64,000 nucleotides of DNA from Methanotorris igneus Kol 5 (GCF_000214415.1 NC_015562.1:682001-746000), one strand, 5' to 3'; numbered from the stretch's first letter, positions 1 through 64,000 are shown. The notes: generated from the sequence alone by a model not told the origin. Program-made: numbers and translations.

Positions 1-1
1 T

Positions 2-463
2 GTTTATAAAAAATATAGGGATTTCATATTAGCATCTCACTACTCTGAATTGTTGTATAGTAGGATAAATGAGTATGAAAAAACCCGCAAAGAGGATGTA
101 ATTGGAATAATGATTAAAATTAAGGATGAAAATGTCGGGGAAGTTGGAGAAGATTATGTATCAAAGCCAATGACAAAAAAAGACACACAAATACTTTCAG
201 AAGGTGTTGGTGAGGCATCAAAAATACTGCACGAATTTGGCGTAGAAAGAATATACTCAACGATTCCAAGAGGTTCCCATCCTGGAGGAACATGTGCTAT
301 TAAAAAAGTTGTTGATGAGAATTTAGAAACAGAGATTGAGGGGTTATATGTTTGTGACGCCTCAGTATTCCCAGAGGCACCAGGAGCTCCACCAATATTA
401 GCGATTATTGGAATAGCTAAAAAATTGGCAAGATATCTAAAAAACGAAAAAATGGGTAATTAA
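2..463 (+). CDS. GMC-family FAD oxidoreductase, C-terminal part (5' end outside window)
   Basis: The frame is open from the first bases of the window, so the gene begins upstream; an apparent TTG start near base 50 is not needed. The last 60 residues carry the GMC C-terminal signature: a HPGGT segment followed by KVVDENL, a LYVCDASVFP stretch and APGAPP, which in the family holds the active-site His and contacts FAD. The substrate cannot be read from this piece; GMC enzymes oxidise alcohols or related compounds. The 3' part of this gene and its downstream flank are duplicated near base 2178. The gene points towards the solute-binding protein gene at 2402-3196. Confidence 0.8.
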   Translation, partial: VYKKYRDFILASHYSELLYSRINEYEKTRKEDVIGIMIKIKDENVGEVGEDYVSKPMTKKDTQILSEGVGEASKILHEFGVERIYSTIPRGSHPGGTCAIKKVVDENLETEIEGLYVCDASVFPEAPGAPPILAIIGIAKKLARYLKNEKMGN

Positions 464-675
464 ATTACCAAGTAGCATGATTTAAATTAAAATTCTAAAA
501 AACATATAAAAAATTTATATGAATGGTTAGCTAAATGTTATAGTCGCTTGTGAAAGTTTTTCCGTCATAGTTTTTTATCACTACCTTAAAACACTGTATA
601 AAACCATGATTGTGCAACACAACTTATTTAAATTTAATCTACAAAAAGACATCCAAAAGTGCAACATTTAAGGGG

Positions 676-685
676 ATATATATTT
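676..685 (+). promoter_or_regulatory. TATA box upstream of the EVE-nuclease gene
   Basis: ATATATATTT lies about 25-30 bases before roughly base 705. That would put the transcript start just before the ATG at 711 and downstream of the AAAGGAG at 695-701, so the ribosome site that remains on the mRNA is GGAGG at 743-747. This favours the ATG at 756 as the real start of the next gene. Confidence 0.4.
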
Positions 686-755
686 CCTAACCTTAAAGGA
701 GCAAGGTTTTATGCACAATATAACAATATTACACACCTTAATGGAGGAATATACC

Positions 756-1736
756 ATGGCATATTTCTTAATTTCGGTATCTAACAAGGAGAATCTCAAG
801 TTATGTATGAAGTACAAAATGGCAGGTTTTACCAATAGTGTTAATGGGTTCTGGACGTTTGTAGAAGTTGATGAGGGAGACTATATATCATTTCTTTACG
901 GAGCTCGAGTTTACAATCTTTACAAAGTTATTAAAAAGGTGGTATTAAAAAATGCTAACAAATATGGGCCGTGGTCACCAATAACATTTAAGTCAGGAAA
1001 TACCTACTATTTTCCATTTAGACTACATTTGCAACTGGTGAGAAAATTTGAAGAGTCAATGGTTCGACAAGAGTTTGCATACGTTGCTGAAAACCTGCTT
1101 TTAAGAGGCGGATATCGAAAAACACACTTCCAAGCAGATGAGGTGACATTTTACCAGGTATCTCAAATGGGAGAAAAAGTTAATGATGACTCAAGAGATT
1201 TTGAATATTATCCACCAGATGATGTATTTACCCCAAAGATAACTTTCAATAATAAGTTGCAGGTTATTCCTGAGGTCTTCTCTTTTAAAGAACTAATTCT
1301 TCAATCGCTTGTTAGAAAATTTTTAAGCAAAAATAGGGACATTTTCTGTAAAATACTGCAAAAGATGGGCATTGATGGTAAACCCCAAGATTTCGAGATT
1401 TTAGGAGAAAAAGCATTGCCTGAGGGGCATGTAGATATTTTTATCAAGGAAAAACATCCAAAAGGGACATCCAAAAAGATTGTAATAGAAGTAAAAAGAA
1501 ATTCAGCCAAAAATGAAGATTTTGAGCAACTCAAAAAGTATATGGATGAATTAGGTAACGAATGTATGGGAGGTATACTAATAGCAAAATCCTTTTCTAA
1601 AAGACTTTCAATTCCACAAGAAAATATATTATGTTTAACATACAAATTTGAAAATGTTGGGAGAAACAATTTGTATACTTACGATGAACTTTTAACTAGA
1701 CTACAATTACAATTTTTAGAACGGTGGAGAAAATGA
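756..1736 (+). CDS. EVE-like domain fused to PD-(D/E)XK nuclease
   Basis: About 326 residues. The N-terminal 100 residues resemble an EVE/PUA-type fold (FWTFVEVDEGDYISFLYG, then a FPFRL segment), a fold known for binding modified bases. The C-terminal third has a PD-(D/E)XK pattern like NucS/Mrr: D227 in EGHVDIF, E245-V-K247 in IVIEVKR, and a Gln in QLKKYM. Read together this suggests a nuclease that recognises modified DNA or RNA. GGAGG at 743-747 sits 8 bases before the chosen ATG; the ATG at 711 is an alternative. The next gene starts inside its stop codon (ATGA overlap), so the two are translationally coupled. Function is inferred from the fold; no specificity can be stated. Confidence 0.65.
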   Translation: MAYFLISVSNKENLKLCMKYKMAGFTNSVNGFWTFVEVDEGDYISFLYGARVYNLYKVIKKVVLKNANKYGPWSPITFKSGNTYYFPFRLHLQLVRKFEESMVRQEFAYVAENLLLRGGYRKTHFQADEVTFYQVSQMGEKVNDDSRDFEYYPPDDVFTPKITFNNKLQVIPEVFSFKELILQSLVRKFLSKNRDIFCKILQKMGIDGKPQDFEILGEKALPEGHVDIFIKEKHPKGTSKKIVIEVKRNSAKNEDFEQLKKYMDELGNECMGGILIAKSFSKRLSIPQENILCLTYKFENVGRNNLYTYDELLTRLQLQFLERWRK

Positions 1737-2017
1737 ATAAAAGAAAATTTCTTTTCTTAACTTTTGAAGGATTTACATACTCTCAAAAAGAAAGCATAGC
1801 ACCAGATGTTGAAAATATTCAAGTTATTGGATATTCAGAGGGCAAAGATGAATACGAAGCATTTAATAATTTTGTTTTAAGAAATTCCTGGATTTTAGAT
1901 ACTGGCTTCAATGAAATTATATGTATTGAAGTTAAACAAGCCATTTCAGAAGGAAAAAGATTTTATTTAGAAGAGTTCCGTAGCTTATCATCACAAAAGC
2001 TCCACACTCCCATCTAA
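1733..2017 (+). CDS. hypothetical protein coupled to the EVE-nuclease
   Basis: About 94 residues. ATG at 1733 overlaps the stop of the nuclease gene as ATGA, with GGTGGAG just before it, so translation is probably coupled. I do not recognise the family. It has a mixed alpha/beta look (KFLFLTFEGFTYS; ENIQVIGYSEG) and no cysteines except one, no membrane segment and no known motif. The tight coupling suggests an accessory or antitoxin-like partner of the nuclease, which is inference only. Confidence 0.55.
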   Translation: MNKRKFLFLTFEGFTYSQKESIAPDVENIQVIGYSEGKDEYEAFNNFVLRNSWILDTGFNEIICIEVKQAISEGKRFYLEEFRSLSSQKLHTPI

Positions 2018-2177
2018 AAGCATAAAATAAACAGTTTTAACGTTAGAATATGAAGTATAGAATAGACTTTTAAGTTATTTGAAAAAAGATTTAATAAAAA
2101 AATAGCTTACAATTTCAAAGTGTTAAACGACATTAATTCAACTAAATATATATTTAGATTTATGATGGATACTATGG

Positions 2178-2335
2178 TTGGAATAATGATTAAAATTAAA
2201 GATGAAAATGTCGGGGAAGTTGGAGAAGATTATGTATCAAAGCCAATGATAAAAAAAGACACGCAAATATTAGCGATTATTGGAATAGCTAAAAAATTAG
2301 CAAAATATCTAAAAAACGAAAAAATGGGTAATTAA
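2178..2335 (+). pseudogene. truncated second copy of the GMC oxidoreductase tail
   Basis: Nucleotides 2178-2405 repeat 102-541 almost exactly except for an in-frame loss of 68 codons (204 bases) and a few small changes. The retained peptide joins DTQI directly to LAIIGIAKKLAKYLKN, so the HPGGT and DASVFP active-site region is missing and the product cannot be a working GMC domain. Similarity continues about 70 bases past the stop codon and ends at the stop of the convergent solute-binding protein gene. Confidence 0.85.
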
Positions 2336-2401
2336 ATTGCTAAATAGTAAATTAAAATTCCAAAAACATATAAGAAATTTATATGAATGGTTAGCTAAAT
2401 G

Positions 2402-3196
2402 TTATTTTTGTGTGAAATTTCCAAACCACTTATTATACAATTTCATATATGTCCCATCTTTTTCCATTTCAAATAATGCTTCATTAATTGCATTAAGAAG
2501 GGCTTCATTATTTTTATTTACTGCTATTCCATAGTATTCACTTGTTAATCTACGACCAACTTTTTTGAAGTAAGGTCTTTCTTTTATTACACCATCAACT
2601 AAAATTTCATCGTATATTATAGCATCTATCTCTCCATTTTTTAAATCATCAAGCATCTTATCTACATCCCTATATTTAACGATAGTTAGAGGAGCACTTT
2701 TTGAAATTGATATTGCCAACTCTTCACATGTTGTACCTTTTATAACCCCAACCTTTTTACCTCTCAAATCAGCATCTCTTTTTATGCGATTATCGTCACT
2801 TCTTACAACAATAATTTCTCCTGTTTCAAAGTAAGGCCTTGAAAATGAAACTTCCTGTTTCCTTTTTTGGGTTATACTTATAGCAGATATTGCACAATCA
2901 ATCTCATTTGCTTTTATTAAAGGCAACAACAAATGAAAATCGTATCTTTTAAATTCTGGTTTCAATCCCAGCCGTCTGGAAATTTCAGTTATTAACTCAA
3001 CATCAAAACCCGTTAATTTCCCGTCCTTTTCGAATACAAAGGGAGGAACATTATAGTTTACAATCCCAACAGTCAAAACCCCCGGTTTTATTGTCTTAAT
3101 CTCTCCCTCGTACCCTTCATTTTCGAAACATCCACATGTTACAACAAAGAATAGCAATATTGATAAACATACTAAATACAAATTCCACCTCATCAT
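2402..3196 (-). CDS. ABC transporter solute-binding lipoprotein, polar amino acid type
   Basis: 264 residues. A signal peptide (NLYLVCLSILLFFVVTC) ends in a lipobox-like Cys (C21 or C23), so the protein is likely lipid-anchored outside the membrane. The rest matches family 3 solute-binding proteins: GVLTVGIVNYNVPPF near the N-terminus, GKLTGFDVELITEISRRLG, then AISITQKRKQEVSFSRPY and LRGKKVGVIKGTTCE. These bind polar or basic amino acids and deliver them to an ABC permease. No permease or ATPase gene is adjacent, so its partners must lie elsewhere. AAGGGG precedes the start. The 3' end coincides with the end of a duplicated segment. Confidence 0.85.
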   Translation of the reverse strand: MMRWNLYLVCLSILLFFVVTCGCFENEGYEGEIKTIKPGVLTVGIVNYNVPPFVFEKDGKLTGFDVELITEISRRLGLKPEFKRYDFHLLLPLIKANEIDCAISAISITQKRKQEVSFSRPYFETGEIIVVRSDDNRIKRDADLRGKKVGVIKGTTCEELAISISKSAPLTIVKYRDVDKMLDDLKNGEIDAIIYDEILVDGVIKERPYFKKVGRRLTSEYYGIAVNKNNEALLNAINEALFEMEKDGTYMKLYNKWFGNFTQK

Positions 3197-3374
3197 AACC
3201 CCTTGAATATACTTTTAATAAAAATTAAAAAATTACAAAAATCAAAAAATTTGATTAGGTTATTCGATATTATGAAATCATCAAATTTTATTGGTCCTTC
3301 TAACATATTCTGTATTCAATATTAAATAAAAATGTTGCTGATATGTGTGTGATTCATACACACAAATGACCGTT

Positions 3375-3504
3375 AAATTAATATATCAAAACTACACAAA
3401 ATGAAGTCACTCAGAAAATACAAAAATTTTTACAAAAAATTTTTTGTAAACTAGTAACAGGAGGTCGACCTCCTGTAAGGGTATGTGGCTGAAAGGCCGA
3501 ACCC
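3375..3504 (+). promoter_or_regulatory. palindrome-rich promoter and leader of rpl15e
   Basis: A TATA-like TTAATATATC lies near 3376-3386. Downstream come two perfect palindromes 6 bases apart: 22 bases at 3429-3450 (arm TTTACAAAAAA) and 20 bases at 3457-3476 (ACAGGAGGTCGACCTCCTGT). Then GGGT (3479-3482) can pair with ACCC (3501-3504) around a GGCU-GAAA-GGCC tetraloop hairpin (3487-3498). A further dyad, TGTGTG with CACACA, lies upstream at 3344-3364. The GC-rich palindrome carries both a Shine-Dalgarno and an anti-Shine-Dalgarno sequence. Such a leader suggests autoregulation by a ribosomal protein; that is inference. Confidence 0.5.
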
Positions 3505-3558
3505 ATAAACAGAGACGGAAGAAAACACATATAAAGAAAACAGCAAGAGGGATAAGAA

Positions 3559-4143
3559 ATGGGAATTTATAAGTATATTAGGGATGCTTGGAAAAGACCA
3601 AAGGATAGTTATGTCAAGCAGTTATTATGGGAAAGAATGCAACAATGGAGAAGAGAGCCAGCAGTTGTAAGAATTGAGAGGCCTACAAGATTAGATAGGG
3701 CAAGAAGCTTAGGATACAAACCAAAACAAGGAATTATTGTTGTAAGGGTTAGAGTAAGAAGAGGTGGATTGAGAAAATCAAGACCAACAGGTTCAAAGAA
3801 ACCTGCAACATTAGGGGTTAACAAAATAACAATGGGTAAGTCCATCCAAAGAATTGCTGAAGAAAGAGCTGCAAGAAAATATCCAAACATGGAAGTCCTC
3901 AACTCCTACTGGGTTGGGGAAGACGGTAAATACAAATGGTACGAAGTTATCTTGGTTGACCCACACCACCCAGCAATCAAAGCAGATAAGAACTTGAACT
4001 GGATTTGCACAGGAAAACACAAAGGTAGAGTATTCAGAGGTTTAACATCTGCTGGTAAGAAGGGTAGAGGATTGAGAAACAAAGGTAAAGGTGCTGAGAA
4101 AGTAAGGCCAAGTATAAAAGCACACGGAAGAAGAGGTAAATAA
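3559..4143 (+). CDS. rpl15e: 50S ribosomal protein L15e
   Basis: 194 residues, the normal length for archaeal L15e, highly basic throughout. Diagnostic segments are [11 protein letters not shown] at the start, [26 protein letters not shown], and the basic end [11 protein letters not shown]. It is a structural protein of the large subunit. GAGGG at 3547-3551 precedes the ATG. It starts a same-strand series with S2, a zinc protein and S3Ae, but a 240-base gap before S2 has its own promoter. A possible 29-codon basic reading frame overlaps its start. Confidence 0.97.
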
Positions 4144-4231
4144 TTGAATAACAATTCCTTTGCTTTAATTAATGGGCATTTATAGATATCCACTAAATAT
4201 TTTTCATATATAAAATGGTTATAATATTTTG

Positions 4232-4366
4232 TATGCTCAATTGCGTAAATTTTATATATTATTGAGCATAAACATGTGTTGTCACATGACTTTTGACAAT
4301 AATTGACTTATTTCTCTGTCATAAAAACCACGTTTTTGGCTTTGTTTTATAAGCCATAAAAACCAC
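4232..4366 (+). promoter_or_regulatory. promoter and leader of rps2 with nested dyads and a direct repeat
   Basis: TATGCTCAAT (4232-4241) and ATTGAGCATA (4261-4270) form a perfect 10-base inverted repeat whose loop contains the TATA box TTTTATATATT (about 4250-4260). CATGTG (4273-4278) and CACATG (4283-4288) form a second dyad where the transcript should begin. The 5' leader then carries CATAAAAACCAC twice (4320-4331 and 4355-4366), each followed by a TTTTGG stretch. This layout looks like operator plus leader control of S2; the regulator is unknown. Confidence 0.45.
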
Positions 4367-4384
4367 TATTTTGGAGGCGTGAAA

Positions 4385-5056
4385 ATGGCGGAAAACAACA
4401 ACATGTTAGTACCATTAGACACCTATTTAGCGTCAGGTATCCATATTGGAACCCAGCAAAAAACAGAAGACATGAAAAAGTTCATTTACAGAGTTAGATC
4501 AGACGGGTTGTACGTTTTAGATGTAAGAAAAACAGACGAAAGATTAAAGTTAGCAGCGAAGTTCTTAGCAAAATATGAACCAGAAGACATATTGGCAGTT
4601 TCAAGAAGAATTTACACAATGGGTCCATTAGAAAAATTCGGACAAGTTACAGGAATCAGAACAATTCCAGGAAGGTTTGTCCCAGGAACATTAACAAACC
4701 CAGCATACAAAGGGTTCTTAGAACCAGAAGTTTTATTCTTAAGTGATCCAAGAGTCGATAGGCAAGCATTAAAAGAAGCAATTGAAATAGGCATTCCAAT
4801 CGTTGGTTTATGTGACACAGAGCATTTAACATCATTCATTGACTTCGTAATTCCAACAAACAACAAAGGTAGAAAGGCAGTAGCATTGATATACTACTTA
4901 ATGGCAAAAGAATACTTGAAGAACAGAGGAGTTATAAGTAGCGATGATGAAGTTTCATTCACATATGAAGAGTTCTTAGAAAGGGCAACAAATGTAAAAG
5001 TAAGAATCATCGTCCCACAAGTAAAAGGTAAGAGAAAAAGGAAAAAGAAAAAATAA
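4385..5056 (+). CDS. rps2: 30S ribosomal protein S2
   Basis: 223 residues. Family signatures are [16 protein letters not shown] near the N-terminus, [26 protein letters not shown] and [30 protein letters not shown]. It is a small-subunit protein placed near the head-body junction. GGAGG at 4373-4377 lies 7 bases before ATG 4385, so the GTG at 4379 is not the start. The C-terminus is a run of Lys/Arg ([10 protein letters not shown]). The zinc-protein gene follows after 64 bases. Confidence 0.97.
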
Positions 5057-5120
5057 ATAATGGGCAATTGCCCATCCCAAATGTTTTATAAATCTGCCAT
5101 CCCTACGGAAGTGATGAAAA

Positions 5121-5738
5121 ATGGAACATTTTGAATGCCCTGTTTGTGAGGAATTAACTCCTCACGAAATATTAAAATCAAAAGAATCAAAAAAACATGC
5201 TAAATATATTGTCAAATGCTTAGAATGCAACACGATTCATGAAGTGGAATTCAGCGTAAAATTAAAAGATGTTAGTGTGATTATAAGTAGATACGATGAA
5301 TCCGAGAGAAAAATAATCCAATTACCAATGGGTGAAGTTGTTAAAGTTGGTGAAGAATTAGAAGTTGATGGGGAAAGAATTGAAGTTACTACAATAGACA
5401 CCGATGATGGCAAAAGAGTTTCCTCATCAAAAGTTGACGATATCAAAACAATATGGGCAAAATCCTTAGATATCCCAAAAAAATTAGGTATTTCAATAAA
5501 TGACGGAAGAAGAACATACTCTGTATATATCTTTGTTCCAATGGATTACGTATTTGAAGTGGGTAATGTATATAGGATTAATAATGGGTTTTTTAGGGTT
5601 AAGTTAATAAAAGCCGAAAAAGGACATGTCAAAAGAGATGTTGCTAAAAACATAAAAAGAGTATATGCGGACTTAATAAAACCTACAAGAAGATATATCG
5701 ACTTGACTGAATACCTCCCAGACATTGAAGAAGAATAA
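5121..5738 (+). CDS. HVO_0476-type zinc-ribbon protein
   Basis: 205 residues. Two CxxC knuckles at the N-terminus, CPVC (C6, C9) and CLEC (about C33, C36), form a zinc ribbon. The remainder is beta-rich with repeated VGEELEVDGERIEVTTID-like segments and is conserved across archaea without known function. Position between the S2 and S3Ae genes on the same strand suggests a translation or RNA-related role. Known of family: small archaeal zinc proteins annotated as HVO_0476; the biochemical activity is not established. Confidence 0.8.
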   Translation: MEHFECPVCEELTPHEILKSKESKKHAKYIVKCLECNTIHEVEFSVKLKDVSVIISRYDESERKIIQLPMGEVVKVGEELEVDGERIEVTTIDTDDGKRVSSSKVDDIKTIWAKSLDIPKKLGISINDGRRTYSVYIFVPMDYVFEVGNVYRINNGFFRVKLIKAEKGHVKRDVAKNIKRVYADLIKPTRRYIDLTEYLPDIEEE

Positions 5739-5758
5739 ATGTATCTGAGGTGTATAAC

Positions 5759-6454
5759 ATGGCAAAAATGAAAGCAAGAACTGTCAAAGGAAGAAAGGCA
5801 AAAGATACATGGAAAACTAAGGTATGGTACAACATCTACACAGCTCAGGAATTTGGTGGGGTTTTAATTGGACAAACACCAGCAAGCGATCCATCATTAG
5901 TCATTGGTAGAGTTGCAGAGGTAAGTTTGAGGGACTTAACAAACGACCCAACAAAACACATGATTAGAGTTTACTTCAAAATATATGGAGTTAGTGGAAC
6001 AAACGCTGTCTCCCAATTCGTTGGGCATGACACAACAAGAGAATACTTAAAATCACAAATTAGAAGAAGAAGAAGTAAAATTGATGCTATCGTTGATGTC
6101 AGAACAAAAGATGGATACAAGATCAGAGTCAAAGCAATAACATTAACAGCAGTAAGAGCAAGAGCAAGACAAAAAACAGCGATTAGAAAGAAAATGATGG
6201 AAATTATAAAAGCAATGTCAGAAGAGAAAACATTCCCAGAATATGTTCAAGCAATGTTAATGGGAGAAATGGCAAACAGAATCCACGAAGAATGTAAGAA
6301 AATCTTCCCATTGAAGAGTGTCATGATATACAAATCAGAGGTTTTAGAGTTCGGTAAAAAAGAAAATGAAGGATTTGTAGAAGAAGCAAAAGAAGAAGAG
6401 CAAAAAGAAGAAGTAAAAGAAGAACAAAAAGAAGTTGTTGAAGCTGCAGAATAA
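5759..6454 (+). CDS. rps3ae: 30S ribosomal protein S3Ae (eS1)
   Basis: 231 residues from ATG 5759, which has GAGGTG 6 bases upstream; the GTG at 5750 lies inside that site. Signatures are KGRKAKDTWKTKVWYN, the RVAEVSLRDLTNDP segment, KSQIRRRRSKID and PEYVQAMLMGEMANRI. The last 30 residues are a Glu/Lys-rich acidic tail, probably disordered. It is a small-subunit protein near the mRNA exit. T-rich runs follow at about 6462-6482 and may end the transcript. Confidence 0.96.
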   Translation: MAKMKARTVKGRKAKDTWKTKVWYNIYTAQEFGGVLIGQTPASDPSLVIGRVAEVSLRDLTNDPTKHMIRVYFKIYGVSGTNAVSQFVGHDTTREYLKSQIRRRRSKIDAIVDVRTKDGYKIRVKAITLTAVRARARQKTAIRKKMMEIIKAMSEEKTFPEYVQAMLMGEMANRIHEECKKIFPLKSVMIYKSEVLEFGKKENEGFVEEAKEEEQKEEVKEEQKEVVEAAE

Positions 6455-6797
6455 GTTAAATCCTTTTATTTTAATTTTATTCAAAAATCTATACCACCCC
6501 CCATTGGTTTTTACAAATTCAATTTAATCAATTAATGTCTTTTTTAAAATAAAAATTAGCTAAAAATCTAAAAGTCCAATACATAAATGGGTTTTTATTT
6601 TATGCATTATCTTTATGCATTTTTTATCCTTTAAACTTGCAGTCTTTTATGCTTAATAATTTTATAAAATTTACAAATTTACAATAGTATAAATTATTAA
6701 ATCATTTATTATTTTGCCAAACCAGTATTAGAAGAAAAATATTAGAAGAAAAAATTTTTGATGTAAAAATGGGGTTATCTGTGAGGATAAAGTAGCC
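6455..6797. other. AT-rich convergent intergenic region
   Basis: It separates the rightward ribosomal block from the leftward corrinoid operon, so it should hold terminators for both; several T-rich runs fit this. A short tandem repeat based on ATTAGAAGAAAAA occurs at about 6726-6753, and TTTATGCATT is repeated near 6600-6625. I see no gene. Confidence 0.4.
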
Positions 6798-8459
6798 TTA
6801 TTTTGAAAACCTAAGGGCAGATATAAATTCAGTCTCAAAATTGCTATGACTACTCAACTCTATATATTTTGTATTTTTAGCCAATTCATTAGCTTCATTT
6901 CTAATTTTTTCAGAAAGTAAAGCCATTATTGCACCTCTTCCTGCAGCATTATCTATATGGATTATATTATTTAGATCAGGTAGAAGACCTATAGTCTTAG
7001 CATTTTTAACATCTATATGACAACCAAATGCTCCTGTAATATAAACTTTTGATATATCCTCAATGTCAATGCCGTACTCATGACATAAGATTTTAATACC
7101 CGCAAATATTGCTCCTTTTGCAAGCTGCACTTCTCTAATATCTCCCTGAGAGAAATAAATAGTATCATCAATAAAAAACTTATTATCTCTTAGATTTTTA
7201 TGCTCTCCAACAAACCTTCCAGTTTTATCAACTATTCCAGATCTTAAAAGTTCAGCCATAATATCTATTATTCCTGATCCACAAATACCTATTGGAGGTT
7301 TCTTATTACCTATGGTCTCATAATATACACAATCTTCATTTATCTTTACCTTACATATTGCTCCTTCTTTAGCATTGGTCCCATGTTCAATATTAACCCC
7401 TTCAAATGCTGGACCTGCTGCACATGAACAAGTTAATAACTTCTCCTTATTTCCCAATACAATTTCTCCATTTGTACCTATGTCTATAAGAAGACTTATT
7501 TCATTTTTCTTATGCATTTCTGTAGATAATATTGCCCCAACAGTATCTGCACCAACAAATCCTCCTATTATTGGTAATGTGTAAACATCTGCATTTTTTA
7601 GATCCAACCCCACCATCTTTGCAGGCATATATAATGAATTTTTAAAGGTTGGGACATATGGATATGTTGCAAGATTTTTTGGAAGTATTCCACAAAAAAG
7701 GTGTATCATGGCAGTATTACCCACAACAGTAACTTCATAGATATTATCCATTTTTATATTATTTTTAGAACACAGTTTTGATATGGCATTATTTAGTTCT
7801 GTTATAAGCACTTTTTGCAGTAAATCTCCGTTATTATATGCTATCCTTGAAATTACATCTGCTCCAAATTGTCTTTGAGGATTTAAAAAGGAAATTGTAT
7901 CTACAACTACACCATTACACATATCAACAAGATAAACTACCACAGATGTGGTCCCAATATCGATTGAAAGACCATATATCCCTGAAAAATCTTTTTCTAC
8001 ATTAACAACATTATTATTTTTTAATATTAGATTTACTTTATCTGATAAATTCATAGAGTTAAGTTTAACTATTGCTTTTAAGGTTAAATTATAGTTAGAT
8101 GATTCCGATACTGTTGTGCTAATTTTTTTTATGTTGATGTCTGGGATTATTGAGGGAGATGAATATCCGCTAATGCTTTTACAAACCACTCCTTCAAAAT
8201 TAGGGATTTTTACCACCACATCTCCATAAACTCTTGCAATACATGCCAATGCATAGTTACCATCTACAATGCTGATTTCTTCAATATTTTCTAAACCTTC
8301 TTCTATTAAAACCTTACATTTACCACACTTTCCAGTTCCACAAGGGGCATCAAGATATATTCCAGCATTTATTGCTCCTTCAAGTATTGTGGTACCTTTA
8401 TCAACAACCACTGACTTTTTTGTTCCATCTTCCATGATATAAGTAATTTTACACATCAT
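6798..8459 (-). CDS. corrinoid protein reductive activator (RACo-like), ferredoxin plus ASKHA
   Basis: About 553 residues. Residues 1-85 are a plant-type [2Fe-2S] ferredoxin domain: Cx4Cx2C (C40, C45, C48) and a fourth Cys near 73 in YALACIA. The remainder is the DUF4445 ASKHA ATPase seen in corrinoid activators, with the phosphate-binding GLSIDIGTTSVVVYL and a second LLIDIGTNGEIVLG. Such proteins use ATP to reduce Co(II) corrinoids to Co(I). Methanogen RamA has C-terminal [4Fe-4S] clusters instead, so this is the bacterial layout. ATGATG overlaps the stop of the preceding methyltransferase gene, with GGAAGGTG just before it. It is the last gene of the corrinoid operon. Confidence 0.88.
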   Translation of the reverse strand: MMCKITYIMEDGTKKSVVVDKGTTILEGAINAGIYLDAPCGTGKCGKCKVLIEEGLENIEEISIVDGNYALACIARVYGDVVVKIPNFEGVVCKSISGYSSPSIIPDINIKKISTTVSESSNYNLTLKAIVKLNSMNLSDKVNLILKNNNVVNVEKDFSGIYGLSIDIGTTSVVVYLVDMCNGVVVDTISFLNPQRQFGADVISRIAYNNGDLLQKVLITELNNAISKLCSKNNIKMDNIYEVTVVGNTAMIHLFCGILPKNLATYPYVPTFKNSLYMPAKMVGLDLKNADVYTLPIIGGFVGADTVGAILSTEMHKKNEISLLIDIGTNGEIVLGNKEKLLTCSCAAGPAFEGVNIEHGTNAKEGAICKVKINEDCVYYETIGNKKPPIGICGSGIIDIMAELLRSGIVDKTGRFVGEHKNLRDNKFFIDDTIYFSQGDIREVQLAKGAIFAGIKILCHEYGIDIEDISKVYITGAFGCHIDVKNAKTIGLLPDLNNIIHIDNAAGRGAIMALLSEKIRNEANELAKNTKYIELSSHSNFETEFISALRFSK

Positions 8460-9393
8460 AACACCTTCCATAACGTACTAATGTTTTCAAATTTTCTTTT
8501 GGAGTACCTACGGGAATACTACATCCTGTAGATAATATGTAATCTCCAGTTTTAGATTCCATACATTTCTTTACTTCCGTTTTTACCCAATCTACATTGG
8601 AATGATACATCATTGAAGGATTAATATTTCCAAAAACAATTAAATCATTAAAAACTTCAAAAGCTTTGGAAATTTCCAAGTTATCATCAAAACTTATAAC
8701 TTTTGAACCCGTTTTTTTAATATCATCCAATATTGGGTTTATGTCCCCACACATGTGCAATATTGGAAAATCGCATAATTTTAATACTTTTTTTACAGGT
8801 TTAAAAGCAAATTCTCTATAAAATTCGGGACTAATAAGTGATGATGATGCTACTGCATCTACCACAAAAGGGTATGCTATATCTTTTATATCTTCTATCA
8901 CAATCTTAGAAATTTCTGTAGTTTTTTTAATCAAATCCTTAGCAAATTTTTTATTTTTTATTAAGTCTATCATGAATCTATCTATACCTCTTATAATTGC
9001 TGCAAGAGTAAATGGAGCACTTACACTTACAAATACAGTGTTATTTTTTGAGTTACAGTATTCAATCGCTTTTCTATATTCTGAAACTCTTCCACTATTT
9101 AAATTAATTGTTAAACTATCTATGTCAAAGTTTTCATTCATTTTTCCGTATTCCTTATATATACAGCTCCAACTGTACAACCCCATAGCTTCTACTTCAA
9201 CATATATATCTGAAGATAGATGTATTATATCATAACCAAAATATTCTTTTGCCTTACAAAGTGCTTTACCAAAAATTTCCCCATTTCTACAAAAATAATG
9301 TTTTTTCCCACATCCATAAAGTTTTGCAATATAACATCCGCCCATAGGAGCTATTAAAGTTCTATTTTTCACTTCCTCTTCAATATCAATCAT
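8449..9393 (-). CDS. MtaA/UroD-family corrinoid methyltransferase, paralogue 3
   Basis: 314 residues. It belongs to the uroporphyrinogen decarboxylase superfamily branch of MtaA/MtbA/CmuA. The putative zinc ligands are retained: HMCGD (His-x-Cys) and a Cys in STGCSIP near the C-terminus. SSSLISPEFYREFAFKPVKK is the usual segment before the zinc site. The N-terminus is divergent and Cys-rich (GGCYIAKLYGCGKKHYFC). It overlaps the previous gene by 8 bases and the next by about 10, so it is translationally coupled. It could transfer methyl from a substrate to the corrinoid protein or from corrinoid to coenzyme M; sequence alone does not decide. Confidence 0.82.
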   Translation of the reverse strand: MIDIEEEVKNRTLIAPMGGCYIAKLYGCGKKHYFCRNGEIFGKALCKAKEYFGYDIIHLSSDIYVEVEAMGLYSWSCIYKEYGKMNENFDIDSLTINLNSGRVSEYRKAIEYCNSKNNTVFVSVSAPFTLAAIIRGIDRFMIDLIKNKKFAKDLIKKTTEISKIVIEDIKDIAYPFVVDAVASSSLISPEFYREFAFKPVKKVLKLCDFPILHMCGDINPILDDIKKTGSKVISFDDNLEISKAFEVFNDLIVFGNINPSMMYHSNVDWVKTEVKKCMESKTGDYILSTGCSIPVGTPKENLKTLVRYGRCYDV

Positions 9394-10189
9394 AATCTAC
9401 CCTCGAATTAATTAATTTTATAATGTTTTTTTCTGGCGTATTGGGAAGTAACTCACAACCTGTTGATAGTATGTGCTGTTTTTTTCTATTTTTCAAAATG
9501 TAATGTATTTGACTATCTATATTCCCATTTAGCATATCTTTAGGTTTTACATTACCCATTAATACACAATCAAGGGTTCCTACAACATTTAAACTATCTT
9601 CAAAACTTAGAACATCAATATCTAAATTTTTTAATTGTTCAATAATTGGAGATAACTCTCCACAAATATGTAAAAATGTAGGAATTCCAAATGATTTTAT
9701 AAATTTAAATATTTTCTTTAAATACGGTATTCCAAATTCTTTATACATCTTAGGTCCAATAAATGGGGCAGTAGGGTCTCCTAAGAATGGAATCCCATCA
9801 TTTTCAATAATTGTTCTAATATTATCTTTAAGAAATTCTACATAATTATAAATTTTTGAATGAATTTCTTCTTTTTTTAAATAAAGATTTACCATAAAAT
9901 TATCATCAGTTGCAGATAGGTAAGATATTGGACAATTTAGAGAGACTGTGATATATGTATCCTTTATTTTCCTTCTTAGTATCTTTAAAGCTTGAATTTC
10001 TAAGTATGTATTTTCATGTATAATTGTTATTAAATCTGGTCTATATTTTTTATATAGTTCCAAATAGAAATTGGCCAAATTTTTACTATCCTTTATATGA
10101 CGGTTTAAAAAAATTGGACTGGCTATAAATGTAGAGGGAACATTACCTCCCCCTGAAAGAACACTGTCTATTCTTTCTTTTGGTGTCAT
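9386..10189 (-). CDS. MtaA/UroD-family methyltransferase, short paralogue 2
   Basis: 267 residues, about 70 shorter than the first paralogue, mainly by loss in the first half. It keeps MTPKERIDSVLSGG at the start, LHICGE with the His-x-Cys zinc pair, and STGCELLPNTPEKN with the third ligand, so it may still be active. GGTGTG precedes the ATG. It shares the operon with the corrinoid protein, two fuller paralogues and the activator. Its fast divergence suggests a different methyl donor or a support role. Confidence 0.78.
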   Translation of the reverse strand: MTPKERIDSVLSGGGNVPSTFIASPIFLNRHIKDSKNLANFYLELYKKYRPDLITIIHENTYLEIQALKILRRKIKDTYITVSLNCPISYLSATDDNFMVNLYLKKEEIHSKIYNYVEFLKDNIRTIIENDGIPFLGDPTAPFIGPKMYKEFGIPYLKKIFKFIKSFGIPTFLHICGELSPIIEQLKNLDIDVLSFEDSLNVVGTLDCVLMGNVKPKDMLNGNIDSQIHYILKNRKKQHILSTGCELLPNTPEKNIIKLINSRVDYD

Positions 10190-10251
10190 AAAAACACACC
10201 ATAAAAAATGTTTAGGTATTAATTATTTCAAAATTAACTATTTGGAATTAA

Positions 10252-11262
10252 CTATTGGACTTCTCCATAAAGTTCTGCAGCCTCAACTATGGCCTTTACA
10301 TTTTCTTCTTTAGATGCTAAGGGTATTTCACATCCTGATGCAAGGATATATCCTTTTGGATTATCTGAAGCATATTCTATTGCTTTTTTACATTCATTGA
10401 GAACATCTTCTTTGCTTCCAAGATATATGGTGCTTCCAGGATCTATATTTCCAATTATTCCTACATTTTTACCTACTTTCTCCTTCATTTCTTTTAAATT
10501 GACATTTGCATCAACACTTAAGAAATCTGCGCCAGTTTTAACCATAAGCTCAAGAATTGGATTTACATCTCCACAAATGTGTAATATTGCAGGCAATCCG
10601 CGCTTGTGTATTTCTTTCACAATTTCTTTACAAGGATTTAATGCAAACTCTTCATAAAATTTTGGACTTATTAAAGAACCAGATGCTATTGGATCACAAA
10701 TTAATGGAATGGCCCCTCTATCCATGCATGCATTTATAAATAATTTTGAAGCCTCTGTTGCTAACTTTATCTCCTCTTTAATTACATCTGGATTCATCAC
10801 TAAATCCATCATCATACTTTCTGTTCCATGAAGATTTCCTGCTATTGTAAATGGCCCTGGAACACACATTCCTATAAATACTTCATTTCCTATTTTTTCT
10901 ACAAGATATTCAATACATTTTAAAAATTCTGGCATTCTTCCATCTTTTTCTGGATCAGGAATAGATATTTCTTCTAAGGATACATGTTTTTTAACTATTG
11001 GAACATCATTATCAAAATATTCCAATTCACAGCCCATAGCTTCAGCTTCTATACATAAATCTGTTAATATAGTTACTAAATCTGGATTCATCTTTTTATA
11101 TGTGTATTCTATGGCTTTTGCTAATTTAATTCCATCTCTTGCAATTTCACTTACTTTATATCCTGATATTTTCCCTGCAAAATTTCCAATAAGTGGAACT
11201 GCTGGTATTCTGTCAATTCCACTTCCAGTAATTACTCCTAAAAGTCTTTCTTTTGGAATCAT
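10252..11262 (-). CDS. MtaA-like methylcobamide:coenzyme M methyltransferase, paralogue 1
   Basis: 336 residues, the expected length for MtaA/MtbA, and the best conserved of the three. It has MIPKERLLGVITGSGIDRIPAVP at the start, CDPIASGSLISPKFYEEF, the zinc motif LHICGD, IGNIDPGST, and the third ligand in LASGCEIP. Known relatives move methyl from a methyl-corrinoid protein to coenzyme M thiolate at zinc. Only 9 bases separate it from the corrinoid protein gene upstream; GGTGA precedes the start. It is the most likely CoM-methylating enzyme of the operon. Confidence 0.85.
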   Translation of the reverse strand: MIPKERLLGVITGSGIDRIPAVPLIGNFAGKISGYKVSEIARDGIKLAKAIEYTYKKMNPDLVTILTDLCIEAEAMGCELEYFDNDVPIVKKHVSLEEISIPDPEKDGRMPEFLKCIEYLVEKIGNEVFIGMCVPGPFTIAGNLHGTESMMMDLVMNPDVIKEEIKLATEASKLFINACMDRGAIPLICDPIASGSLISPKFYEEFALNPCKEIVKEIHKRGLPAILHICGDVNPILELMVKTGADFLSVDANVNLKEMKEKVGKNVGIIGNIDPGSTIYLGSKEDVLNECKKAIEYASDNPKGYILASGCEIPLASKEENVKAIVEAAELYGEVQ

Positions 11263-11271
11263 ATTTTCACC

Positions 11272-11940
11272 TTATTGTTTTATGTTTTTTCCTTTTCTTT
11301 TTTTATAGAGTTCTTTAGCTACTTTTAAGGCCTCATTAGCATTGTCTGTGTATGCATCTGCACCAATTTCTTTTGCAAATGCAGAAGATACTGGGCCCCC
11401 ACCTATCATCACTATAAATTTGTCCCTAACTCCTCTTTCTTTCAAAACGTCAATAACCTTTTTCATATTGTACATTGTTGTGGTCATCATTGTGGACATT
11501 ACAATTATATCCGCATTAATCTCTATGGCATAATCAACAAATTTTTCACATGGCACATTTCTACCTAAATCATGAACTTCAAAACCTCCAGCTTCTAACA
11601 TCATTGCCACAATATTTTTACCAATTTCATGAATATCTCCTTCAACAACTCCTATCACAACCTTAGCTGGAATATCATCTTTATCCAATTTCACATGTGG
11701 TTTTAGAACATCTATTGCTTTATTCATTACATTTGAAGCTATTAATACTTCAGGAACAAAATATTCCTTTTTTTCATACTTGTCTCCTACAATTTTCATC
11801 CCTTTACACAATCCATCCATTATTGCTATATGTGCAGGAATACCTGCTTTTAGTGCTTCATTTGCGGCTTTTAACGCCCTATTTTCATCTAAATTTACAA
11901 CAGATTCTGAAAGTTCATTTAAAATATCTGTACTCACCAT
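11272..11940 (-). CDS. methyltransferase corrinoid protein (MtbC/MttC/MtpC-like)
   Basis: 222 residues. The first 85 form the helical cap domain of methyltransferase corrinoid proteins. The Rossmann-like B12 domain follows, with the cobalt-ligand motif GDIHEIGKNIV (DxHxxG), then a STMMTTTM segment and GGGPVS. It carries the methyl group between a donor methyltransferase and a coenzyme M methyltransferase, and needs ATP-dependent reactivation when oxidised. First gene of a five-gene leftward operon with GGTGAT immediately before the ATG. No MtaB, MtmB, MtbB or MttB gene is nearby, so the methyl donor is unknown. Confidence 0.92.
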   Translation of the reverse strand: MVSTDILNELSESVVNLDENRALKAANEALKAGIPAHIAIMDGLCKGMKIVGDKYEKKEYFVPEVLIASNVMNKAIDVLKPHVKLDKDDIPAKVVIGVVEGDIHEIGKNIVAMMLEAGGFEVHDLGRNVPCEKFVDYAIEINADIIVMSTMMTTTMYNMKKVIDVLKERGVRDKFIVMIGGGPVSSAFAKEIGADAYTDNANEALKVAKELYKKRKGKNIKQ

Positions 11941-11960
11941 ATCACCATATTAGATTTTTT

Positions 11961-12040
11961 AATATATATTATAATTTTACTAATGGTTCTTTAATTATTT
12001 TTATTCTTTAAATAATTTTCGATATTGCCATTATTGCGAT
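11961..12040 (-). promoter_or_regulatory. promoter region of the corrinoid operon
   Basis: On the minus strand an AATTATAATATATATT box (plus-strand 11961-11976) lies about 25-35 bases before the ATG, giving a very short leader. About 50 bases further upstream two adjacent 9-mers, TATTGCCAT and TATTGCGAT (12023-12040), form a tandem repeat that could bind a regulator. The operator role is a guess. Confidence 0.35.
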
Positions 12041-12270
12041 CTAACTATTAAATATTATTATATTTAAATATATGGTATAAATAATAAAATATTTATAAAA
12101 ACAGAGTGTTGAATAGATAAAATACCAAGCATGTCTATCCACGTTCAAACTAAAATAATTTAAAAAAAGACAAACCTTAGTTATATTGAGAAAGTTGAGA
12201 TTCTTAGGAAAGAAAGGATTAACAGATACTGGAAAGACATTAGCTGAGGATTATAATAAATTCACAAACT

Positions 12271-12748
12271 GAGGGTGGTGCATAATTAAAAAATTTAAAT
12301 ATGGTGAGTCAAAAATAGAATACAAAAAGTGATAAAAATCGAATGGTGAATGCCCATGGACGCCGTTAAGATAGTTATAACTTCGATAGATAAATATCTT
12401 ACTGATAAATCGGAGATTTAAAATTAACAGCGTGGCAGGATTATGGTGTTATACTTAAAACTGGACATAATCCAAGAAGATTGGGTAGAGATAAAAAGAA
12501 AAAAATGGATAAAAAGTTTGCAGAGATGAGAGAACGAATAGAGCAGTTAAATTCGATAATAAAAACCAGATTATGAATAGATTTTGGACGAATATAAAAG
12601 GTTTTAAGAAAAATACGTTTTCTGTATGTTATCGGTTGTAACCGCACAGATATTAGCTATTTACAACCTAAAAACTCATGGTTACCCATTAATAAGGATT
12701 AAAGATGTTAGGGCATAAATTTAGATGTATCAATTATGCACCACACTC
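12271..12748. mobile_element. decayed insertion sequence with matching terminal inverted repeats
   Basis: The ends are GAGGGTGGTGCATAATT (12271-12287) and the inverse of GAGTGTGGTGCATAATT (12732-12748), 17 bases with one mismatch. Inside, in broken frames, are transposase-like pieces: KTGHNPRRLGRDKKKKMDKK, RIEQLNSIIKTRL and FWTNIKGFKKN, which look like the C-terminal region of a DDE transposase. Several stops and frame changes show it is dead, and at 478 bases it has lost most of its transposase. No clear target-site duplication is visible. Family assignment is uncertain. Confidence 0.7.
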
Positions 12749-12815
12749 AATAAATTATACTAAAAATAAAAAATAAAAATTTTAGCGAGGAAGATATATA
12801 AAGTTAAATTAGAAG

Positions 12816-13964
12816 TTACTCCATTAATATCTCTTTTGCTGCTTCTACTCCACTACCTTCTACTTTTACACCTAAATCCTTAAGTGCCATTTCAATAGCT
12901 CCCAATGTTGCTAAGATGTGGACTTCTTTAGCAGTTCCCATATGTCCAATTCTGAATATCTTTCCAGATAAGTGTGCCTGTCCTCCTGCTATAACTACAT
13001 TGTATTTCTTTGATAACAAGCCCCTAAACTCCTTATCTTCAACACCTTCTGGTAAGTACGCTGAGGTAACAGTTACTGACCTTGCTCTTTCTTTTGCAAA
13101 CAATTCAATACCCATTGCCTCTAAACCAGCCCTTGTAGCTCTTGCCAATTTTTCATGTCTCTTGAATCTGTTTTCTAATCCTTCCTCCAAAACCAAATCC
13201 AATGCAACATTTAATGCATATATTAATGAAACTGCTGGTGTGTATGGAGTTTGTTTTTTCTCATCGTATCTCTTTTTGTATTCTCTAAGGTCTAAGTAAA
13301 GTGATTTCTTCTCAGTTTTTTCAATAACTTCCCATGCTTTTTCACTTACAGTTATTGCACTCAATCCTGGAGGAGCAGCAAGACATTTTTGTGAACCAGT
13401 CACACAAATATCAATGTTGAATTTATCAACATCAACATAGTCTCCTCCCAATGATGAGACAGTATCAACAATATACAATGCATCGTAATCCTTAACTATC
13501 TTACCAATTTCTTCTATTGGGTTTTTGACTCCTGTTGAAGTTTCATTGTGAACAACTGTAACTGCCTTAATATCATCATGCTTATCTAAAAGCTCTTTAA
13601 CTGCCTCAGGCTCTGCTATGTCTCCCCATTCGTTCTCCAACTTAATGCTTTCTCCTTTGTGTGCTAAGGTTATTTTTGCAAACCTTTCACCAAAGTTTCC
13701 ATTTACAATGTTCAATACTTTATCTCCTTTGTCAATAACGTTCAAAATAGCCATGTCCATTGCCGCTGTTCCTGAACCAGTTATTATGTATGTGTCGTTT
13801 TTTGTTTGGAAGACTTTTTTCATTTTTTCTGTTGTATCTACAAGCAATTCTCCAAATTCAGCGGTTCTGTGCCCAATAATTGGTAATGCCATTGCATTTA
13901 AAACCTCTGCAGGAACCATTGTAGGCCCTGGAATCATCAAGAGTTTGTCTGTGTTTATTTTCAT
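12816..13964 (-). CDS. class V aminotransferase (alanine/serine/phosphoserine type)
   Basis: 382 residues from ATG 13964, which has GGAGGA 6 bases upstream; the longer frame to 14078 lacks a ribosome site. It starts LLMIPGPTMVPAEVLNAMA, has the GSGTAAMD cofactor region, VDTVSSLGGDYVDVD and the PLP lysine in TGSQKCLAAPPG. Relatives are serine-pyruvate or alanine-glyoxylate aminotransferases. As I recall, the Methanococcales member acts as a broad-specificity transaminase able to make phosphoserine for tRNA-dependent cysteine synthesis; the substrate here is not proven. It stands alone between an IS remnant and a pseudogene. Confidence 0.9.
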   Translation of the reverse strand: MKINTDKLLMIPGPTMVPAEVLNAMALPIIGHRTAEFGELLVDTTEKMKKVFQTKNDTYIITGSGTAAMDMAILNVIDKGDKVLNIVNGNFGERFAKITLAHKGESIKLENEWGDIAEPEAVKELLDKHDDIKAVTVVHNETSTGVKNPIEEIGKIVKDYDALYIVDTVSSLGGDYVDVDKFNIDICVTGSQKCLAAPPGLSAITVSEKAWEVIEKTEKKSLYLDLREYKKRYDEKKQTPYTPAVSLIYALNVALDLVLEEGLENRFKRHEKLARATRAGLEAMGIELFAKERARSVTVTSAYLPEGVEDKEFRGLLSKKYNVVIAGGQAHLSGKIFRIGHMGTAKEVHILATLGAIEMALKDLGVKVEGSGVEAAKEILME

Positions 13965-14147
13965 AATGCATCCTCCATGATGTTTTTTGATTTGTTGTTG
14001 TAACATAAAATCAATTCCAATTTTAGGCACCAAAAATATATAATTTACTATCAAACATTTCAAAAAATTTAAATACACAAGTTTTAATTGATTTTAAATA
14101 TTTGTTATTACAAAAATTACAATTATTAACATGGAAATAGGGGTGAT

Positions 14148-14600
14148 ATGGGCATAATATCCTACTTAGTCAAGATAGTCATCCTTTCATCTATAGGAAT
14201 TGTTGTTGCGGGGATTATAGAGGAGACAAATTTACTAAGTAAAATCAAAAAATAACAAACCACTTAATGACAAAACTTTTAAAATTGACTAAGGAATATC
14301 TGATTCAGTATTCTTAATTTGCCAGGTGAAACAATAGTTGTCTTAATTACAAATTTTGCATATTTATTTGCTGGATATGCCACTGTTGCATTTTAATGAA
14401 AAATGAAGCGTTAAATGAAAAGCAGGCACTAATAACTCTACTAATTGGAAACATTATTGGGGTAAGATGATATACATAAAACCATTGGAACCTATGTTGC
14501 ATTGTTTGGTAGGTTTGGGTTAAAATTGGCGATGATAAATTACATGACTAGCACTATGATTAAAATCTTTTTAATATTCATGGTGACTATTTTCTTGTGA
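14148..14600 (+). pseudogene. decayed integral membrane protein gene
   Basis: Pieces in different frames join into one hydrophobic protein: MGIISYLVKIVILSSIGIVV from ATG 14148, then a segment with LMTKLLKLTKEY, then GETIVVLITNFAYLFAG, then NEKQALITLLIGNIIG, then VALFGRFGLKLAMINYM ending at the TGA of 14598-14600. At least three frameshifts or stops break it. It has the look of a nucleoside-recognition (Gate) type membrane protein, but that family call is weak. Decay appears recent because long stretches remain readable. Confidence 0.65.
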
Positions 14601-14781
14601 TCAATTGTTATGAATTGAATATCACGTATTGAATATATATTTTAATACTGCAATAAGCTTATATAGTCCAACTACCATATAATCCCTTTTGCAAAGAACT
14701 ATCAACAATTTTGGAATATTATGGGTTAATCATCACTATTATCAAATTTATTCAAAATTAACTCAATTTTATGGTGAGATT

Positions 14782-16224
14782 ATGAAAGAGTATTTAAAAA
14801 AGGTATCTGATACGATATATGAACTACCAATGGATTATAAAGAATGTATGAAAGTGCCAGGAAGAGTATTTTTAAGCGAGATTTTACTTGAAAGTTTAGA
14901 GGATGATGTTCTCGAGCAAATAGCAAACGTTGCATGCCTTCCAGGTATTCAAAAGTATTCTTTGGCTATGCCAGATTGTCATTATGGATATGGTTTCTGT
15001 ATTGGAGGGGTTGCAGCTTTTGATGTAAAAGGGGGAGTCATAAGCCCTGGAGGAGTTGGTTTTGATATAAACTGTGGAGTTAGGCTAATAAGAACAAATT
15101 TAACAAAAGAAGAAGTTAAACCAAAAATAAGAGAACTTGTAAGTGAGATATTCAAAAATGTCCCATCTGGATTGGGAAGTAAGGGAAAAATAAGAATCAC
15201 CAAAAATGAGATTGATGACGTTTTGGAAGAGGGAGCAAAGTGGGCAATAAATGAAGGATATGGTTGGGATGAGGATATAAAGTTCCTTGAAGAACATGGG
15301 TGTATGAGGGATGCTGATGCTTCCCTTGTTTCAGATAGTGCAAAGAAAAGAGGTCTACCTCAACTTGGTTCATTAGGTAGTGGAAACCACTTTTTGGAGA
15401 TTCAGTATGTGGACAAGGTGTTTGATGAGGAAACAGCGGAGGTTTTTGGGATTGAAGAAAACCAGGTAGTAGTTATGGTTCACACGGGTTCAAGGGGTTT
15501 GGGACATCAAATTTGTGCTGATTACATAAGGGTCATGGAAAAAGCTGCAAAAAAATATGGCATAAAACTCCCAGATAGACAGTTGGCATGTGCTCCAATA
15601 GAGTCAGAGGAGGGTATTGAATATTATAAAGCGATGTGCTGTGGGGCAAACTATGCATGGGCAAATAGGCAAATGATTACTCACTGGGTAAGGGAAAGCT
15701 TTGAAAAGGTATTTAAAACATCTGCAGAGGATTTGGAGATGAATATTATATATGACGTTGCCCACAACATAGCAAAGATAGAGGAGCATGTAATAGATGG
15801 AAAAACAAAAAAGGTCGTTGTTCATAGGAAGGGAGCTACAAGGGCATTTGGTCCTGGAAGTGAATTAATTCCAAAAGAATACAGAAAAGTTGGACAACCA
15901 GTTATCATTCCAGGGGATATGGGAACTGCATCGTATCTAATGCATGGAACTGAAAAGGCTATGGAAGAGACCTTTGGTTCAACAGCACATGGAGCAGGGA
16001 GAACATTAAGTAGGGCAAAAGCCTTGAAATTGTGGAAGGGTAAAGAAATTAAGGCAAAACTTGAAAAAGAGGGAATTATTGTTATGGCAGATTCTAAGGC
16101 CGTTATCGCAGAGGAATGTCCAGAGGCATACAAAAGCATTGATTTAGTTGCGGATGTTTGTCACAAATCAGGAATTTCATTGAAAGTTAGTAGAATGAAG
16201 CCGATGGGAGTAGTTAAAGGATAA
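14782..16224 (+). CDS. rtcB: tRNA/RNA ligase RtcB
   Basis: 480 residues from ATG 14782 (GGTGAG upstream); the frame's earlier start at 14689 adds an unrelated extension. Signatures are [18 protein letters not shown], the Mn2+-binding [13 protein letters not shown] with Cys98, [11 protein letters not shown], and [15 protein letters not shown] with the guanylylated His. RtcB joins 2',3'-cyclic phosphate and 5'-OH ends, completing archaeal tRNA splicing. The partner splicing endonuclease gene is at 52.8 kb. No intein is present, although some Methanocaldococcus RtcB proteins carry one. It stands 360 bases before the transketolase operon. Confidence 0.96.
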
Positions 16225-16287
16225 TTTAACCTAACTTTTTTCTTAATTTTATAATTGGTGGTATTTTCTCTTAAATTCAACATTTAT

Positions 16288-16404
16288 ATTATGCCGTTTG
16301 CGGTTGAAATGGCTAAAATTAAGCGTAAGTTTTCAAATAAGGTCTGTTTACGCCCTTAATCCCATTTTGAAGTTTTCAACTATTTATAACGCAAACGACT
16401 ATAG
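16288..16404. repeat. MITE-like inverted-repeat element D
   Basis: Between rtcB and the transketolase gene, GCCGTTTGCGGTTG at the left and the inverse of CCTATAGTCGTTTGCG at the right share the core CGTTTGCG. Inside are further dyads: GGTTGAAA near the left end and TTTTCAAC near the right, plus GCGTAAG near the middle. It resembles the TATAGTCGTGTGCG-ended elements elsewhere in the window but the interior differs. Confidence 0.5.
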
Positions 16405-16586
16405 GCAATCAAAAAGTTTATTAGTATGTTGCATGTAAAGGTTGAGTACCTATAGTGAGAATATTTTTCATGAGTATTTAAATTAACAAATATTTGGCAA
16501 TTATCATTCTTGTCATCATTATTTTCTTTTATAAACACTTATTTTGAGATTTAAAAAATTTAAAAATCCTCTATAAAGGTGATGAT

Positions 16587-17396
16587 ATGGAAATTGAAGA
16601 ATTGAAAAAGATAGCAAAGAGAGTTAGATACAATATTGTAAAAATGGTTGGTTTAGCAAAATCTGGACACCCAGGAGGTTCATTATCATCAACAGAAATT
16701 ATTGTTGCTTTATATTTCAAAATAATGAAACACGATCCAAAAAATCCAAAAATGAAGGATAGAGATAGATTTGTTTTGAGTAAAGGACACTCATGTCCAG
16801 CATTGTATGCGGTCTTGGCTGAATGTGGTTACTTTGATAAAGAAGAACTTTGGAAGTTGAGAAAATTAGATGGACTATTACAAGGGCACCCATCCATAGA
16901 TATTCCTGGAATAGAGATGAGCACAGGGTCATTAGGGCAGGGATTCTCTGCGGCAGTTGGAATGGCACTGGGATGTAAGTTGGATAAATTGAATAATTAT
17001 GTTTATGTGTTGTTGGGAGATGGAGAATGCCAAGAAGGTCAAGTTTGGGAGGCAGCGATGGCAGCAGCTCACTACAAATTAGATAACCTTATTGGATTTG
17101 TAGACAGAAACATGCTCCAAATTGATGGTTGTACAGAGGACGTTATGTCATTAGGGGACTTAAAGGAGAAATTTAAAGCATTTGGGTGGGATGTTTTTGA
17201 GATAGATGGACATGACTTTGAGCAAATAATAAACACTGTTGAAAAAGCAAAGAAAATGAAAAACAGAAAGCCAAAAATGATTATTGCATACACAACAAAA
17301 GGTAAGGGAGTTTCATTCATGGAGGATAATGTAGGATTCCACGGTAAAGCTCCAAATGAAGAGCAGTTAGAAATTGCATTAAAAGAGTTAGAATAA
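16587..17396 (+). CDS. transketolase, N-terminal subunit
   Basis: 269 residues, the thiamine-diphosphate-binding half. Seen: [36 protein letters not shown], and the ThDP motif [22 protein letters not shown] with the metal-binding end [10 protein letters not shown]. Archaea often encode transketolase as two proteins; the C-terminal half is at 18202-19152. GGTGATG precedes the start. It serves the non-oxidative pentose phosphate route. Confidence 0.95.
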
Positions 17397-17539
17397 AGCC
17401 CACAAGTCCAAAATTTAAAATTTAAATTTAATTTATATTTGAAATTATTAAAATTAATAAAATAAGTTGAAATTTATAATAAAACTTAAATGAAAATCTG
17501 CACCTAACAAATCCAATTTTATTTTATTTTGGTGATAGA

Positions 17540-18208
17540 ATGGTAATGATTGGAGCATCAATCCTCTCAGCAGATTTTGGGTATTTGGCAGAGGAAGTTA
17601 AAAAAGCAGAAGAGGCAGGTGTAGATTTTATACATGTTGATATAATGGATGGACATTTTGTTCCAAATTTAAGCATAGGTATTGGAATTGCAAAATATGT
17701 TAGAGACATAACAAAGCTTCCCGTTGATGTTCATTTAATGGTGGAAAATCCTGAAATGTTCATTGAGAAGTTTGAAGGCATTGATATGATAACATTCCAT
17801 ATAGAAACCTGTAAGTTCCCATTTAGGTTAATAAATATAATAAAAAACCACGGTGCAAAGCCAATAGTTGCATTAAATCCATCAACTCCACTTGATACAA
17901 TTGAATATATCTTAGGAGAAGTTTATGCCGTCTTAGTTATGACCGTTGAGCCAGGATTCTCTGGACAGAAGTTCATAAGACCAATGGTTAAAAAGATAGA
18001 CAATTTAAAGCATAAAATATCAAAGGAAGGTTATGACACAAAGATATTTGTGGATGGTGGGATTAACACAGAGACAGCATCACTTGCAGTAAATGCTGGG
18101 GCAGATGCACTCATTGCAGCATCGGCAATTTATGGAAAAGATGATGTTAGAAAGGCGGTTGAAGAATTAAAAAAAGCAGCAACAATAACGGCGGTGAAAC
18201 CATGGTAA
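17540..18208 (+). CDS. rpe: ribulose-phosphate 3-epimerase
   Basis: 222 residues, TIM barrel. Signatures are IGASILSADFGYLAEEV, FIHVDIMDGHFVPNLSIG with the metal ligands, VDVHLMVENPEMFI, TVEPGFSGQKF and FVDGGIN. It interconverts ribulose 5-phosphate and xylulose 5-phosphate. It lies between the two transketolase halves and its end overlaps the start of the second half by 7 bases, so the three act as one pentose-phosphate operon. Confidence 0.96.
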   Translation: MVMIGASILSADFGYLAEEVKKAEEAGVDFIHVDIMDGHFVPNLSIGIGIAKYVRDITKLPVDVHLMVENPEMFIEKFEGIDMITFHIETCKFPFRLINIIKNHGAKPIVALNPSTPLDTIEYILGEVYAVLVMTVEPGFSGQKFIRPMVKKIDNLKHKISKEGYDTKIFVDGGINTETASLAVNAGADALIAASAIYGKDDVRKAVEELKKAATITAVKPW

Positions 18209-19152
18209 AGTTAAGTGGAATTAAAAAAGGTATGAGAAATGGTTATGGAGAAACACTAATAGAACTTGGAGAGAAATATGAAAATTTGGTTGTTTTAGAT
18301 GCTGACTTGTCTGGTTCAACAAAAACAGCAATGTTTGCTAAGAAATTCCCAGAGCGATTTTTCAATGCAGGGATTGCTGAACAAAACATGATTGGAATGG
18401 CAGCTGGATTGGCTACAACTGGAAAAATTGTGTTTGCTTCAACATTCGCAATGTTCGCTACTGGTAGAGCATGGGAACAAATTAGAAATTCTGTTGCATA
18501 TCCAAGATTAAATGTTAAGATTGTTGCAACTCACAGCGGAATTACCGTTGGGGAAGATGGAGCAACACACCAAATGACTGAAGATATAGCAATAATGAGG
18601 GCAATTCCAAATATGGTTGTTATCGCCCCATCTGACTACTACCACACAAAAAATATCATAAGATGGTGTGCTGAATACGATGGGCCAGTTTATGTGAGAA
18701 TGCCAAGGAGCGATACGGAAATTATTTATGAGAGTGAGGAGGAAGCGGAATTTGAAGTAGGTAAAGCAAAAACATTGATTGATGGGGATGACTTAACAAT
18801 AATTGCTACTGGAGAAGAGGTTCCAGAGGCATTAAGAGCAGCGGAAATATTGAAGGAGAATGGCATATCTGCTGAAGTCGTAGAGATGGCAACAATTAAA
18901 CCAATAGATGAAGATGCAATTAAAAAAGCAAAGGACTTCATCGTTTCAATGGAAGACCACAGTATTATTGGTGGATTAGGTGGGGCTATTGCAGAGGTTA
19001 TAGCAACAAATGGGTTAAACAAAAGGTTGTTAAGAATAGGTATCAATGATGAATTTGGAAAATCCGGAAAAGCGGAAGAGTTGTTGAAGTATTATGGTTT
19101 AGATGGGGAAAGTGTAGCAAAAAGAATTATGAAAGAACTCAAAAAGGAATAA
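18202..19152 (+). CDS. transketolase, C-terminal subunit
   Basis: 316 residues, pyrimidine-binding and C-terminal domains. Seen: VVLDADLSGSTKTAMFAKKFPERFFNAGIAEQNMIGMAAGLA with the catalytic Glu, ATHSGITVGEDGATHQMTEDIA, and VVEMATIKPIDEDAI. It pairs with the N-terminal subunit encoded upstream. The start overlaps the rpe gene. Relatives can also be annotated as DXS-like or pyruvate dehydrogenase E1-like, but pairing with the N-terminal half and rpe fixes the call. Confidence 0.95.
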   Translation: MVKLSGIKKGMRNGYGETLIELGEKYENLVVLDADLSGSTKTAMFAKKFPERFFNAGIAEQNMIGMAAGLATTGKIVFASTFAMFATGRAWEQIRNSVAYPRLNVKIVATHSGITVGEDGATHQMTEDIAIMRAIPNMVVIAPSDYYHTKNIIRWCAEYDGPVYVRMPRSDTEIIYESEEEAEFEVGKAKTLIDGDDLTIIATGEEVPEALRAAEILKENGISAEVVEMATIKPIDEDAIKKAKDFIVSMEDHSIIGGLGGAIAEVIATNGLNKRLLRIGINDEFGKSGKAEELLKYYGLDGESVAKRIMKELKKE

Positions 19153-19175
19153 AAATAAATAAAAATAAAAAATAG

Positions 19176-19352
19176 TTAATTGGATAATTCTTTTTTCAAT
19201 TTTTCATTTTCATTTTTTAAGGTATCATAGAGCTTCTCATAACCTTCTGCATTTAAATTTAATTCTTTCATAAGGTTTATAATAATTTCAAAGTGCTCTT
19301 CCGTATGCTCTAATAGGTGGAGAAGTTTTTTTATCTTTTTTTCATCTTCCAT
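19176..19352 (-). CDS. small 58-residue helical protein
   Basis: A leftward frame MEDEKKIKKLLHLLEHTEEH... of 58 codons with GGTGAT directly before the ATG at 19352. It is highly charged, lacks Cys and Trp, and shows leucine spacing consistent with a helical hairpin or coiled coil (LLHLLEH; LYDTLKNENEKLKKEL). It is convergent with the transketolase operon. I do not recognise a family; the good ribosome site and clean coding pattern support it as real. Confidence 0.6.
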   Translation of the reverse strand: MEDEKKIKKLLHLLEHTEEHFEIIINLMKELNLNAEGYEKLYDTLKNENEKLKKELSN

Positions 19353-21326
<1,974 letters not shown>

Positions 21327-21416
21327 AATTAAATTTTTTAATTTTTATTAATTTCAAATTACTATGCTTTTTTATTTAAAATTTTTAAAATTATTTTAGA
21401 TATATAGGGGATCAAT

Positions 21417-22556
21417 ATGTATCTGCAATCAAACTTTTTGTATGGTGAGAATTTTGAACTAAAAAAAGGAACTTTAGTTATTGAAGGTGGAGTTATTAAA
21501 GGATTTACAAATGAAAAGGTCAATGCCATTAAATATAAAGGAATAGTCATCCCCTCTTTAATAAATGCACATACACACGTTGGAGATGCAGCAATAAAAG
21601 ATATAGGTATTAATAAAACTTTGGATGAGCTTGTTAAGCCCCCAAACGGATTAAAGCATAAGTTCTTGAATAGTTGCAGTGATGAAGAGTTAATTAATGG
21701 GATGTTGTGTGCTTTAAATGAGTTGTTCGAAAATGGAATAAGATATTTCTGTGATTTTAGAGAAAATGGAATAAAAGGAATAAATTTACTAAAAAAAGCA
21801 ATTTCATTAAGTGAATTAAACATCGATGCAATAATATTGGGAAGACCCACAAAAATAATCAAAGAAGAAATAAAAAAAGAACTAAACGAGATTTTAGACA
21901 ACTGTAGTGGTATAGGATTGAGCGGTGCAAATGAGTATAGTGACGAGGCGTTAAAATTTATATACAGATGCACAAAAGATAAAGATAGGATATTTGCCAT
22001 ACATGCAAGTGAACACGAAGGCTCTCTTAAATACTCGTTAGAGCACTACGGAAAAACAGAAATTGAAAGAATTATTGATTTAAAAGTAAAGCCAAACTTT
22101 ATTATACATGCTACCCATGCCACACCAAACGATATGGAACTTTTAAAGGAAAACGGTATAGGCGTTGTTGTTTGCCCAAGGGCAAATGCATCTTTTAATG
22201 TTGGATTACCAAATATTAGGGCACTTTTGGAGCATGGCATCTTAGTAGGAATTGGAACGGATAACTTTATGGCAAACTCACCCTCAATATTCAAAGATAT
22301 GGACTTCATATATAAAATTTACCATATCGAACCAAAAGAAATCTTAAAAATGGCAACAATCAACAATGCAAAGATATTAGGCATTGAAAATGTTGGGATA
22401 ATCAAGGAAGGATACAAACCATCTTTCACATTCATAAAACCAACAAATGCCATAAAATATTCAAAAAATATTGTAGCATCAATAATTACAAGATGTGAAA
22501 GAGGAGATATAGACTTGTATTTTATGAAAGAGTTTGCACAGCTATTTACGTTATAA
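21417..22556 (+). CDS. amidohydrolase-family metal-dependent deaminase/hydrolase
   Basis: 379 residues. Metal-binding motifs in order: HTHVGD, AIHASEH, IIHATHATP and GTDNFM, the arrangement of the cytosine deaminase/TRZ-ATZ type amidohydrolases. Known relatives deaminate nucleosides or related heterocycles, including S-adenosylhomocysteine and 5'-deoxyadenosine. The substrate here cannot be read. It lies 90 bases downstream of pyrG and has no other partner, so a nucleoside substrate is plausible but unproven. Confidence 0.82.
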   Translation: MYLQSNFLYGENFELKKGTLVIEGGVIKGFTNEKVNAIKYKGIVIPSLINAHTHVGDAAIKDIGINKTLDELVKPPNGLKHKFLNSCSDEELINGMLCALNELFENGIRYFCDFRENGIKGINLLKKAISLSELNIDAIILGRPTKIIKEEIKKELNEILDNCSGIGLSGANEYSDEALKFIYRCTKDKDRIFAIHASEHEGSLKYSLEHYGKTEIERIIDLKVKPNFIIHATHATPNDMELLKENGIGVVVCPRANASFNVGLPNIRALLEHGILVGIGTDNFMANSPSIFKDMDFIYKIYHIEPKEILKMATINNAKILGIENVGIIKEGYKPSFTFIKPTNAIKYSKNIVASIITRCERGDIDLYFMKEFAQLFTL

Positions 22557-22712
22557 AAAAGAAGAATTATGCTTTATTTGAAAATTTAGCACAATCATGA
22601 CTATTTCAAATTTGTGACAAATACATGTAAAATTCACAAACAATCTACATATTAATCAAATTCAGAAGAAAAAGTTCAATATTGATTTGTATTTTATGTA
22701 GGAGTGATGTTC

Positions 22713-23972
22713 ATGGCTATAGTGAGATTTCATGGAGGTTGTCATCAAATAGGAATGTCATGCATTGAGATAGACACAAAAAAGTCCAGAATACTGCTTG
22801 ATTGTGGTATGGATCCAACGAACAATGCAATTCCAAAAGTTGATGAAAATGTTGATGCAGTTATTGTATCCCATGCACACTTAGACCACTGTGGTGCAAT
22901 TCCATTTTATAAATTTAAAAAAATATATTGCACAACTCCAACAGCAGATTTGATGTATATTACATGGAAAGATACTTTAAACCTATCAAAGTCCTACAAA
23001 GAAGAAGACATACAAAGGTCATTGAATAATACTGAGACGCTAAACTACAAAGAAGAAAAACAGATAACAGAAGATATAACCTTAAAATTTTACAACGCTG
23101 GGCATATCCTTGGAAGTGCTTCCATATATTTGGATATTGATGGAAAAAAGATTCTTTATACTGGAGATATAAATGAAACCCCAACAAGAACACTTTTACC
23201 TGCAGATACGGATGTAGATGAGATTGATGTTTTAATCATTGAATCAACCTATGGTTCTCCATTAGATATAAAACCATCAAGAAAAGCCTTGGAAAAGCAG
23301 TTAATTGATGAAATAGCAGAGACTATTGAAAATGGGGGAAAAGTTATCATTCCAGTGTTTGCAATTGGAAGGGCACAGGAGATACTCTTAATAATAAACA
23401 ACTACATTAGGAGTGGAAAATTAAAGGATGTTCCAGTTTATGTTGATGGTTCCCTTATTCATGCTACTGGCATATATATGAGTTACTTAGATTGGCTAAA
23501 CCCAAAATTAAAAAATATGGTTGAAAATAGGGTAAATCCATTTGGTGAACTTAAAAAAGCAGATAATAGCGTATTTAATAAAGAACCTTGCATAATTATC
23601 TCAACTTCTGGAATGGTTCAAGGTGGACCAGTTTTACAATATCTGAGTTTATTAAAAAGTCCAAAAAACAAATTAATACTAACTGGTTATCAGGCAGAAG
23701 GTACACTTGGAAGGGAATTAGAAGAAGGAGCCGAAGAAATAACACCATTTAAAAACAAAATTCCAGTAAGAGGCAAAGTTGTAAAAATCGAGTTTTCAGC
23801 CCATGGGGATTATAACTCACTTGTCAGATATATCAAAAAAATCCCAACGCCAAAAAAGGCATTTGTCGTGCATGGGGAACGATATCAGACATTATCCTTT
23901 GCAATGACAATATGGAAATCCCTGAAAATTCCAACATTCGCTCCAGTAAATGGAAGCATCCTCCCGCTATAA
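22713..23972 (+). CDS. beta-CASP metallo-beta-lactamase ribonuclease, aCPSF2 type
   Basis: 419 residues from ATG 22713, which has GGAG 8 bases upstream. Metallo-beta-lactamase motifs: VSHAHLDHCGAIP, the GHILGSASIYL His and LYTGDIN Asp; beta-CASP motifs: IESTYGS, PVFAIGRAQEIL, STSGMVQGGPV, EFSAHGDY and VVHGE. No KH domain is present, which distinguishes it from aCPSF1. Known relatives are endo- or exoribonucleases in archaeal mRNA processing. The stop codon is the first three bases of a palindromic repeat element that also occurs next to CRISPR array 1. Confidence 0.9.
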   Translation: MAIVRFHGGCHQIGMSCIEIDTKKSRILLDCGMDPTNNAIPKVDENVDAVIVSHAHLDHCGAIPFYKFKKIYCTTPTADLMYITWKDTLNLSKSYKEEDIQRSLNNTETLNYKEEKQITEDITLKFYNAGHILGSASIYLDIDGKKILYTGDINETPTRTLLPADTDVDEIDVLIIESTYGSPLDIKPSRKALEKQLIDEIAETIENGGKVIIPVFAIGRAQEILLIINNYIRSGKLKDVPVYVDGSLIHATGIYMSYLDWLNPKLKNMVENRVNPFGELKKADNSVFNKEPCIIISTSGMVQGGPVLQYLSLLKSPKNKLILTGYQAEGTLGRELEEGAEEITPFKNKIPVRGKVVKIEFSAHGDYNSLVRYIKKIPTPKKAFVVHGERYQTLSFAMTIWKSLKIPTFAPVNGSILPL

Positions 23973-24036
23973 GAGGCACTGCCGAGCGTAGCGAGGCAGT
24001 GCATCCGATTTGGATGAAACCTTTTTTAAAGGTTTC
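23971..24036. repeat. composite palindromic repeat, copy 1
   Basis: Three hairpins in a row: GCACTGCC-GAGCGTAGCGA-GGCAGTGC (23976-24002), ATCC-GATTT-GGAT (24003-24015) and GAAACCTTT-TTT-AAAGGTTTC (24016-24036). Further copies are at 36481-36565 and, inverted, at about 56455-56535. A further dyad GATACC/GGTATC lies at about 24060-24085. The remaining bases to 24163 show no gene. Confidence 0.8.
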
Positions 24037-24163
24037 ATGGGAGTATCTTGCCCCTATAGAGATACCAAACGTAGCTAGGTATCGGGACACATCAAGCACT
24101 CGGTATTGTTTCTGACCCATGTGCATTTTTGCATTTATTAAAGAGAGATTTAGATAATATAAA

Positions 24164-24820
24164 TTAATTAAAAATCACATAGATACCAAGAACTATCAAA
24201 ATAACACCTGAGATGATGTTTATTACTCTTGGCTTTGTGATTTTATTTATAATGCTTTTTCCTTCTGCACCAAGTGTGCTAAGAATTATTATTGGAATTC
24301 CAAAACCAATGGAATAAATAAATAATGCAATAAATCCAAATAGAATGTCTGATTTTGTTGCTGTGTAGGATAATATTGTTATCAAAACAGGGTCTGCACA
24401 AGTATTGGCTGTAACCCCATAGAAGAACCCAAATAAAAAGGCATTAAGATATTTTAGTGAAGAGAACTGAAACTTTTTATTTTTTGCCTTATTTAAATAG
24501 CTTCTGAATTTATTTAAGGAATCTGTCAAAATTGACAGTTTATAGTTAAACAGCGTGGAAAATCCAAATGCTATTGCCAAAATTCCAGCAATAAACTTTA
24601 ATTTATACAAATCAAAAGTAGAGCCAAAAACCGCAGAAATTACACCAAGCAAACTGAAAATTAACGACAACCCTAAAACAAAAAATAGAGAAACAATAAA
24701 CCCTTCCTTTTTTGAATTTGAAACTCCAAATGTGTAGGCAAGTGATATTGGCAAAATAGTTATTACACAAGGTCCCAACGCCGTAAAAAGTCCTGCAAAA
24801 AATATTAAAAGCAAATCCAT
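24164..24820 (-). CDS. ccdA: CcdA/DsbD-type transmembrane thiol-disulfide carrier
   Basis: 218 residues with about six membrane segments. The two conserved cysteines of CcdA are in the expected places: ALGPCVITILP in the first segment and VTANTCADPVL in the fourth. These proteins pass electrons from cytoplasmic thioredoxin across the membrane to outside thioredoxin-like proteins. It is the last gene of an operon with a thioredoxin lipoprotein (7 bases upstream) and thioredoxin reductase, so the whole electron path is co-encoded. Confidence 0.92.
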   Translation of the reverse strand: MDLLLIFFAGLFTALGPCVITILPISLAYTFGVSNSKKEGFIVSLFFVLGLSLIFSLLGVISAVFGSTFDLYKLKFIAGILAIAFGFSTLFNYKLSILTDSLNKFRSYLNKAKNKKFQFSSLKYLNAFLFGFFYGVTANTCADPVLITILSYTATKSDILFGFIALFIYSIGFGIPIIILSTLGAEGKSIINKITKPRVINIISGVILIVLGIYVIFN

Positions 24821-24827
24821 TTTCTCA

Positions 24828-25208
24828 CTACTTTAATTGCTTTGCTTTTTCTTTTATCTCTTCTGGGTTATAGCCAATGGTCTTATCAACAATTTTCCCA
24901 TCCTCTACATAAAACACAGTTGGTAAATATCTCACTCCATATTTTGATGCCAACTCTTTATTTTCATCAACATTTATCCTCACAACTTTTATCCCTTCTT
25001 TTTCCAATTCATCCAACACTGGCTCTAATTTTTTGCAATATATACACCAATCAGCATAAAATTCTACAACACATGTTCCATTGAAATCAGATCTGCCCTC
25101 ATTTATGCCTATACCTCCATTATTAACGCTACTATCCTCAACACACCCAGAAAATGGAACAGATAATCCCAAAATTAAAATTGGAAAAAGAAAGATTTTT
25201 AAATTCAT
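24828..25208 (-). CDS. thioredoxin-fold lipoprotein
   Basis: 126 residues. Signal peptide and lipobox ILGLSVPFSGC give a lipid-anchored external protein. The thioredoxin domain has the active site EFYADWCIYCKKLEPVL (WCxxC) and the cis-proline in YLPTVFYV. Start and the preceding TrxR stop overlap as TAATG. It should exchange disulfides with CcdA encoded next to it and with external clients that are not known. Confidence 0.9.
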   Translation of the reverse strand: MNLKIFLFPILILGLSVPFSGCVEDSSVNNGGIGINEGRSDFNGTCVVEFYADWCIYCKKLEPVLDELEKEGIKVVRINVDENKELASKYGVRYLPTVFYVEDGKIVDKTIGYNPEEIKEKAKQLK

Positions 25209-26113
25209 TATCCCATCCTCTGGATGTATTTTGTTGCATTAACCATTGCTATTGCTCCCTCTCCTACTGCCTTAGATACCTGCATAACTCCTCCTGTCAC
25301 ATCTCCGCACGCATATATACCATCAATGTTTGTTTTACAATTTTTATCCACAACAACAAATCCATTTCTTAACTCTATTCCACTACCCTCCAAAAATTCC
25401 GTATTTGGAATATGCCCCAAACTCACAAAAATTCCATCTGCCTTGACTATTTCTTCTTTTCCATTTCTTTCAATTTTTAATCCCTCTACTTTATTTTCCC
25501 CAACAATTTCTATTGGTTTGGCATTGTATATAATCTCCACATTCTTTGCCTCTTTTAATCTATCTAGCATAATTGGTTCTGCAACTTTGATATTGGCTTT
25601 ATCAGTTATAAGGTAAATTTTATTTGCAATATCTTTTAAATTTATTGCAGACATTACAGCTGGAGTATCTCTTCCCACAACGATAACGTCCTTTTTTAAG
25701 TAAAAGAATGCATCACATGTTGTGCAGTAACTGACCCCCCTCCCAACAAATTTATCCTCATTTAGTCCCAGTCTTTTTGGCCTTGTTCCTGAGGCAATTA
25801 TAATGGTTTTGGTTTTGTATTCGTTATTTTTGGTTATTACCTTAAATGGTCTCTCACTTGTATCAATTCTTATAACTTCCTCATGAACTATTGGTAACCC
25901 AAACTTCTTGGCATGTTCAACAAACTTCTGTGCTAACTCAAAACCCCTAATCTCATCAAATCCAGGATAGTTTTCAACAATCCCTGCCTCTGCTATCCTC
26001 CCTCCAGCATTTTCCTTCTCAACGCATAGAACATTTAACTTTGCCCTCATCGCATAAATTCCCGCAGTTAACCCTGCTGGCCCTCCACCAATTATTATTG
26101 TATCATAAGTCAT
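25208..26113 (-). CDS. trxB: thioredoxin reductase
   Basis: 301 residues from ATG 26113 (GAGGTG upstream; the GTG at 26122 lies in that site). FAD motif [17 protein letters not shown], redox-active C130-T-T-C133 in [10 protein letters not shown], and the second FAD motif [13 protein letters not shown]. The NAD(P) motif is weak: [12 protein letters not shown] replaces the usual GxGxxA. That fits the F420-dependent thioredoxin reductase described for Methanocaldococcus, so reduced F420 may be the donor; this is inference. It is second in a four-gene operon. Confidence 0.92.
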
Positions 26114-26123
26114 TATCTTCACC

Positions 26124-27149
26124 TCATAGTTTTATATAGATTTTTTCTAAGTGACTTTTTAATAACTCCAAGCAATCTTCGCATCTCTTTGATTTACAGT
26201 TTAAATCTAACAAGTGATTATCAAACTGCAAAAATGCCATCATGTTATAAACTGAGCATCCAAATGGAGATTTTGTATTATATCTGAGTTTTTTGAATTC
26301 ATCTTCAATGTTGTTATTTAAGTAAAATATCTCATTTTCATCCCCCTCATTCATAACTGGCTTCATTGTGAGTGTTGGTGGGCTTCTTGTTATTATGGCA
26401 GATGCATTTGAAAGTTTAACAGCATTTACCATACCTTCTGCACTTGAAACTGGTTCTATTATTGTGGATGATTCCTTATCTATTGCCTCTGGAAGGAATG
26501 AAACCTTTATCCTCAACCACGTGGATTCTTCTGGATTTTTCTCTATTATCTCTCTGGCTTTCTTTGAGATATTGTTGTTTGATAGGTAGAATTTATAATA
26601 CTCATTGCAGAGTTCTCTCAACCTACTATCAAATTTATTCTCATGAGTTAGGTAGTATTTTACTTTTCTACCATATAATTTTTTGTCATAATACTTCTTA
26701 AAGTTTTTTGCAGATTTCTTTGTTAATTTTAGGGCGTCATCAAAGGGAATATTTGTTTTATATTCTATTAATTTTGCATACTCGTATGTTTCAATAATTA
26801 TGTGTGTTTTGTATTTATTCTCAATAGCGACAGAAACGTAATCCTCAAATGTAGGATGCCTCATAAGCATTCTTTCCAATTCCTCAGTTGTGGTATTTTT
26901 GTTTAAACTTTTAATTTCCTTTGGAGTTAGTAGGCAGGGACCCGTTGTAATATTCTCTGATATGAAGTTCCCCATCATTCCAACAAACCTATGTGGTGGG
27001 AGTTCCGTAAATTCATAAGAAATTATTGGTTTTAAATTGTATTTTTCAATAACTCTATTCCAATATTGAGGATAAATGTGTCTCCAATAAGTGTTAGCAA
27101 AATTTTGAATTGTGTTAGGGCATCCTCTACATACAATGCATGCGGTCAA
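26124..27149 (-). CDS. conserved hypothetical Cys-rich protein of the thiol-redox operon
   Basis: 341 residues if TTG 27149 is the start: GGTGAT lies 4 bases before it, whereas the GTG at 27158 is part of that site. The N-terminus has CIVCRGC (CxxCxxC) and the C-terminus CKSKRCEDC, a pattern suited to a metal or Fe-S centre. No membrane segment or signal peptide. I do not recognise the family. Only 10 bases separate it from trxB, so it is probably part of the same operon and may be a redox partner. Confidence 0.7.
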
Positions 27150-27565
27150 GGATATCACCTTAATGCTATTAAAATTTCTAATGATGTAATTATGAATGTT
27201 TATAATTGTGTCATATTACTACACAATTATATTTACTCAATAGTATATAAATGTTTCTACAGAATTCGTTGAATGACATAATCAAAAAACCACACCGTTC
27301 ATTAAGTTTTAAAATCCCTATGAAGCATATTTCAAAAATATTGATTAGGTAATATATAATGACTATGAATAACGAAATAATTTCAGGATACAACAAGTCA
27401 ATAATAATGCAGTATATTATTTAAATATTTTAATTTTTTTATATTTGTATATTCAAATAAATTTTTACAAATAAATTTTAATTTAAGTAAGTGGACAAGT
27501 TAAATAAATAGAAGAAAAAGAGAATATATACAAAAATCTCACAAACGGATTGGAGGGGCAATAAA
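27150..27565 (+). promoter_or_regulatory. divergent intergenic region, promoter of the SPOUT gene
   Basis: Very AT-rich. AATATATAC at about 27523-27531 is a TATA box some 25 bases before a start near 27550; GGAGGGG at 27552-27558 is the ribosome site for the next gene. I see no gene or stable structure in the remaining 350 bases. Confidence 0.4.
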
Positions 27566-28657
27566 ATGAAGTTCATAATAAAAACACAGAAGGGTTATGA
27601 GGGCATAGCGGCAAATTATCTCAAAGAAGAAGTAGAAGATATAAAAGTGCACATAACACCACATGGTTATTCGGGCATTGTTATAGTGGAGAGTGAAGAT
27701 GACATAACAGATAAAGCACTAAAAATTCCAGAAATTGAGAGGGTTTTAAAAGTATTATTTGAAGTTCCAGCAGATTTGGAAAAAATTGTAAGTTTAGCTG
27801 ATAAAATAGCAGAGCATATAAATGAGGGAGAATCCTTTGCAGTAGAAACAAAGAGAAGAGGGAAACACAACTTCAGCAGTGTTGATGTAAATATTGTTTT
27901 AGGGGCAAAGATTAAAGACCTCACAAACGCTGAGGTCAATTTAGATTATCCAGATAAAGTTGTTTATGTGGAGATTATTAAGGACATTGCATATATATGC
28001 ATTGGAGAAAGAAAAGAATGGAGAAAATATGAAAGCAATAAAAAGAACGCAAGAGAACTATTTAAAAAAGTTACCATTGTCCAAATGCCTTATTGGGGGG
28101 AATTAAAAGTCTGCAGAAAATTTGGAGAGCAAATTGGAAGAGCTGCACAAGCATTTGAAGTTAAGGAATTAATAATAGCACCAAAGGGGAAAATAGATGC
28201 CTATGAACTTTTGGAATTTTTAAAAGGAGTTCAAATAGGACAAAAATCAAGATATTTAGTTCAAAAAGAAGCATACCCTTGGGAAGTTAAAAAAGTTCCA
28301 GTTAGTGTGCATGAGTTGTATCAAGTGGTTAGAGATAAAAGAAGAAACAATAGGTTATTAATTGTCACTGACCCAAAAGGAAATACACTTAACCAAGTTA
28401 AAGATAAGTTAAAGAAGGATTTAAAGTTTGCAAAAGAGGTTATAATTTTCATTGGTTCAAGGGAAGGTATTCCAAGAGGAATATTTAGATTTGCAGATTA
28501 CGTCATTGACCTTGCCCCTTACATGACATTTGCAACAGAACATGGAATTCCGGGGGCGTTGATAGGATTATGGACAATTTATGATGAAGAAAATGACGAT
28601 AATGAAAATAATGATGAAAATAATGAAAACAGCGGTAATGAAGAAACAACAAAATAG
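27566..28657 (+). CDS. THUMP-like and SPOUT domain RNA methyltransferase-like protein
   Basis: 363 residues. The first half looks like an N-terminal ferredoxin-like plus THUMP region (SFAVETKRRGKHNFSSVDVNIVLG). The second half resembles a SPOUT methyltransferase, with the late GSREGIPRGIFRFADYVIDLAP and FATEHGIPGALIGLW forming the knotted cofactor site. It is likely an RNA-modifying enzyme of unknown target. The last 25 residues are a low-complexity Asp/Glu/Asn tail (ENDDNENNDENNENSGNEE), probably disordered. GGAGGGG precedes the start; it is alone. Confidence 0.75.
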   Translation: MKFIIKTQKGYEGIAANYLKEEVEDIKVHITPHGYSGIVIVESEDDITDKALKIPEIERVLKVLFEVPADLEKIVSLADKIAEHINEGESFAVETKRRGKHNFSSVDVNIVLGAKIKDLTNAEVNLDYPDKVVYVEIIKDIAYICIGERKEWRKYESNKKNARELFKKVTIVQMPYWGELKVCRKFGEQIGRAAQAFEVKELIIAPKGKIDAYELLEFLKGVQIGQKSRYLVQKEAYPWEVKKVPVSVHELYQVVRDKRRNNRLLIVTDPKGNTLNQVKDKLKKDLKFAKEVIIFIGSREGIPRGIFRFADYVIDLAPYMTFATEHGIPGALIGLWTIYDEENDDNENNDENNENSGNEETTK

Positions 28658-28715
28658 ATTTAACTTAAATATGATTTAGTAAGTTAATTAAGTTAATTTA
28701 AGTAACTTTTCATAC

Positions 28716-28773
28716 ACTGTGCCCACTACGGAGCACAGTTGATAGAATACACCCTATTCACTATGGAATAGGG
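28716..28773. repeat. two tandem hairpins downstream of the SPOUT gene
   Basis: ACTGTGC (28716-28722) pairs with GCACAGT (28733-28739), and CCCTATTC (28752-28759) with GAATAGGG (28766-28773). The loops, CCACTACGGA and ACTATG, both contain ACTA. Position between two rightward genes suggests transcript ends or mRNA stabilisers. Confidence 0.6.
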
Positions 28774-28909
28774 TAACGTAAAAATTAATAGTCCAAACTT
28801 ATTTTAAATTCTCTAAAAATTATTTATAATAAGTGATATATAAATATTATGATTTACAGCATAAAATTATTTTAGAGCCAAATTATAATTAAGCAATTTT
28901 GGTGAAATC

Positions 28910-30301
28910 ATGTTTATAAATGGAGAATGGATAAGAAGGGAAGATTTGGAAGTTATAAATCCATATTCATTAGAAGTTATTGATAAAATAACATCTTGCA
29001 GTAGGGAAGAGACAAAATATGCCATAGAGGTTGCTAATGAGCATAAAGATGTTATGAAAAATCTCTCCCCAACAAAAAGATACAATTTACTCTTCAAAAT
29101 TGCAGAAGAAATAAAGAAAAATAAAAAAGAACTGGCAAAAATTATCTCCCTCGATGCTGGAAAACCAATTAGACAATCCATAATTGAAGTTGATAGGACA
29201 ATAACAACCTTTAAACTCTCCGCATTTTATGCGAGGGAGTTGAGGGGAGAAGTCATTCCATCGGAGAGGCTAATTTTTACAAAGAGAGAACCAGTTGGTG
29301 TTGTTGGGGCTATAACTCCATTTAATTTCCCTCTTAATTTAGTAGCACATAAGGTAGGGCCTGCATTTGCTGGGGGAAATACCGTTGTCTTACATCCATC
29401 TTCAAAAGCCCCGCTTATAGCAATAGAATTGGCAAAAATTATTGAAAAGGTTTTAAAAAGTATGGATATTCCATTGGGGGTATTTAATTTAGTCACTGGA
29501 AGAGGGGAAGTTGTTGGGGATGAAATAGTAAAGAATGAAAATGTAAATATGGTTTCATTTACGGGAAGTGTCGAGGTTGGTGAATCTATAGCTAAAAATG
29601 CAGGAATGAAGAAAATAACGCTCGAATTGGGAGGAAGTAACCCACTTATTATTTTGAAGGATTGTGATTTGGAGAAGGCAGTTAATGCAACAGTTAAAAG
29701 CTCCTACCTAAACGCTGGGCAGGTTTGCATATCTGTTGGAAGGGTTATCGTTGAGGATGAGATTGCAGATGAATTTATAAAGAGAATTGTTGAAAAATCA
29801 GAAAGTTTAAAAGTTGGAGATCCACTTGATGAAAAAACTGATGTTGGGCCATTAATAACCCTTGAAAGTGCAGAAAGAGTTGAGAGTTTAGTCAATCAAT
29901 CAGTTGAGGAAGGAGGAAAAGTTTTATGTGGAGGAAAGAGGGAAAAAACCCTCTATTATCCAACAGTTGTCGAGATTGATGAAGACAACATATTGGCAAA
30001 GGTTGAGATATTTGGCCCAGTAACCCCAATAATTAGAGTTGAGGGTTTGGATGAAGCAATAGAGGTAGCAAATAACACCAAATACGGATTACATGCTGGT
30101 GTGTTTACCAATGACATAAATAAAGCCCTAATGGTTGCGGATGCACTTGAAGTTGGAGGGGTTATGATTAACGATTCCCCAACATTTAGACAGGATAACA
30201 TGCCATTTGGAGGCGTCAAAAAGAGCGGATTGGGAAGAGAAGGAGTAAAATATGCAGTTGAAGAGATGACAGAGATAAAAACAATTGTAATCAATAGGTA
30301 A
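28910..30301 (+). CDS. cofA: aldehyde dehydrogenase, lactaldehyde dehydrogenase CofA type
   Basis: 463 residues. NAD-dependent aldehyde dehydrogenase signatures: GAITPFNFPLNLVAHK, FTGSVEVGESI, the catalytic Glu in TLELGGSNP and Cys in YLNAGQVCISVGR, and EIFGPVTPI. In Methanocaldococcus the close relative oxidises lactaldehyde to lactate for F420 synthesis. The next gene is methanogenesis marker 3, an order I recall from M. jannaschii, which supports the call. A different aldehyde substrate cannot be excluded. Confidence 0.85.
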   Translation: MFINGEWIRREDLEVINPYSLEVIDKITSCSREETKYAIEVANEHKDVMKNLSPTKRYNLLFKIAEEIKKNKKELAKIISLDAGKPIRQSIIEVDRTITTFKLSAFYARELRGEVIPSERLIFTKREPVGVVGAITPFNFPLNLVAHKVGPAFAGGNTVVLHPSSKAPLIAIELAKIIEKVLKSMDIPLGVFNLVTGRGEVVGDEIVKNENVNMVSFTGSVEVGESIAKNAGMKKITLELGGSNPLIILKDCDLEKAVNATVKSSYLNAGQVCISVGRVIVEDEIADEFIKRIVEKSESLKVGDPLDEKTDVGPLITLESAERVESLVNQSVEEGGKVLCGGKREKTLYYPTVVEIDEDNILAKVEIFGPVTPIIRVEGLDEAIEVANNTKYGLHAGVFTNDINKALMVADALEVGGVMINDSPTFRQDNMPFGGVKKSGLGREGVKYAVEEMTEIKTIVINR

Positions 30302-30463
30302 AGGAAAATTTAAAAAACTTTGAAGGAGATATAAAATTTTAATTATCTATTTAATTATTAATTATTCATTATAATTATCCATTTTTATTAGAATTTCAAA
30401 GAATGAGCATTATTTCTCAAATTCTAAATAGTTATAAATGATTACAACGATTAGGTGGATTTT

Positions 30464-31963
30464 ATGAACGTAATTGTAAACGGAAAACCAAAATCAGGAG
30501 AAACTCTAAGAGATGTTATTAAAGACGAACCTTATGTAGATGGAGCAAATATCGTAATCATCAAAGGAAGTAAAAAGGAAGTGGAAGAAGAGGCAAAAAA
30601 ATATGTAATAAAAACAACGAAAGGTAGTATAACCATTGCAATAACAGAAAACAATGAAAGTTCAAAATTTTGGAAGGAAAATTATAAGCTTTTTGAAAAC
30701 AAAAACCTAAGATGGAAAAGTGGAGTAGATGTTTCCTTTGGGGCAATAACCATCGACTTAGACATCAGTCCAGAGAAAAAGCAGTTTAAGAAGTGGGATG
30801 TAGTTTTAAGTTTGTCTGGATTGGATAAGAACGAGGGACATTTGGTTTTTGTTAAAAAGGATGTTGAAGAGATGTATGGTTTGGAAAACCCAAAAATAGG
30901 TATTGTGGTCGGAGGGAAAAGAGTTATCTCAAATTTAACCAAAGGGGACAAAATTCTTTCCATTGAGCCGATAAGGGAGACAAAGGAAGAAGTTGATTAT
31001 TTAGTAACTAAGGATTTGAACTTAAAATTAGAAGATGGCTGGGAGATTTATACTTACTTTGAGGCAACATTTGATGGACTACCAAAGAGCGTTGAACATG
31101 CATTGGCTATAATGGAGGATGGATTTTTTGAAATATCCGAAAACACTAACACATACATTGCAGATTGTAGGTTGCAAACATTAATAATTGATGAGGAAAA
31201 CTTTAAGGATAGAGATAGGGGAGTTATAACTGTAAGAAACACAGGAAATGGCATTGGGAAGGTTTATATTTACAGAGAGGGAAGGGTTTCATCCTTATCC
31301 CACACGGTAGTTGGAAAGGTAACAAAAGGTATGGAATTAATTGATTTTTCAGAAGAAGGGATATTAACAGTAGTTACAAACCCAAAGAGATTAAATGCTA
31401 TTGGATTAACACAAAGAGAGGCAGAGGAGTTGTTTAAGGAATATGGCATAAAAGTTGTTAGAGAAGGGAATACAGATGATGACGCAATAGTAATTGAACA
31501 AATCCCAGAATACACAATGGATATATTAAAAACAAAAGAAGTTAAAGTTGTTGGAATTGAACCTGACAAGTTAGTTTGCATAGAGATATTTGATAAAGAA
31601 GCACCAATAACAGCATGGTATTTTAGAAAAACAACAGGATTGACAACGAGGAGAGTAGGAAAGTTGAAGGTTTACTTTAAACATAAGGATTTAATAATGT
31701 TTGAGGGTAACAAAGAGTATGCAAAAGGTCTTTTGCCAGAAAATACTCCAAAAGATAAAGTTGAGGCAAATACAATTGCAGTAACGAATATGGTTAAAAG
31801 ATATAAAGGTATGATTGGTGTTAGGTTGAGTGATAGTGACAAATTTGGTCCTACTGGGGAAACATTTGAGGGAACAAACTTAGTTGCTAAGATTGTTAAA
31901 AATGCAGAATATCTAATGAATGTTAAGAACGGAGATACTGTATATCTATTAGAAATAAAGTAA
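30464..31963 (+). CDS. methanogenesis marker protein 3 (UPF0288)
   Basis: 499 residues from ATG 30464, with AGGTGG upstream; the GTG at 30455 is within that site. It starts [19 protein letters not shown] with a TGS/ubiquitin-like look, and contains peptidyl-prolyl-isomerase-like (cyclophilin) segments such as [10 protein letters not shown] and [19 protein letters not shown]. The family occurs only in methanogens and relatives and is tied to methyl-coenzyme M reductase biology; exact role unknown. Confidence 0.88.
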
Positions 31964-32113
31964 AATTTTATATCCTTCTTCTTTTTTATTTGGGGGATTT
32001 TTACATTTAAAATTTTAAATAAATCAACACATAAAAAACTATTTAACACTAAGGATAAAAATTAATATGCTTTTGAGATTATTTAATATGGTATTCATAA
32101 AGGGAGGAATATT

Positions 32114-33277
32114 ATGGAGTGGAAGGCAGTTTGCCCATACAACCCAAAGCTAAAGTTGGAGGACATTTATATTTATGACACCACTTTAAGAGATGGGGAA
32201 CAAACTCCAGGGGTTTGTTTTACAAAAGAACAGAAATTAGAAATAGCAAGAAAATTAGATGAATTAGGGATAAAACAGATAGAAGCAGGGTTTCCAGTAG
32301 TTTCAAAGAAAGAGGCAGAATGCGTAAAAGCAATTGCAAATGAAGGTTTAGATGCAGAGATATTGGCATTGTCAAGAGTTTTAAAGGAAGACATTGACAG
32401 AGCATTGGATTGTGATGTAGATGGGATAATTACATTCATCGCAACGTCTCCACTGCATCTAAAATATAAATTAAAAAAATCATTGGAAGAAGTTGAAGAA
32501 ATGGGAATGAGGGCTATTGAGTATGCAAAAGACCATGGGTTGTTTGTGGCATTTTCAGCGGAGGATGCAACAAGAACACCAATTGAAGATTTAATAAGAA
32601 TTCACAAAAATGCAGAAGAGCATGGAGCAGATAGAGTGCATATAGCAGATACTACTGGTTGTGCAACACCACAAAGTATGGAGTTTATATGCAGTGAGTT
32701 AAAGAAAAACCTCAAAAAAGCCCACATAGGCGTTCACTGCCACAATGACTTTGGATTTGCGGTAATTAACTCAATTTATGGGTTAATTGGGGGAGCTAAA
32801 GCCGTCTCAACAACCGTAAATGGTATTGGAGAGAGGGCAGGAAATGCATCATTAGAAGAACTAATCATGGCATTAATAACATTATATGATGTTAAATTGG
32901 ACTTGAACCTTGAGGTTTTAACAGAACTTTCAAAAATGGTTGAGGAGTATTCAGGCATCAAATTGCCAAAAAATAAGCCAATTGTTGGGGAAATGGTATT
33001 TTATCATGAAAGTGGTATCCACGTAGATGCGGTTATTGAAAACCCATTAACTTATGAGCCATTTTTACCAGAGGTTATTGGGCAAAAGAGAAAAATTGTC
33101 CTTGGGAAGCACTCTGGTTGTAGGGCAATAGCATATAAGTTAAAAGAAATGGGTATTGAAGTTAGTAGAGAAGAGTTATGCGAGATTGTAAAGAGAGTCA
33201 AGGAAACAAGGGAGAAGGGAATTTTCATTGATGATGAAGTGTTTAAGAAAATCGTTGAGGAAGTAATAAGGAAATAG
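32114..33277 (+). CDS. aksA: homocitrate synthase AksA
   Basis: 387 residues, alpha-isopropylmalate/homocitrate synthase family. Seen: YDTTLRDGEQTPGVCFTKEQK, EAGFPVVSKKE, VHCHNDFGFAVINS with metal-binding His residues, NGIGERAGNASLEEL, and a C-terminal ESGIHVDAV, GKHSGCRA part. No regulatory leucine-binding domain follows, which with the length fits AksA rather than LeuA. AksA condenses 2-oxoacids with acetyl-CoA to extend the chain of coenzyme B. CimA is the main alternative, usually longer. Confidence 0.88.
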   Translation: MEWKAVCPYNPKLKLEDIYIYDTTLRDGEQTPGVCFTKEQKLEIARKLDELGIKQIEAGFPVVSKKEAECVKAIANEGLDAEILALSRVLKEDIDRALDCDVDGIITFIATSPLHLKYKLKKSLEEVEEMGMRAIEYAKDHGLFVAFSAEDATRTPIEDLIRIHKNAEEHGADRVHIADTTGCATPQSMEFICSELKKNLKKAHIGVHCHNDFGFAVINSIYGLIGGAKAVSTTVNGIGERAGNASLEELIMALITLYDVKLDLNLEVLTELSKMVEEYSGIKLPKNKPIVGEMVFYHESGIHVDAVIENPLTYEPFLPEVIGQKRKIVLGKHSGCRAIAYKLKEMGIEVSREELCEIVKRVKETREKGIFIDDEVFKKIVEEVIRK

Positions 33278-33475
33278 ATGAGTGCAAATAATGTGAATAA
33301 TCTATATGGCTCCGGATGCTATCAAAGAATTAAGTTATAAATGTGACATAGAAAAGAAATAATAAATATGTCATTAACAACCTTAATAACAAAATCAAAA
33401 TAAAAAGTTATTAATAATAGTTTTTTGTAATTTTAAAAATACCAAATAGCAAAAGAAAACGTAAGGAGGGAGAGG

Positions 33476-34381
33476 ATGGAAATAAACGGAGTAATTATAG
33501 AGGACACCTTTGCTGAAGCATTTCCAATATGGGTCTCAAGAATTTTAGTAACAGCAGCAACAGAAAGATTGGCAAAAATTGCTGCAACAGAAGCAACAGG
33601 ATTCGGGTGTTCAGTTATCATGTGTCCAGCAGAAGCAGGAATTGAGAAATACGTTCCACCAACAGAAACACCAGACGGAAGACCAGGATACATCATCCAA
33701 ATCTGCCACCCAAAGAAATCAGAATTAGAGCACCAAATGTTAGAGAGAATTGGGCAATGTATCTTAACCGCTCCAACAACAGCAGCATTTGATGCTATGG
33801 GAGATGAGGCAGAAGAGCAATTAAAAGTTGGATTTAAGTTGAAATTCTTCGGAGATGGATACGAGAAAAAAGACAAACTTGGAGACAGAACAATATACAG
33901 AATTCCAATCATGAGTGGAGAATTTATAACAGAGAGCAAATTTGGAGTTAAGAAAGGAGTTGCAGGTGGAAACTTCTTCATATTAGCAGAGAACCAAACT
34001 GCTGCTTTAGTTGCTGCAGAAGCAGCAGTTGATGCAATTAGCTCAGTTGATGGAGTTATAACACCATTCCCAGGTGGAATTGTTGCATCAGGTAGTAAAG
34101 TTGGTGCAAGCAATCCAAAATACAAATTCATGACTGCTACAACAAACCACAAAATGTGTCCAACATTGAGAGATGTTGTTGAAGACAGCGAAGTTCCAGA
34201 AGACGTAAATGGAATTTATGAGATTGTTATTGATGGAATTAGCGAAGAAGCAGTTAAAGAAGCAATGAAAGTTGGTATCTTAGCAGCAACAAAAGTTCCA
34301 GGAGTTAAGAAAATCACTGCTGGAAACTACGGTGGAAAATTAGGTAAATACCAAATAAAATTACATGACTTGTTCGAATAA
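33476..34381 (+). CDS. ftr: formylmethanofuran:tetrahydromethanopterin formyltransferase
   Basis: 301 residues, standard length. Starts [19 protein letters not shown] and contains [24 protein letters not shown]-type binding loops, [11 protein letters not shown] and [14 protein letters not shown]. It moves the formyl group from methanofuran to tetrahydromethanopterin, second step of CO2 reduction to methane. GGAGGGAGAGG precedes the ATG, a strong ribosome site. A DUF99 gene follows at 130 bases. Confidence 0.98.
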
Positions 34382-34508
34382 ATTTACTATCACCTTATTT
34401 AATCTTCTTATTTTCTTGCAAATTAATTTCAATAATTTCAATGATTTATTTTATTTTCTTATTTTCTTTGAAAATATTCTTTTATTTGAATTTTTTAATG
34501 GGATTGCT

Positions 34509-35051
34509 ATGAAAGATGAGATTGGAGTTATAGGGTTTGATGACGCGCCTTTCTATAAAAATGATAAAACTGCTCTACTAATTGCCACGTATTTTAGAGG
34601 AAATAGAATATTAGATGGAGTATATTTCAAAAAAATCCAAAAAGATGGAAAAGATGCAACTGAGAAGATCATAGAAGTTGTTAAAGGAAAGCATTATCCA
34701 AAAATAAATGCGATATTTTTGTATGGGGTTACGTTTGGGGGATTTAATATAGCTGACATATTTAAAATTAATGAAGAAACAAAAAAGCCAGTTATTGTGG
34801 TGATAAGAAAAAATCCAAATAGAATAGATATGATAAATGCACTGAGAAAGTATTTTGATGATTGGGAAGAAAGAGCAAAATTATTAAACTCATTTCCAGA
34901 ACCAGAACCCCTTGAGGGAATTTATGTTCAATATGTTGGTATAGACAGGGAGGGAGTTAAAGAACTCATCAAAAAAACAAGGTTAAAGAGCAAAGTTCCA
35001 GAATGTCTTAGAGTTGCCCATTTAATTGGTAGAGGATTTTTGGAGTTATAA
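34509..35051 (+). CDS. DUF99 (UPF0215) family protein
   Basis: 180 residues from ATG 34509; the longer frame from 34365 overlaps ftr and reads as unlikely hydrophobic sequence. Starts MKDEIGVIGFDDAPFYKND, with LIATYFRGNRILDGV, FLYGVTFGGFNIAD and VRKNPNR-like IRKNPNR. Archaeal DUF99 proteins share the endonuclease V-like fold; activity is uncertain. Its stop codon is 5 bases from the leader-distal end of CRISPR array 1. Confidence 0.85.
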   Translation: MKDEIGVIGFDDAPFYKNDKTALLIATYFRGNRILDGVYFKKIQKDGKDATEKIIEVVKGKHYPKINAIFLYGVTFGGFNIADIFKINEETKKPVIVVIRKNPNRIDMINALRKYFDDWEERAKLLNSFPEPEPLEGIYVQYVGIDREGVKELIKKTRLKSKVPECLRVAHLIGRGFLEL

Positions 35052-35056
35052 TTAAT

Positions 35057-36059
35057 GTTTCCATCCTTGTTTTAATGGATGAGGTATTCAAACTTCGCAT
35101 ACTTAAGCTCAGCAGCCACAGGCAATCTTGGTTTCCATCCTTGTTTTAATGGATGAGGTATTCAAACGAAATTACTTGTTTGAAGAAAGAAAGTCAATTA
35201 GGGACGTGTTTCCATCCTTGTTTTAATGGATGAGGTATTCAAACACTTCCAAGGCTTTTCTGAAACATCTAATATGGTTAGTTTCCATCCTTGTTTTAAT
35301 GGATGAGGTATTCAAACAATCCAATATACGACCTTGGAAAAATTGAATTGCCTCGTTTCCATCCTTGTTTTAATGGATGAGGTATTCAAACACTAACTTC
35401 TTCCCAACTTCATTTCCGTTCTTGTCAAGTTTCCATCCTTGTTTTAATGGATGAGGTATTCAAACATTACATTCATAGGTCAAACATGGTTGAGTATCTT
35501 GGTTTCCATCCTTGTTTTAATGGATGAGGTATTCAAACTTATAGAGCGAAGACGGGGCGGGATGGGAGGGAGAGTTTCCATCCTTGTTTTAATGGATGAG
35601 GTATTCAAACAGAGGCATGGCATTGCCAGACGAATTAATGCAATATAGTTTCCATCCTTGTTTTAATGGATGAGGTATTCAAACAGGGAATGGGGGTTAA
35701 AGAAAATTATTGAATTAATGTTTCCATCCTTGTTTTAATGGATGAGATATTCAAACATATATCGCTGTGTGGTATTCTTATGTATGCGTTCGTTCCGTGT
35801 TTCCATCCTTGTTTTAATGGATGAGATATTCAAACATATATCGCTGTGTGGTATTCTTATGTATGCGTTCGTTCCGTGTTTCCATCCTTGTTTTAATGGA
35901 TGAGATATTCAAACATACTATCCACCTATTCGTTTTTTCATATGAAATTTGTTTCCATCCTTGTTTTAATGGATGAGATATTCAAACTAGCCACCAACTT
36001 CCAAGTAAAGTGGAGCAAAAAAGTTTCCATCCTTGTTTTAATGGATGAGGTATTCAAAC
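35057..36059 (-). CRISPR. CRISPR array 1: 14 repeats, 13 spacers
   Basis: Repeats are 37 bases; plus-strand form begins GTTTCCATCCTTGTTTTAAT and ends GATGAGGTATTCAAAC. Repeat starts: 35057, 35131, 35208, 35281, 35355, 35429, 35502, 35574, 35648, 35720, 35799, 35878, 35951, 36023. Spacers are 35-42 bases. Repeats 10-13 read GAGATATTC instead of GAGGTATTC. The spacers at 35757-35798 and 35836-35877 are identical. The conserved leader lies at the right end, so the crRNA precursor is made from the minus strand and the newest spacers are on the right. The array ends 5 bases from the DUF99 gene. Confidence 0.97.
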
Positions 36060-36480
36060 CCTATAACTTCATCCTTATTTTATACCCAAACTCCTATATA
36101 AATTTTTCTTTTTCAACATGATTTTTCTTACTGCATGATTATTAAAACCTTTATAATCTTAAAAACCCTAACGGGTTTTTAATCCCTCCTCGCTTCGCTC
36201 GGAGGAAGTAAGAAAGATTGTGCAAATTATTTATAAATCCAATGCACAACAACTCCAATAAATCTCAATAATTAGCGGAGATATTATACAATCCAAAACC
36301 AATCCAAACTTAAAACTACAAAAATAAAAACAAATAACTAAAATCTCCCAAAAATCTCAATTTTAATTTGAAAAAATTAGTAATACTTTTTCCCAATTTT
36401 CTAGTACCAAAATTCAACAACCCCTTTATAAAAGCAAGAAAAGTTAATTAGGTATTTTAATATCGGATATTAAATTCCCT
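36060..36480 (-). promoter_or_regulatory. CRISPR array 1 leader
   Basis: On the minus strand this ends in ...GGATGAAGTTATAGG directly before the first repeat, with a TATATAAA-type box at 36095-36102 (plus coordinates) about 40 bases away. It contains the hairpin AAAAACCC/GGGTTTTT at about 36159-36182 and a CCTCC-TCGCTTCGCTC-GGAGG palindrome at 36185-36205. The whole region is an inverted near-copy of 56537-56955. I see no gene in it. Confidence 0.8.
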
Positions 36481-36625
36481 AAGAGGCACTGCCGAGCGAA
36501 GCGAGGCAGTGCATCCGATTTGGATGAAACCTTTTTTAAAGGTTTCAGGTCAGTGCATCCCTTTTGATGAAACTTTTTTTAAAAGTTTCGATGAAACCTT
36601 TTTTAAAGGTTTCTTTTAGAGGTTT
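36481..36625. repeat. composite palindromic repeat, copy 2, with extra GAAACC hairpins
   Basis: Same three-hairpin unit as at 23971-24036 (GCACTGCC...GGCAGTGC at 36486-36512, then ATCC...GGAT, then GAAACCTTT...AAAGGTTTC), followed by two more GAAAC/GTTTC hairpins to about 36625. An inverted copy lies beside CRISPR leader 2 at 56455-56535. Confidence 0.8.
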
Positions 36626-36674
36626 CATTGGGAATTATGGTTAATAATATGTAGAATTATACAGTTAATTGCTT

Positions 36675-37541
36675 TTATTCAATTTCTCCAATTTTCATTG
36701 GTTTTTCTGGAATTAATCCATAAGGTCTATACATTACAAACAATATCAACAACAACCCTATCAATATCATCCTCAAATTTGCCGGTTCTATTGGTAAGTC
36801 ATAATTTCCTAAGATTTGAGTTCCTCTCTCAATCAAATCCACAATCAATACACCAACCAAAACCCCGTAATTGTTCGCCTTTCCCCCTATAATGACCATC
36901 ATCCAAATCAAGAATGTTATTATTGGCATGAACATATCTGGACTTATGTAGCCGAGATAGTGGGCATATAATCCCCCGGCAATCCCTGCAAGTGCTGAAC
37001 CAACACCAAGAGTTTTTGCTTTGATTAAGAAGGTATCTTTTCCTAATGCTTTAGTGGCAATTTCATCTTCCCTAACTGCCTTCATAAGCCTTCCAAATGG
37101 AGAATTAACGAGTTTTTCTGAAAATATAAACACTCCTATAAATGCAATTAATACGATAATAAGCATTGTTTTTAAGTCAAAATATTGTATATTAGTCCAT
37201 CCTGACGCCCCACCAGTCCATTTTTCGTTGTTGAATATTAGCCTTAAAATTTCCCCAAATGCAATTGTTACAATAGCGAGATAATCATCTCTCAATTTTA
37301 GAGAAGGTATTGAAATCAGAAAACCTGCAATTCCAGCAATTATTACTCCCAAAATTATGTTTAATGGGAATGGTAGGAATGGATTTGATAACGCTGCTGT
37401 ATATGCCCCAATAGCAAAAAATGCCACCTTACCAAAATTTGAAAGTCCAGTATATCCAAATTCAAGGTTTAAACTAACAGCAAGTATGGCAAATATCCCC
37501 GCATGAACAATAAAATCAAGGATATAGTTTGTTATGTCCAT
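36675..37541 (-). CDS. livM: branched-chain amino acid ABC transporter permease LivM
   Basis: 288 residues with about eight membrane segments. LivM features: FGYTGLSNFGKVAFFAIGAYTAAL, SIPSLKLRDDYLAIVTIAFGEILRLI, GRLMKAVREDEIATKALG (contact loop for the ATPase) and MMVIIGGKANNYGVLVG. It forms a channel with LivH, powered by LivG/LivF. None of those, nor a binding protein, is near; downstream there is only the CRISPR leader. The rest of the system must lie elsewhere or have been separated by rearrangement. Confidence 0.93.
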   Translation of the reverse strand: MDITNYILDFIVHAGIFAILAVSLNLEFGYTGLSNFGKVAFFAIGAYTAALSNPFLPFPLNIILGVIIAGIAGFLISIPSLKLRDDYLAIVTIAFGEILRLIFNNEKWTGGASGWTNIQYFDLKTMLIIVLIAFIGVFIFSEKLVNSPFGRLMKAVREDEIATKALGKDTFLIKAKTLGVGSALAGIAGGLYAHYLGYISPDMFMPIITFLIWMMVIIGGKANNYGVLVGVLIVDLIERGTQILGNYDLPIEPANLRMILIGLLLILFVMYRPYGLIPEKPMKIGEIE

Positions 37542-37569
37542 AATATCACCATTATAAAGCTTTCAACCC

Positions 37570-38415
37570 TTAAAATCTTATTGAGACAATAACCTCCCTG
37601 CTCCTTGGTCCATCGCATTCAACAAACAATATGGACTGCCAAGTGCCTAAAATCTTCCCATCTATTATTGGGATTGTTAAATCACTCTTTAAAAGACATG
37701 ACATCAAATGGGCTCTTGCATTATTGTCTATCTTATCATGATTATAATCCTCATCTTTTATAAGTTCTTTTAACATGTTTTCAATATCCTTTATAAGATT
37801 TGGCTCATTCTCATTAATTAAGAGACCAGCGGTTGTGTGTGGGACAAATATATTCAGCAATCCATTTTTTACATTTGACTCCTTTATAATTTTATTGATT
37901 TTTTCAGTTATGTCTATAATTTCAAACCTTTTATTGGTATTTATTGATAATGTTGAATAAATCATCTTGCATCCCCCGAATCTTCTAACAATCTCCTTTA
38001 CAATATCAAATGAACTGTGGAATGGGCATTTTGTATATTCTTTAACTTTAACAATCTCTGGGAATATGTTGTGTTTTGCCAACTCATTTTTTAATTCTTC
38101 AACATCAAATGTAGTTTGGTCTGGGCCAAGAACGATAACATCTGGTTTTATTTTTAGTATTGGCTCCAACTTATCTTTTAAACTCCCAAGAATGGCTTTA
38201 TCCACGGGTTTTAATGCTTCAACCATTCTCCTTCTCTGTTCTTCTGGTATTACTGGCTTTCTTCCCTTTATTTTTTTAACTGTTTCATCCCTTGCTATAA
38301 TGACAATTAACTCATCCCCAAGACTTTTTGCAAATTTTAGTGTCTCATAGTGTCCTGGATGGAGGAGGTCGAAGGTTCCTGCTGTTACTACAATCTTTTT
38401 CTTTTCTTTTTCCAT
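37570..38415 (-). CDS. fusion of RibL-type FAD synthase and YjbQ/UPF0047 domain
   Basis: 281 residues. Residues 1-148 are an archaeal RibL nucleotidyltransferase: [27 protein letters not shown] with the HxGH motif, [14 protein letters not shown] and VLGPDQTT. Residues 150-281 are a complete UPF0047 protein: [46 protein letters not shown] and [15 protein letters not shown]. The parts normally exist as separate proteins. At the join ([12 protein letters not shown]) an internal Met and a weak GGGGG suggest loss of an old stop codon. RibL adenylates FMN; YjbQ proteins have thiamin phosphate synthase activity. livM follows after 28 bases. Confidence 0.88.
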
Positions 38416-38582
38416 AACTATCCCTGCAGAATTTTTAATCTATAGTTGCTCAATGAAATGGTGTGATTATTATCCATCTTAATTTCGATGAAATGGAACA
38501 CTCTTAAAATTATCTGAAATAATCAACGAATTATTTAAAATTATTTAAAATTTTGGGGTAGAGTATCATAATTATTGAGCAA

Positions 38583-39584
38583 TTATATCTCAACTTTTCT
38601 CTTTATTTTTGTGGCAAATATTGCATTCAATGCCCCAACAATCATAGGTCCTAAGGCAAACCCTTTTATGCCGAGTGTCAAAGGCCCTATTAAAAATGCT
38701 ATTAGTATTAAAACTGGGTGTAAGTCCGCTTCTTTTTTAACAACAAATGGTCTTATAACAAAGTCTGGTAATGTAGAAAGAAATACTGCCCCAAAAATGA
38801 AGATTTCTAATGCTTTTATATAATCTTCACTTATAATGTAGTATATTGTGAGTGGAATATAAACCGTCCAGCCCCCAACGATAGGAAGCAATGCAAACAA
38901 TCCCGTCAATATAGCCAAAAATAACGCATTTGGAACACCAATTAAATAATATCCTATCCCAGCAATAATACCAATTATCAATGAAGTGAAAGCATTTCCA
39001 ATGAATAAATTTTTGTATGATTCATTTAGATACTCCAAAAATATTTTTGTTTTGTATTGATATTCTTCTGGAACATGATATAATATGGCATCTTTAAGTT
39101 TGTATCCATCTTTGAGGAAGTAGTATGTTGTGAAAAAAATCATAACAATTTTTATTACTATATGGGGGAGGAGAGAAATTTGGTTTATCATGCTCTTAAT
39201 TGACGGCTTTATAAATTCCCATGCTTGAACTAAAAGTTGGTTAAACTCCCCCACTGAAGTTCTGTTAATACCAAAATAATTGAGCAATATTAGAATGTTG
39301 TTAGTTATAGCATTAGTATCGATTGTTTGCACATACAAGAGGATCTCTTTCAACACCACAAGCATTAAAATTACCGTTGGGATTGTGAAAAGTAATAGAC
39401 ATACAAGTGCTGATAAGGATTTTCCAAGATATGGCAACAATCTATCGTATATTGGCTTTGTCATATATGCAAATGCACATGAAAACGCTAAAACGTCAAT
39501 AAATGGCCATACCATGTAAAAACAAGATAAAAATACGGCAATGGCAATGATTCTTTTTAATAATTTAAATTCTTCAATGCTCAT
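38583..39584 (-). CDS. AI-2E/PerM family membrane transporter
   Basis: 333 residues with about seven or eight membrane segments in the UPF0118 pattern: paired segments at the N-terminus, a soluble part around residues 95-150, then IGVPNALFLAILTGLFALLPIVGGWTVYIP and PLTLGIKGFALGPMIVG. The archaeal substrate is not known. Its start is about 25 bases from MITE-like element A. Confidence 0.88.
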   Translation of the reverse strand: MSIEEFKLLKRIIAIAVFLSCFYMVWPFIDVLAFSCAFAYMTKPIYDRLLPYLGKSLSALVCLLLFTIPTVILMLVVLKEILLYVQTIDTNAITNNILILLNYFGINRTSVGEFNQLLVQAWEFIKPSIKSMINQISLLPHIVIKIVMIFFTTYYFLKDGYKLKDAILYHVPEEYQYKTKIFLEYLNESYKNLFIGNAFTSLIIGIIAGIGYYLIGVPNALFLAILTGLFALLPIVGGWTVYIPLTIYYIISEDYIKALEIFIFGAVFLSTLPDFVIRPFVVKKEADLHPVLILIAFLIGPLTLGIKGFALGPMIVGALNAIFATKIKRKVEI

Positions 39585-39608
39585 ACAACCACACTCTTCC
39601 TCACTGAT

Positions 39609-39790
39609 TATAGTCGTGTGCGGAATTGATATACGGCAAAACCTTTGGTTTTGCCATTTAATTTTTAAACTTATTTATACGTTAATGAATTTCCAAATAA
39701 TCTTTATTCTTCCTTAAAATTTGAAATAAGGGATAAATCTTTAAGAATTTATCAATAGTATATTTCCAATTTCTAACGCACACGACTATA
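39609..39790. repeat. MITE-like element A
   Basis: 182 bases bounded by perfect 14-base inverted repeats, TATAGTCGTGTGCG at 39609-39622 and its inverse at 39777-39790. Inside lies a GGCAAAACC-TTT-GGTTTTGCC hairpin (39635-39655) and a non-coding stretch that matches, in inverted orientation, parts of element B at 48624-48922. No reading frame. Confidence 0.85.
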
Positions 39791-39878
39791 AAAATGTTAG
39801 TATAAATTTGCACATTATAAGATTTAAAAATATTGGTAATGACAAATATTGTAGCATGATATTGTAGGGGTGGTTAAT

Positions 39879-40694
39879 ATGAAAAACCCATCTCCAAAAA
39901 CAACAGAAGAACTTTTAAAAGAACTTGCTAAAAGAAAGATTGTAGTTAATAAGGAACTAATTAAAGAGATAGTTAAAAGAGAAGACGCTCCAAAAGAAAT
40001 TTTGAGATTAATTAATGAACTTAATGAAATAAGCGATATGTGGTTTCCAATACATGCAATATATATCCTTGGGTTAATAAGGACTAAAGAGGCACTTAAC
40101 ACTTTAAAATACATTATAAAGAACTTTGACATTGATGATTTTGTTGGTGACCTGCCTGATGTATTTTACAACTTTGGTGCAGAGTATTTTGATGACATAA
40201 AAGAAATAGTTTTAGATGAAAGTTATGATGAATATATTAGATTAAATGCATTCGAGTCCTTATTTATGATGGAAGATGTTGATAGAAATAAATTATTGGA
40301 ATTCTCAAAAGAAGTTTTTAATAAGTTGTTAAAGGGGGATAAAGTTAGTGATAATGTCAAATGTTTCATGGCTGGGCTCATGCTTACTTTGGAAGATAAA
40401 GATAAGGGCTTTTGTTCAGAGGTTTTTAATTTTATAGTTGATGTTATTAAAGAATACAATGAACGCAATAAGCATAGTTTCTTTAAGCTTCATATAGATG
40501 ATGTTTTATACTACAAAGAAGAAAATGATTGGAAAAAACCAAAAGACCTTTGGGAGTTTTACCATCCAAAAAATTTACTTCATCTTTTTGAAGTAAACTA
40601 TGGTAAATTAAGCAAAATAGATAAGTATGGACCTTGTATATGCGGTTCTGGAAAAAAGTTTAGTGATTGTTGTTTGAAGTATTTAAAAGAGTAA
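39879..40694 (+). CDS. SEC-C motif protein with helical-repeat N-terminus
   Basis: 271 residues from ATG 39879 (GGGGTGG upstream; the GTG at 39870 is within that site). Most of the protein is helical and HEAT-like (IHAIYILGLIRTKEALNTLKYII). The C-terminus is a SEC-C zinc motif: YGPCICGSGKKFSDCC. Such proteins are of unknown function; SEC-C motifs bind zinc and are often attached to varied domains. It stands alone, just after MITE-like element A. Confidence 0.8.
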   Translation: MKNPSPKTTEELLKELAKRKIVVNKELIKEIVKREDAPKEILRLINELNEISDMWFPIHAIYILGLIRTKEALNTLKYIIKNFDIDDFVGDLPDVFYNFGAEYFDDIKEIVLDESYDEYIRLNAFESLFMMEDVDRNKLLEFSKEVFNKLLKGDKVSDNVKCFMAGLMLTLEDKDKGFCSEVFNFIVDVIKEYNERNKHSFFKLHIDDVLYYKEENDWKKPKDLWEFYHPKNLLHLFEVNYGKLSKIDKYGPCICGSGKKFSDCCLKYLKE

Positions 40695-40736
40695 TTTTTG
40701 TTTGAATAAAAATAATAAAAATTAGAAAGTTTAAAT

Positions 40737-41732
40737 TTATTCATCTTTTTGCAATCCACACATTTTTCTTAAATCTTTTCCAACTTTTTCAATTAAGTGC
40801 TCTTTTTCCAATCTCCTCAATGCGTTTAATTTTGGAGCACCAGCGATATTTTCTAAAGCCCACTCTTTTGCGAATTCTCCTGTTTGTATTTCTTTTAATA
40901 TTTTTCTCATTTCTTCTCTTGATTGCTCGTTGATGATTCTTGATCTTCTTGTTAATCCACCATATTCTGCTGTATTTGAAACATCATTCCACATACCTTG
41001 TAATCCTTTCTGGTAAATCAAATCAACAATCAACTTCAACTCGTGGCATGTTTCAAAGTATGCCATTTCAGGAGCATAACCTGCCTCAACAAGTGTTTCA
41101 AATGCCGCTTTAATTAACTCTGTAACCCCTCCACATAAAACAACTTGCTCTCCGAATAAATCTGTCTCTGTTTCTTCTCTGAATGTTGTTAAAATAACTC
41201 CTGCTCTTGTTAAACCAATACCTTTTGCCATACCTAATGCTATATCTAATGCATCTCCAGTGTAATCTTTCTCAACACAAACTAAACCTGGGACACCAAA
41301 TCCTTCTTCGTATGTTTTTCTTACCATTGCCCCTGGTGATTTTGGAGCAACCATGATAACGTTAACCCCTTCTGGAGGCCTAATTAATCCAAAGTGGATG
41401 TTGTAACCGTGTGAGAAACTTAATGTTTTTCCTTCTTTTAGGTAGGGTTTTATTTGCTCATTGTAAACTTTTGGTTGAACTTCATCTGGTATAAGGATGT
41501 GGATGATGTCAGCTTTCTCTGCTGCTTCTTCTATTGTCATTACTTCATGTCCATCATTTATTGCTTTGTTCCATGATGCCCCATTTGGTCTTAAACCAAC
41601 GATTACATTTAACCCACTATCTTCCATGTTTAAGGATTGTGCTCTTCCTTGGCTACCATAACCAATAACTGCTATAGTTTTGTCTTTTACAGCATCAAAT
41701 GTAGCATCTTTATCATAGAATATCTTTACCAT
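40737..41732 (-). CDS. ilvC: ketol-acid reductoisomerase
   Basis: 331 residues, class I length. NADPH motif [22 protein letters not shown]; catalytic region [34 protein letters not shown]-terminal metal-binding [17 protein letters not shown]. It converts acetolactate to dihydroxyisovalerate in valine and isoleucine synthesis. GAGGTGAG precedes the second of two adjacent ATGs. It is downstream of ilvB and ilvN on the same strand. Confidence 0.97.
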
Positions 41733-41851
41733 CATCTCACCTCATTCTTTATTTTTGTTTTGATTTTTTATATTATGAATTTTTAATATTTGAATTGTGA
41801 ATTTCAAAATAATTAATTATTTTTGGACTATATGATTTATATTTCAGATAT

Positions 41852-42358
41852 TTATTTCTTTGGCTTTAGTATCTTTGGCCCTCTCATGAGTGCTGTTGGC
41901 CCTGTTCTTGCCATCTCTTTTATGCCTAAAGGTCTAACCAAATCAATGAATGCATTTATTTTATCCTCGTCCCCAGTAATCTCAACCGTTAAAGTTTCTG
42001 CACTTAAATCAACAATTTTTCCTCTGAATATGTTTGTGTATTGGATAACTTGGGACTTTGCACTTTCTGTTGGGGCATATACCTTTATTAAGCAGAGCTC
42101 CCTTTGGACTGTCTTTTTTTCATCCATGTCGCTAACTTTTATGACATCAATAAGTTTATTTAGTTGTTTTATTACTTGCTCAAGGACTTTGTCATCCCCT
42201 TTAACGACAATTGTCATCCTTGCTATTTCAGGATTTTCGGTAATTCCAACAGTTATACTTGCAATATTAAAACCTCTCCTTGTAAACAATCCTGAAATCC
42301 TTTGCAAGACCCCAGGTTTATGCAAAACTAATGCTGATATGACATGTTTATGTTCCAT
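41852..42358 (-). CDS. ilvN: acetolactate synthase small subunit
   Basis: 168 residues from ATG 42358 (GGTGAT upstream). ACT domain: [34 protein letters not shown], then a C-terminal ALS_ss domain. It confers valine feedback control on IlvB. A 28-base segment covering its ribosome site, start codon and first codons is repeated exactly 108 bases upstream, in frame. Confidence 0.96.
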
Positions 42359-42382
42359 TAGAATCACCATAAAAGTTATGTT

Positions 42383-42466
42383 TTATACCTCCGAGCATAG
42401 CGAGGAGGTATTAGTGCGGGATGCAACGACGCGGCGTTGCGCTGAGATGGCATGTTTATGTTCCAT
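42383..42466 (-). CDS. possible 27-residue leader peptide upstream of ilvN
   Basis: The duplicated start region of ilvN, with its own GGTGAT and ATG at 42466, opens a short frame beginning MEHKHAISAQRRVVASRTNT and ending at 42383, 24 bases before the true ilvN start. The first nine residues nearly equal those of IlvN. It may be translated because the signals are the same, but no valine, leucine or isoleucine run is present, so classical attenuation is unlikely. Confidence 0.35.
   Translation of the reverse strand: MEHKHAISAQRRVVASRTNTSSLCSEV
42385..42440. repeat. palindromes between ilvB and ilvN
   Basis: ATACCTCC-GAGCATAGCGA-GGAGGTAT (42385-42411) has the GAGCG(N)AGCGA-type core found in the composite repeats, followed by GCAACG-ACGCGG-CGTTGC (42423-42440). 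Locally GC-rich compared with surroundings. It lies between two 28-base direct repeats (42343-42370 and 42451-42478). Confidence 0.75.
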
Positions 42467-42524
42467 TAGAATCACCATGAACAAAGTTATCTCTAAAAAA
42501 TGTTAATTAAATAGGATTTTGATT

Positions 42525-44291
42525 TTATTCCTTAACTTCTGCCCTAACATTCTTTATATCCTCAAAGCAAGCTCTTCTTATTTTTGGTTCTTCCCTAACT
42601 GGCTGAATGATGTTAGTTAACCTGCCCCCTGGAGGAACCATTGATAATGCCTCTGCTGGGTCTATTACAAAGTCCAATAGATATGGTTCGTTACTTTTTA
42701 TTGCTTCCAATAATGCCTCTTTTATTTCTCCTGGCTCAGTTATTCTTCTTCCTTTTATGCCATAACTCTCTGCCAATTTAACGAAGTCAGGGCTCTCTCC
42801 TAAATGAACTTCACACTGTCTCTTTCCATAGTATAGGTTTTGCCACTGATAGACCATTCCAAGTGTTCTGTTGTCAAAAATACATATTACAATTGGTATA
42901 TCATATTCTTTTATTGTAGCGAGTTCTTGGGAGTTCATTAAAAATCCGCCGTCTCCTGTTATTGAAATAACGTTATAGTTTGGTTTGGCAACTTTTGCCC
43001 CTATTGCAGCAGGGAATCCAAAGCCCATTGTTCCTAAACCACCAGAGGATAAGAATGTTCTTGGGTTTTTAACTTTGAAGTAGTGTGCAACCCACATCTG
43101 GTTTTGCCCAACATCTGTTGTTATGATGGTTTTCTTTAAATTTGGGTCAATTTCCTTTAATGCTTCCATTAACTCCTTAACTATTCTTTGGGGCTTTATT
43201 GGTTTGTCATCATAGTCCATAAATGGAATTGATGCCTTTTTTAATTCGTTAACTCTTTCCATCCATGATTCTTTATTCTTAATTTCACATCTCATTAAAT
43301 TAGCTATTAAATCCCTCAAGACAATCTTTGCATCCCCAACTATTGGAACATCAACTCTAACATTCTTTCCAATTTCTGCAGGGTCAATATCAATGTGGAT
43401 TATCTTTGCATATGGAGCAAATGCCTTTATATCTCCTGTTATCCTATCTGAGAACCTACAACCAATTGCTATTAAGACATCACTCTCAGTAACACAGTAA
43501 TTTGCTGCTTTTGTTCCATGCATTCCAACCATTCCAAGAGACAATGGGTGATCTTCTGGGAAGCTACCTTTACCCATCAATGTTGTACATACAGGAATTC
43601 TTGCAAGTTCTGCCAATCTAATAAGTTCTTCACTTGCATTTGCAATATTTACTCCACCACCAGCAATAATTACAGGCCTCTCCGCCTCAGCGATTAATTT
43701 GGCTGCTTTTTTTATTTGAAGTGGGTGTCCAACAGTTGTTGGTTTGTAGCCTGGTAAATCAACGGTTGCGGGGATTGGGTATTTTTCTATGTCAAATTCC
43801 TTCTCCTGCACATCCTTTGGTAAGTCAATATGAACTGGTCCAGGTCTTCCAGTTGTTGCTATCTCAAATGCTGCCCTAAATGTTGCTGGAATATCCTCTG
43901 GCTTTTGAATTTGAAAGTTATGTTTCGTGATTGGCATAAATAAGCCAAGTGCATCTATCTCTTGGAATGCATCATTACCAATCAAATGGGTAGGAACTTG
44001 TCCTGTCAATGCTATAACTGGGGAACTGTCTGCATAAGCTGTAGCTATTCCAGTGACTAAATTCGTAGCTCCAGGACCAGAAGTTGATACACAAACCCCT
44101 GGCTCTCCACTTGCTCTTGCAAAACCATCTGCTGCATGCGCTGCTGCTTGTTCGTGTCTCGTTAAGATGTGGATTAAGTCGCTCTCATATAATGCATCAT
44201 AAAAAGGTAACATTGCTCCTCCTGGATATCCAAAGAGTATCTTAACTCCCTCTGCCTCTAATGCTTTTATAATTGCTTCTGCTCCTTTCAT
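42525..44291 (-). CDS. ilvB: acetolactate synthase large subunit
   Basis: 588 residues from ATG 44291 (GGTGA upstream); the 20-residue extension to 44351 is not supported. ThDP enzyme: GYPGGAMLPFYDAL, TRHEQAAAHAADGFARASG with the catalytic Glu, and GDGGFLMNSQELATIKEYDIPIVICIFDNRT. It makes acetolactate and acetohydroxybutyrate and needs IlvN. It leads the ilvB-ilvN-ilvC series, typical for branched-chain amino acid synthesis. Confidence 0.97.
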   Translation of the reverse strand: MKGAEAIIKALEAEGVKILFGYPGGAMLPFYDALYESDLIHILTRHEQAAAHAADGFARASGEPGVCVSTSGPGATNLVTGIATAYADSSPVIALTGQVPTHLIGNDAFQEIDALGLFMPITKHNFQIQKPEDIPATFRAAFEIATTGRPGPVHIDLPKDVQEKEFDIEKYPIPATVDLPGYKPTTVGHPLQIKKAAKLIAEAERPVIIAGGGVNIANASEELIRLAELARIPVCTTLMGKGSFPEDHPLSLGMVGMHGTKAANYCVTESDVLIAIGCRFSDRITGDIKAFAPYAKIIHIDIDPAEIGKNVRVDVPIVGDAKIVLRDLIANLMRCEIKNKESWMERVNELKKASIPFMDYDDKPIKPQRIVKELMEALKEIDPNLKKTIITTDVGQNQMWVAHYFKVKNPRTFLSSGGLGTMGFGFPAAIGAKVAKPNYNVISITGDGGFLMNSQELATIKEYDIPIVICIFDNRTLGMVYQWQNLYYGKRQCEVHLGESPDFVKLAESYGIKGRRITEPGEIKEALLEAIKSNEPYLLDFVIDPAEALSMVPPGGRLTNIIQPVREEPKIRRACFEDIKNVRAEVKE

Positions 44292-44590
44292 GACATCACC
44301 AAAAATAAAAACTATATGGTTATGTGCGTTAAAAGTTGAACAATAACACATATAAATTTATTGCTAATTTATTTTTATTTGACTTTTGGATAAGATTATG
44401 CCCTTTTAAAATCCCTGGATGAAATTAATTTTAAAATTTTAATTATGACCATAAATTTTGTAGTGTTTTGCTTATAATTTATGCTATATAATATTTATGA
44501 ATGACTGATGAGAGTGTTATTTAAATAATGTTAAAATGATATATTTATGTTTTAGAATTTCAAAAATTTTGTAATGTTGGGGGTGAGATT

Positions 44591-44878
44591 ATGGTAGTTG
44601 CAGAGGTTTCAATAGTCCCAATAGGGGAGGGGCCAAGTGTCTCAAAGTATGTTAAAAAGGCTATAGAGGTTTTTAAAAAATACAACTTAAAAGTAGAGCC
44701 GCATGCTATGGGAACAGTTTTGGAAGGAGATTTAGAGGAGATTTTGGAGGCTTTTAAGGAGGCACATAGGGAAGTTTTAAAGGATTCAAAGAGAGTGTTG
44801 AGTACTTTAAAAATAGACGAAAGAACAGATAAAGAAAATACCATAGAGAGGAAATTAAGAGCAATAGGGATAGAATGA
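44591..44878 (+). CDS. MTH1187-family thiamine-binding protein (UPF0045)
   Basis: 95 residues with the ferredoxin-like fold: VVAEVSIVPIGEGPSVSKYV, then VEPHAMGTVLEGDLEEIL. Known members bind thiamine or hydroxymethylpyrimidine. The stop overlaps the start of the carbamoyltransferase gene (ATGA), so the two are translationally coupled. GGGGGTGAG precedes the start. Confidence 0.9.
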   Translation: MVVAEVSIVPIGEGPSVSKYVKKAIEVFKKYNLKVEPHAMGTVLEGDLEEILEAFKEAHREVLKDSKRVLSTLKIDERTDKENTIERKLRAIGIE

Positions 44879-46434
44879 TATTGGGAATATGTGATGGCCA
44901 CAATGCAAGCGCCTCAATAATAGACGGCAACAAAATCCTCTATGCAATAAGTGAAGAGAGATTCACGAGAAAAAAGAATCAACGTGGATTTCCAAAAAAT
45001 AGTATAGAGTATATTTTAAAAAATGCCAATATTGATGACATCAAAGCTATTGCAGTTGGAGGAATTTTTAGAAAGGGGAATAGGTTAAGGACATTAAAAG
45101 AATTCCAAGAAAGGATGCAAATCCCCATGCTCTACTTCCACCACCACCTTTGTCATGCCGCTCTATATCAACTATCTAATTTTAAAGAGTGTATAGTTCT
45201 CACTATAGATGGGGGAGGGGACGGGTTATCAGCAACTGTCTCTATTGCAAATAAAAATGGTTTGGAAGTTATTGCACAGAGTGATTTAATAGATTCTGTT
45301 GGTGATTTCTACGCCTCAATAACTGAACTTTTAGGATTTAAGCCAATGGAGGATGAAGGTAAAGTTATGTGTCTCTCTTCTTATGGTGACATTTATGCAA
45401 AATCAAAAGGATTTTGCGGCTCTTCGCTTCGCTCCGATGATGATATTGATTTAAAGGTTATCGATTACAACCCAAAAACCAAATCCTTCAAAAACTACTT
45501 GGGAGTTATTGGGTATGAGGCAACAAAGGCATTAAAAAAACTTATTGGTTATGATGATTCATTTGAATTTAAAGTTAAGGTTTCAAAATATGCTCAAAGA
45601 ACTTTAGAAAATGTTGTTTTGAAGTTGATTAGAAGTTTTGTTGATGAAATGGGCATTGAGAATGTTGTTTTTAGTGGTGGAGTTGCCCAAAATGTTAAGT
45701 TGAATATGAAAATTAGGGAAATTGCTAATATCTATGTTCCGCCTTTTATGGGGGATGAAGGTTTGTGTGTTGGCGCATCTCTCTTAATGAAAAAATGTAG
45801 GATTGATTTAAAAGATACATATTTGGGGATTAAAATAGATAACGATGAAATTGCTAATAAATTGGAAAGTATTAAAGATAAATACAAAATAAGATATTTA
45901 GAGGAAAAGGAGATTCCTGAGGTTGTTGGAGATTTAATTGCAAATAATAAAATCGTCTGCATCTGCAAAGGAAAAATGGAGTTTGGTCCAAGAGCATTGG
46001 GAAATAGGAGCGTAATTGCACTTCCAACAAAAGAAAATGCTGAAAAAATCAATAAAATGCTTAAAAGAAATGAATTCATGCCATTTGCTCCAACGATTTT
46101 ATATGAGCATGTTGATGAATACTTAGAAAATCCCACATACAGTCCATTTATGACGATGTTGTTTAAAGTTAAAGAAGAAAATAAGGAGAAAATTAATGGG
46201 GTTGTTCATGTTGATGGGACAACAAGACCGCAAACATTAAAAAGAGAGATTAATCCTACTTACTATGATATTATAAGTTATGTTTTTGACTTGAAAGGAG
46301 TCCCAGCTGTGTTGAATACAAGTTTTAACATGCACGGAGAACCAATTGTTGGAACAGTAGACGATGCTTTAAGGACATTTAAGTATGTTGGAGATGCTCT
46401 GTTGTTGGGAAATTATTTAATAGAGAAGATTTAA
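44875..46434 (+). CDS. NodU/CmcH-type carbamoyltransferase
   Basis: 519 residues. N-terminal Kae1-like domain: ILGICDGHNASASIIDG, YAISEERFTRKKNQRGFP, FHHHLCHAALY with metal-binding His residues, and TIDGGGDGLSATVS. C-terminal carbamoyltransferase domain: MEFGPRALGNRSVIA and VLNTSFNMHGEPIV. It transfers carbamoyl from carbamoyl phosphate to an unknown hydroxyl acceptor. Residues SLRSD near position 184 are encoded by TCGCTTCGCTC, the core of the palindromic repeats seen elsewhere, so a repeat fragment may have entered this loop without breaking the frame. Confidence 0.93.
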   Translation: MILGICDGHNASASIIDGNKILYAISEERFTRKKNQRGFPKNSIEYILKNANIDDIKAIAVGGIFRKGNRLRTLKEFQERMQIPMLYFHHHLCHAALYQLSNFKECIVLTIDGGGDGLSATVSIANKNGLEVIAQSDLIDSVGDFYASITELLGFKPMEDEGKVMCLSSYGDIYAKSKGFCGSSLRSDDDIDLKVIDYNPKTKSFKNYLGVIGYEATKALKKLIGYDDSFEFKVKVSKYAQRTLENVVLKLIRSFVDEMGIENVVFSGGVAQNVKLNMKIREIANIYVPPFMGDEGLCVGASLLMKKCRIDLKDTYLGIKIDNDEIANKLESIKDKYKIRYLEEKEIPEVVGDLIANNKIVCICKGKMEFGPRALGNRSVIALPTKENAEKINKMLKRNEFMPFAPTILYEHVDEYLENPTYSPFMTMLFKVKEENKEKINGVVHVDGTTRPQTLKREINPTYYDIISYVFDLKGVPAVLNTSFNMHGEPIVGTVDDALRTFKYVGDALLLGNYLIEKI

Positions 46435-46617
46435 ACAATTTTTTAACAATTAATAATTTGTATATTAATGTTAATCAATTTAACACCGTTAAAAATATTA
46501 ATGATGAAGAATATAGTATAGCCACTTGCATTAAATGACTATTATGCATGATCAAAATTAAGAAATAACTGTATTCTATTTGAAAATTAACCAATCATAG
46601 CCCTTTCAAAAATTAAT

Positions 46618-46640
46618 GGCAAAACAAGGTTTTGCCGTAT
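46618..46640. repeat. GGCAAAAC hairpin copy
   Basis: GGCAAAACAAGGTTTTGCC followed by GTAT, upstream of the moeB-like gene. The same hairpin occurs in MITE-like elements A and B (39635-39655; 48652-48673; 48684-48710; 48769-48795) and, degraded, at about 56014-56035. Confidence 0.75.
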
Positions 46641-46665
46641 AGTAAAAACTATGTGAAGTGAAAAA

Positions 46666-47388
46666 ATGAGATACAGTAGGCAGATACTTATAAAAAATTT
46701 TGGAGAAGAAGGTCAGAAAAAACTTAGAAAGGCAAAGGTTGCCATTGTTGGTGTTGGAGGTTTAGGATGTGCAGTTTCTCAATATTTAACTGCCGCTGGG
46801 ATAGGGGAGTTGGTTTTAATAGATTACCAAACCGTTGAGATAACAAACCTAAACAGGCAGATATTGTATTGTGAAGATGACATAGGGAGGTTGAAGGTTG
46901 AGGTGGCAAAAGAAAGACTAAAATGCTTAAACCCAGAGGTTGAGATAAAAACCTATGCTGAAAAGTTGAAAGAGGAATTTATTAAAGATGTCGATGTTGT
47001 TGTAGATTGCTTGGATAATTTTGAAGGAAGATATTTGCTGAATGAGATTTGTGTTAAAAATAAAATTCCATTTGTCCATGGTGCAGTAGAAAATATGCAC
47101 GGGCAGGTAACAACAATTATTCCATACGAAACCCCATGTTTGAGGTGCATATTCAACTTAAAGGATAGAAATGAAACCTTGCCTATATTGGGCTTTGCTG
47201 CAGGAACTATTGGGACTATTCAGGCAGGAGAAGTTATTAAATTGCTCTCAGGAGTTGGGGAGACATTAAAAAATAAACTGCTCATTATAAACCTTGCAAA
47301 CAATGAATTTAACTTATTAAATTTGAAAAAGAATCCAAAATGCAGTGTTTGTTCTAAATTATGTTCAAATGGTGATAAAGATGATTAA
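46666..47388 (+). CDS. MoeB/ThiF-family sulfur-carrier adenylyltransferase
   Basis: 240 residues. E1-like fold: MRYSRQILIKNFGEEGQKKL, the nucleotide motif VAIVGVGGLGCAVSQYL, and NLNRQILY with the Arg finger. Zinc pairs CLRC and CSVC. It activates a ubiquitin-like sulfur carrier (MoaD- or ThiS-like) by adenylation. Its end overlaps the moaE start, linking it to molybdopterin or tungstopterin synthesis. No MoaD gene is adjacent. Confidence 0.92.
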   Translation: MRYSRQILIKNFGEEGQKKLRKAKVAIVGVGGLGCAVSQYLTAAGIGELVLIDYQTVEITNLNRQILYCEDDIGRLKVEVAKERLKCLNPEVEIKTYAEKLKEEFIKDVDVVVDCLDNFEGRYLLNEICVKNKIPFVHGAVENMHGQVTTIIPYETPCLRCIFNLKDRNETLPILGFAAGTIGTIQAGEVIKLLSGVGETLKNKLLIINLANNEFNLLNLKKNPKCSVCSKLCSNGDKDD

Positions 47389-47821
47389 AATAACCAAGGA
47401 AGATTTTAATGTTGAAGAGGAAATAAAGAAGATGCTCGAAAAACATAAAAACATAGGTGGAGTTGTGACGTTTGTTGGTGTTGTTAGGAATGTGGGTATT
47501 AAAGATGGTGAAGAGAAAGAGGTTGAGAAATTAGAGTTTGAATGTTATGAAAAAATGGCAATAAAGAAGTTGGAAGAGATTAGAGAGGAAGCGATGAAAA
47601 AGTATGACATAATCGATGCAATAATAATCCATAGAATAGGAACTTTGAAAGTTGGGGAGAAAATTGTCTTAATTGCTGTTGGAGCAAAACACAGAAAAGA
47701 TGCATTCCTTGCTTGTGAGTATTTGATTGATGAGTTAAAGAAGGTAGTTCCAATATGGAAAAAAGAATATGCTAAGGATGGTTCTTATTGGGTTGAGTAT
47801 AGTGGTTCTACAACTAAATGA
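47381..47821 (+). CDS. moaE: molybdopterin synthase catalytic subunit MoaE
   Basis: 146 residues from ATG 47381 with GGTGAT upstream and overlap with the moeB-like gene. Signatures are GGVVTFVGVVRN, LEFECYEKMAIKKLEEI, IHRIGTLKVGE, and AKHRKDAFLACEYLIDELKKVVPIWKKE with the catalytic Lys residues. It inserts sulfur from MoaD-thiocarboxylate to form molybdopterin, needed by formylmethanofuran dehydrogenase. Confidence 0.95.
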   Translation: MIKITKEDFNVEEEIKKMLEKHKNIGGVVTFVGVVRNVGIKDGEEKEVEKLEFECYEKMAIKKLEEIREEAMKKYDIIDAIIIHRIGTLKVGEKIVLIAVGAKHRKDAFLACEYLIDELKKVVPIWKKEYAKDGSYWVEYSGSTTK

Positions 47822-47858
47822 CAGTTTTTGCAAACTACTATAATTTTCGGTGAGTGTG

Positions 47859-48608
47859 ATGAATTTAAATTTAATTGAGGAGAGGATAATAATAAAGGAA
47901 ACAAACATGCTTTTGAAGGTAGATGGTAAAAAATACGTAAAATTAGCAAGAAATACTATCCTAAAAGAGAGAATGCAACTTGAAAACTACATATTAAGGA
48001 ATCCAATATTTTTGACAACTTTTGAGCCAATAGATGTGGAGGAAGATGCTCCAAAGATTGTTAAGCTCATGGCAAGGGCAAGTAAAAATGCAAATGTTGG
48101 GCCAATGGCTGCAGTTGCAGGAACAATAAGCCAATTGGTGATGGAGAATTTATTAAAATATGGCTCGAGGAATGTTATTGCTGAAAATGGTGGAGATATA
48201 GCATTGAGATGTGAGAAAGATGTGGTTGTTGGGTTATTTGCTGGAACATCTCCATTATCTGGCGAAGTTGGATTTAAATTGAAAAAGGAGAAAATTAAAA
48301 ATGGATATGGTGTTTGCACGTCCTCAGGGACTGTTGGGCATTCAGTAAGTTTTGGAAATGCTGATGCGGTGGTTGTATTTGCAAAAGAAGCAAGTATAGC
48401 AGATGCAGCAGCAACGAGCATTGGAAACTATGCAGTGGGAAAAGAGGATGAAGCAATAAATAGATGCTTAGAGAAGGCAGAGGAAATTGAGAACATTGAT
48501 GGCGTTCTTGTGGTTGTTGGAAAATATGCTGGAAAAATAGGAAAGATCCCACAATTAGTTAAAACTGATAAAAAAGCAGTATTAAGCGAATTTTTTGAGA
48601 TAATATAA
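47859..48608 (+). CDS. UPF0280 family protein
   Basis: 249 residues from ATG 47859 (GGTGAG upstream; GTG 47850 is near that site). Conserved parts: ASKNANVGPMAAVAGTISQ, AENGGDIAL, CTSSGTVGHSVSFGNADAVVV and ASIADAAATSIGN. The fold resembles ApbE-like flavin transferases; function is unknown. Same strand as moaE with a 37-base gap, so perhaps co-transcribed. Confidence 0.9.
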   Translation: MNLNLIEERIIIKETNMLLKVDGKKYVKLARNTILKERMQLENYILRNPIFLTTFEPIDVEEDAPKIVKLMARASKNANVGPMAAVAGTISQLVMENLLKYGSRNVIAENGGDIALRCEKDVVVGLFAGTSPLSGEVGFKLKKEKIKNGYGVCTSSGTVGHSVSFGNADAVVVFAKEASIADAAATSIGNYAVGKEDEAINRCLEKAEEIENIDGVLVVVGKYAGKIGKIPQLVKTDKKAVLSEFFEII

Positions 48609-48623
48609 ACGTTGCTGAGTTAT

Positions 48624-48922
48624 GATAGTCGTGTGCGTTAGAAGGGTTTTTGGCAAAACTGAAAGTTTTGCTGTATGTCTTTTGGCAAAATTCAAGGGAT
48701 TTTGCCGTATAATTTGGAAATGTGCTATTGGTAAATTCTTAAAGATTTATGCATTATTTCAATTTTTTGGCAAAACCTAAAAGGTTTTGCCGTATATTTT
48801 AAGGAAGAATAAAGATTATTTGGAAATTCATTAGCATATAAATAAGTTTAAAAATCCACTGCAACCTTCGGTTGCAGGGAAGTTGAATAACTACGTTATT
48901 CAACTATTCCGCACACGACTAG
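48624..48922. repeat. MITE-like element B
   Basis: About 300 bases bounded by ATAGTCGTGTGCG (48625-48637) and the inverse of CTAGTCGTGTGCG (from 48910). It contains three GGCAAAA hairpins and a CTGCAACC-TTC-GGTTGCAG hairpin (about 48858-48877). Two internal blocks match element A in inverted orientation (for example AAGGAAGAATAAAGATTATT), so A and B are copies of one element with different inserts. It fills the gap between UPF0280 and bioB. Confidence 0.85.
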
Positions 48923-48999
48923 AATTTGTAATTATGGATTTATAATTATGAATTTTTTAGACCTAAAAATACATAAGTAAAAAATTTAATGGGGATATC

Positions 49000-49965
49000 A
49001 TGGAGATTTTTAAATTTTATGAAAAATCCATAAACAATAAGATTGATTTTGAAGATGCTTTAGAATTATATGAGAATTTTGATGCTTATGACCTTTTATA
49101 CCTTGCATATAAAATAAAAAAGGCATTTAAGAAGAATAAAATTGACTTATGCTCTATAATCAATGCAAAAAGTGGAAAATGTTCTGAAAATTGCGCATTT
49201 TGCTCCCAATCAATATATCACAAAACAGACATTCAAGTTTATCCATTAAAATCTAAGGAAGAGATACTAAACAAAGCCAAAAAAATGGAAAAATGTTGTA
49301 ATAGGTTCTCTATAGTTGTTAGTGGAAAATCTATAAGTGATGAGGAATTTGAGAAAGTTGTTGAGATTATTGAAGAGATAAAAAAACAAACAAAATTAAA
49401 GGTTTGTACTTCACTTGGTATTATAGATAAGGATAAATTAAAGGCTTTGAAGGAGTTGGATGTTAGATATCACCACAACTTAGAATCATCAAGGAATCAC
49501 TTCAAAAACATCTGTACAACCCACACCTATGAAGATAGAGTTAAAACCATAAAAAAGGCAAAAAAATTAGGTTTAGAGGTTTGTAGTGGTGGAATATTTG
49601 GGCTAGGAGAGGATTTTAAAGAAAGAATAGATATGATGATGGATTTAAAAAAATTGGATGTGGATAGTGTTGCTTTAAACATTCTCCATCCAATTAAAGG
49701 GACGAAGATGTGTGATTTAATTGAAAAAAATGAGATAAAACCAATATCTCCAATGGAGGCTCTTAAAAGCATCGCTATTTGCAGAGTTATAATGCCAGAT
49801 AAGGAAATAAGGCTCTGTGGTGGAAGAGAGTTTAATTTACATGATTTGCAGTGCTTGTCTTTACTTGCATTGGATGGGTTAATGGTTGGAGACTATTTAA
49901 CAACAAAAGGAAGGGTTTTAGAGGACGACTTGAGGATGATAAGGGACATGGGTTTTATTTATTAA
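49000..49965 (+). CDS. bioB: biotin synthase-like radical SAM enzyme
   Basis: 321 residues. Radical SAM motif SGKCSENCAFCSQS (CxxxCxxC). Cysteines of the auxiliary cluster are present in KKCCNRF-like, KVCTSLG and EVCSGGIFGLGE, with IRLCGGRE near the C-terminus where an extra Cys stands beside the conserved Arg. BioB inserts sulfur into dethiobiotin. No bioA, bioD or bioF gene is adjacent. The next gene, 17 bases away, is a LarE-like sulfur-transfer protein, an unusual partner. Confidence 0.88.
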   Translation: MEIFKFYEKSINNKIDFEDALELYENFDAYDLLYLAYKIKKAFKKNKIDLCSIINAKSGKCSENCAFCSQSIYHKTDIQVYPLKSKEEILNKAKKMEKCCNRFSIVVSGKSISDEEFEKVVEIIEEIKKQTKLKVCTSLGIIDKDKLKALKELDVRYHHNLESSRNHFKNICTTHTYEDRVKTIKKAKKLGLEVCSGGIFGLGEDFKERIDMMMDLKKLDVDSVALNILHPIKGTKMCDLIEKNEIKPISPMEALKSIAICRVIMPDKEIRLCGGREFNLHDLQCLSLLALDGLMVGDYLTTKGRVLEDDLRMIRDMGFIY

Positions 49966-49982
49966 TTAAAAAAGGTGTTTTC

Positions 49983-50795
49983 ATGGAGGAATTAAAAAAG
50001 AAATTAGAAAATTTAAAAAAATTCTTTGAAGGTAAAAAGGTTATTGTTGCATATTCGGGAGGTGTGGATAGTTCGTTAGTTGCAAAAATTGCCTCAGATA
50101 CTACAGAAACTTTGGCTATAACCATTGACAATGGATTCTTTTCAGAAGATGCTATAAAAAAAGCAGAGATTAGAGCAAAAAAATATGGAATTAGGCATAA
50201 AGTCATAAAACTTGAAAATGTTAAAATGCATGAATTAGAGGAACCCATCACTCAACTAAAAAAGAATCCAACAAATAGATGTTATCTATGCAAAAAGATA
50301 ATGGCTATTATTTTAATTAATGAAAAAGAAAAATTAGGATATGATTTAATTGTTGATGGTACTATATATGATGATTTGTTTGAAGATAGGCCAGGAATAC
50401 AGGCGTTTAGAGAGCATGGAATAAAATCCCCACTGGCAGAATTTAAAATCTCAAAAAAGGATGTTTATGAACTTTCAAACTATTTGGGCATGGAAATTCC
50501 AAAAAAAGAAACATGCCTTGCCACGAGAATAAGATTTAACCAAGAAATTACAGAGGAAAAATTGAAAAGGGTGGAGATGGCAGAGAAATTTTTATCAAAA
50601 TATATAAAAGGAACTTTGAGAGTTAGGGATGATGGTGGAATAGCAAGGATTGAAGTGAATAAAGATGAGATAAAAAAATTTTTCAATGAGGAGTTTACTA
50701 AAATGGTCGTAGATGAGTTGAAAAAATTGGGATTTGAAAGGGTTAGTTTGGATTTGGAAGGATATAAAAGACCATTAAAAATAAAAAATAAATAA
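49983..50795 (+). CDS. LarE-like ATP-dependent sulfur transferase
   Basis: 270 residues from ATG 49983 (GGTG upstream); the frame's earlier start overlaps bioB and is not used. PP-loop ATPase motif VIVAYSGGVDSSLVAK. Three cysteines, NRCYLCKK and KKETCLAT, resemble LarE forms that bind an Fe-S cluster rather than the single sacrificial Cys type. Known members supply sulfur for nickel-pincer cofactor. Coupling with bioB suggests a sulfur-donation role for that enzyme here; inference. Confidence 0.85.
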   Translation: MEELKKKLENLKKFFEGKKVIVAYSGGVDSSLVAKIASDTTETLAITIDNGFFSEDAIKKAEIRAKKYGIRHKVIKLENVKMHELEEPITQLKKNPTNRCYLCKKIMAIILINEKEKLGYDLIVDGTIYDDLFEDRPGIQAFREHGIKSPLAEFKISKKDVYELSNYLGMEIPKKETCLATRIRFNQEITEEKLKRVEMAEKFLSKYIKGTLRVRDDGGIARIEVNKDEIKKFFNEEFTKMVVDELKKLGFERVSLDLEGYKRPLKIKNK

Positions 50796-50813
50796 ATTAA
50801 TTTTTTTATTTAA

Positions 50814-52079
50814 TTATTGATGTAATTTGAATCTCAATATTGCTGCTAAACCTTTAAATGCTTTTGATATTTGAGCTCCTTCTTCTGTTTCCCTTGAAAC
50901 TATACACAATTTTGTTCCGCTCATTTCACAGAGTTCTGAAAGATATTCTATGAAGTCCTTTGTTTCTTCTATTACCAATGCTCCCTCACATTGTGGACAT
51001 GTTTTTTCTTTCAAAGCCTCTTCAAGTTTAGGTAATTCATCCTTTTTGATGTTTAATTCTTCAGTATATTCACAGTTATTACATTTTATCTTGACTCTGA
51101 CCATATTTATATCCTCTGAAACGATGAGTGTATCAACTGCTCCCATTATCAATGCTTCAAGAACCTCTTTTTCACCATACGCTGCTAATCCACCATCTTC
51201 TTTAATTAACTCTTTAAAGAATCTTTGAACAACTTCCCTTTCTTTCATCAATTCTAAATCCTTCAATAAGTGCTCTGCTTTGCTTAACAATTCCCTTATA
51301 CCAAACTCCTCAGTGTAGCACAAGTCAAAAGTATCCAAAACAATCTTTTTTAATTCGTGGTGTAAATAATCTCCTTCCACGAACTCATTTTTTGTGTTTC
51401 CTGGACCTCCAACTAAGATACCTCTTAACTGTTTCTTTTCTAATAGTGGGAGGAATACCTCTGTTGCATGCTCTCCAACCCTAACCATGAACTGGTGAGC
51501 AGCATCATCAATAAGCCTCTCCAACCTTCTTGCAGACTGTCCTCCTGCTTTAAATTTACCTGGAACTCCACTTGTTAATCTTTTATGAATTTGTATGTTT
51601 TTCCCTTTCACTGTTGCTATTGTCGCCTCACTTCTATCAATTAATATAACACCATAGGTGTCTTTTTCTTCTAAGAATTCTTCAAGTGGTTCAGTATAAA
51701 ATTGAGAATCACATCTGTATATGAATGTTTTTATTGGTTCTGGAGGGATTAAAACATAGGTTTCCATTTTTTCAGTTCCTGGACCGCTTCTTGGAACCAT
51801 TCCAGCAAATATAATGACCCCTTTTTCAAGAGGATCTTTTAAAAGCTTTAATCTTTGCAAGATAACTTCGATTGCTGATTGGACGTTTTTCCTTGTACTT
51901 TTACTCTTGATGTTTGAGGATTGTGATAACTCTTCCCTTAAATATTGAGTAACGTCAGATATTCTTCTTCCTGCTGGAATATACAAACTGATAAGTTCGG
52001 TTCCTTTTCCTTTTTTACTTTTTAGTTCTTGGAGTGTCTTTTTAAACATATACAATTCTTTTGATTTGTCCTCTTCCAT
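50814..52079 (-). CDS. prf1: peptide chain release factor aRF1
   Basis: 421 residues from ATG 52079 (GGTGAT upstream). Stop-codon recognition motif NIKS in SSNIKSKSTRKN, peptidyl-hydrolysis motif GGQ in KFKAGGQSARRLERLIDDAAH, and a C-terminal zinc-ribbon-like part with CNNC and CPQC. It terminates translation at all three stop codons. It converges on the larE-like gene with an 18-base gap. Confidence 0.97.
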   Translation of the reverse strand: MEEDKSKELYMFKKTLQELKSKKGKGTELISLYIPAGRRISDVTQYLREELSQSSNIKSKSTRKNVQSAIEVILQRLKLLKDPLEKGVIIFAGMVPRSGPGTEKMETYVLIPPEPIKTFIYRCDSQFYTEPLEEFLEEKDTYGVILIDRSEATIATVKGKNIQIHKRLTSGVPGKFKAGGQSARRLERLIDDAAHQFMVRVGEHATEVFLPLLEKKQLRGILVGGPGNTKNEFVEGDYLHHELKKIVLDTFDLCYTEEFGIRELLSKAEHLLKDLELMKEREVVQRFFKELIKEDGGLAAYGEKEVLEALIMGAVDTLIVSEDINMVRVKIKCNNCEYTEELNIKKDELPKLEEALKEKTCPQCEGALVIEETKDFIEYLSELCEMSGTKLCIVSRETEEGAQISKAFKGLAAILRFKLHQ

Positions 52080-52378
52080 TAAAATCACCCTTATACAATA
52101 GATAATAATTATTTAGAATATTCAAATTAGATAAAATTTAGTTGTTTGCATTAGATATTGGACATAACTATAATAAATTTTTGGTCTATAAAACATTATT
52201 TCAAAGTTTTTAAGTAAAGAATATGTTTTGAAATTCTTTTATGCATAATGAGTAATTACAAAAAAATTTGACCATAATAACCCTACACAAAATTAAGAAT
52301 AAGTGAAAATAACTAAGTTTCACTAAAAAATAATAAAACTGCATTAAAAACCGACAAAATATATAAATATTATGGTAG

Positions 52379-52741
<363 letters not shown>

Positions 52742-52834
52742 TTTTTGTTATTTTTTGTTATTTTTGAATAATGTTTCTTACTTATTTTTTATATTATTTA
52801 AAATTATTTAAAATTTTTATGATTGAGGGGTATT

Positions 52835-53362
52835 ATGGCAAAAAAGCAAATAGTGGGCATTCTGTCTGATGATAGGGTAGTGGTTTTTGATAAAAATGGA
52901 ATTTCAAGGTTATGCTCGAGATATTATGGGGAGAAAAATGACGATTTTTTATCATTATCGTTAATAGAGGCACTTTACTTAACTTCTCTTGGATGGCTTG
53001 TTGTTAAAGATTCTAATGGTAGGTTATTATCTTTTGAAGAGCTTTATGAATATGCAAGAAATATAGAGGAGAGTTTATGCATAAAGTATCTTGTTTATAA
53101 GGATTTGAGAAATAGGGGCTATACTGTAAAAACTGGGCTAAAATATGGCACGGACTTTAGGTTATATGAAAGAGGGGCAGATATAGATAAAGAGCACTCA
53201 GTTTATCTTGTTAAGGTTTTCTCTGAAGAGAAGCCATGTAATATTTCAGAACTCACTGGATTTGTTAGAGTTGCACACTCTGTCAGAAAAAAATTGCTTA
53301 TTGCCATTGTTGATGCTGATGGAGATGTGGTTTATTATGATATGGGGTTTGTTAGGCCTTAA
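52835..53362 (+). CDS. endA: tRNA-splicing endonuclease
   Basis: 175 residues from ATG 52835 (GAGGGG upstream), the homotetrameric archaeal type. Catalytic Tyr in [12 protein letters not shown], His in DKEHSVYLV and Lys in [13 protein letters not shown]. It cuts bulge-helix-bulge introns; RtcB, encoded at 14.8 kb, seals the ends. The comC gene follows directly. Confidence 0.96.
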
Positions 53363-53392
53363 TTGAAAAATATAACAATGGAGAGGGAGAAG

Positions 53393-54436
53393 ATGATATT
53401 GTTGCCTGAAAATGAAAGAAAGTTGATTGTTGATATTTTAACAAAATATGGAGTGAGTGAAGAGGATGCAAAGATTACAGCAGATGTTTTTGTTGATGCT
53501 GATTTGAAAGGATTCACTTCCCATGGAATTGGAAGATTTCCTCAGTATGTTGAGGGACTTGAATGTGGAAATATAAACCCAAACCCAAACATAAAGGTAG
53601 TTAAGGAAACACCTGCAACTGCTACAATAGATGGAGATTTTGGACTTGGACAAGTTGTTGGAAAAAAAGCAATGGAGTTGGCAATTGAAAAGGCAAAAAA
53701 TGTTGGAATTGGAGCAGTAGCAACAAGAAATTCAAACCACTTTGGTATTGCTGGATACTATTCAGAGATGGCTATGAGAGAGGGGTTAATTGGTATAACT
53801 ATAACGAACACAGAACCTGCAATGGCACCGTTTGGAGGAAAGGATAAGATTTTGGGGACTAATCCAGTAGCCATTGCATTTAAAGGAAAAAAATATGTAT
53901 TCTCTCTTGATATGGCTACAGCTTCAATTGCGAGGGGTAAAATCTTAGAAATGGCAAGGTTGGGCAAAAGTATTCCAGAAGGATGTGCAGTTGATAAAGA
54001 TGGAAACTTAACAACAGACCCAATTAAAGCATTAGAAGGGAGTATTTTGCCTTTTGGAGGGCCGAAGGGTTATGGTTTAGCATTAGCAATTGAGGCTCTT
54101 GCGGCAATTGGTGGGGCAGAGATGGGGACAAAGGTAAAAGGAACTGCAAATCCAAAAGATAAGTGCACAAAAGGGGACTTGTTTATGGCTATAGATCCTG
54201 GTGCATTTTGGGATAGGGAGAAGTTTATGGAAAAGGTTGATGAGCTGATGGATGAGATAAAGAACTCTGAACCTGCAAAAGGATTTAGTGAGGTTTTAAT
54301 TCCTGGAGATATTGAAAGAATGAACATGGAAAAAAGAAAAAATGGTTTTGAGATAGATGAAGTTTTATATAAAAGATTAAAGGAGATTTGTGAGAAAAAT
54401 GGGTTAGATATTAATGATTATGTTAAAGTTGAATAA
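53393..54436 (+). CDS. comC: L-sulfolactate dehydrogenase
   Basis: 347 residues from ATG 53393, chosen because GGAGAGGGAG lies just upstream; the earlier TTG 53363 and ATG 53378 have none. LDH2/MDH2 oxidoreductase family: GFTSHGIGRFPQYVEGL, GLGQVVGKKAMELAI, ATRNSNHFGIAGYYSEMA, GTNPVAIAF and FGGPKGYGLALAIEALA. In methanogens the enzyme acts on sulfolactate in coenzyme M synthesis and also on malate. It directly follows endA. Confidence 0.93.
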   Translation: MILLPENERKLIVDILTKYGVSEEDAKITADVFVDADLKGFTSHGIGRFPQYVEGLECGNINPNPNIKVVKETPATATIDGDFGLGQVVGKKAMELAIEKAKNVGIGAVATRNSNHFGIAGYYSEMAMREGLIGITITNTEPAMAPFGGKDKILGTNPVAIAFKGKKYVFSLDMATASIARGKILEMARLGKSIPEGCAVDKDGNLTTDPIKALEGSILPFGGPKGYGLALAIEALAAIGGAEMGTKVKGTANPKDKCTKGDLFMAIDPGAFWDREKFMEKVDELMDEIKNSEPAKGFSEVLIPGDIERMNMEKRKNGFEIDEVLYKRLKEICEKNGLDINDYVKVE

Positions 54437-54472
54437 TTTAAAAATTTGAGGAATTAATTTTCAAAAAAGAGT

Positions 54473-55003
54473 TCAAAAAGAAGAAGTGTGTAGATATTCC
54501 CTTTTTAGAATTTCAATGAATTTTCTTAGTCCTTTTTCAATGCCGTTTCTTTGCCTCTCCAAAATATTTTCATGTTTTAGTAAATTCCCATAAACATCCG
54601 TTGTGAATAAGTATTTATTTTTGTCTGTTAATATGCAAATTCCTCCCCTCCCAATTCCTGCAGTAGTTCCTATTGCAATATTACAGTTTAAAATATCCTT
54701 TAATCCTTTAGCCATTAAATAAGCAACCTTTAAATCATTTTTTTCCGTATATGCCTTTGCATATGCGTAGTCGTAATCAGGTTCTGGGAGTTTAATGTTT
54801 AGCAATTTTTCAGCAGCATAGATGGATGGGATGAACATTGATGCCAAAACCCTAACATTGCTCATCATTCTTAACTCCTCTTTATCAAAAATTTCTTTGA
54901 ATTCAAAATCCTTATATCCACTTGCTGCTTTATGGATGGTTATGCCAATTTTTGCATGAGTAAAACATTCAGCAGTACCTACAGAGATTTTAACATCAAC
55001 CAT
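54473..55003 (-). CDS. UPF0254 family protein
   Basis: 176 residues from ATG 55003 (GGGGA upstream). Starts VDVKISVGTAECFTHAKIGITIHKAASGY and has NIAIGTTAGIGRGGICILT and FTTDVYGNLL. The family is limited largely to methanogens and its function is unknown. Its 5' end is 30 bases from MITE-like element E. Confidence 0.9.
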   Translation of the reverse strand: MVDVKISVGTAECFTHAKIGITIHKAASGYKDFEFKEIFDKEELRMMSNVRVLASMFIPSIYAAEKLLNIKLPEPDYDYAYAKAYTEKNDLKVAYLMAKGLKDILNCNIAIGTTAGIGRGGICILTDKNKYLFTTDVYGNLLKHENILERQRNGIEKGLRKFIEILKREYLHTSSF

Positions 55004-55032
55004 AAAAATCCCCTTAAAACACATTCACGAGA

Positions 55033-55173
55033 TATAGTTGTTTGCCAATTTCTTGCACGGATTTAGACGCAACCAAATTTTTTTTAAAAGGACGATAAAT
55101 CAATTGTAAAATTCCAAATAAAGGTTAATTACTTCATATAATTTAAATGAAGAAGTAAAGGCAAACAACTATA
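55033..55173. repeat. MITE-like element E
   Basis: 141 bases with perfect 14-base inverted ends, TATAGTTGTTTGCC (55033-55046) and its inverse (55160-55173). Ends resemble the TATAGTCGTGTGCG family but the interior is unrelated to A and B, and contains ACTTCATATAATTTAAATGAAG as a further dyad. No reading frame. It lies in the divergent promoter region of the UPF0254 gene. Confidence 0.75.
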
Positions 55174-55282
55174 AATAAACTTTTAGAAAATTTAATTTAG
55201 GAATTTGACAGTTTTATTTTTTTAAATATTTTCACACACATATACTAATTTTTAATTTTATATTTCAATGTGGGGTGTAAGA

Positions 55283-55948
55283 ATGAAGGATAAACTCTAT
55301 CATTATTTCATATCCTATTTTTTAGATAAATTTAAGTATATAAGCCCGATTTTATATATTCTTACAATATGGTTAATTCTCAAAATATCGTCCATAATAA
55401 TTGATACATTTAATTTTTCTTTAAATGAGTTTGTTGTTTATTGGTGGATAGTTATAATATTAATTATAATGACAGTCTCAAGTTTTATATTAGATAAAAT
55501 ATACAAAATCCTTAAAAAATATGGTGTAGAAAGTAGTATTGATAAAGGAAAATTTTTAAAGGAAAAATGGTTATTTTATCCATTAAAATGGTATTTACTG
55601 TGGTTTTTAATTTTCATTGATATATATGTTTTGATTTATTTGCAAAATGAAATTATTTCGTTTATTCCACAATATTGGTGTAATTTTATTATATGGTGTG
55701 CTTTTATTATATCAATTGCCCAAATATCTCCAATTAAAATAACATTTTACAGTAATGGAGTTAATATAGGGGGTAGATTCTACAATTATAACCAAATCAA
55801 AATATTGGATAAAAAACATAAAAAGGTAGTATTTATAAATAACATTCCAAAATATGTGTTCTTTGATAAAAACAAATACATAAATTACATTTTTAAGTTA
55901 AATAATTTAGAAAATATATTAATTACAAATGAATCAGGTAATGATTAG
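55283..55948 (+). CDS. hypothetical membrane protein
   Basis: 221 residues from ATG 55283 with GGGGTG upstream. Four hydrophobic segments: ISPILYILTIWLILKI, VYWWIVIILIIMTVSSFIL, WYLLWFLIFIDIYVLIYL and FIIWCAFIISIAQI, followed by a soluble C-terminus with FYSNGVNIGGRFYNYNQIKIL, which resembles a PH-like domain. Not recognised. More AT-rich than neighbours and flanked by repeats, so possibly acquired. Confidence 0.7.
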   Translation: MKDKLYHYFISYFLDKFKYISPILYILTIWLILKISSIIIDTFNFSLNEFVVYWWIVIILIIMTVSSFILDKIYKILKKYGVESSIDKGKFLKEKWLFYPLKWYLLWFLIFIDIYVLIYLQNEIISFIPQYWCNFIIWCAFIISIAQISPIKITFYSNGVNIGGRFYNYNQIKILDKKHKKVVFINNIPKYVFFDKNKYINYIFKLNNLENILITNESGND

Positions 55949-56058
55949 TAAATTTTTAATGATTGTAGGGTTATTTCAAATTTTAATGAATGGATAATAA
56001 TTATTTAGAAATTTGGCAAACATAGTTTTGCCGTTATATTTTAATTTGAGGGGAGATC

Positions 56059-56409
56059 ATGTATAAGCAAGCAATAGTGATAAGGAATGACTTAAAAATG
56101 GGAAAAGGAAAAATCGCTGCCCAAGCATGTCATGCGGCAATAGAGGCATTCTTAGATGCTGAAAAGATATGCCCAAATGTTGTTAAAGAATGGTTAAGAG
56201 AAGGTCAGAAAAAGGTTGTTCTAAAGGTTAATTCAGAAAAAGAGTTGTTTGATATTTATTTAACTGCGAAATCTCTTGGATTACCTTGCAGTTTAATTAA
56301 AGATGCTGGAAGAACACAATTAGAACCTGGAACGACAACTGCTGTAGGCATTGGCCCAGAAAAAGAAGAAAAAATTGATAAAGTTGTTGGGCATTTAAAA
56401 TTATTATAA
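56059..56409 (+). CDS. pth2: peptidyl-tRNA hydrolase, Pth2 type
   Basis: 116 residues. [31 protein letters not shown] at the N-terminus and [21 protein letters not shown] at the C-terminus are the Pth2 signature with catalytic Lys, Gln, Thr and Asp residues. It recycles peptidyl-tRNAs. GAGGGGAG precedes the start. The inverted repeat beside CRISPR leader 2 begins about 45 bases after its stop. Confidence 0.96.
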
Positions 56410-56454
56410 TAACCGTAGTTCCCATCAAACATATAATATCTTTATTATTTCAAA

Positions 56455-56536
56455 AGAAACCTCTAAAAGAAACCTTTAAAAAAGGTTTCATCCAAATCGG
56501 ATGCATTGCTTCGCTTCGCTCAGCAATGCCTCTTAG
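56455..56536. repeat. composite palindromic repeat, copy 3 (inverted)
   Basis: Inverse of the unit at 36481-36565: GAAACC/GGTTTC hairpins, ATCC...GGAT, then GCATTGC-TTCGCTTCGCTCA-GCAATGC, ending CCTCTTAGGGAATTTAA as at array 1. The stem arms changed from GCACTGCC to GCATTGC on both sides, so pairing is kept. Confidence 0.8.
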
Positions 56537-56955
56537 GGAATTTAATAGCATATATTAAATTTCTTAATTTTGTTTTCTTGCTTTTATAAAGGGGTTGTTG
56601 AATTTTGGTACTAGAAAATTGGGAAAAAGTATTACTGATTTTTTTGAATTAAAATTTAGATTTTTTAGAGATATTAGTTATTTGGTTTTATTTTATATGT
56701 TTTAGGTTTAAATTGGTTTTGGATTGTATAATATCTCTGCTAATTATTGAGATTTATTGGAGTGGTTGTGCATTGGATTTATAAATAATATGCACAATCT
56801 TTCTTACTTCCTCCGAGCGAAGCGAGGAGGGATTAAAAACCCGTTAGGGTTTTTAAGATTATAAAGGGTTTGATAATTGGGTAGTAAGAAAATTCGAGTT
56901 GAAAAAGAAAGATTTATATAGGAGTTTGGGCATAAAATAAGGATGAAGTTATAGG
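56537..56955 (+). promoter_or_regulatory. CRISPR array 2 leader
   Basis: Near-identical, inverted copy of the array 1 leader. It carries CCTCC-GAGCGAAGCGA-GGAGG at about 56811-56831, the AAAAACCC/GGGTTTTT hairpin just after, and a TTTATATA box at 56913-56920, about 40 bases before the first repeat. Transcription should start near 56945 and run rightwards. No gene seen. Confidence 0.8.
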
Positions 56956-57360
56956 GTTTGAATATCTCATCCATTAAAACAAGGATGGAAACGCAATATC
57001 TCTAAACATGCTACATCACCATTTTCACGGTTTGAATTGCTTATCCATTAAAACAAGGATGGAAACACTTCTTGCCTATCAAGCACTATCGAAGCACCTT
57101 CAGTTTGAATTGCTTATCCATTAAAACAAGGATGGAAACTTGTAAAATTACTAAAACCGCTTATGAAAAAGTCTGGTTTGAATTGCTTATCCATTAAAAC
57201 AAGGATGGAAACTGAGTAGATATATAGTGGATTTAATAGGCGATGGTTGTTTGAATACCTCATCCATTAAAACAAGGATGGAAACAAACAAGGATAGAAA
57301 ATACTGCACTCGAAAACTCGAAAGTTCGAACACCTAATCTATTAAAACAAGGATGGAAAA
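56956..57360 (+). CRISPR. CRISPR array 2: six repeats, five spacers
   Basis: Repeat starts: 56956, 57030, 57103, 57176, 57249, 57324. The 37-base repeats end ATCCATTAAAACAAGGATGG plus AAAC. The 5' part varies: repeat 1 has GAATATCTC, repeats 2-4 GAATTGCTT, repeat 5 GAATACCTC, and the last is degenerate (GTTCGAACACCTAATCT). The leader is on the left and transcription is rightward. The last spacer starts with AAACAAGGATAGAAAA, itself like a repeat end, so the distal part has decayed. Confidence 0.96.
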
Positions 57361-57428
57361 GAAATATATAAAAAAAGCACAAAGATATTTTATTTTTAAA
57401 TAAAGATTTGGAAAAATGTATAGTTTTA

Positions 57429-58094
57429 CTATTTAACTTTAACTACACTTCCAAATCCTTTGGAAACTTTTCTCCCAATTCCTAAGTAATTTGGGATATC
57501 GAAGTTAATTTCAAATTCTCCTTTAAAACCAATGAACTTGTTTCCCTTATACCTAACAATTAAACTTTCAACATCCAAAATTTCCACAATTAACTTCTCT
57601 TCAACAGTATAATCTAAATACTTACTCATAGATAATACATTTCCAATTAAGATTTTTTCAAGTAAATTTTTTCTCCCGTCTTCATCCAACTCTTTATATT
57701 TCAGATAATTCTTTTCATTTAATGCCACCCATGGGGAGATAAACTTGTATCTTTTCATCTCATCAGAAACCCCAAATTCCTCAAATACAACCTTTACATA
57801 TCCACCAGTAACAGTGTAAACCTTATGGTTTAACTCTAATTTTTTAATATCCAATACAATCTCTCCCAAAATATTAATCCCTTCCTTTATGCCAATTAAA
57901 ACTGCATCTCCACCAATAATTTTATATTGAATTTTTGGATAGGTGTAGATAAATCCATTATTACTATGATTATGCAACTCTTTATAATCCTCTTTATTAA
58001 ATTCATTCAAAATATATCCCCTTAAATATGGAGTTTGGGATTTTTTTAGAGGCTCATTTGTTTTTAACCTACACATTAAAATAGGAAGTTCCAT
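57429..58094 (-). CDS. cas6: CRISPR endoribonuclease Cas6
   Basis: 221 residues. The C-terminal glycine-rich loop GIGRKVSKGFG (residues 205-215) fits the Cas6 consensus GhGxxxxxGhG exactly. The N-terminus MELPILMCRLKTNEP and the LRGYILNEF helix match the RAMP fold. Cas6 cuts precursor crRNA in the repeat. It converges on array 2, 69 bases away. No other cas gene is in the window. Catalytic residues cannot be assigned with confidence. Confidence 0.75.
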   Translation of the reverse strand: MELPILMCRLKTNEPLKKSQTPYLRGYILNEFNKEDYKELHNHSNNGFIYTYPKIQYKIIGGDAVLIGIKEGINILGEIVLDIKKLELNHKVYTVTGGYVKVVFEEFGVSDEMKRYKFISPWVALNEKNYLKYKELDEDGRKNLLEKILIGNVLSMSKYLDYTVEEKLIVEILDVESLIVRYKGNKFIGFKGEFEINFDIPNYLGIGRKVSKGFGSVVKVK

Positions 58095-58188
58095 AGTCCC
58101 ACCAAATTTAAAGTATTATTGTTTTATCCTCAACAATTTCAAAACCAGTTTCTTTATCATAATATTTCTTATCTCAAGGATAGGTATT

Positions 58189-59588
<1,400 letters not shown>

Positions 59589-59680
59589 TATACCACCAAA
59601 TAACTTTAAGCTAAGTTTAGTATATATAAAGCCGATTATATAAAAATAATTATCAATATTAATGTTGATGGTGATGGCAA

Positions 59681-60478
59681 ATGTTGGATATACTGCTTGT
59701 TAATGATGATGGCATTTATTCAAATGGATTAATAGCTTTGAAGGATGCATTATTGGAAAAATTTAATGCGAGGATTACTATTGTAGCCCCAACAAATCAG
59801 CAGAGTGGTATTGGTAGGGCAATAAGTTTATTCGAGCCGTTAAGGATAACTAAAACCAAATTAGCAGATGGTTCTTGGGGATATGCAGTTTCAGGAACCC
59901 CAACAGATTGCGTTATATTGGGCATTTATGAGATATTAAAGAAGGTACCTGATGTAGTTATATCAGGAATAAACATTGGAGAAAACCTTGGGACTGAAAT
60001 AACAACTTCTGGAACGTTGGGGGCTGCGTTTGAAGGGGCCCATCATGGGGCTAAGGCATTAGCATCATCACTCCAAGTTACCTCTGACCATCTAAAGTTT
60101 AAAGAGGGGGAGACCCCAATAGACTTCACAGTCCCAGCAAGAATTACTGCAAATGTTGTTGAGAAGATGTTGGATTATGATTTCCCATGTGATGTCGTCA
60201 ACTTAAACATTCCAGAAGGAGCAACAGAAAAGACACCGATTGAAATCACAAGGTTGGCAAGGAAAATGTATACGACACACGTTGAGGAAAGAATAGATCC
60301 AAGAGGGAGGAGTTATTATTGGATTGATGGGTATCCTATTTTAGAGGAAGAGGAAGACACTGATGTCTATGTTGTTAGAAGAAAGGGACATATTTCTCTA
60401 ACCCCATTAACATTAGACACAACAATTAAAAATTTAGAGGAATTTAAGAAAAAATATGAGAGAATATTAAATGAATGA
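59681..60478 (+). CDS. surE: 5'/3'-nucleotidase SurE
   Basis: 265 residues. MLDILLVNDDGIYSNGLIAL with the metal-binding Asp pair, PTNQQSGIGRAISL, VSGTPTDCVILG, and VVISGINIGENLGTEITTSGTLGAAFEG. It removes phosphate from nucleoside monophosphates. GGTGATGGC region precedes the start. The HDAC-family gene follows after 34 bases. Confidence 0.96.
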   Translation: MLDILLVNDDGIYSNGLIALKDALLEKFNARITIVAPTNQQSGIGRAISLFEPLRITKTKLADGSWGYAVSGTPTDCVILGIYEILKKVPDVVISGINIGENLGTEITTSGTLGAAFEGAHHGAKALASSLQVTSDHLKFKEGETPIDFTVPARITANVVEKMLDYDFPCDVVNLNIPEGATEKTPIEITRLARKMYTTHVEERIDPRGRSYYWIDGYPILEEEEDTDVYVVRRKGHISLTPLTLDTTIKNLEEFKKKYERILNE

Positions 60479-60512
60479 ATATTATAAATGAATATAGGGA
60501 AATAGGGGGAAT

Positions 60513-61346
60513 ATGAAGGTAGTTTTCCCAAAGGATTGCATTAAATATTGCATTGAAGGCCATCCAGAGAGTCCAAAGAGAGTGGAGTTGATTTATAATG
60601 CATTAATGGACAAAGTTGAATTTGTAGATGCAAAACCTGCAAAAAAGGAAGATATATTATTATGCCATACAGAAGAACACTACAACAAGGTTTTAAATAA
60701 AGATTATTTTGATTGGGATACTCCTGTTATAGAGCCATACTATCCTCTACTCTCCGCAGGAAGTGCAATAAAAGCAGCAGAAATAAACGGTTTTTCTTTA
60801 TCAAGACCTCCTGGGCATCATGCTGGAAGTGATTTTTTGGAGGGATTTTGCTATTTCAACAATATATGCATCGCCACTAAAAAATTGGGGAAGAGAACGG
60901 CAATCTTAGATTTAGATGTGCATCATGGAAATGGCACAGAAGACATCGTCTTTGGAGATGAAGATATTTTATATGTTTCCATTCACCAACATCCACTCTA
61001 TCCTGGAACTGGATTAAAAAGCGAAGAGAATTGCATAAATTTTCCTCTACCTCCACTAACTGATGAAGATTTATATTTAAAAACATTAAAAAAGGCACTC
61101 GAACATGTTGTAGCATTTGAACCAGAAGTTCTTGCAATATCACTTGGATTTGACACATATATTGGAGACCCTCTTGCAAACTTTGCATTAAAAGAGGAGA
61201 GTTATGAAAAAATTGGGAAATTAGTTGGAGATGTTGTGGAAGAATACAACTTCAATTATTTCATTGTTCTTGAAGGCGGATACAGCGATAAAATTGGAGA
61301 TTTGGCATTAAAATTCTTTGAGGGATTTGTATGGTCGAGAAAATAA
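60513..61346 (+). CDS. histone-deacetylase superfamily hydrolase
   Basis: 277 residues. Seen: EGHPESPKRVELI, RPPGHHAGSDFLEGFCYFNNICIA with the two active His, LDLDVHHGNGTEDI with zinc ligands, VSIHQHPLYPGTG and LSLGFDTY-like ISLGFDTYIGDPLANF, and EGGY with the transition-state Tyr. It is a zinc deacetylase of acetyl-lysine or acetyl-polyamine. The substrate in methanogens is unknown. It overlaps the DUF167 gene by 16 bases. Confidence 0.92.
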   Translation: MKVVFPKDCIKYCIEGHPESPKRVELIYNALMDKVEFVDAKPAKKEDILLCHTEEHYNKVLNKDYFDWDTPVIEPYYPLLSAGSAIKAAEINGFSLSRPPGHHAGSDFLEGFCYFNNICIATKKLGKRTAILDLDVHHGNGTEDIVFGDEDILYVSIHQHPLYPGTGLKSEENCINFPLPPLTDEDLYLKTLKKALEHVVAFEPEVLAISLGFDTYIGDPLANFALKEESYEKIGKLVGDVVEEYNFNYFIVLEGGYSDKIGDLALKFFEGFVWSRK

Positions 61347-61633
61347 TAAAAGAAACAAAAGAGGGTATATTAATTGATATTGATGTCACGCCAAACGCCA
61401 AAAAGAATGAAATTGGCAGCATAAATGAGTGGAGAAATAGGTTAGAGGTAAAGATAAAAGCAATGGCAAAGGATGGGAAGGCAAACAAAGAGATTGTAAA
61501 ATTATTTAAGAACATTTTTAAGAAAGACGTTGAAATCGTAAGTGGCTTAACTTCCCCACAGAAAACCTTGCTAATAAAAGATGCAAAAAAGGAAGAAGTT
61601 ATTAAGATTTTGGAAAATTTGGTTAAAAAATAA
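61331..61633 (+). CDS. DUF167 (YggU) family protein
   Basis: 100 residues with DVTPNAKKNEI, LEVKIKAMAKDGKANKEIVKLF and SGLTSPQKTLLI, the family pattern. Small alpha/beta protein of unknown function. It starts inside the end of the HDAC-family gene, so expression is coupled. Confidence 0.92.
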   Translation: MVEKIIKETKEGILIDIDVTPNAKKNEIGSINEWRNRLEVKIKAMAKDGKANKEIVKLFKNIFKKDVEIVSGLTSPQKTLLIKDAKKEEVIKILENLVKK

Positions 61634-61708
61634 AATAAAACATAACAAAAACAATAAACGAAAAATAAAACACAAGAAATAACAAAAAATAAAAACAACA
61701 GTGGTATT

Positions 61709-62881
61709 ATGGATGAGATAACTTACACATTAGCATCTTATAGGGTTTGCTCCCCAGAAGAGACGTGGAAAAAAATTGAACCAATATTGAATGATATTGG
61801 GGTTACAAGGATTGCAAGGATTGATGGGTTGGATAGGGTAGGCATTCCTGTTTACTCAGCAATTAGACCTACTGCAAAGGAAGGTGCAATAAGCGTCTAC
61901 TCTGGGAAGGGTGCAACTGACATACAAGCAAGGGTCTCTGCTGCAATGGAAGCAATTGAAAGATACTCAGCAGAGCAAGATGAAAAGACAAATGTAAAAA
62001 CTACCCAAAACCCAAAAAACCCAATAGATGTTAATGAATTAATTCTTCCACCAAATATAAAACCAAATGTTGATTTATGGGTTGAAGGATATGATATAAT
62101 TAATGATGAATTTGTTGAAGTTCCTGCTAACGCCGTATTTCACCCCTATGAAGGTAGGCGTCTTTTTAGGAGCAATACAAATGGCTTAGCATCTGGAAAT
62201 ACAAGAGATGAAGCAATTTTTCATGGAATGTTGGAAGTTATTGAGAGAGATGCGTGGAGCATAGCAGAACTTTCAAGAAGAACATATAGGGGAGTTAATA
62301 TAGAGGATGCAAAAAACCCTTTAATCCATGAACTCATGGAAAAATTTAGAAAGGCAAAGATAAATGTCATCTTAAAAGATTTAACAAGTGAGGTAGGTAT
62401 TCCAACAATTGCTGCAATATCTGATGATGATGTTTTGAGAGACCCTGCCTTACTGTGCATGGGAGTAGGATGCCACATCCATCCAGAGATTGCTGTTTTA
62501 AGGGCATTGACGGAGGTTGCTCAAAGTAGGGCAACGCAAATCCATGGAGCAAGGGAAGATGCTGTGAGGGGAGATATTGTTAGAAAAGTTAGTTATGAAA
62601 GAATGAAGAGAATACATAAGAGATGGTTTGAATACAAAGAGGAAATTAGCATTTCAGACATTCCAAACAATGCAAAACTAAACCTGAAAAAGGACATGAA
62701 ATTTGTTAAGAAGAGGTTAGTTGAGAGCGGCTTTGAGAGGGTTATTGTTGTAGATTTAAATAAAGTTGGGGTTGATGTTGTTAGAGTTATAATCCCAAAA
62801 ATGGAAGTTTATTGCATAGATAGAGACAGAATTTCCCCATGGGCAAGGGAGAGAATAAGAAATATGGTAGATAAAAGGTGA
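61709..62881 (+). CDS. ycaO: YcaO protein, McrA-glycine thioamidation
   Basis: 390 residues. YcaO ATP-binding residues: [25 protein letters not shown] and [18 protein letters not shown]. In methanogens this protein with TfuA or alone converts a glycine of methyl-coenzyme M reductase McrA to thioglycine. Starts with [17 protein letters not shown], typical of that subgroup. TfuA is not adjacent here. The AAA ATPase gene starts 4 bases after its stop. Confidence 0.93.
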
Positions 62882-62885
62882 GACA

Positions 62886-63893
62886 ATGTTAGTTAATGAA
62901 ATTAAAAACATTAAAGAATTTAAGGGGATAAATAAACTTAAAAAACCATTAGGTTTGGGAAAATTTAATATCTTAATTGGAAAAAACAACTCTGGAAAAA
63001 CAACAATACTTGAAAGTTTATTTTTATTTCCGAGTCCTGGAAGAGTTTATAAACTAACACCACATAATAAAACTATTTTAAACTTTATTTCAGGTGGGAG
63101 AAGTGGTATAAAAAGTTTAGTTTACAAATATGAAGGAAAGGGGAATATTGAACTTAATGTAAATTTAAATAAAAAATCACACAGATGGAAGATTACTATA
63201 TTTTCAGAAGGAAATTTTGAGGTTTTTAAAGATGGTAAAAAATGTGTGGGCATATATGGTGATTATTTAGAATTTCTAAAAGATAATCAAAAGCCAATAC
63301 ATGGTGGCAATATAGAAAAAATATCCTTAGATAGTTTGGAAACAGTTTATTTTCCTTATGACACAACTTTCATTAGAACATTGGACAATTTTCTATCACA
63401 TAATGAAAAAAGAATAATAAAAGAGAATATTCACATAAAAGTGGCTAATACAATAAGTGAGGTTTTAGATGAGAAATTTACCGAGATTGTCTTAAAAAAA
63501 GATGGTTGGTATTTGAGGAGGGAAGACGCATCTTACATTCATGTAGATGATATGGGAGATGGAGTTAAAAAAGTTGTAAGAACTATGCTTATTTTAGAAT
63601 TGTTAAAGCCAAAATTAATCCTATGGGACGATTTCGATACTGCAATGCATCCGTCAATGGTTAAAAATCTCTTAAACTATCTCATAAAAAAGGACTGGCA
63701 AGTTGTTATTTCAACACATAGTATTGATGTCCTTTACTATATTTTAGATATGGATGAAGATATACGAGTCATTACATTGAGAAAAACGCAAAGTGACATC
63801 TTAGAGCATAATACCTTCTCAATTGAGGATATTGAGGACATAATTGATGCAAATCTTGATCCAAGATATGTTTGCCAGAACTTTGAGATTTAG
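62886..63893 (+). CDS. AAA-type ATPase (AAA_15/21, OLD-like)
   Basis: 335 residues. Walker A in ILIGKNNSGKTTILESL, Walker B in LILWDDFDTAMHP, and a switch His in VVISTHSIDVLYYIL, as in SMC/OLD-type ATPases. DGVKKVVRTMLILELL lies where the ABC signature would be. No TOPRIM domain is present, but a short gene begins 6 bases downstream and may encode the partner. It follows ycaO after 4 bases. Such pairs often act in defence or DNA repair; the role here is unknown. Confidence 0.82.
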   Translation: MLVNEIKNIKEFKGINKLKKPLGLGKFNILIGKNNSGKTTILESLFLFPSPGRVYKLTPHNKTILNFISGGRSGIKSLVYKYEGKGNIELNVNLNKKSHRWKITIFSEGNFEVFKDGKKCVGIYGDYLEFLKDNQKPIHGGNIEKISLDSLETVYFPYDTTFIRTLDNFLSHNEKRIIKENIHIKVANTISEVLDEKFTEIVLKKDGWYLRREDASYIHVDDMGDGVKKVVRTMLILELLKPKLILWDDFDTAMHPSMVKNLLNYLIKKDWQVVISTHSIDVLYYILDMDEDIRVITLRKTQSDILEHNTFSIEDIEDIIDANLDPRYVCQNFEI

Positions 63894-63899
63894 GTGAAA

Positions 63900-64000
63900 A
63901 TGATGCTTGTTAGTGAGGAATCAAAAGATAATTTTATTGCTTTTGTAATAACAGGGAATGGAAGGTGGGAGCAAGTAATTTTAAAAAGTATCGCAAAGAG
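63900..64000 (+). CDS. start of a protein coupled to the AAA ATPase (3' end outside window)
   Basis: ATGATG at 63900 with AGGTGA upstream. The visible residues MMLVSEESKDNFIAFVITG suggest an alpha/beta protein with a beta strand at the start. Homologous loci often place a DUF3226/TOPRIM-like gene here; only 33 residues are seen, so this is a guess. Confidence 0.5.
   Translation, partial: MMLVSEESKDNFIAFVITGNGRWEQVILKSIAK

Follow-up and report, generated by a model that had tools for sequence, protein, structure and literature searches.

A corrinoid methyl-transfer operon of Methanotorris igneus with a probable role in selenium salvage

A leftward operon in a 64,000-nucleotide stretch of the Methanotorris igneus Kol 5 genome (GCF_000214415.1 NC_015562.1:682001-746000; hereafter the window) appears to encode a selenium-scavenging methyl-transfer system that demethylates methylated selenides, a reading to which we assign a probability of roughly 0.7. 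The system would be a divergent mlp gene cluster (MGC/Sdm), and the operon probably serves the recovery of scarce selenium, not growth on a new methane substrate. Clusters of this type have been reported in Methanotorris by Kountz & Balskus and linked to methyl-selenide metabolism, and among methanogens type 1 clusters are found only in Methanococcus, Methanothermococcus, and Methanotorris (PMC10418091). The operon therefore belongs to a known kind whose occurrence in this genus is already published; what is new is its regulatory link and its set of three enzymes without an Mlp3.

The operon comprises five minus-strand reading frames (6798-11940) that are separated by gaps of 9 and 62 bases or overlap by 8 and 23 bases. 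These genes and two elements upstream of them are as follows.

11999..12020, minus strand: AT-rich block GAAAATTATTTAAAGAATAAAA, largely conserved in the upstream alignment of the three genomes carrying the operon
11947..11963, plus strand: putative selenium-response operator (HrsM-type box) ATATTAGATTTTTTAAT, one mismatch to the consensus palindrome
11272..11940, minus strand: corrinoid protein, 222 aa, the operon's first gene; MtbC/MtgC-like, with a DIHEIG cobalamin motif
10252..11262, minus strand: UroD-type methyltransferase A, 336 aa; zinc ligands H228, C230, and C311; Mlp2-side lineage
9386..10189, minus strand: UroD-type methyltransferase B, 267 aa; zinc ligands H174, C176, and C245; minimal 8-strand barrel (predicted)
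8449..9393, minus strand: UroD-type methyltransferase C, 314 aa; zinc ligands H213, C215, and C291; sister of A in the tree
6798..8471, minus strand: ATP-dependent corrinoid-protein reductive activase, 557 aa; N-terminal [2Fe-2S] ferredoxin domain plus RACo ASKHA domain

Pfam and NCBIfam models were concordant on the protein classes of all five genes. The corrinoid protein matches B12-binding and B12-binding_2 and is the only B12-binding_2 protein in the whole genome; its DIHEIG motif is found at residue 102, and the start codon of its gene may be GTG 11937 instead of ATG 11940, since relatives begin M-S-T. A, B, and C match the URO-D family with 253, 101, and 153 bits, respectively. The activase contains Fer2, Raco_middle, and RACo_C_ter domains (PF00111, PF17651, and PF14574 all over cut-off) and a Cx4Cx2C...C motif, and its combination of a [2Fe-2S] domain with RACo middle and ASKHA domains is that of the RACo/RACE type. 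An initial annotation of the window had described one leftward unit with a corrinoid protein, three UroD-type proteins, and an activator, and had named a DxHxxG motif, HxC...C ligands in all three UroD-type proteins, and a Cx4Cx2C ferredoxin plus ASKHA motifs; each of these elements was found as claimed. Its view of the UroD-type proteins as three MtaA-type copies needs revision, as not all are full-length: B and C fall below the usual UroD-type length of 340 residues. All three retain a zinc motif (HIC/HIC/HMC plus the distal Cys of a GC pair), and the three ligands of A are invariant in an alignment with 17 relatives. AlphaFold confidently predicts a complete eight-strand barrel for B (pLDDT 93), with H174/C176 and C245 at the ends of strands 5 and 8, and the predicted fold of C is also good (pLDDT 89.6). 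The best structural match of the B model in the PDB is MtaA (4ay7, TM 0.86), which is also the best PDB sequence match of A, B, and C alike. A close relative of B was not found outside the three carrier genomes.

The family placement of the methyltransferases was analyzed with a 59-protein tree and AU tests, in which the labels Mlp1, Mlp2, and Mlp3 were given by topology and gene position and not by Kountz & Balskus's own sequences. SCMT, Mlp1, and Mlp3 were separated from Mlp2-like proteins with 100/100 support. A, B, and C all fell on the Mlp2 side of this split, with A and C as sisters (93/90). Grouping with the CoM methyltransferases was rejected for each of them (AU p of 4e-5 for A, 0.0034 for B, and 1.5e-5 for C). 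Grouping of B with Mlp3 was rejected more weakly (AU p 0.026), a result that is not final because the B branch is long and compositionally odd, which also makes the place of B the least sure of the three. The arrangements that were not rejected include A, B, and C in one group (AU p 0.49), C with 305-aa proteins from WOR-3/Planctomycetia (AU p 0.30), and A with Mlp2 as one clade (AU p 0.35), although A lies outside the canonical Mlp2 clade. Neither the tree nor the AU tests identified a canonical Mlp3 or Mlp1 partner in the operon.

Profile scores gave a compatible picture, with A, B, and C reaching 201.6, 86.3, and 120.7 bits against the MtaA/CmuA models and 84.2, 31.8, and 55.5 bits against HemE, whose cut-off is 303 bits. 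None of the three attains any curated MtaA/MtbA/CmuA cut-off, and an identity as MtaA/MtbA-type CoM methyltransferases was rejected on these scores and the AU tests. An identity as HemE was likewise rejected, given the far lower HemE scores and the presence of the zinc ligands. By the model scores, then, the paralogues stay outside the true uroporphyrinogen decarboxylases, a placement that had been raised at the outset. As for the corrinoid protein, it was placed inside the bacterial MGC clade, adjoining Sporomusa and a Halanaerobium/Anaerosolibacter/Desulfosporosinus group, whereas the Methanococcus corrinoid proteins were placed among clostridia. Because their bacterial neighbors differ, the M. 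igneus-type and Methanococcus versions look like separate acquisitions, and the M. igneus-type cluster has probably been remodelled since it was acquired.

The genome is a single contig of 1,854,197 bases, and a genome-wide profile search detected no UroD members beyond A, B, and C. Models for MtaB and MTTB also had no match genome-wide, which agrees, for these two families, with the earlier claim that a classical substrate methyltransferase is missing. UroD-family matches were found in 10 of 36 Methanococcales genomes (nine above cut-off), and the operon itself is an accessory cluster carried by three of the 36. The other two carriers (G034 and G023) represent two other genera and have an identical operon order; their A, B, C, and corrinoid proteins are 78-88% identical to those of M. 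igneus and their activases 76-77%. The UroD-family search of the 36 genomes revealed no such operon in the second genome of M. igneus's own genus (G035). Flanking genes are different in each carrier, and the operon neighbors in G034 and G023 are mostly unrelated housekeeping genes that offer no functional hint. Six other genomes, from a genus taken as Methanococcus, have a related, distinct operon with the order corrinoid-Mlp-Mlp-activase or with a third Mlp. The nearest homologous clusters occur mostly in non-methanogenic anaerobes.

Comparison with known systems shows where the operon is typical and where it diverges. With SdmABC of M. voltae and MMJJ_01650-70 of M. maripaludis it shares a corrinoid protein (50-51% identical), the gene order corrinoid-Mlp-Mlp-activase, a similar upstream box, and the host order. 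The methyltransferases of those systems, however, are about 25-34% identical to A, B, and C and lie on separate branches. In Methanococcus, a canonical Mlp2 and a canonical Mlp3 branch within clostridial proteins, whereas M. igneus has three other Mlp2-side proteins. Like type 1 MGCs, the operon encodes a single corrinoid protein and a single Ram/RACE-type activase together with two or more Mlps, all in one direction. Unlike them, it has shortened B and C proteins, and although type 1 is defined by at least one Mlp2 plus at least one Mlp3, no protein of the operon groups with Mlp3. The published criteria for MGCs also specify that no homologue of a tetrahydrofolate methyltransferase lies within 20 kb (PMC10418091). 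Methanosarcina MtaA/MtbA/MtsA resemble A, B, and C in zinc ligands and in fold (predicted for B), but A, B, and C lie outside their clade. A further set of clusters in WOR-3/Planctomycetia (L056, L072, L077, and L080) combines a corrinoid protein with a UroD protein of ~305 aa, adjoined by a double-cubane-like gene and, in L056 and L077, accompanied by an activase. These clusters differ in gene number, their UroD proteins are 27-29% identical to C, and their corrinoid proteins, unlike that of M. igneus, fall outside the MGC core clade.

An alignment of the upstream sequences from the three carriers revealed the palindrome ATTAGATTTTCTAAT. In each of these Methanococcales genomes, this 17-bp palindrome sits immediately ahead of the corrinoid gene. 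The M. igneus copy is located 6-10 bp upstream of the operon's first gene. It is the sole match within two mismatches in the 64-kb window, where 0.19 were expected, and is the second-listed of 16 sites in the genome. At up to two mismatches, the box ATATTAGATTTTCTAAT has these 16 sites where its reversed pattern has 2. A Markov model built on the window predicts ~7 sites at two mismatches and none at one mismatch, where six were observed. G034 and G023 each have two box copies ~100 bp apart, an arrangement seen in 0 of 200 shuffles, whereas a distal copy is not recognizable upstream of the M. igneus operon. The AT-rich block farther upstream is a probable TATA/promoter region.

The other genes bearing the box point to selenium. 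In M. igneus, it is found in the gap before the gene for a LysR regulator that scores 273.8 bits against NF040786 (cut-off 250) and is 79% identical to Methanococcus HrsM, a selenium-metabolism regulator whose published target is the frc-vhc intergenic region. It is also found at a TusA-DsrE operon, a gene for a ModA-like binding protein, and a double-cubane reductase gene (NF040772). In bacteria and Methanococcus, many MGCs have a double-cubane gene next to them; that of M. igneus is located away from the operon, yet bears the same box. The best sites in relatives are at hrsM, frc-vhc, TusA-DsrE, YedE, a double-cubane gene, and the sdm operon, and in Methanococcus the box precedes or flanks frc-vhc, YedE, and the sdm/MGC operon. 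Selenium depletion induces the M. maripaludis frc/vhc, TusAD, and YedE genes together with a gene for a molybdate-binding protein and the MGC, with MMJJ_01650-70 up 5.6-7.8 log2 and a second cluster, MMJJ_16960, also up (PMC11097638). The M. voltae sdm genes, encoding a corrinoid protein and methyltransferases of this family, are reported to be required for the use of dimethylselenide as a selenium source (PMC10418091, PMC11097638). The overlap of box sites among selenium-linked genes across genera would be hard to explain by chance, and the operon may well be under HrsM-type selenium-starvation control via the putative box. About 10 of the 16 M. igneus sites are without an evident selenium link. 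Sites also occur at psmA, a dCTP-deaminase-like gene, and others.

M. igneus very probably makes selenoproteins, because its genome has tRNA-Sec, SepSecS, and a SelD gene with an in-frame TGA (UGA) in the context HG-U-ACK. As a discriminating test for a selenium role the selenocysteine machinery failed: SepSecS is present in all 36 Methanococcales genomes, so this evidence is necessary but non-discriminating. For tRNA-Sec, one genome (G015) is not among the matches listed, which says nothing on absence there.

We favor selenium salvage because the homologous sdm/MMJJ_01650-70 systems have both genetic and selenium-depletion evidence, because the box is common to the operon, hrsM, and selenium-regulated genes, and because tRNA-Sec, SepSecS, and a Sec-type SelD are present; the association of double-cubane genes with many MGCs and the His-Cys-Cys zinc sites kept in A, B, and C add to the case. 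The cycle that we infer, including its substrate, the division of labor among A, B, and C, the methyl acceptor, and the binding of HrsM, would begin when selenium starvation causes HrsM to stop repressing the operon. A methylated selenium compound (dimethylselenide, methylselenol, or a related molecule) would then dock at the His-Cys-Cys zinc of one or two of the three methyltransferases, which would transfer its methyl group to the Co(I) of the corrinoid protein, and the selenide thereby freed would go to SelD and selenocysteine synthesis. A different paralogue would take the methyl group off the corrinoid protein and hand it on to a thiol, probably coenzyme M, from which it would end as trace amounts of methane, while the activase would use ATP to re-reduce corrinoid that has slipped to Co(II). 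The methyl acceptor is the weakest step of this cycle because the operon has no protein of the CoM-methyltransferase clade. Several further observations count against salvage: A, B, and C are distant from the Methanococcus enzymes and none is in the Mlp3 or CoM-methyltransferase clades, most M. igneus box sites are at genes with no obvious link to selenium, and the M. igneus operon has a single box where those of its two relatives have an additional distal one.

Methyl-sulfur donors would use identical chemistry, and sequence alone does not separate them from methylated selenides. The main rival, which we judge unlikely, gives selenium no part: the operon would demethylate methanethiol, dimethylsulfide, or methylthio by-products (e.g. 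from methylthioadenosine) to salvage sulfur or methionine. His-Cys-Cys zinc sites suit thiols as well as selenols, and a clostridial Mlp2 (ClMlp2), which methylates selenide in vitro, is 4.3-fold slower on sulfide than on selenide, such that some sulfur activity is possible (PMC10418091). A methyl-sulfur role has also been proposed for the non-selenium MGCs, but these are told by their Mlp3 clade (PMC10418091), and the operon contains no canonical Mlp3. The box common to hrsM, TusA-DsrE, ModA-like, and double-cubane genes argues against this rival as well. It is highly improbable that the operon O-demethylates methoxy compounds by means of a UroD-type enzyme acting as OdmB/VdmB or MtoB. UroD-family O-demethylases are known and have the architecture of corrinoid protein, activator, and UroD protein in common with the operon, but one or both of their zinc cysteines are replaced by carboxylates or other residues, and the His-Cys-Cys site has been argued to mean S or Se methyl transfer over O donors (PMC10418091). 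Since A, B, and C retain this site, a methoxy donor was rejected.

Methylotrophic methanogenesis, in which one UroD paralogue takes an external methylthio-type methyl group and another makes methyl-CoM for energy, is quite improbable. The CoM-based methane pathway is established for the order of M. igneus and would be available to the organism, and a corrinoid protein, an activator, and predicted MtaA-like folds are all present. Nevertheless, no enzyme groups with MtaA-type CoM methyltransferases, non-methanogenic anaerobes hold most of the closest homologous clusters, and the operon is accessory within the order. The initial annotation had favored a methylthio or methoxy donor feeding methanogenesis. 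Its picture of a CO2-reducing methanogen host in which a UroD-type paralogue probably handles the donor is supported, but its donor assignment is not: the zinc sites favor S/Se over O donors, the CoM methyltransferase clade is excluded for all three enzymes, and the box, the HrsM gene, the Sec-type SelD, and the homologous Methanococcus operons point away from a growth substrate and to methyl-selenide salvage.

A more specific form of the selenium salvage reading, which we put forward tentatively and consider somewhat doubtful, is that of a separately acquired and rebuilt cluster. Three Mlp2-side enzymes, one of them a minimal 267-residue barrel, would carry out both half-reactions with no Mlp3- or CoM-methyltransferase-clade partner, and the cluster would have been brought under the ancestral HrsM box. 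The donor in this case is possibly not dimethylselenide and may be dimethyldiselenide, methylselenol, or a seleno-amino-acid derivative.

If the operon serves selenium salvage, the presence of methylotroph-like genes in a hyperthermophilic methanogen that strictly reduces CO2 would be explained by trace-element scavenging and not by a growth substrate that had been overlooked. Such genes would be labelled by automatic annotation as uroporphyrinogen decarboxylases or methanogenic methyltransferases, to the detriment of metabolic models. The short paralogues offer a small scaffold for defining the minimal needs of a zinc-corrinoid methyltransferase. The box, in turn, defines a testable selenium regulon across the Methanococcaceae, one that would join hydrogenase isoenzyme switching, sulfur carriers, transporters, and methyl-selenide salvage under a single regulator.

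Terminal inverted repeats of 31 nt each (84% complementary, spaced by 418 nt) delimit an element at window positions 12270-12749, 0.3 kb upstream of the corrinoid methyl-transfer operon. The sequence between them looks like a decayed transposase remnant, and the element is possibly the footprint of an insertion adjoining the operon promoter. The window also contains two CRISPR arrays, separated by ∼21 kb:

35057-36059, minus strand, CRISPR array 1, 14 repeats (Rfam CRISPR-DR7)
56956-57285, plus strand, CRISPR array 2, 5 repeats (Rfam CRISPR-DR7)

One entire 79-nt repeat-spacer unit of the former is tandemly duplicated (35719-35876).

Three copies of the box, the putative HrsM-type selenium-response operator, fall inside 2.6 kb at G000:C1:1279317-1281898 (L215, L207, L208), among TusA-DsrE and a HAD-phosphatase-like gene. 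With SepSecS 3 kb away, this region is possibly a selenium gene island. Another copy, with one mismatch (L187, G000:C1:367292-367308), lies directly 5' of a gene that was assigned by eye as dCTP-deaminase-like and has no evident selenium link. Four genomes of genus g2 keep a copy of the box (L176, L177, L178, L203) upstream of what appears to be a proteasome alpha subunit gene.

Compact clusters pairing a corrinoid protein with a 305-aa UroD-superfamily protein were observed in WOR-3 and Planctomycetia genomes (L056, L072, L077, L080), with an activase also present in L056 and L077. A distantly related double-cubane-like gene adjoins these clusters, and the clusters may represent an undescribed subtype of the mlp gene cluster (MGC).
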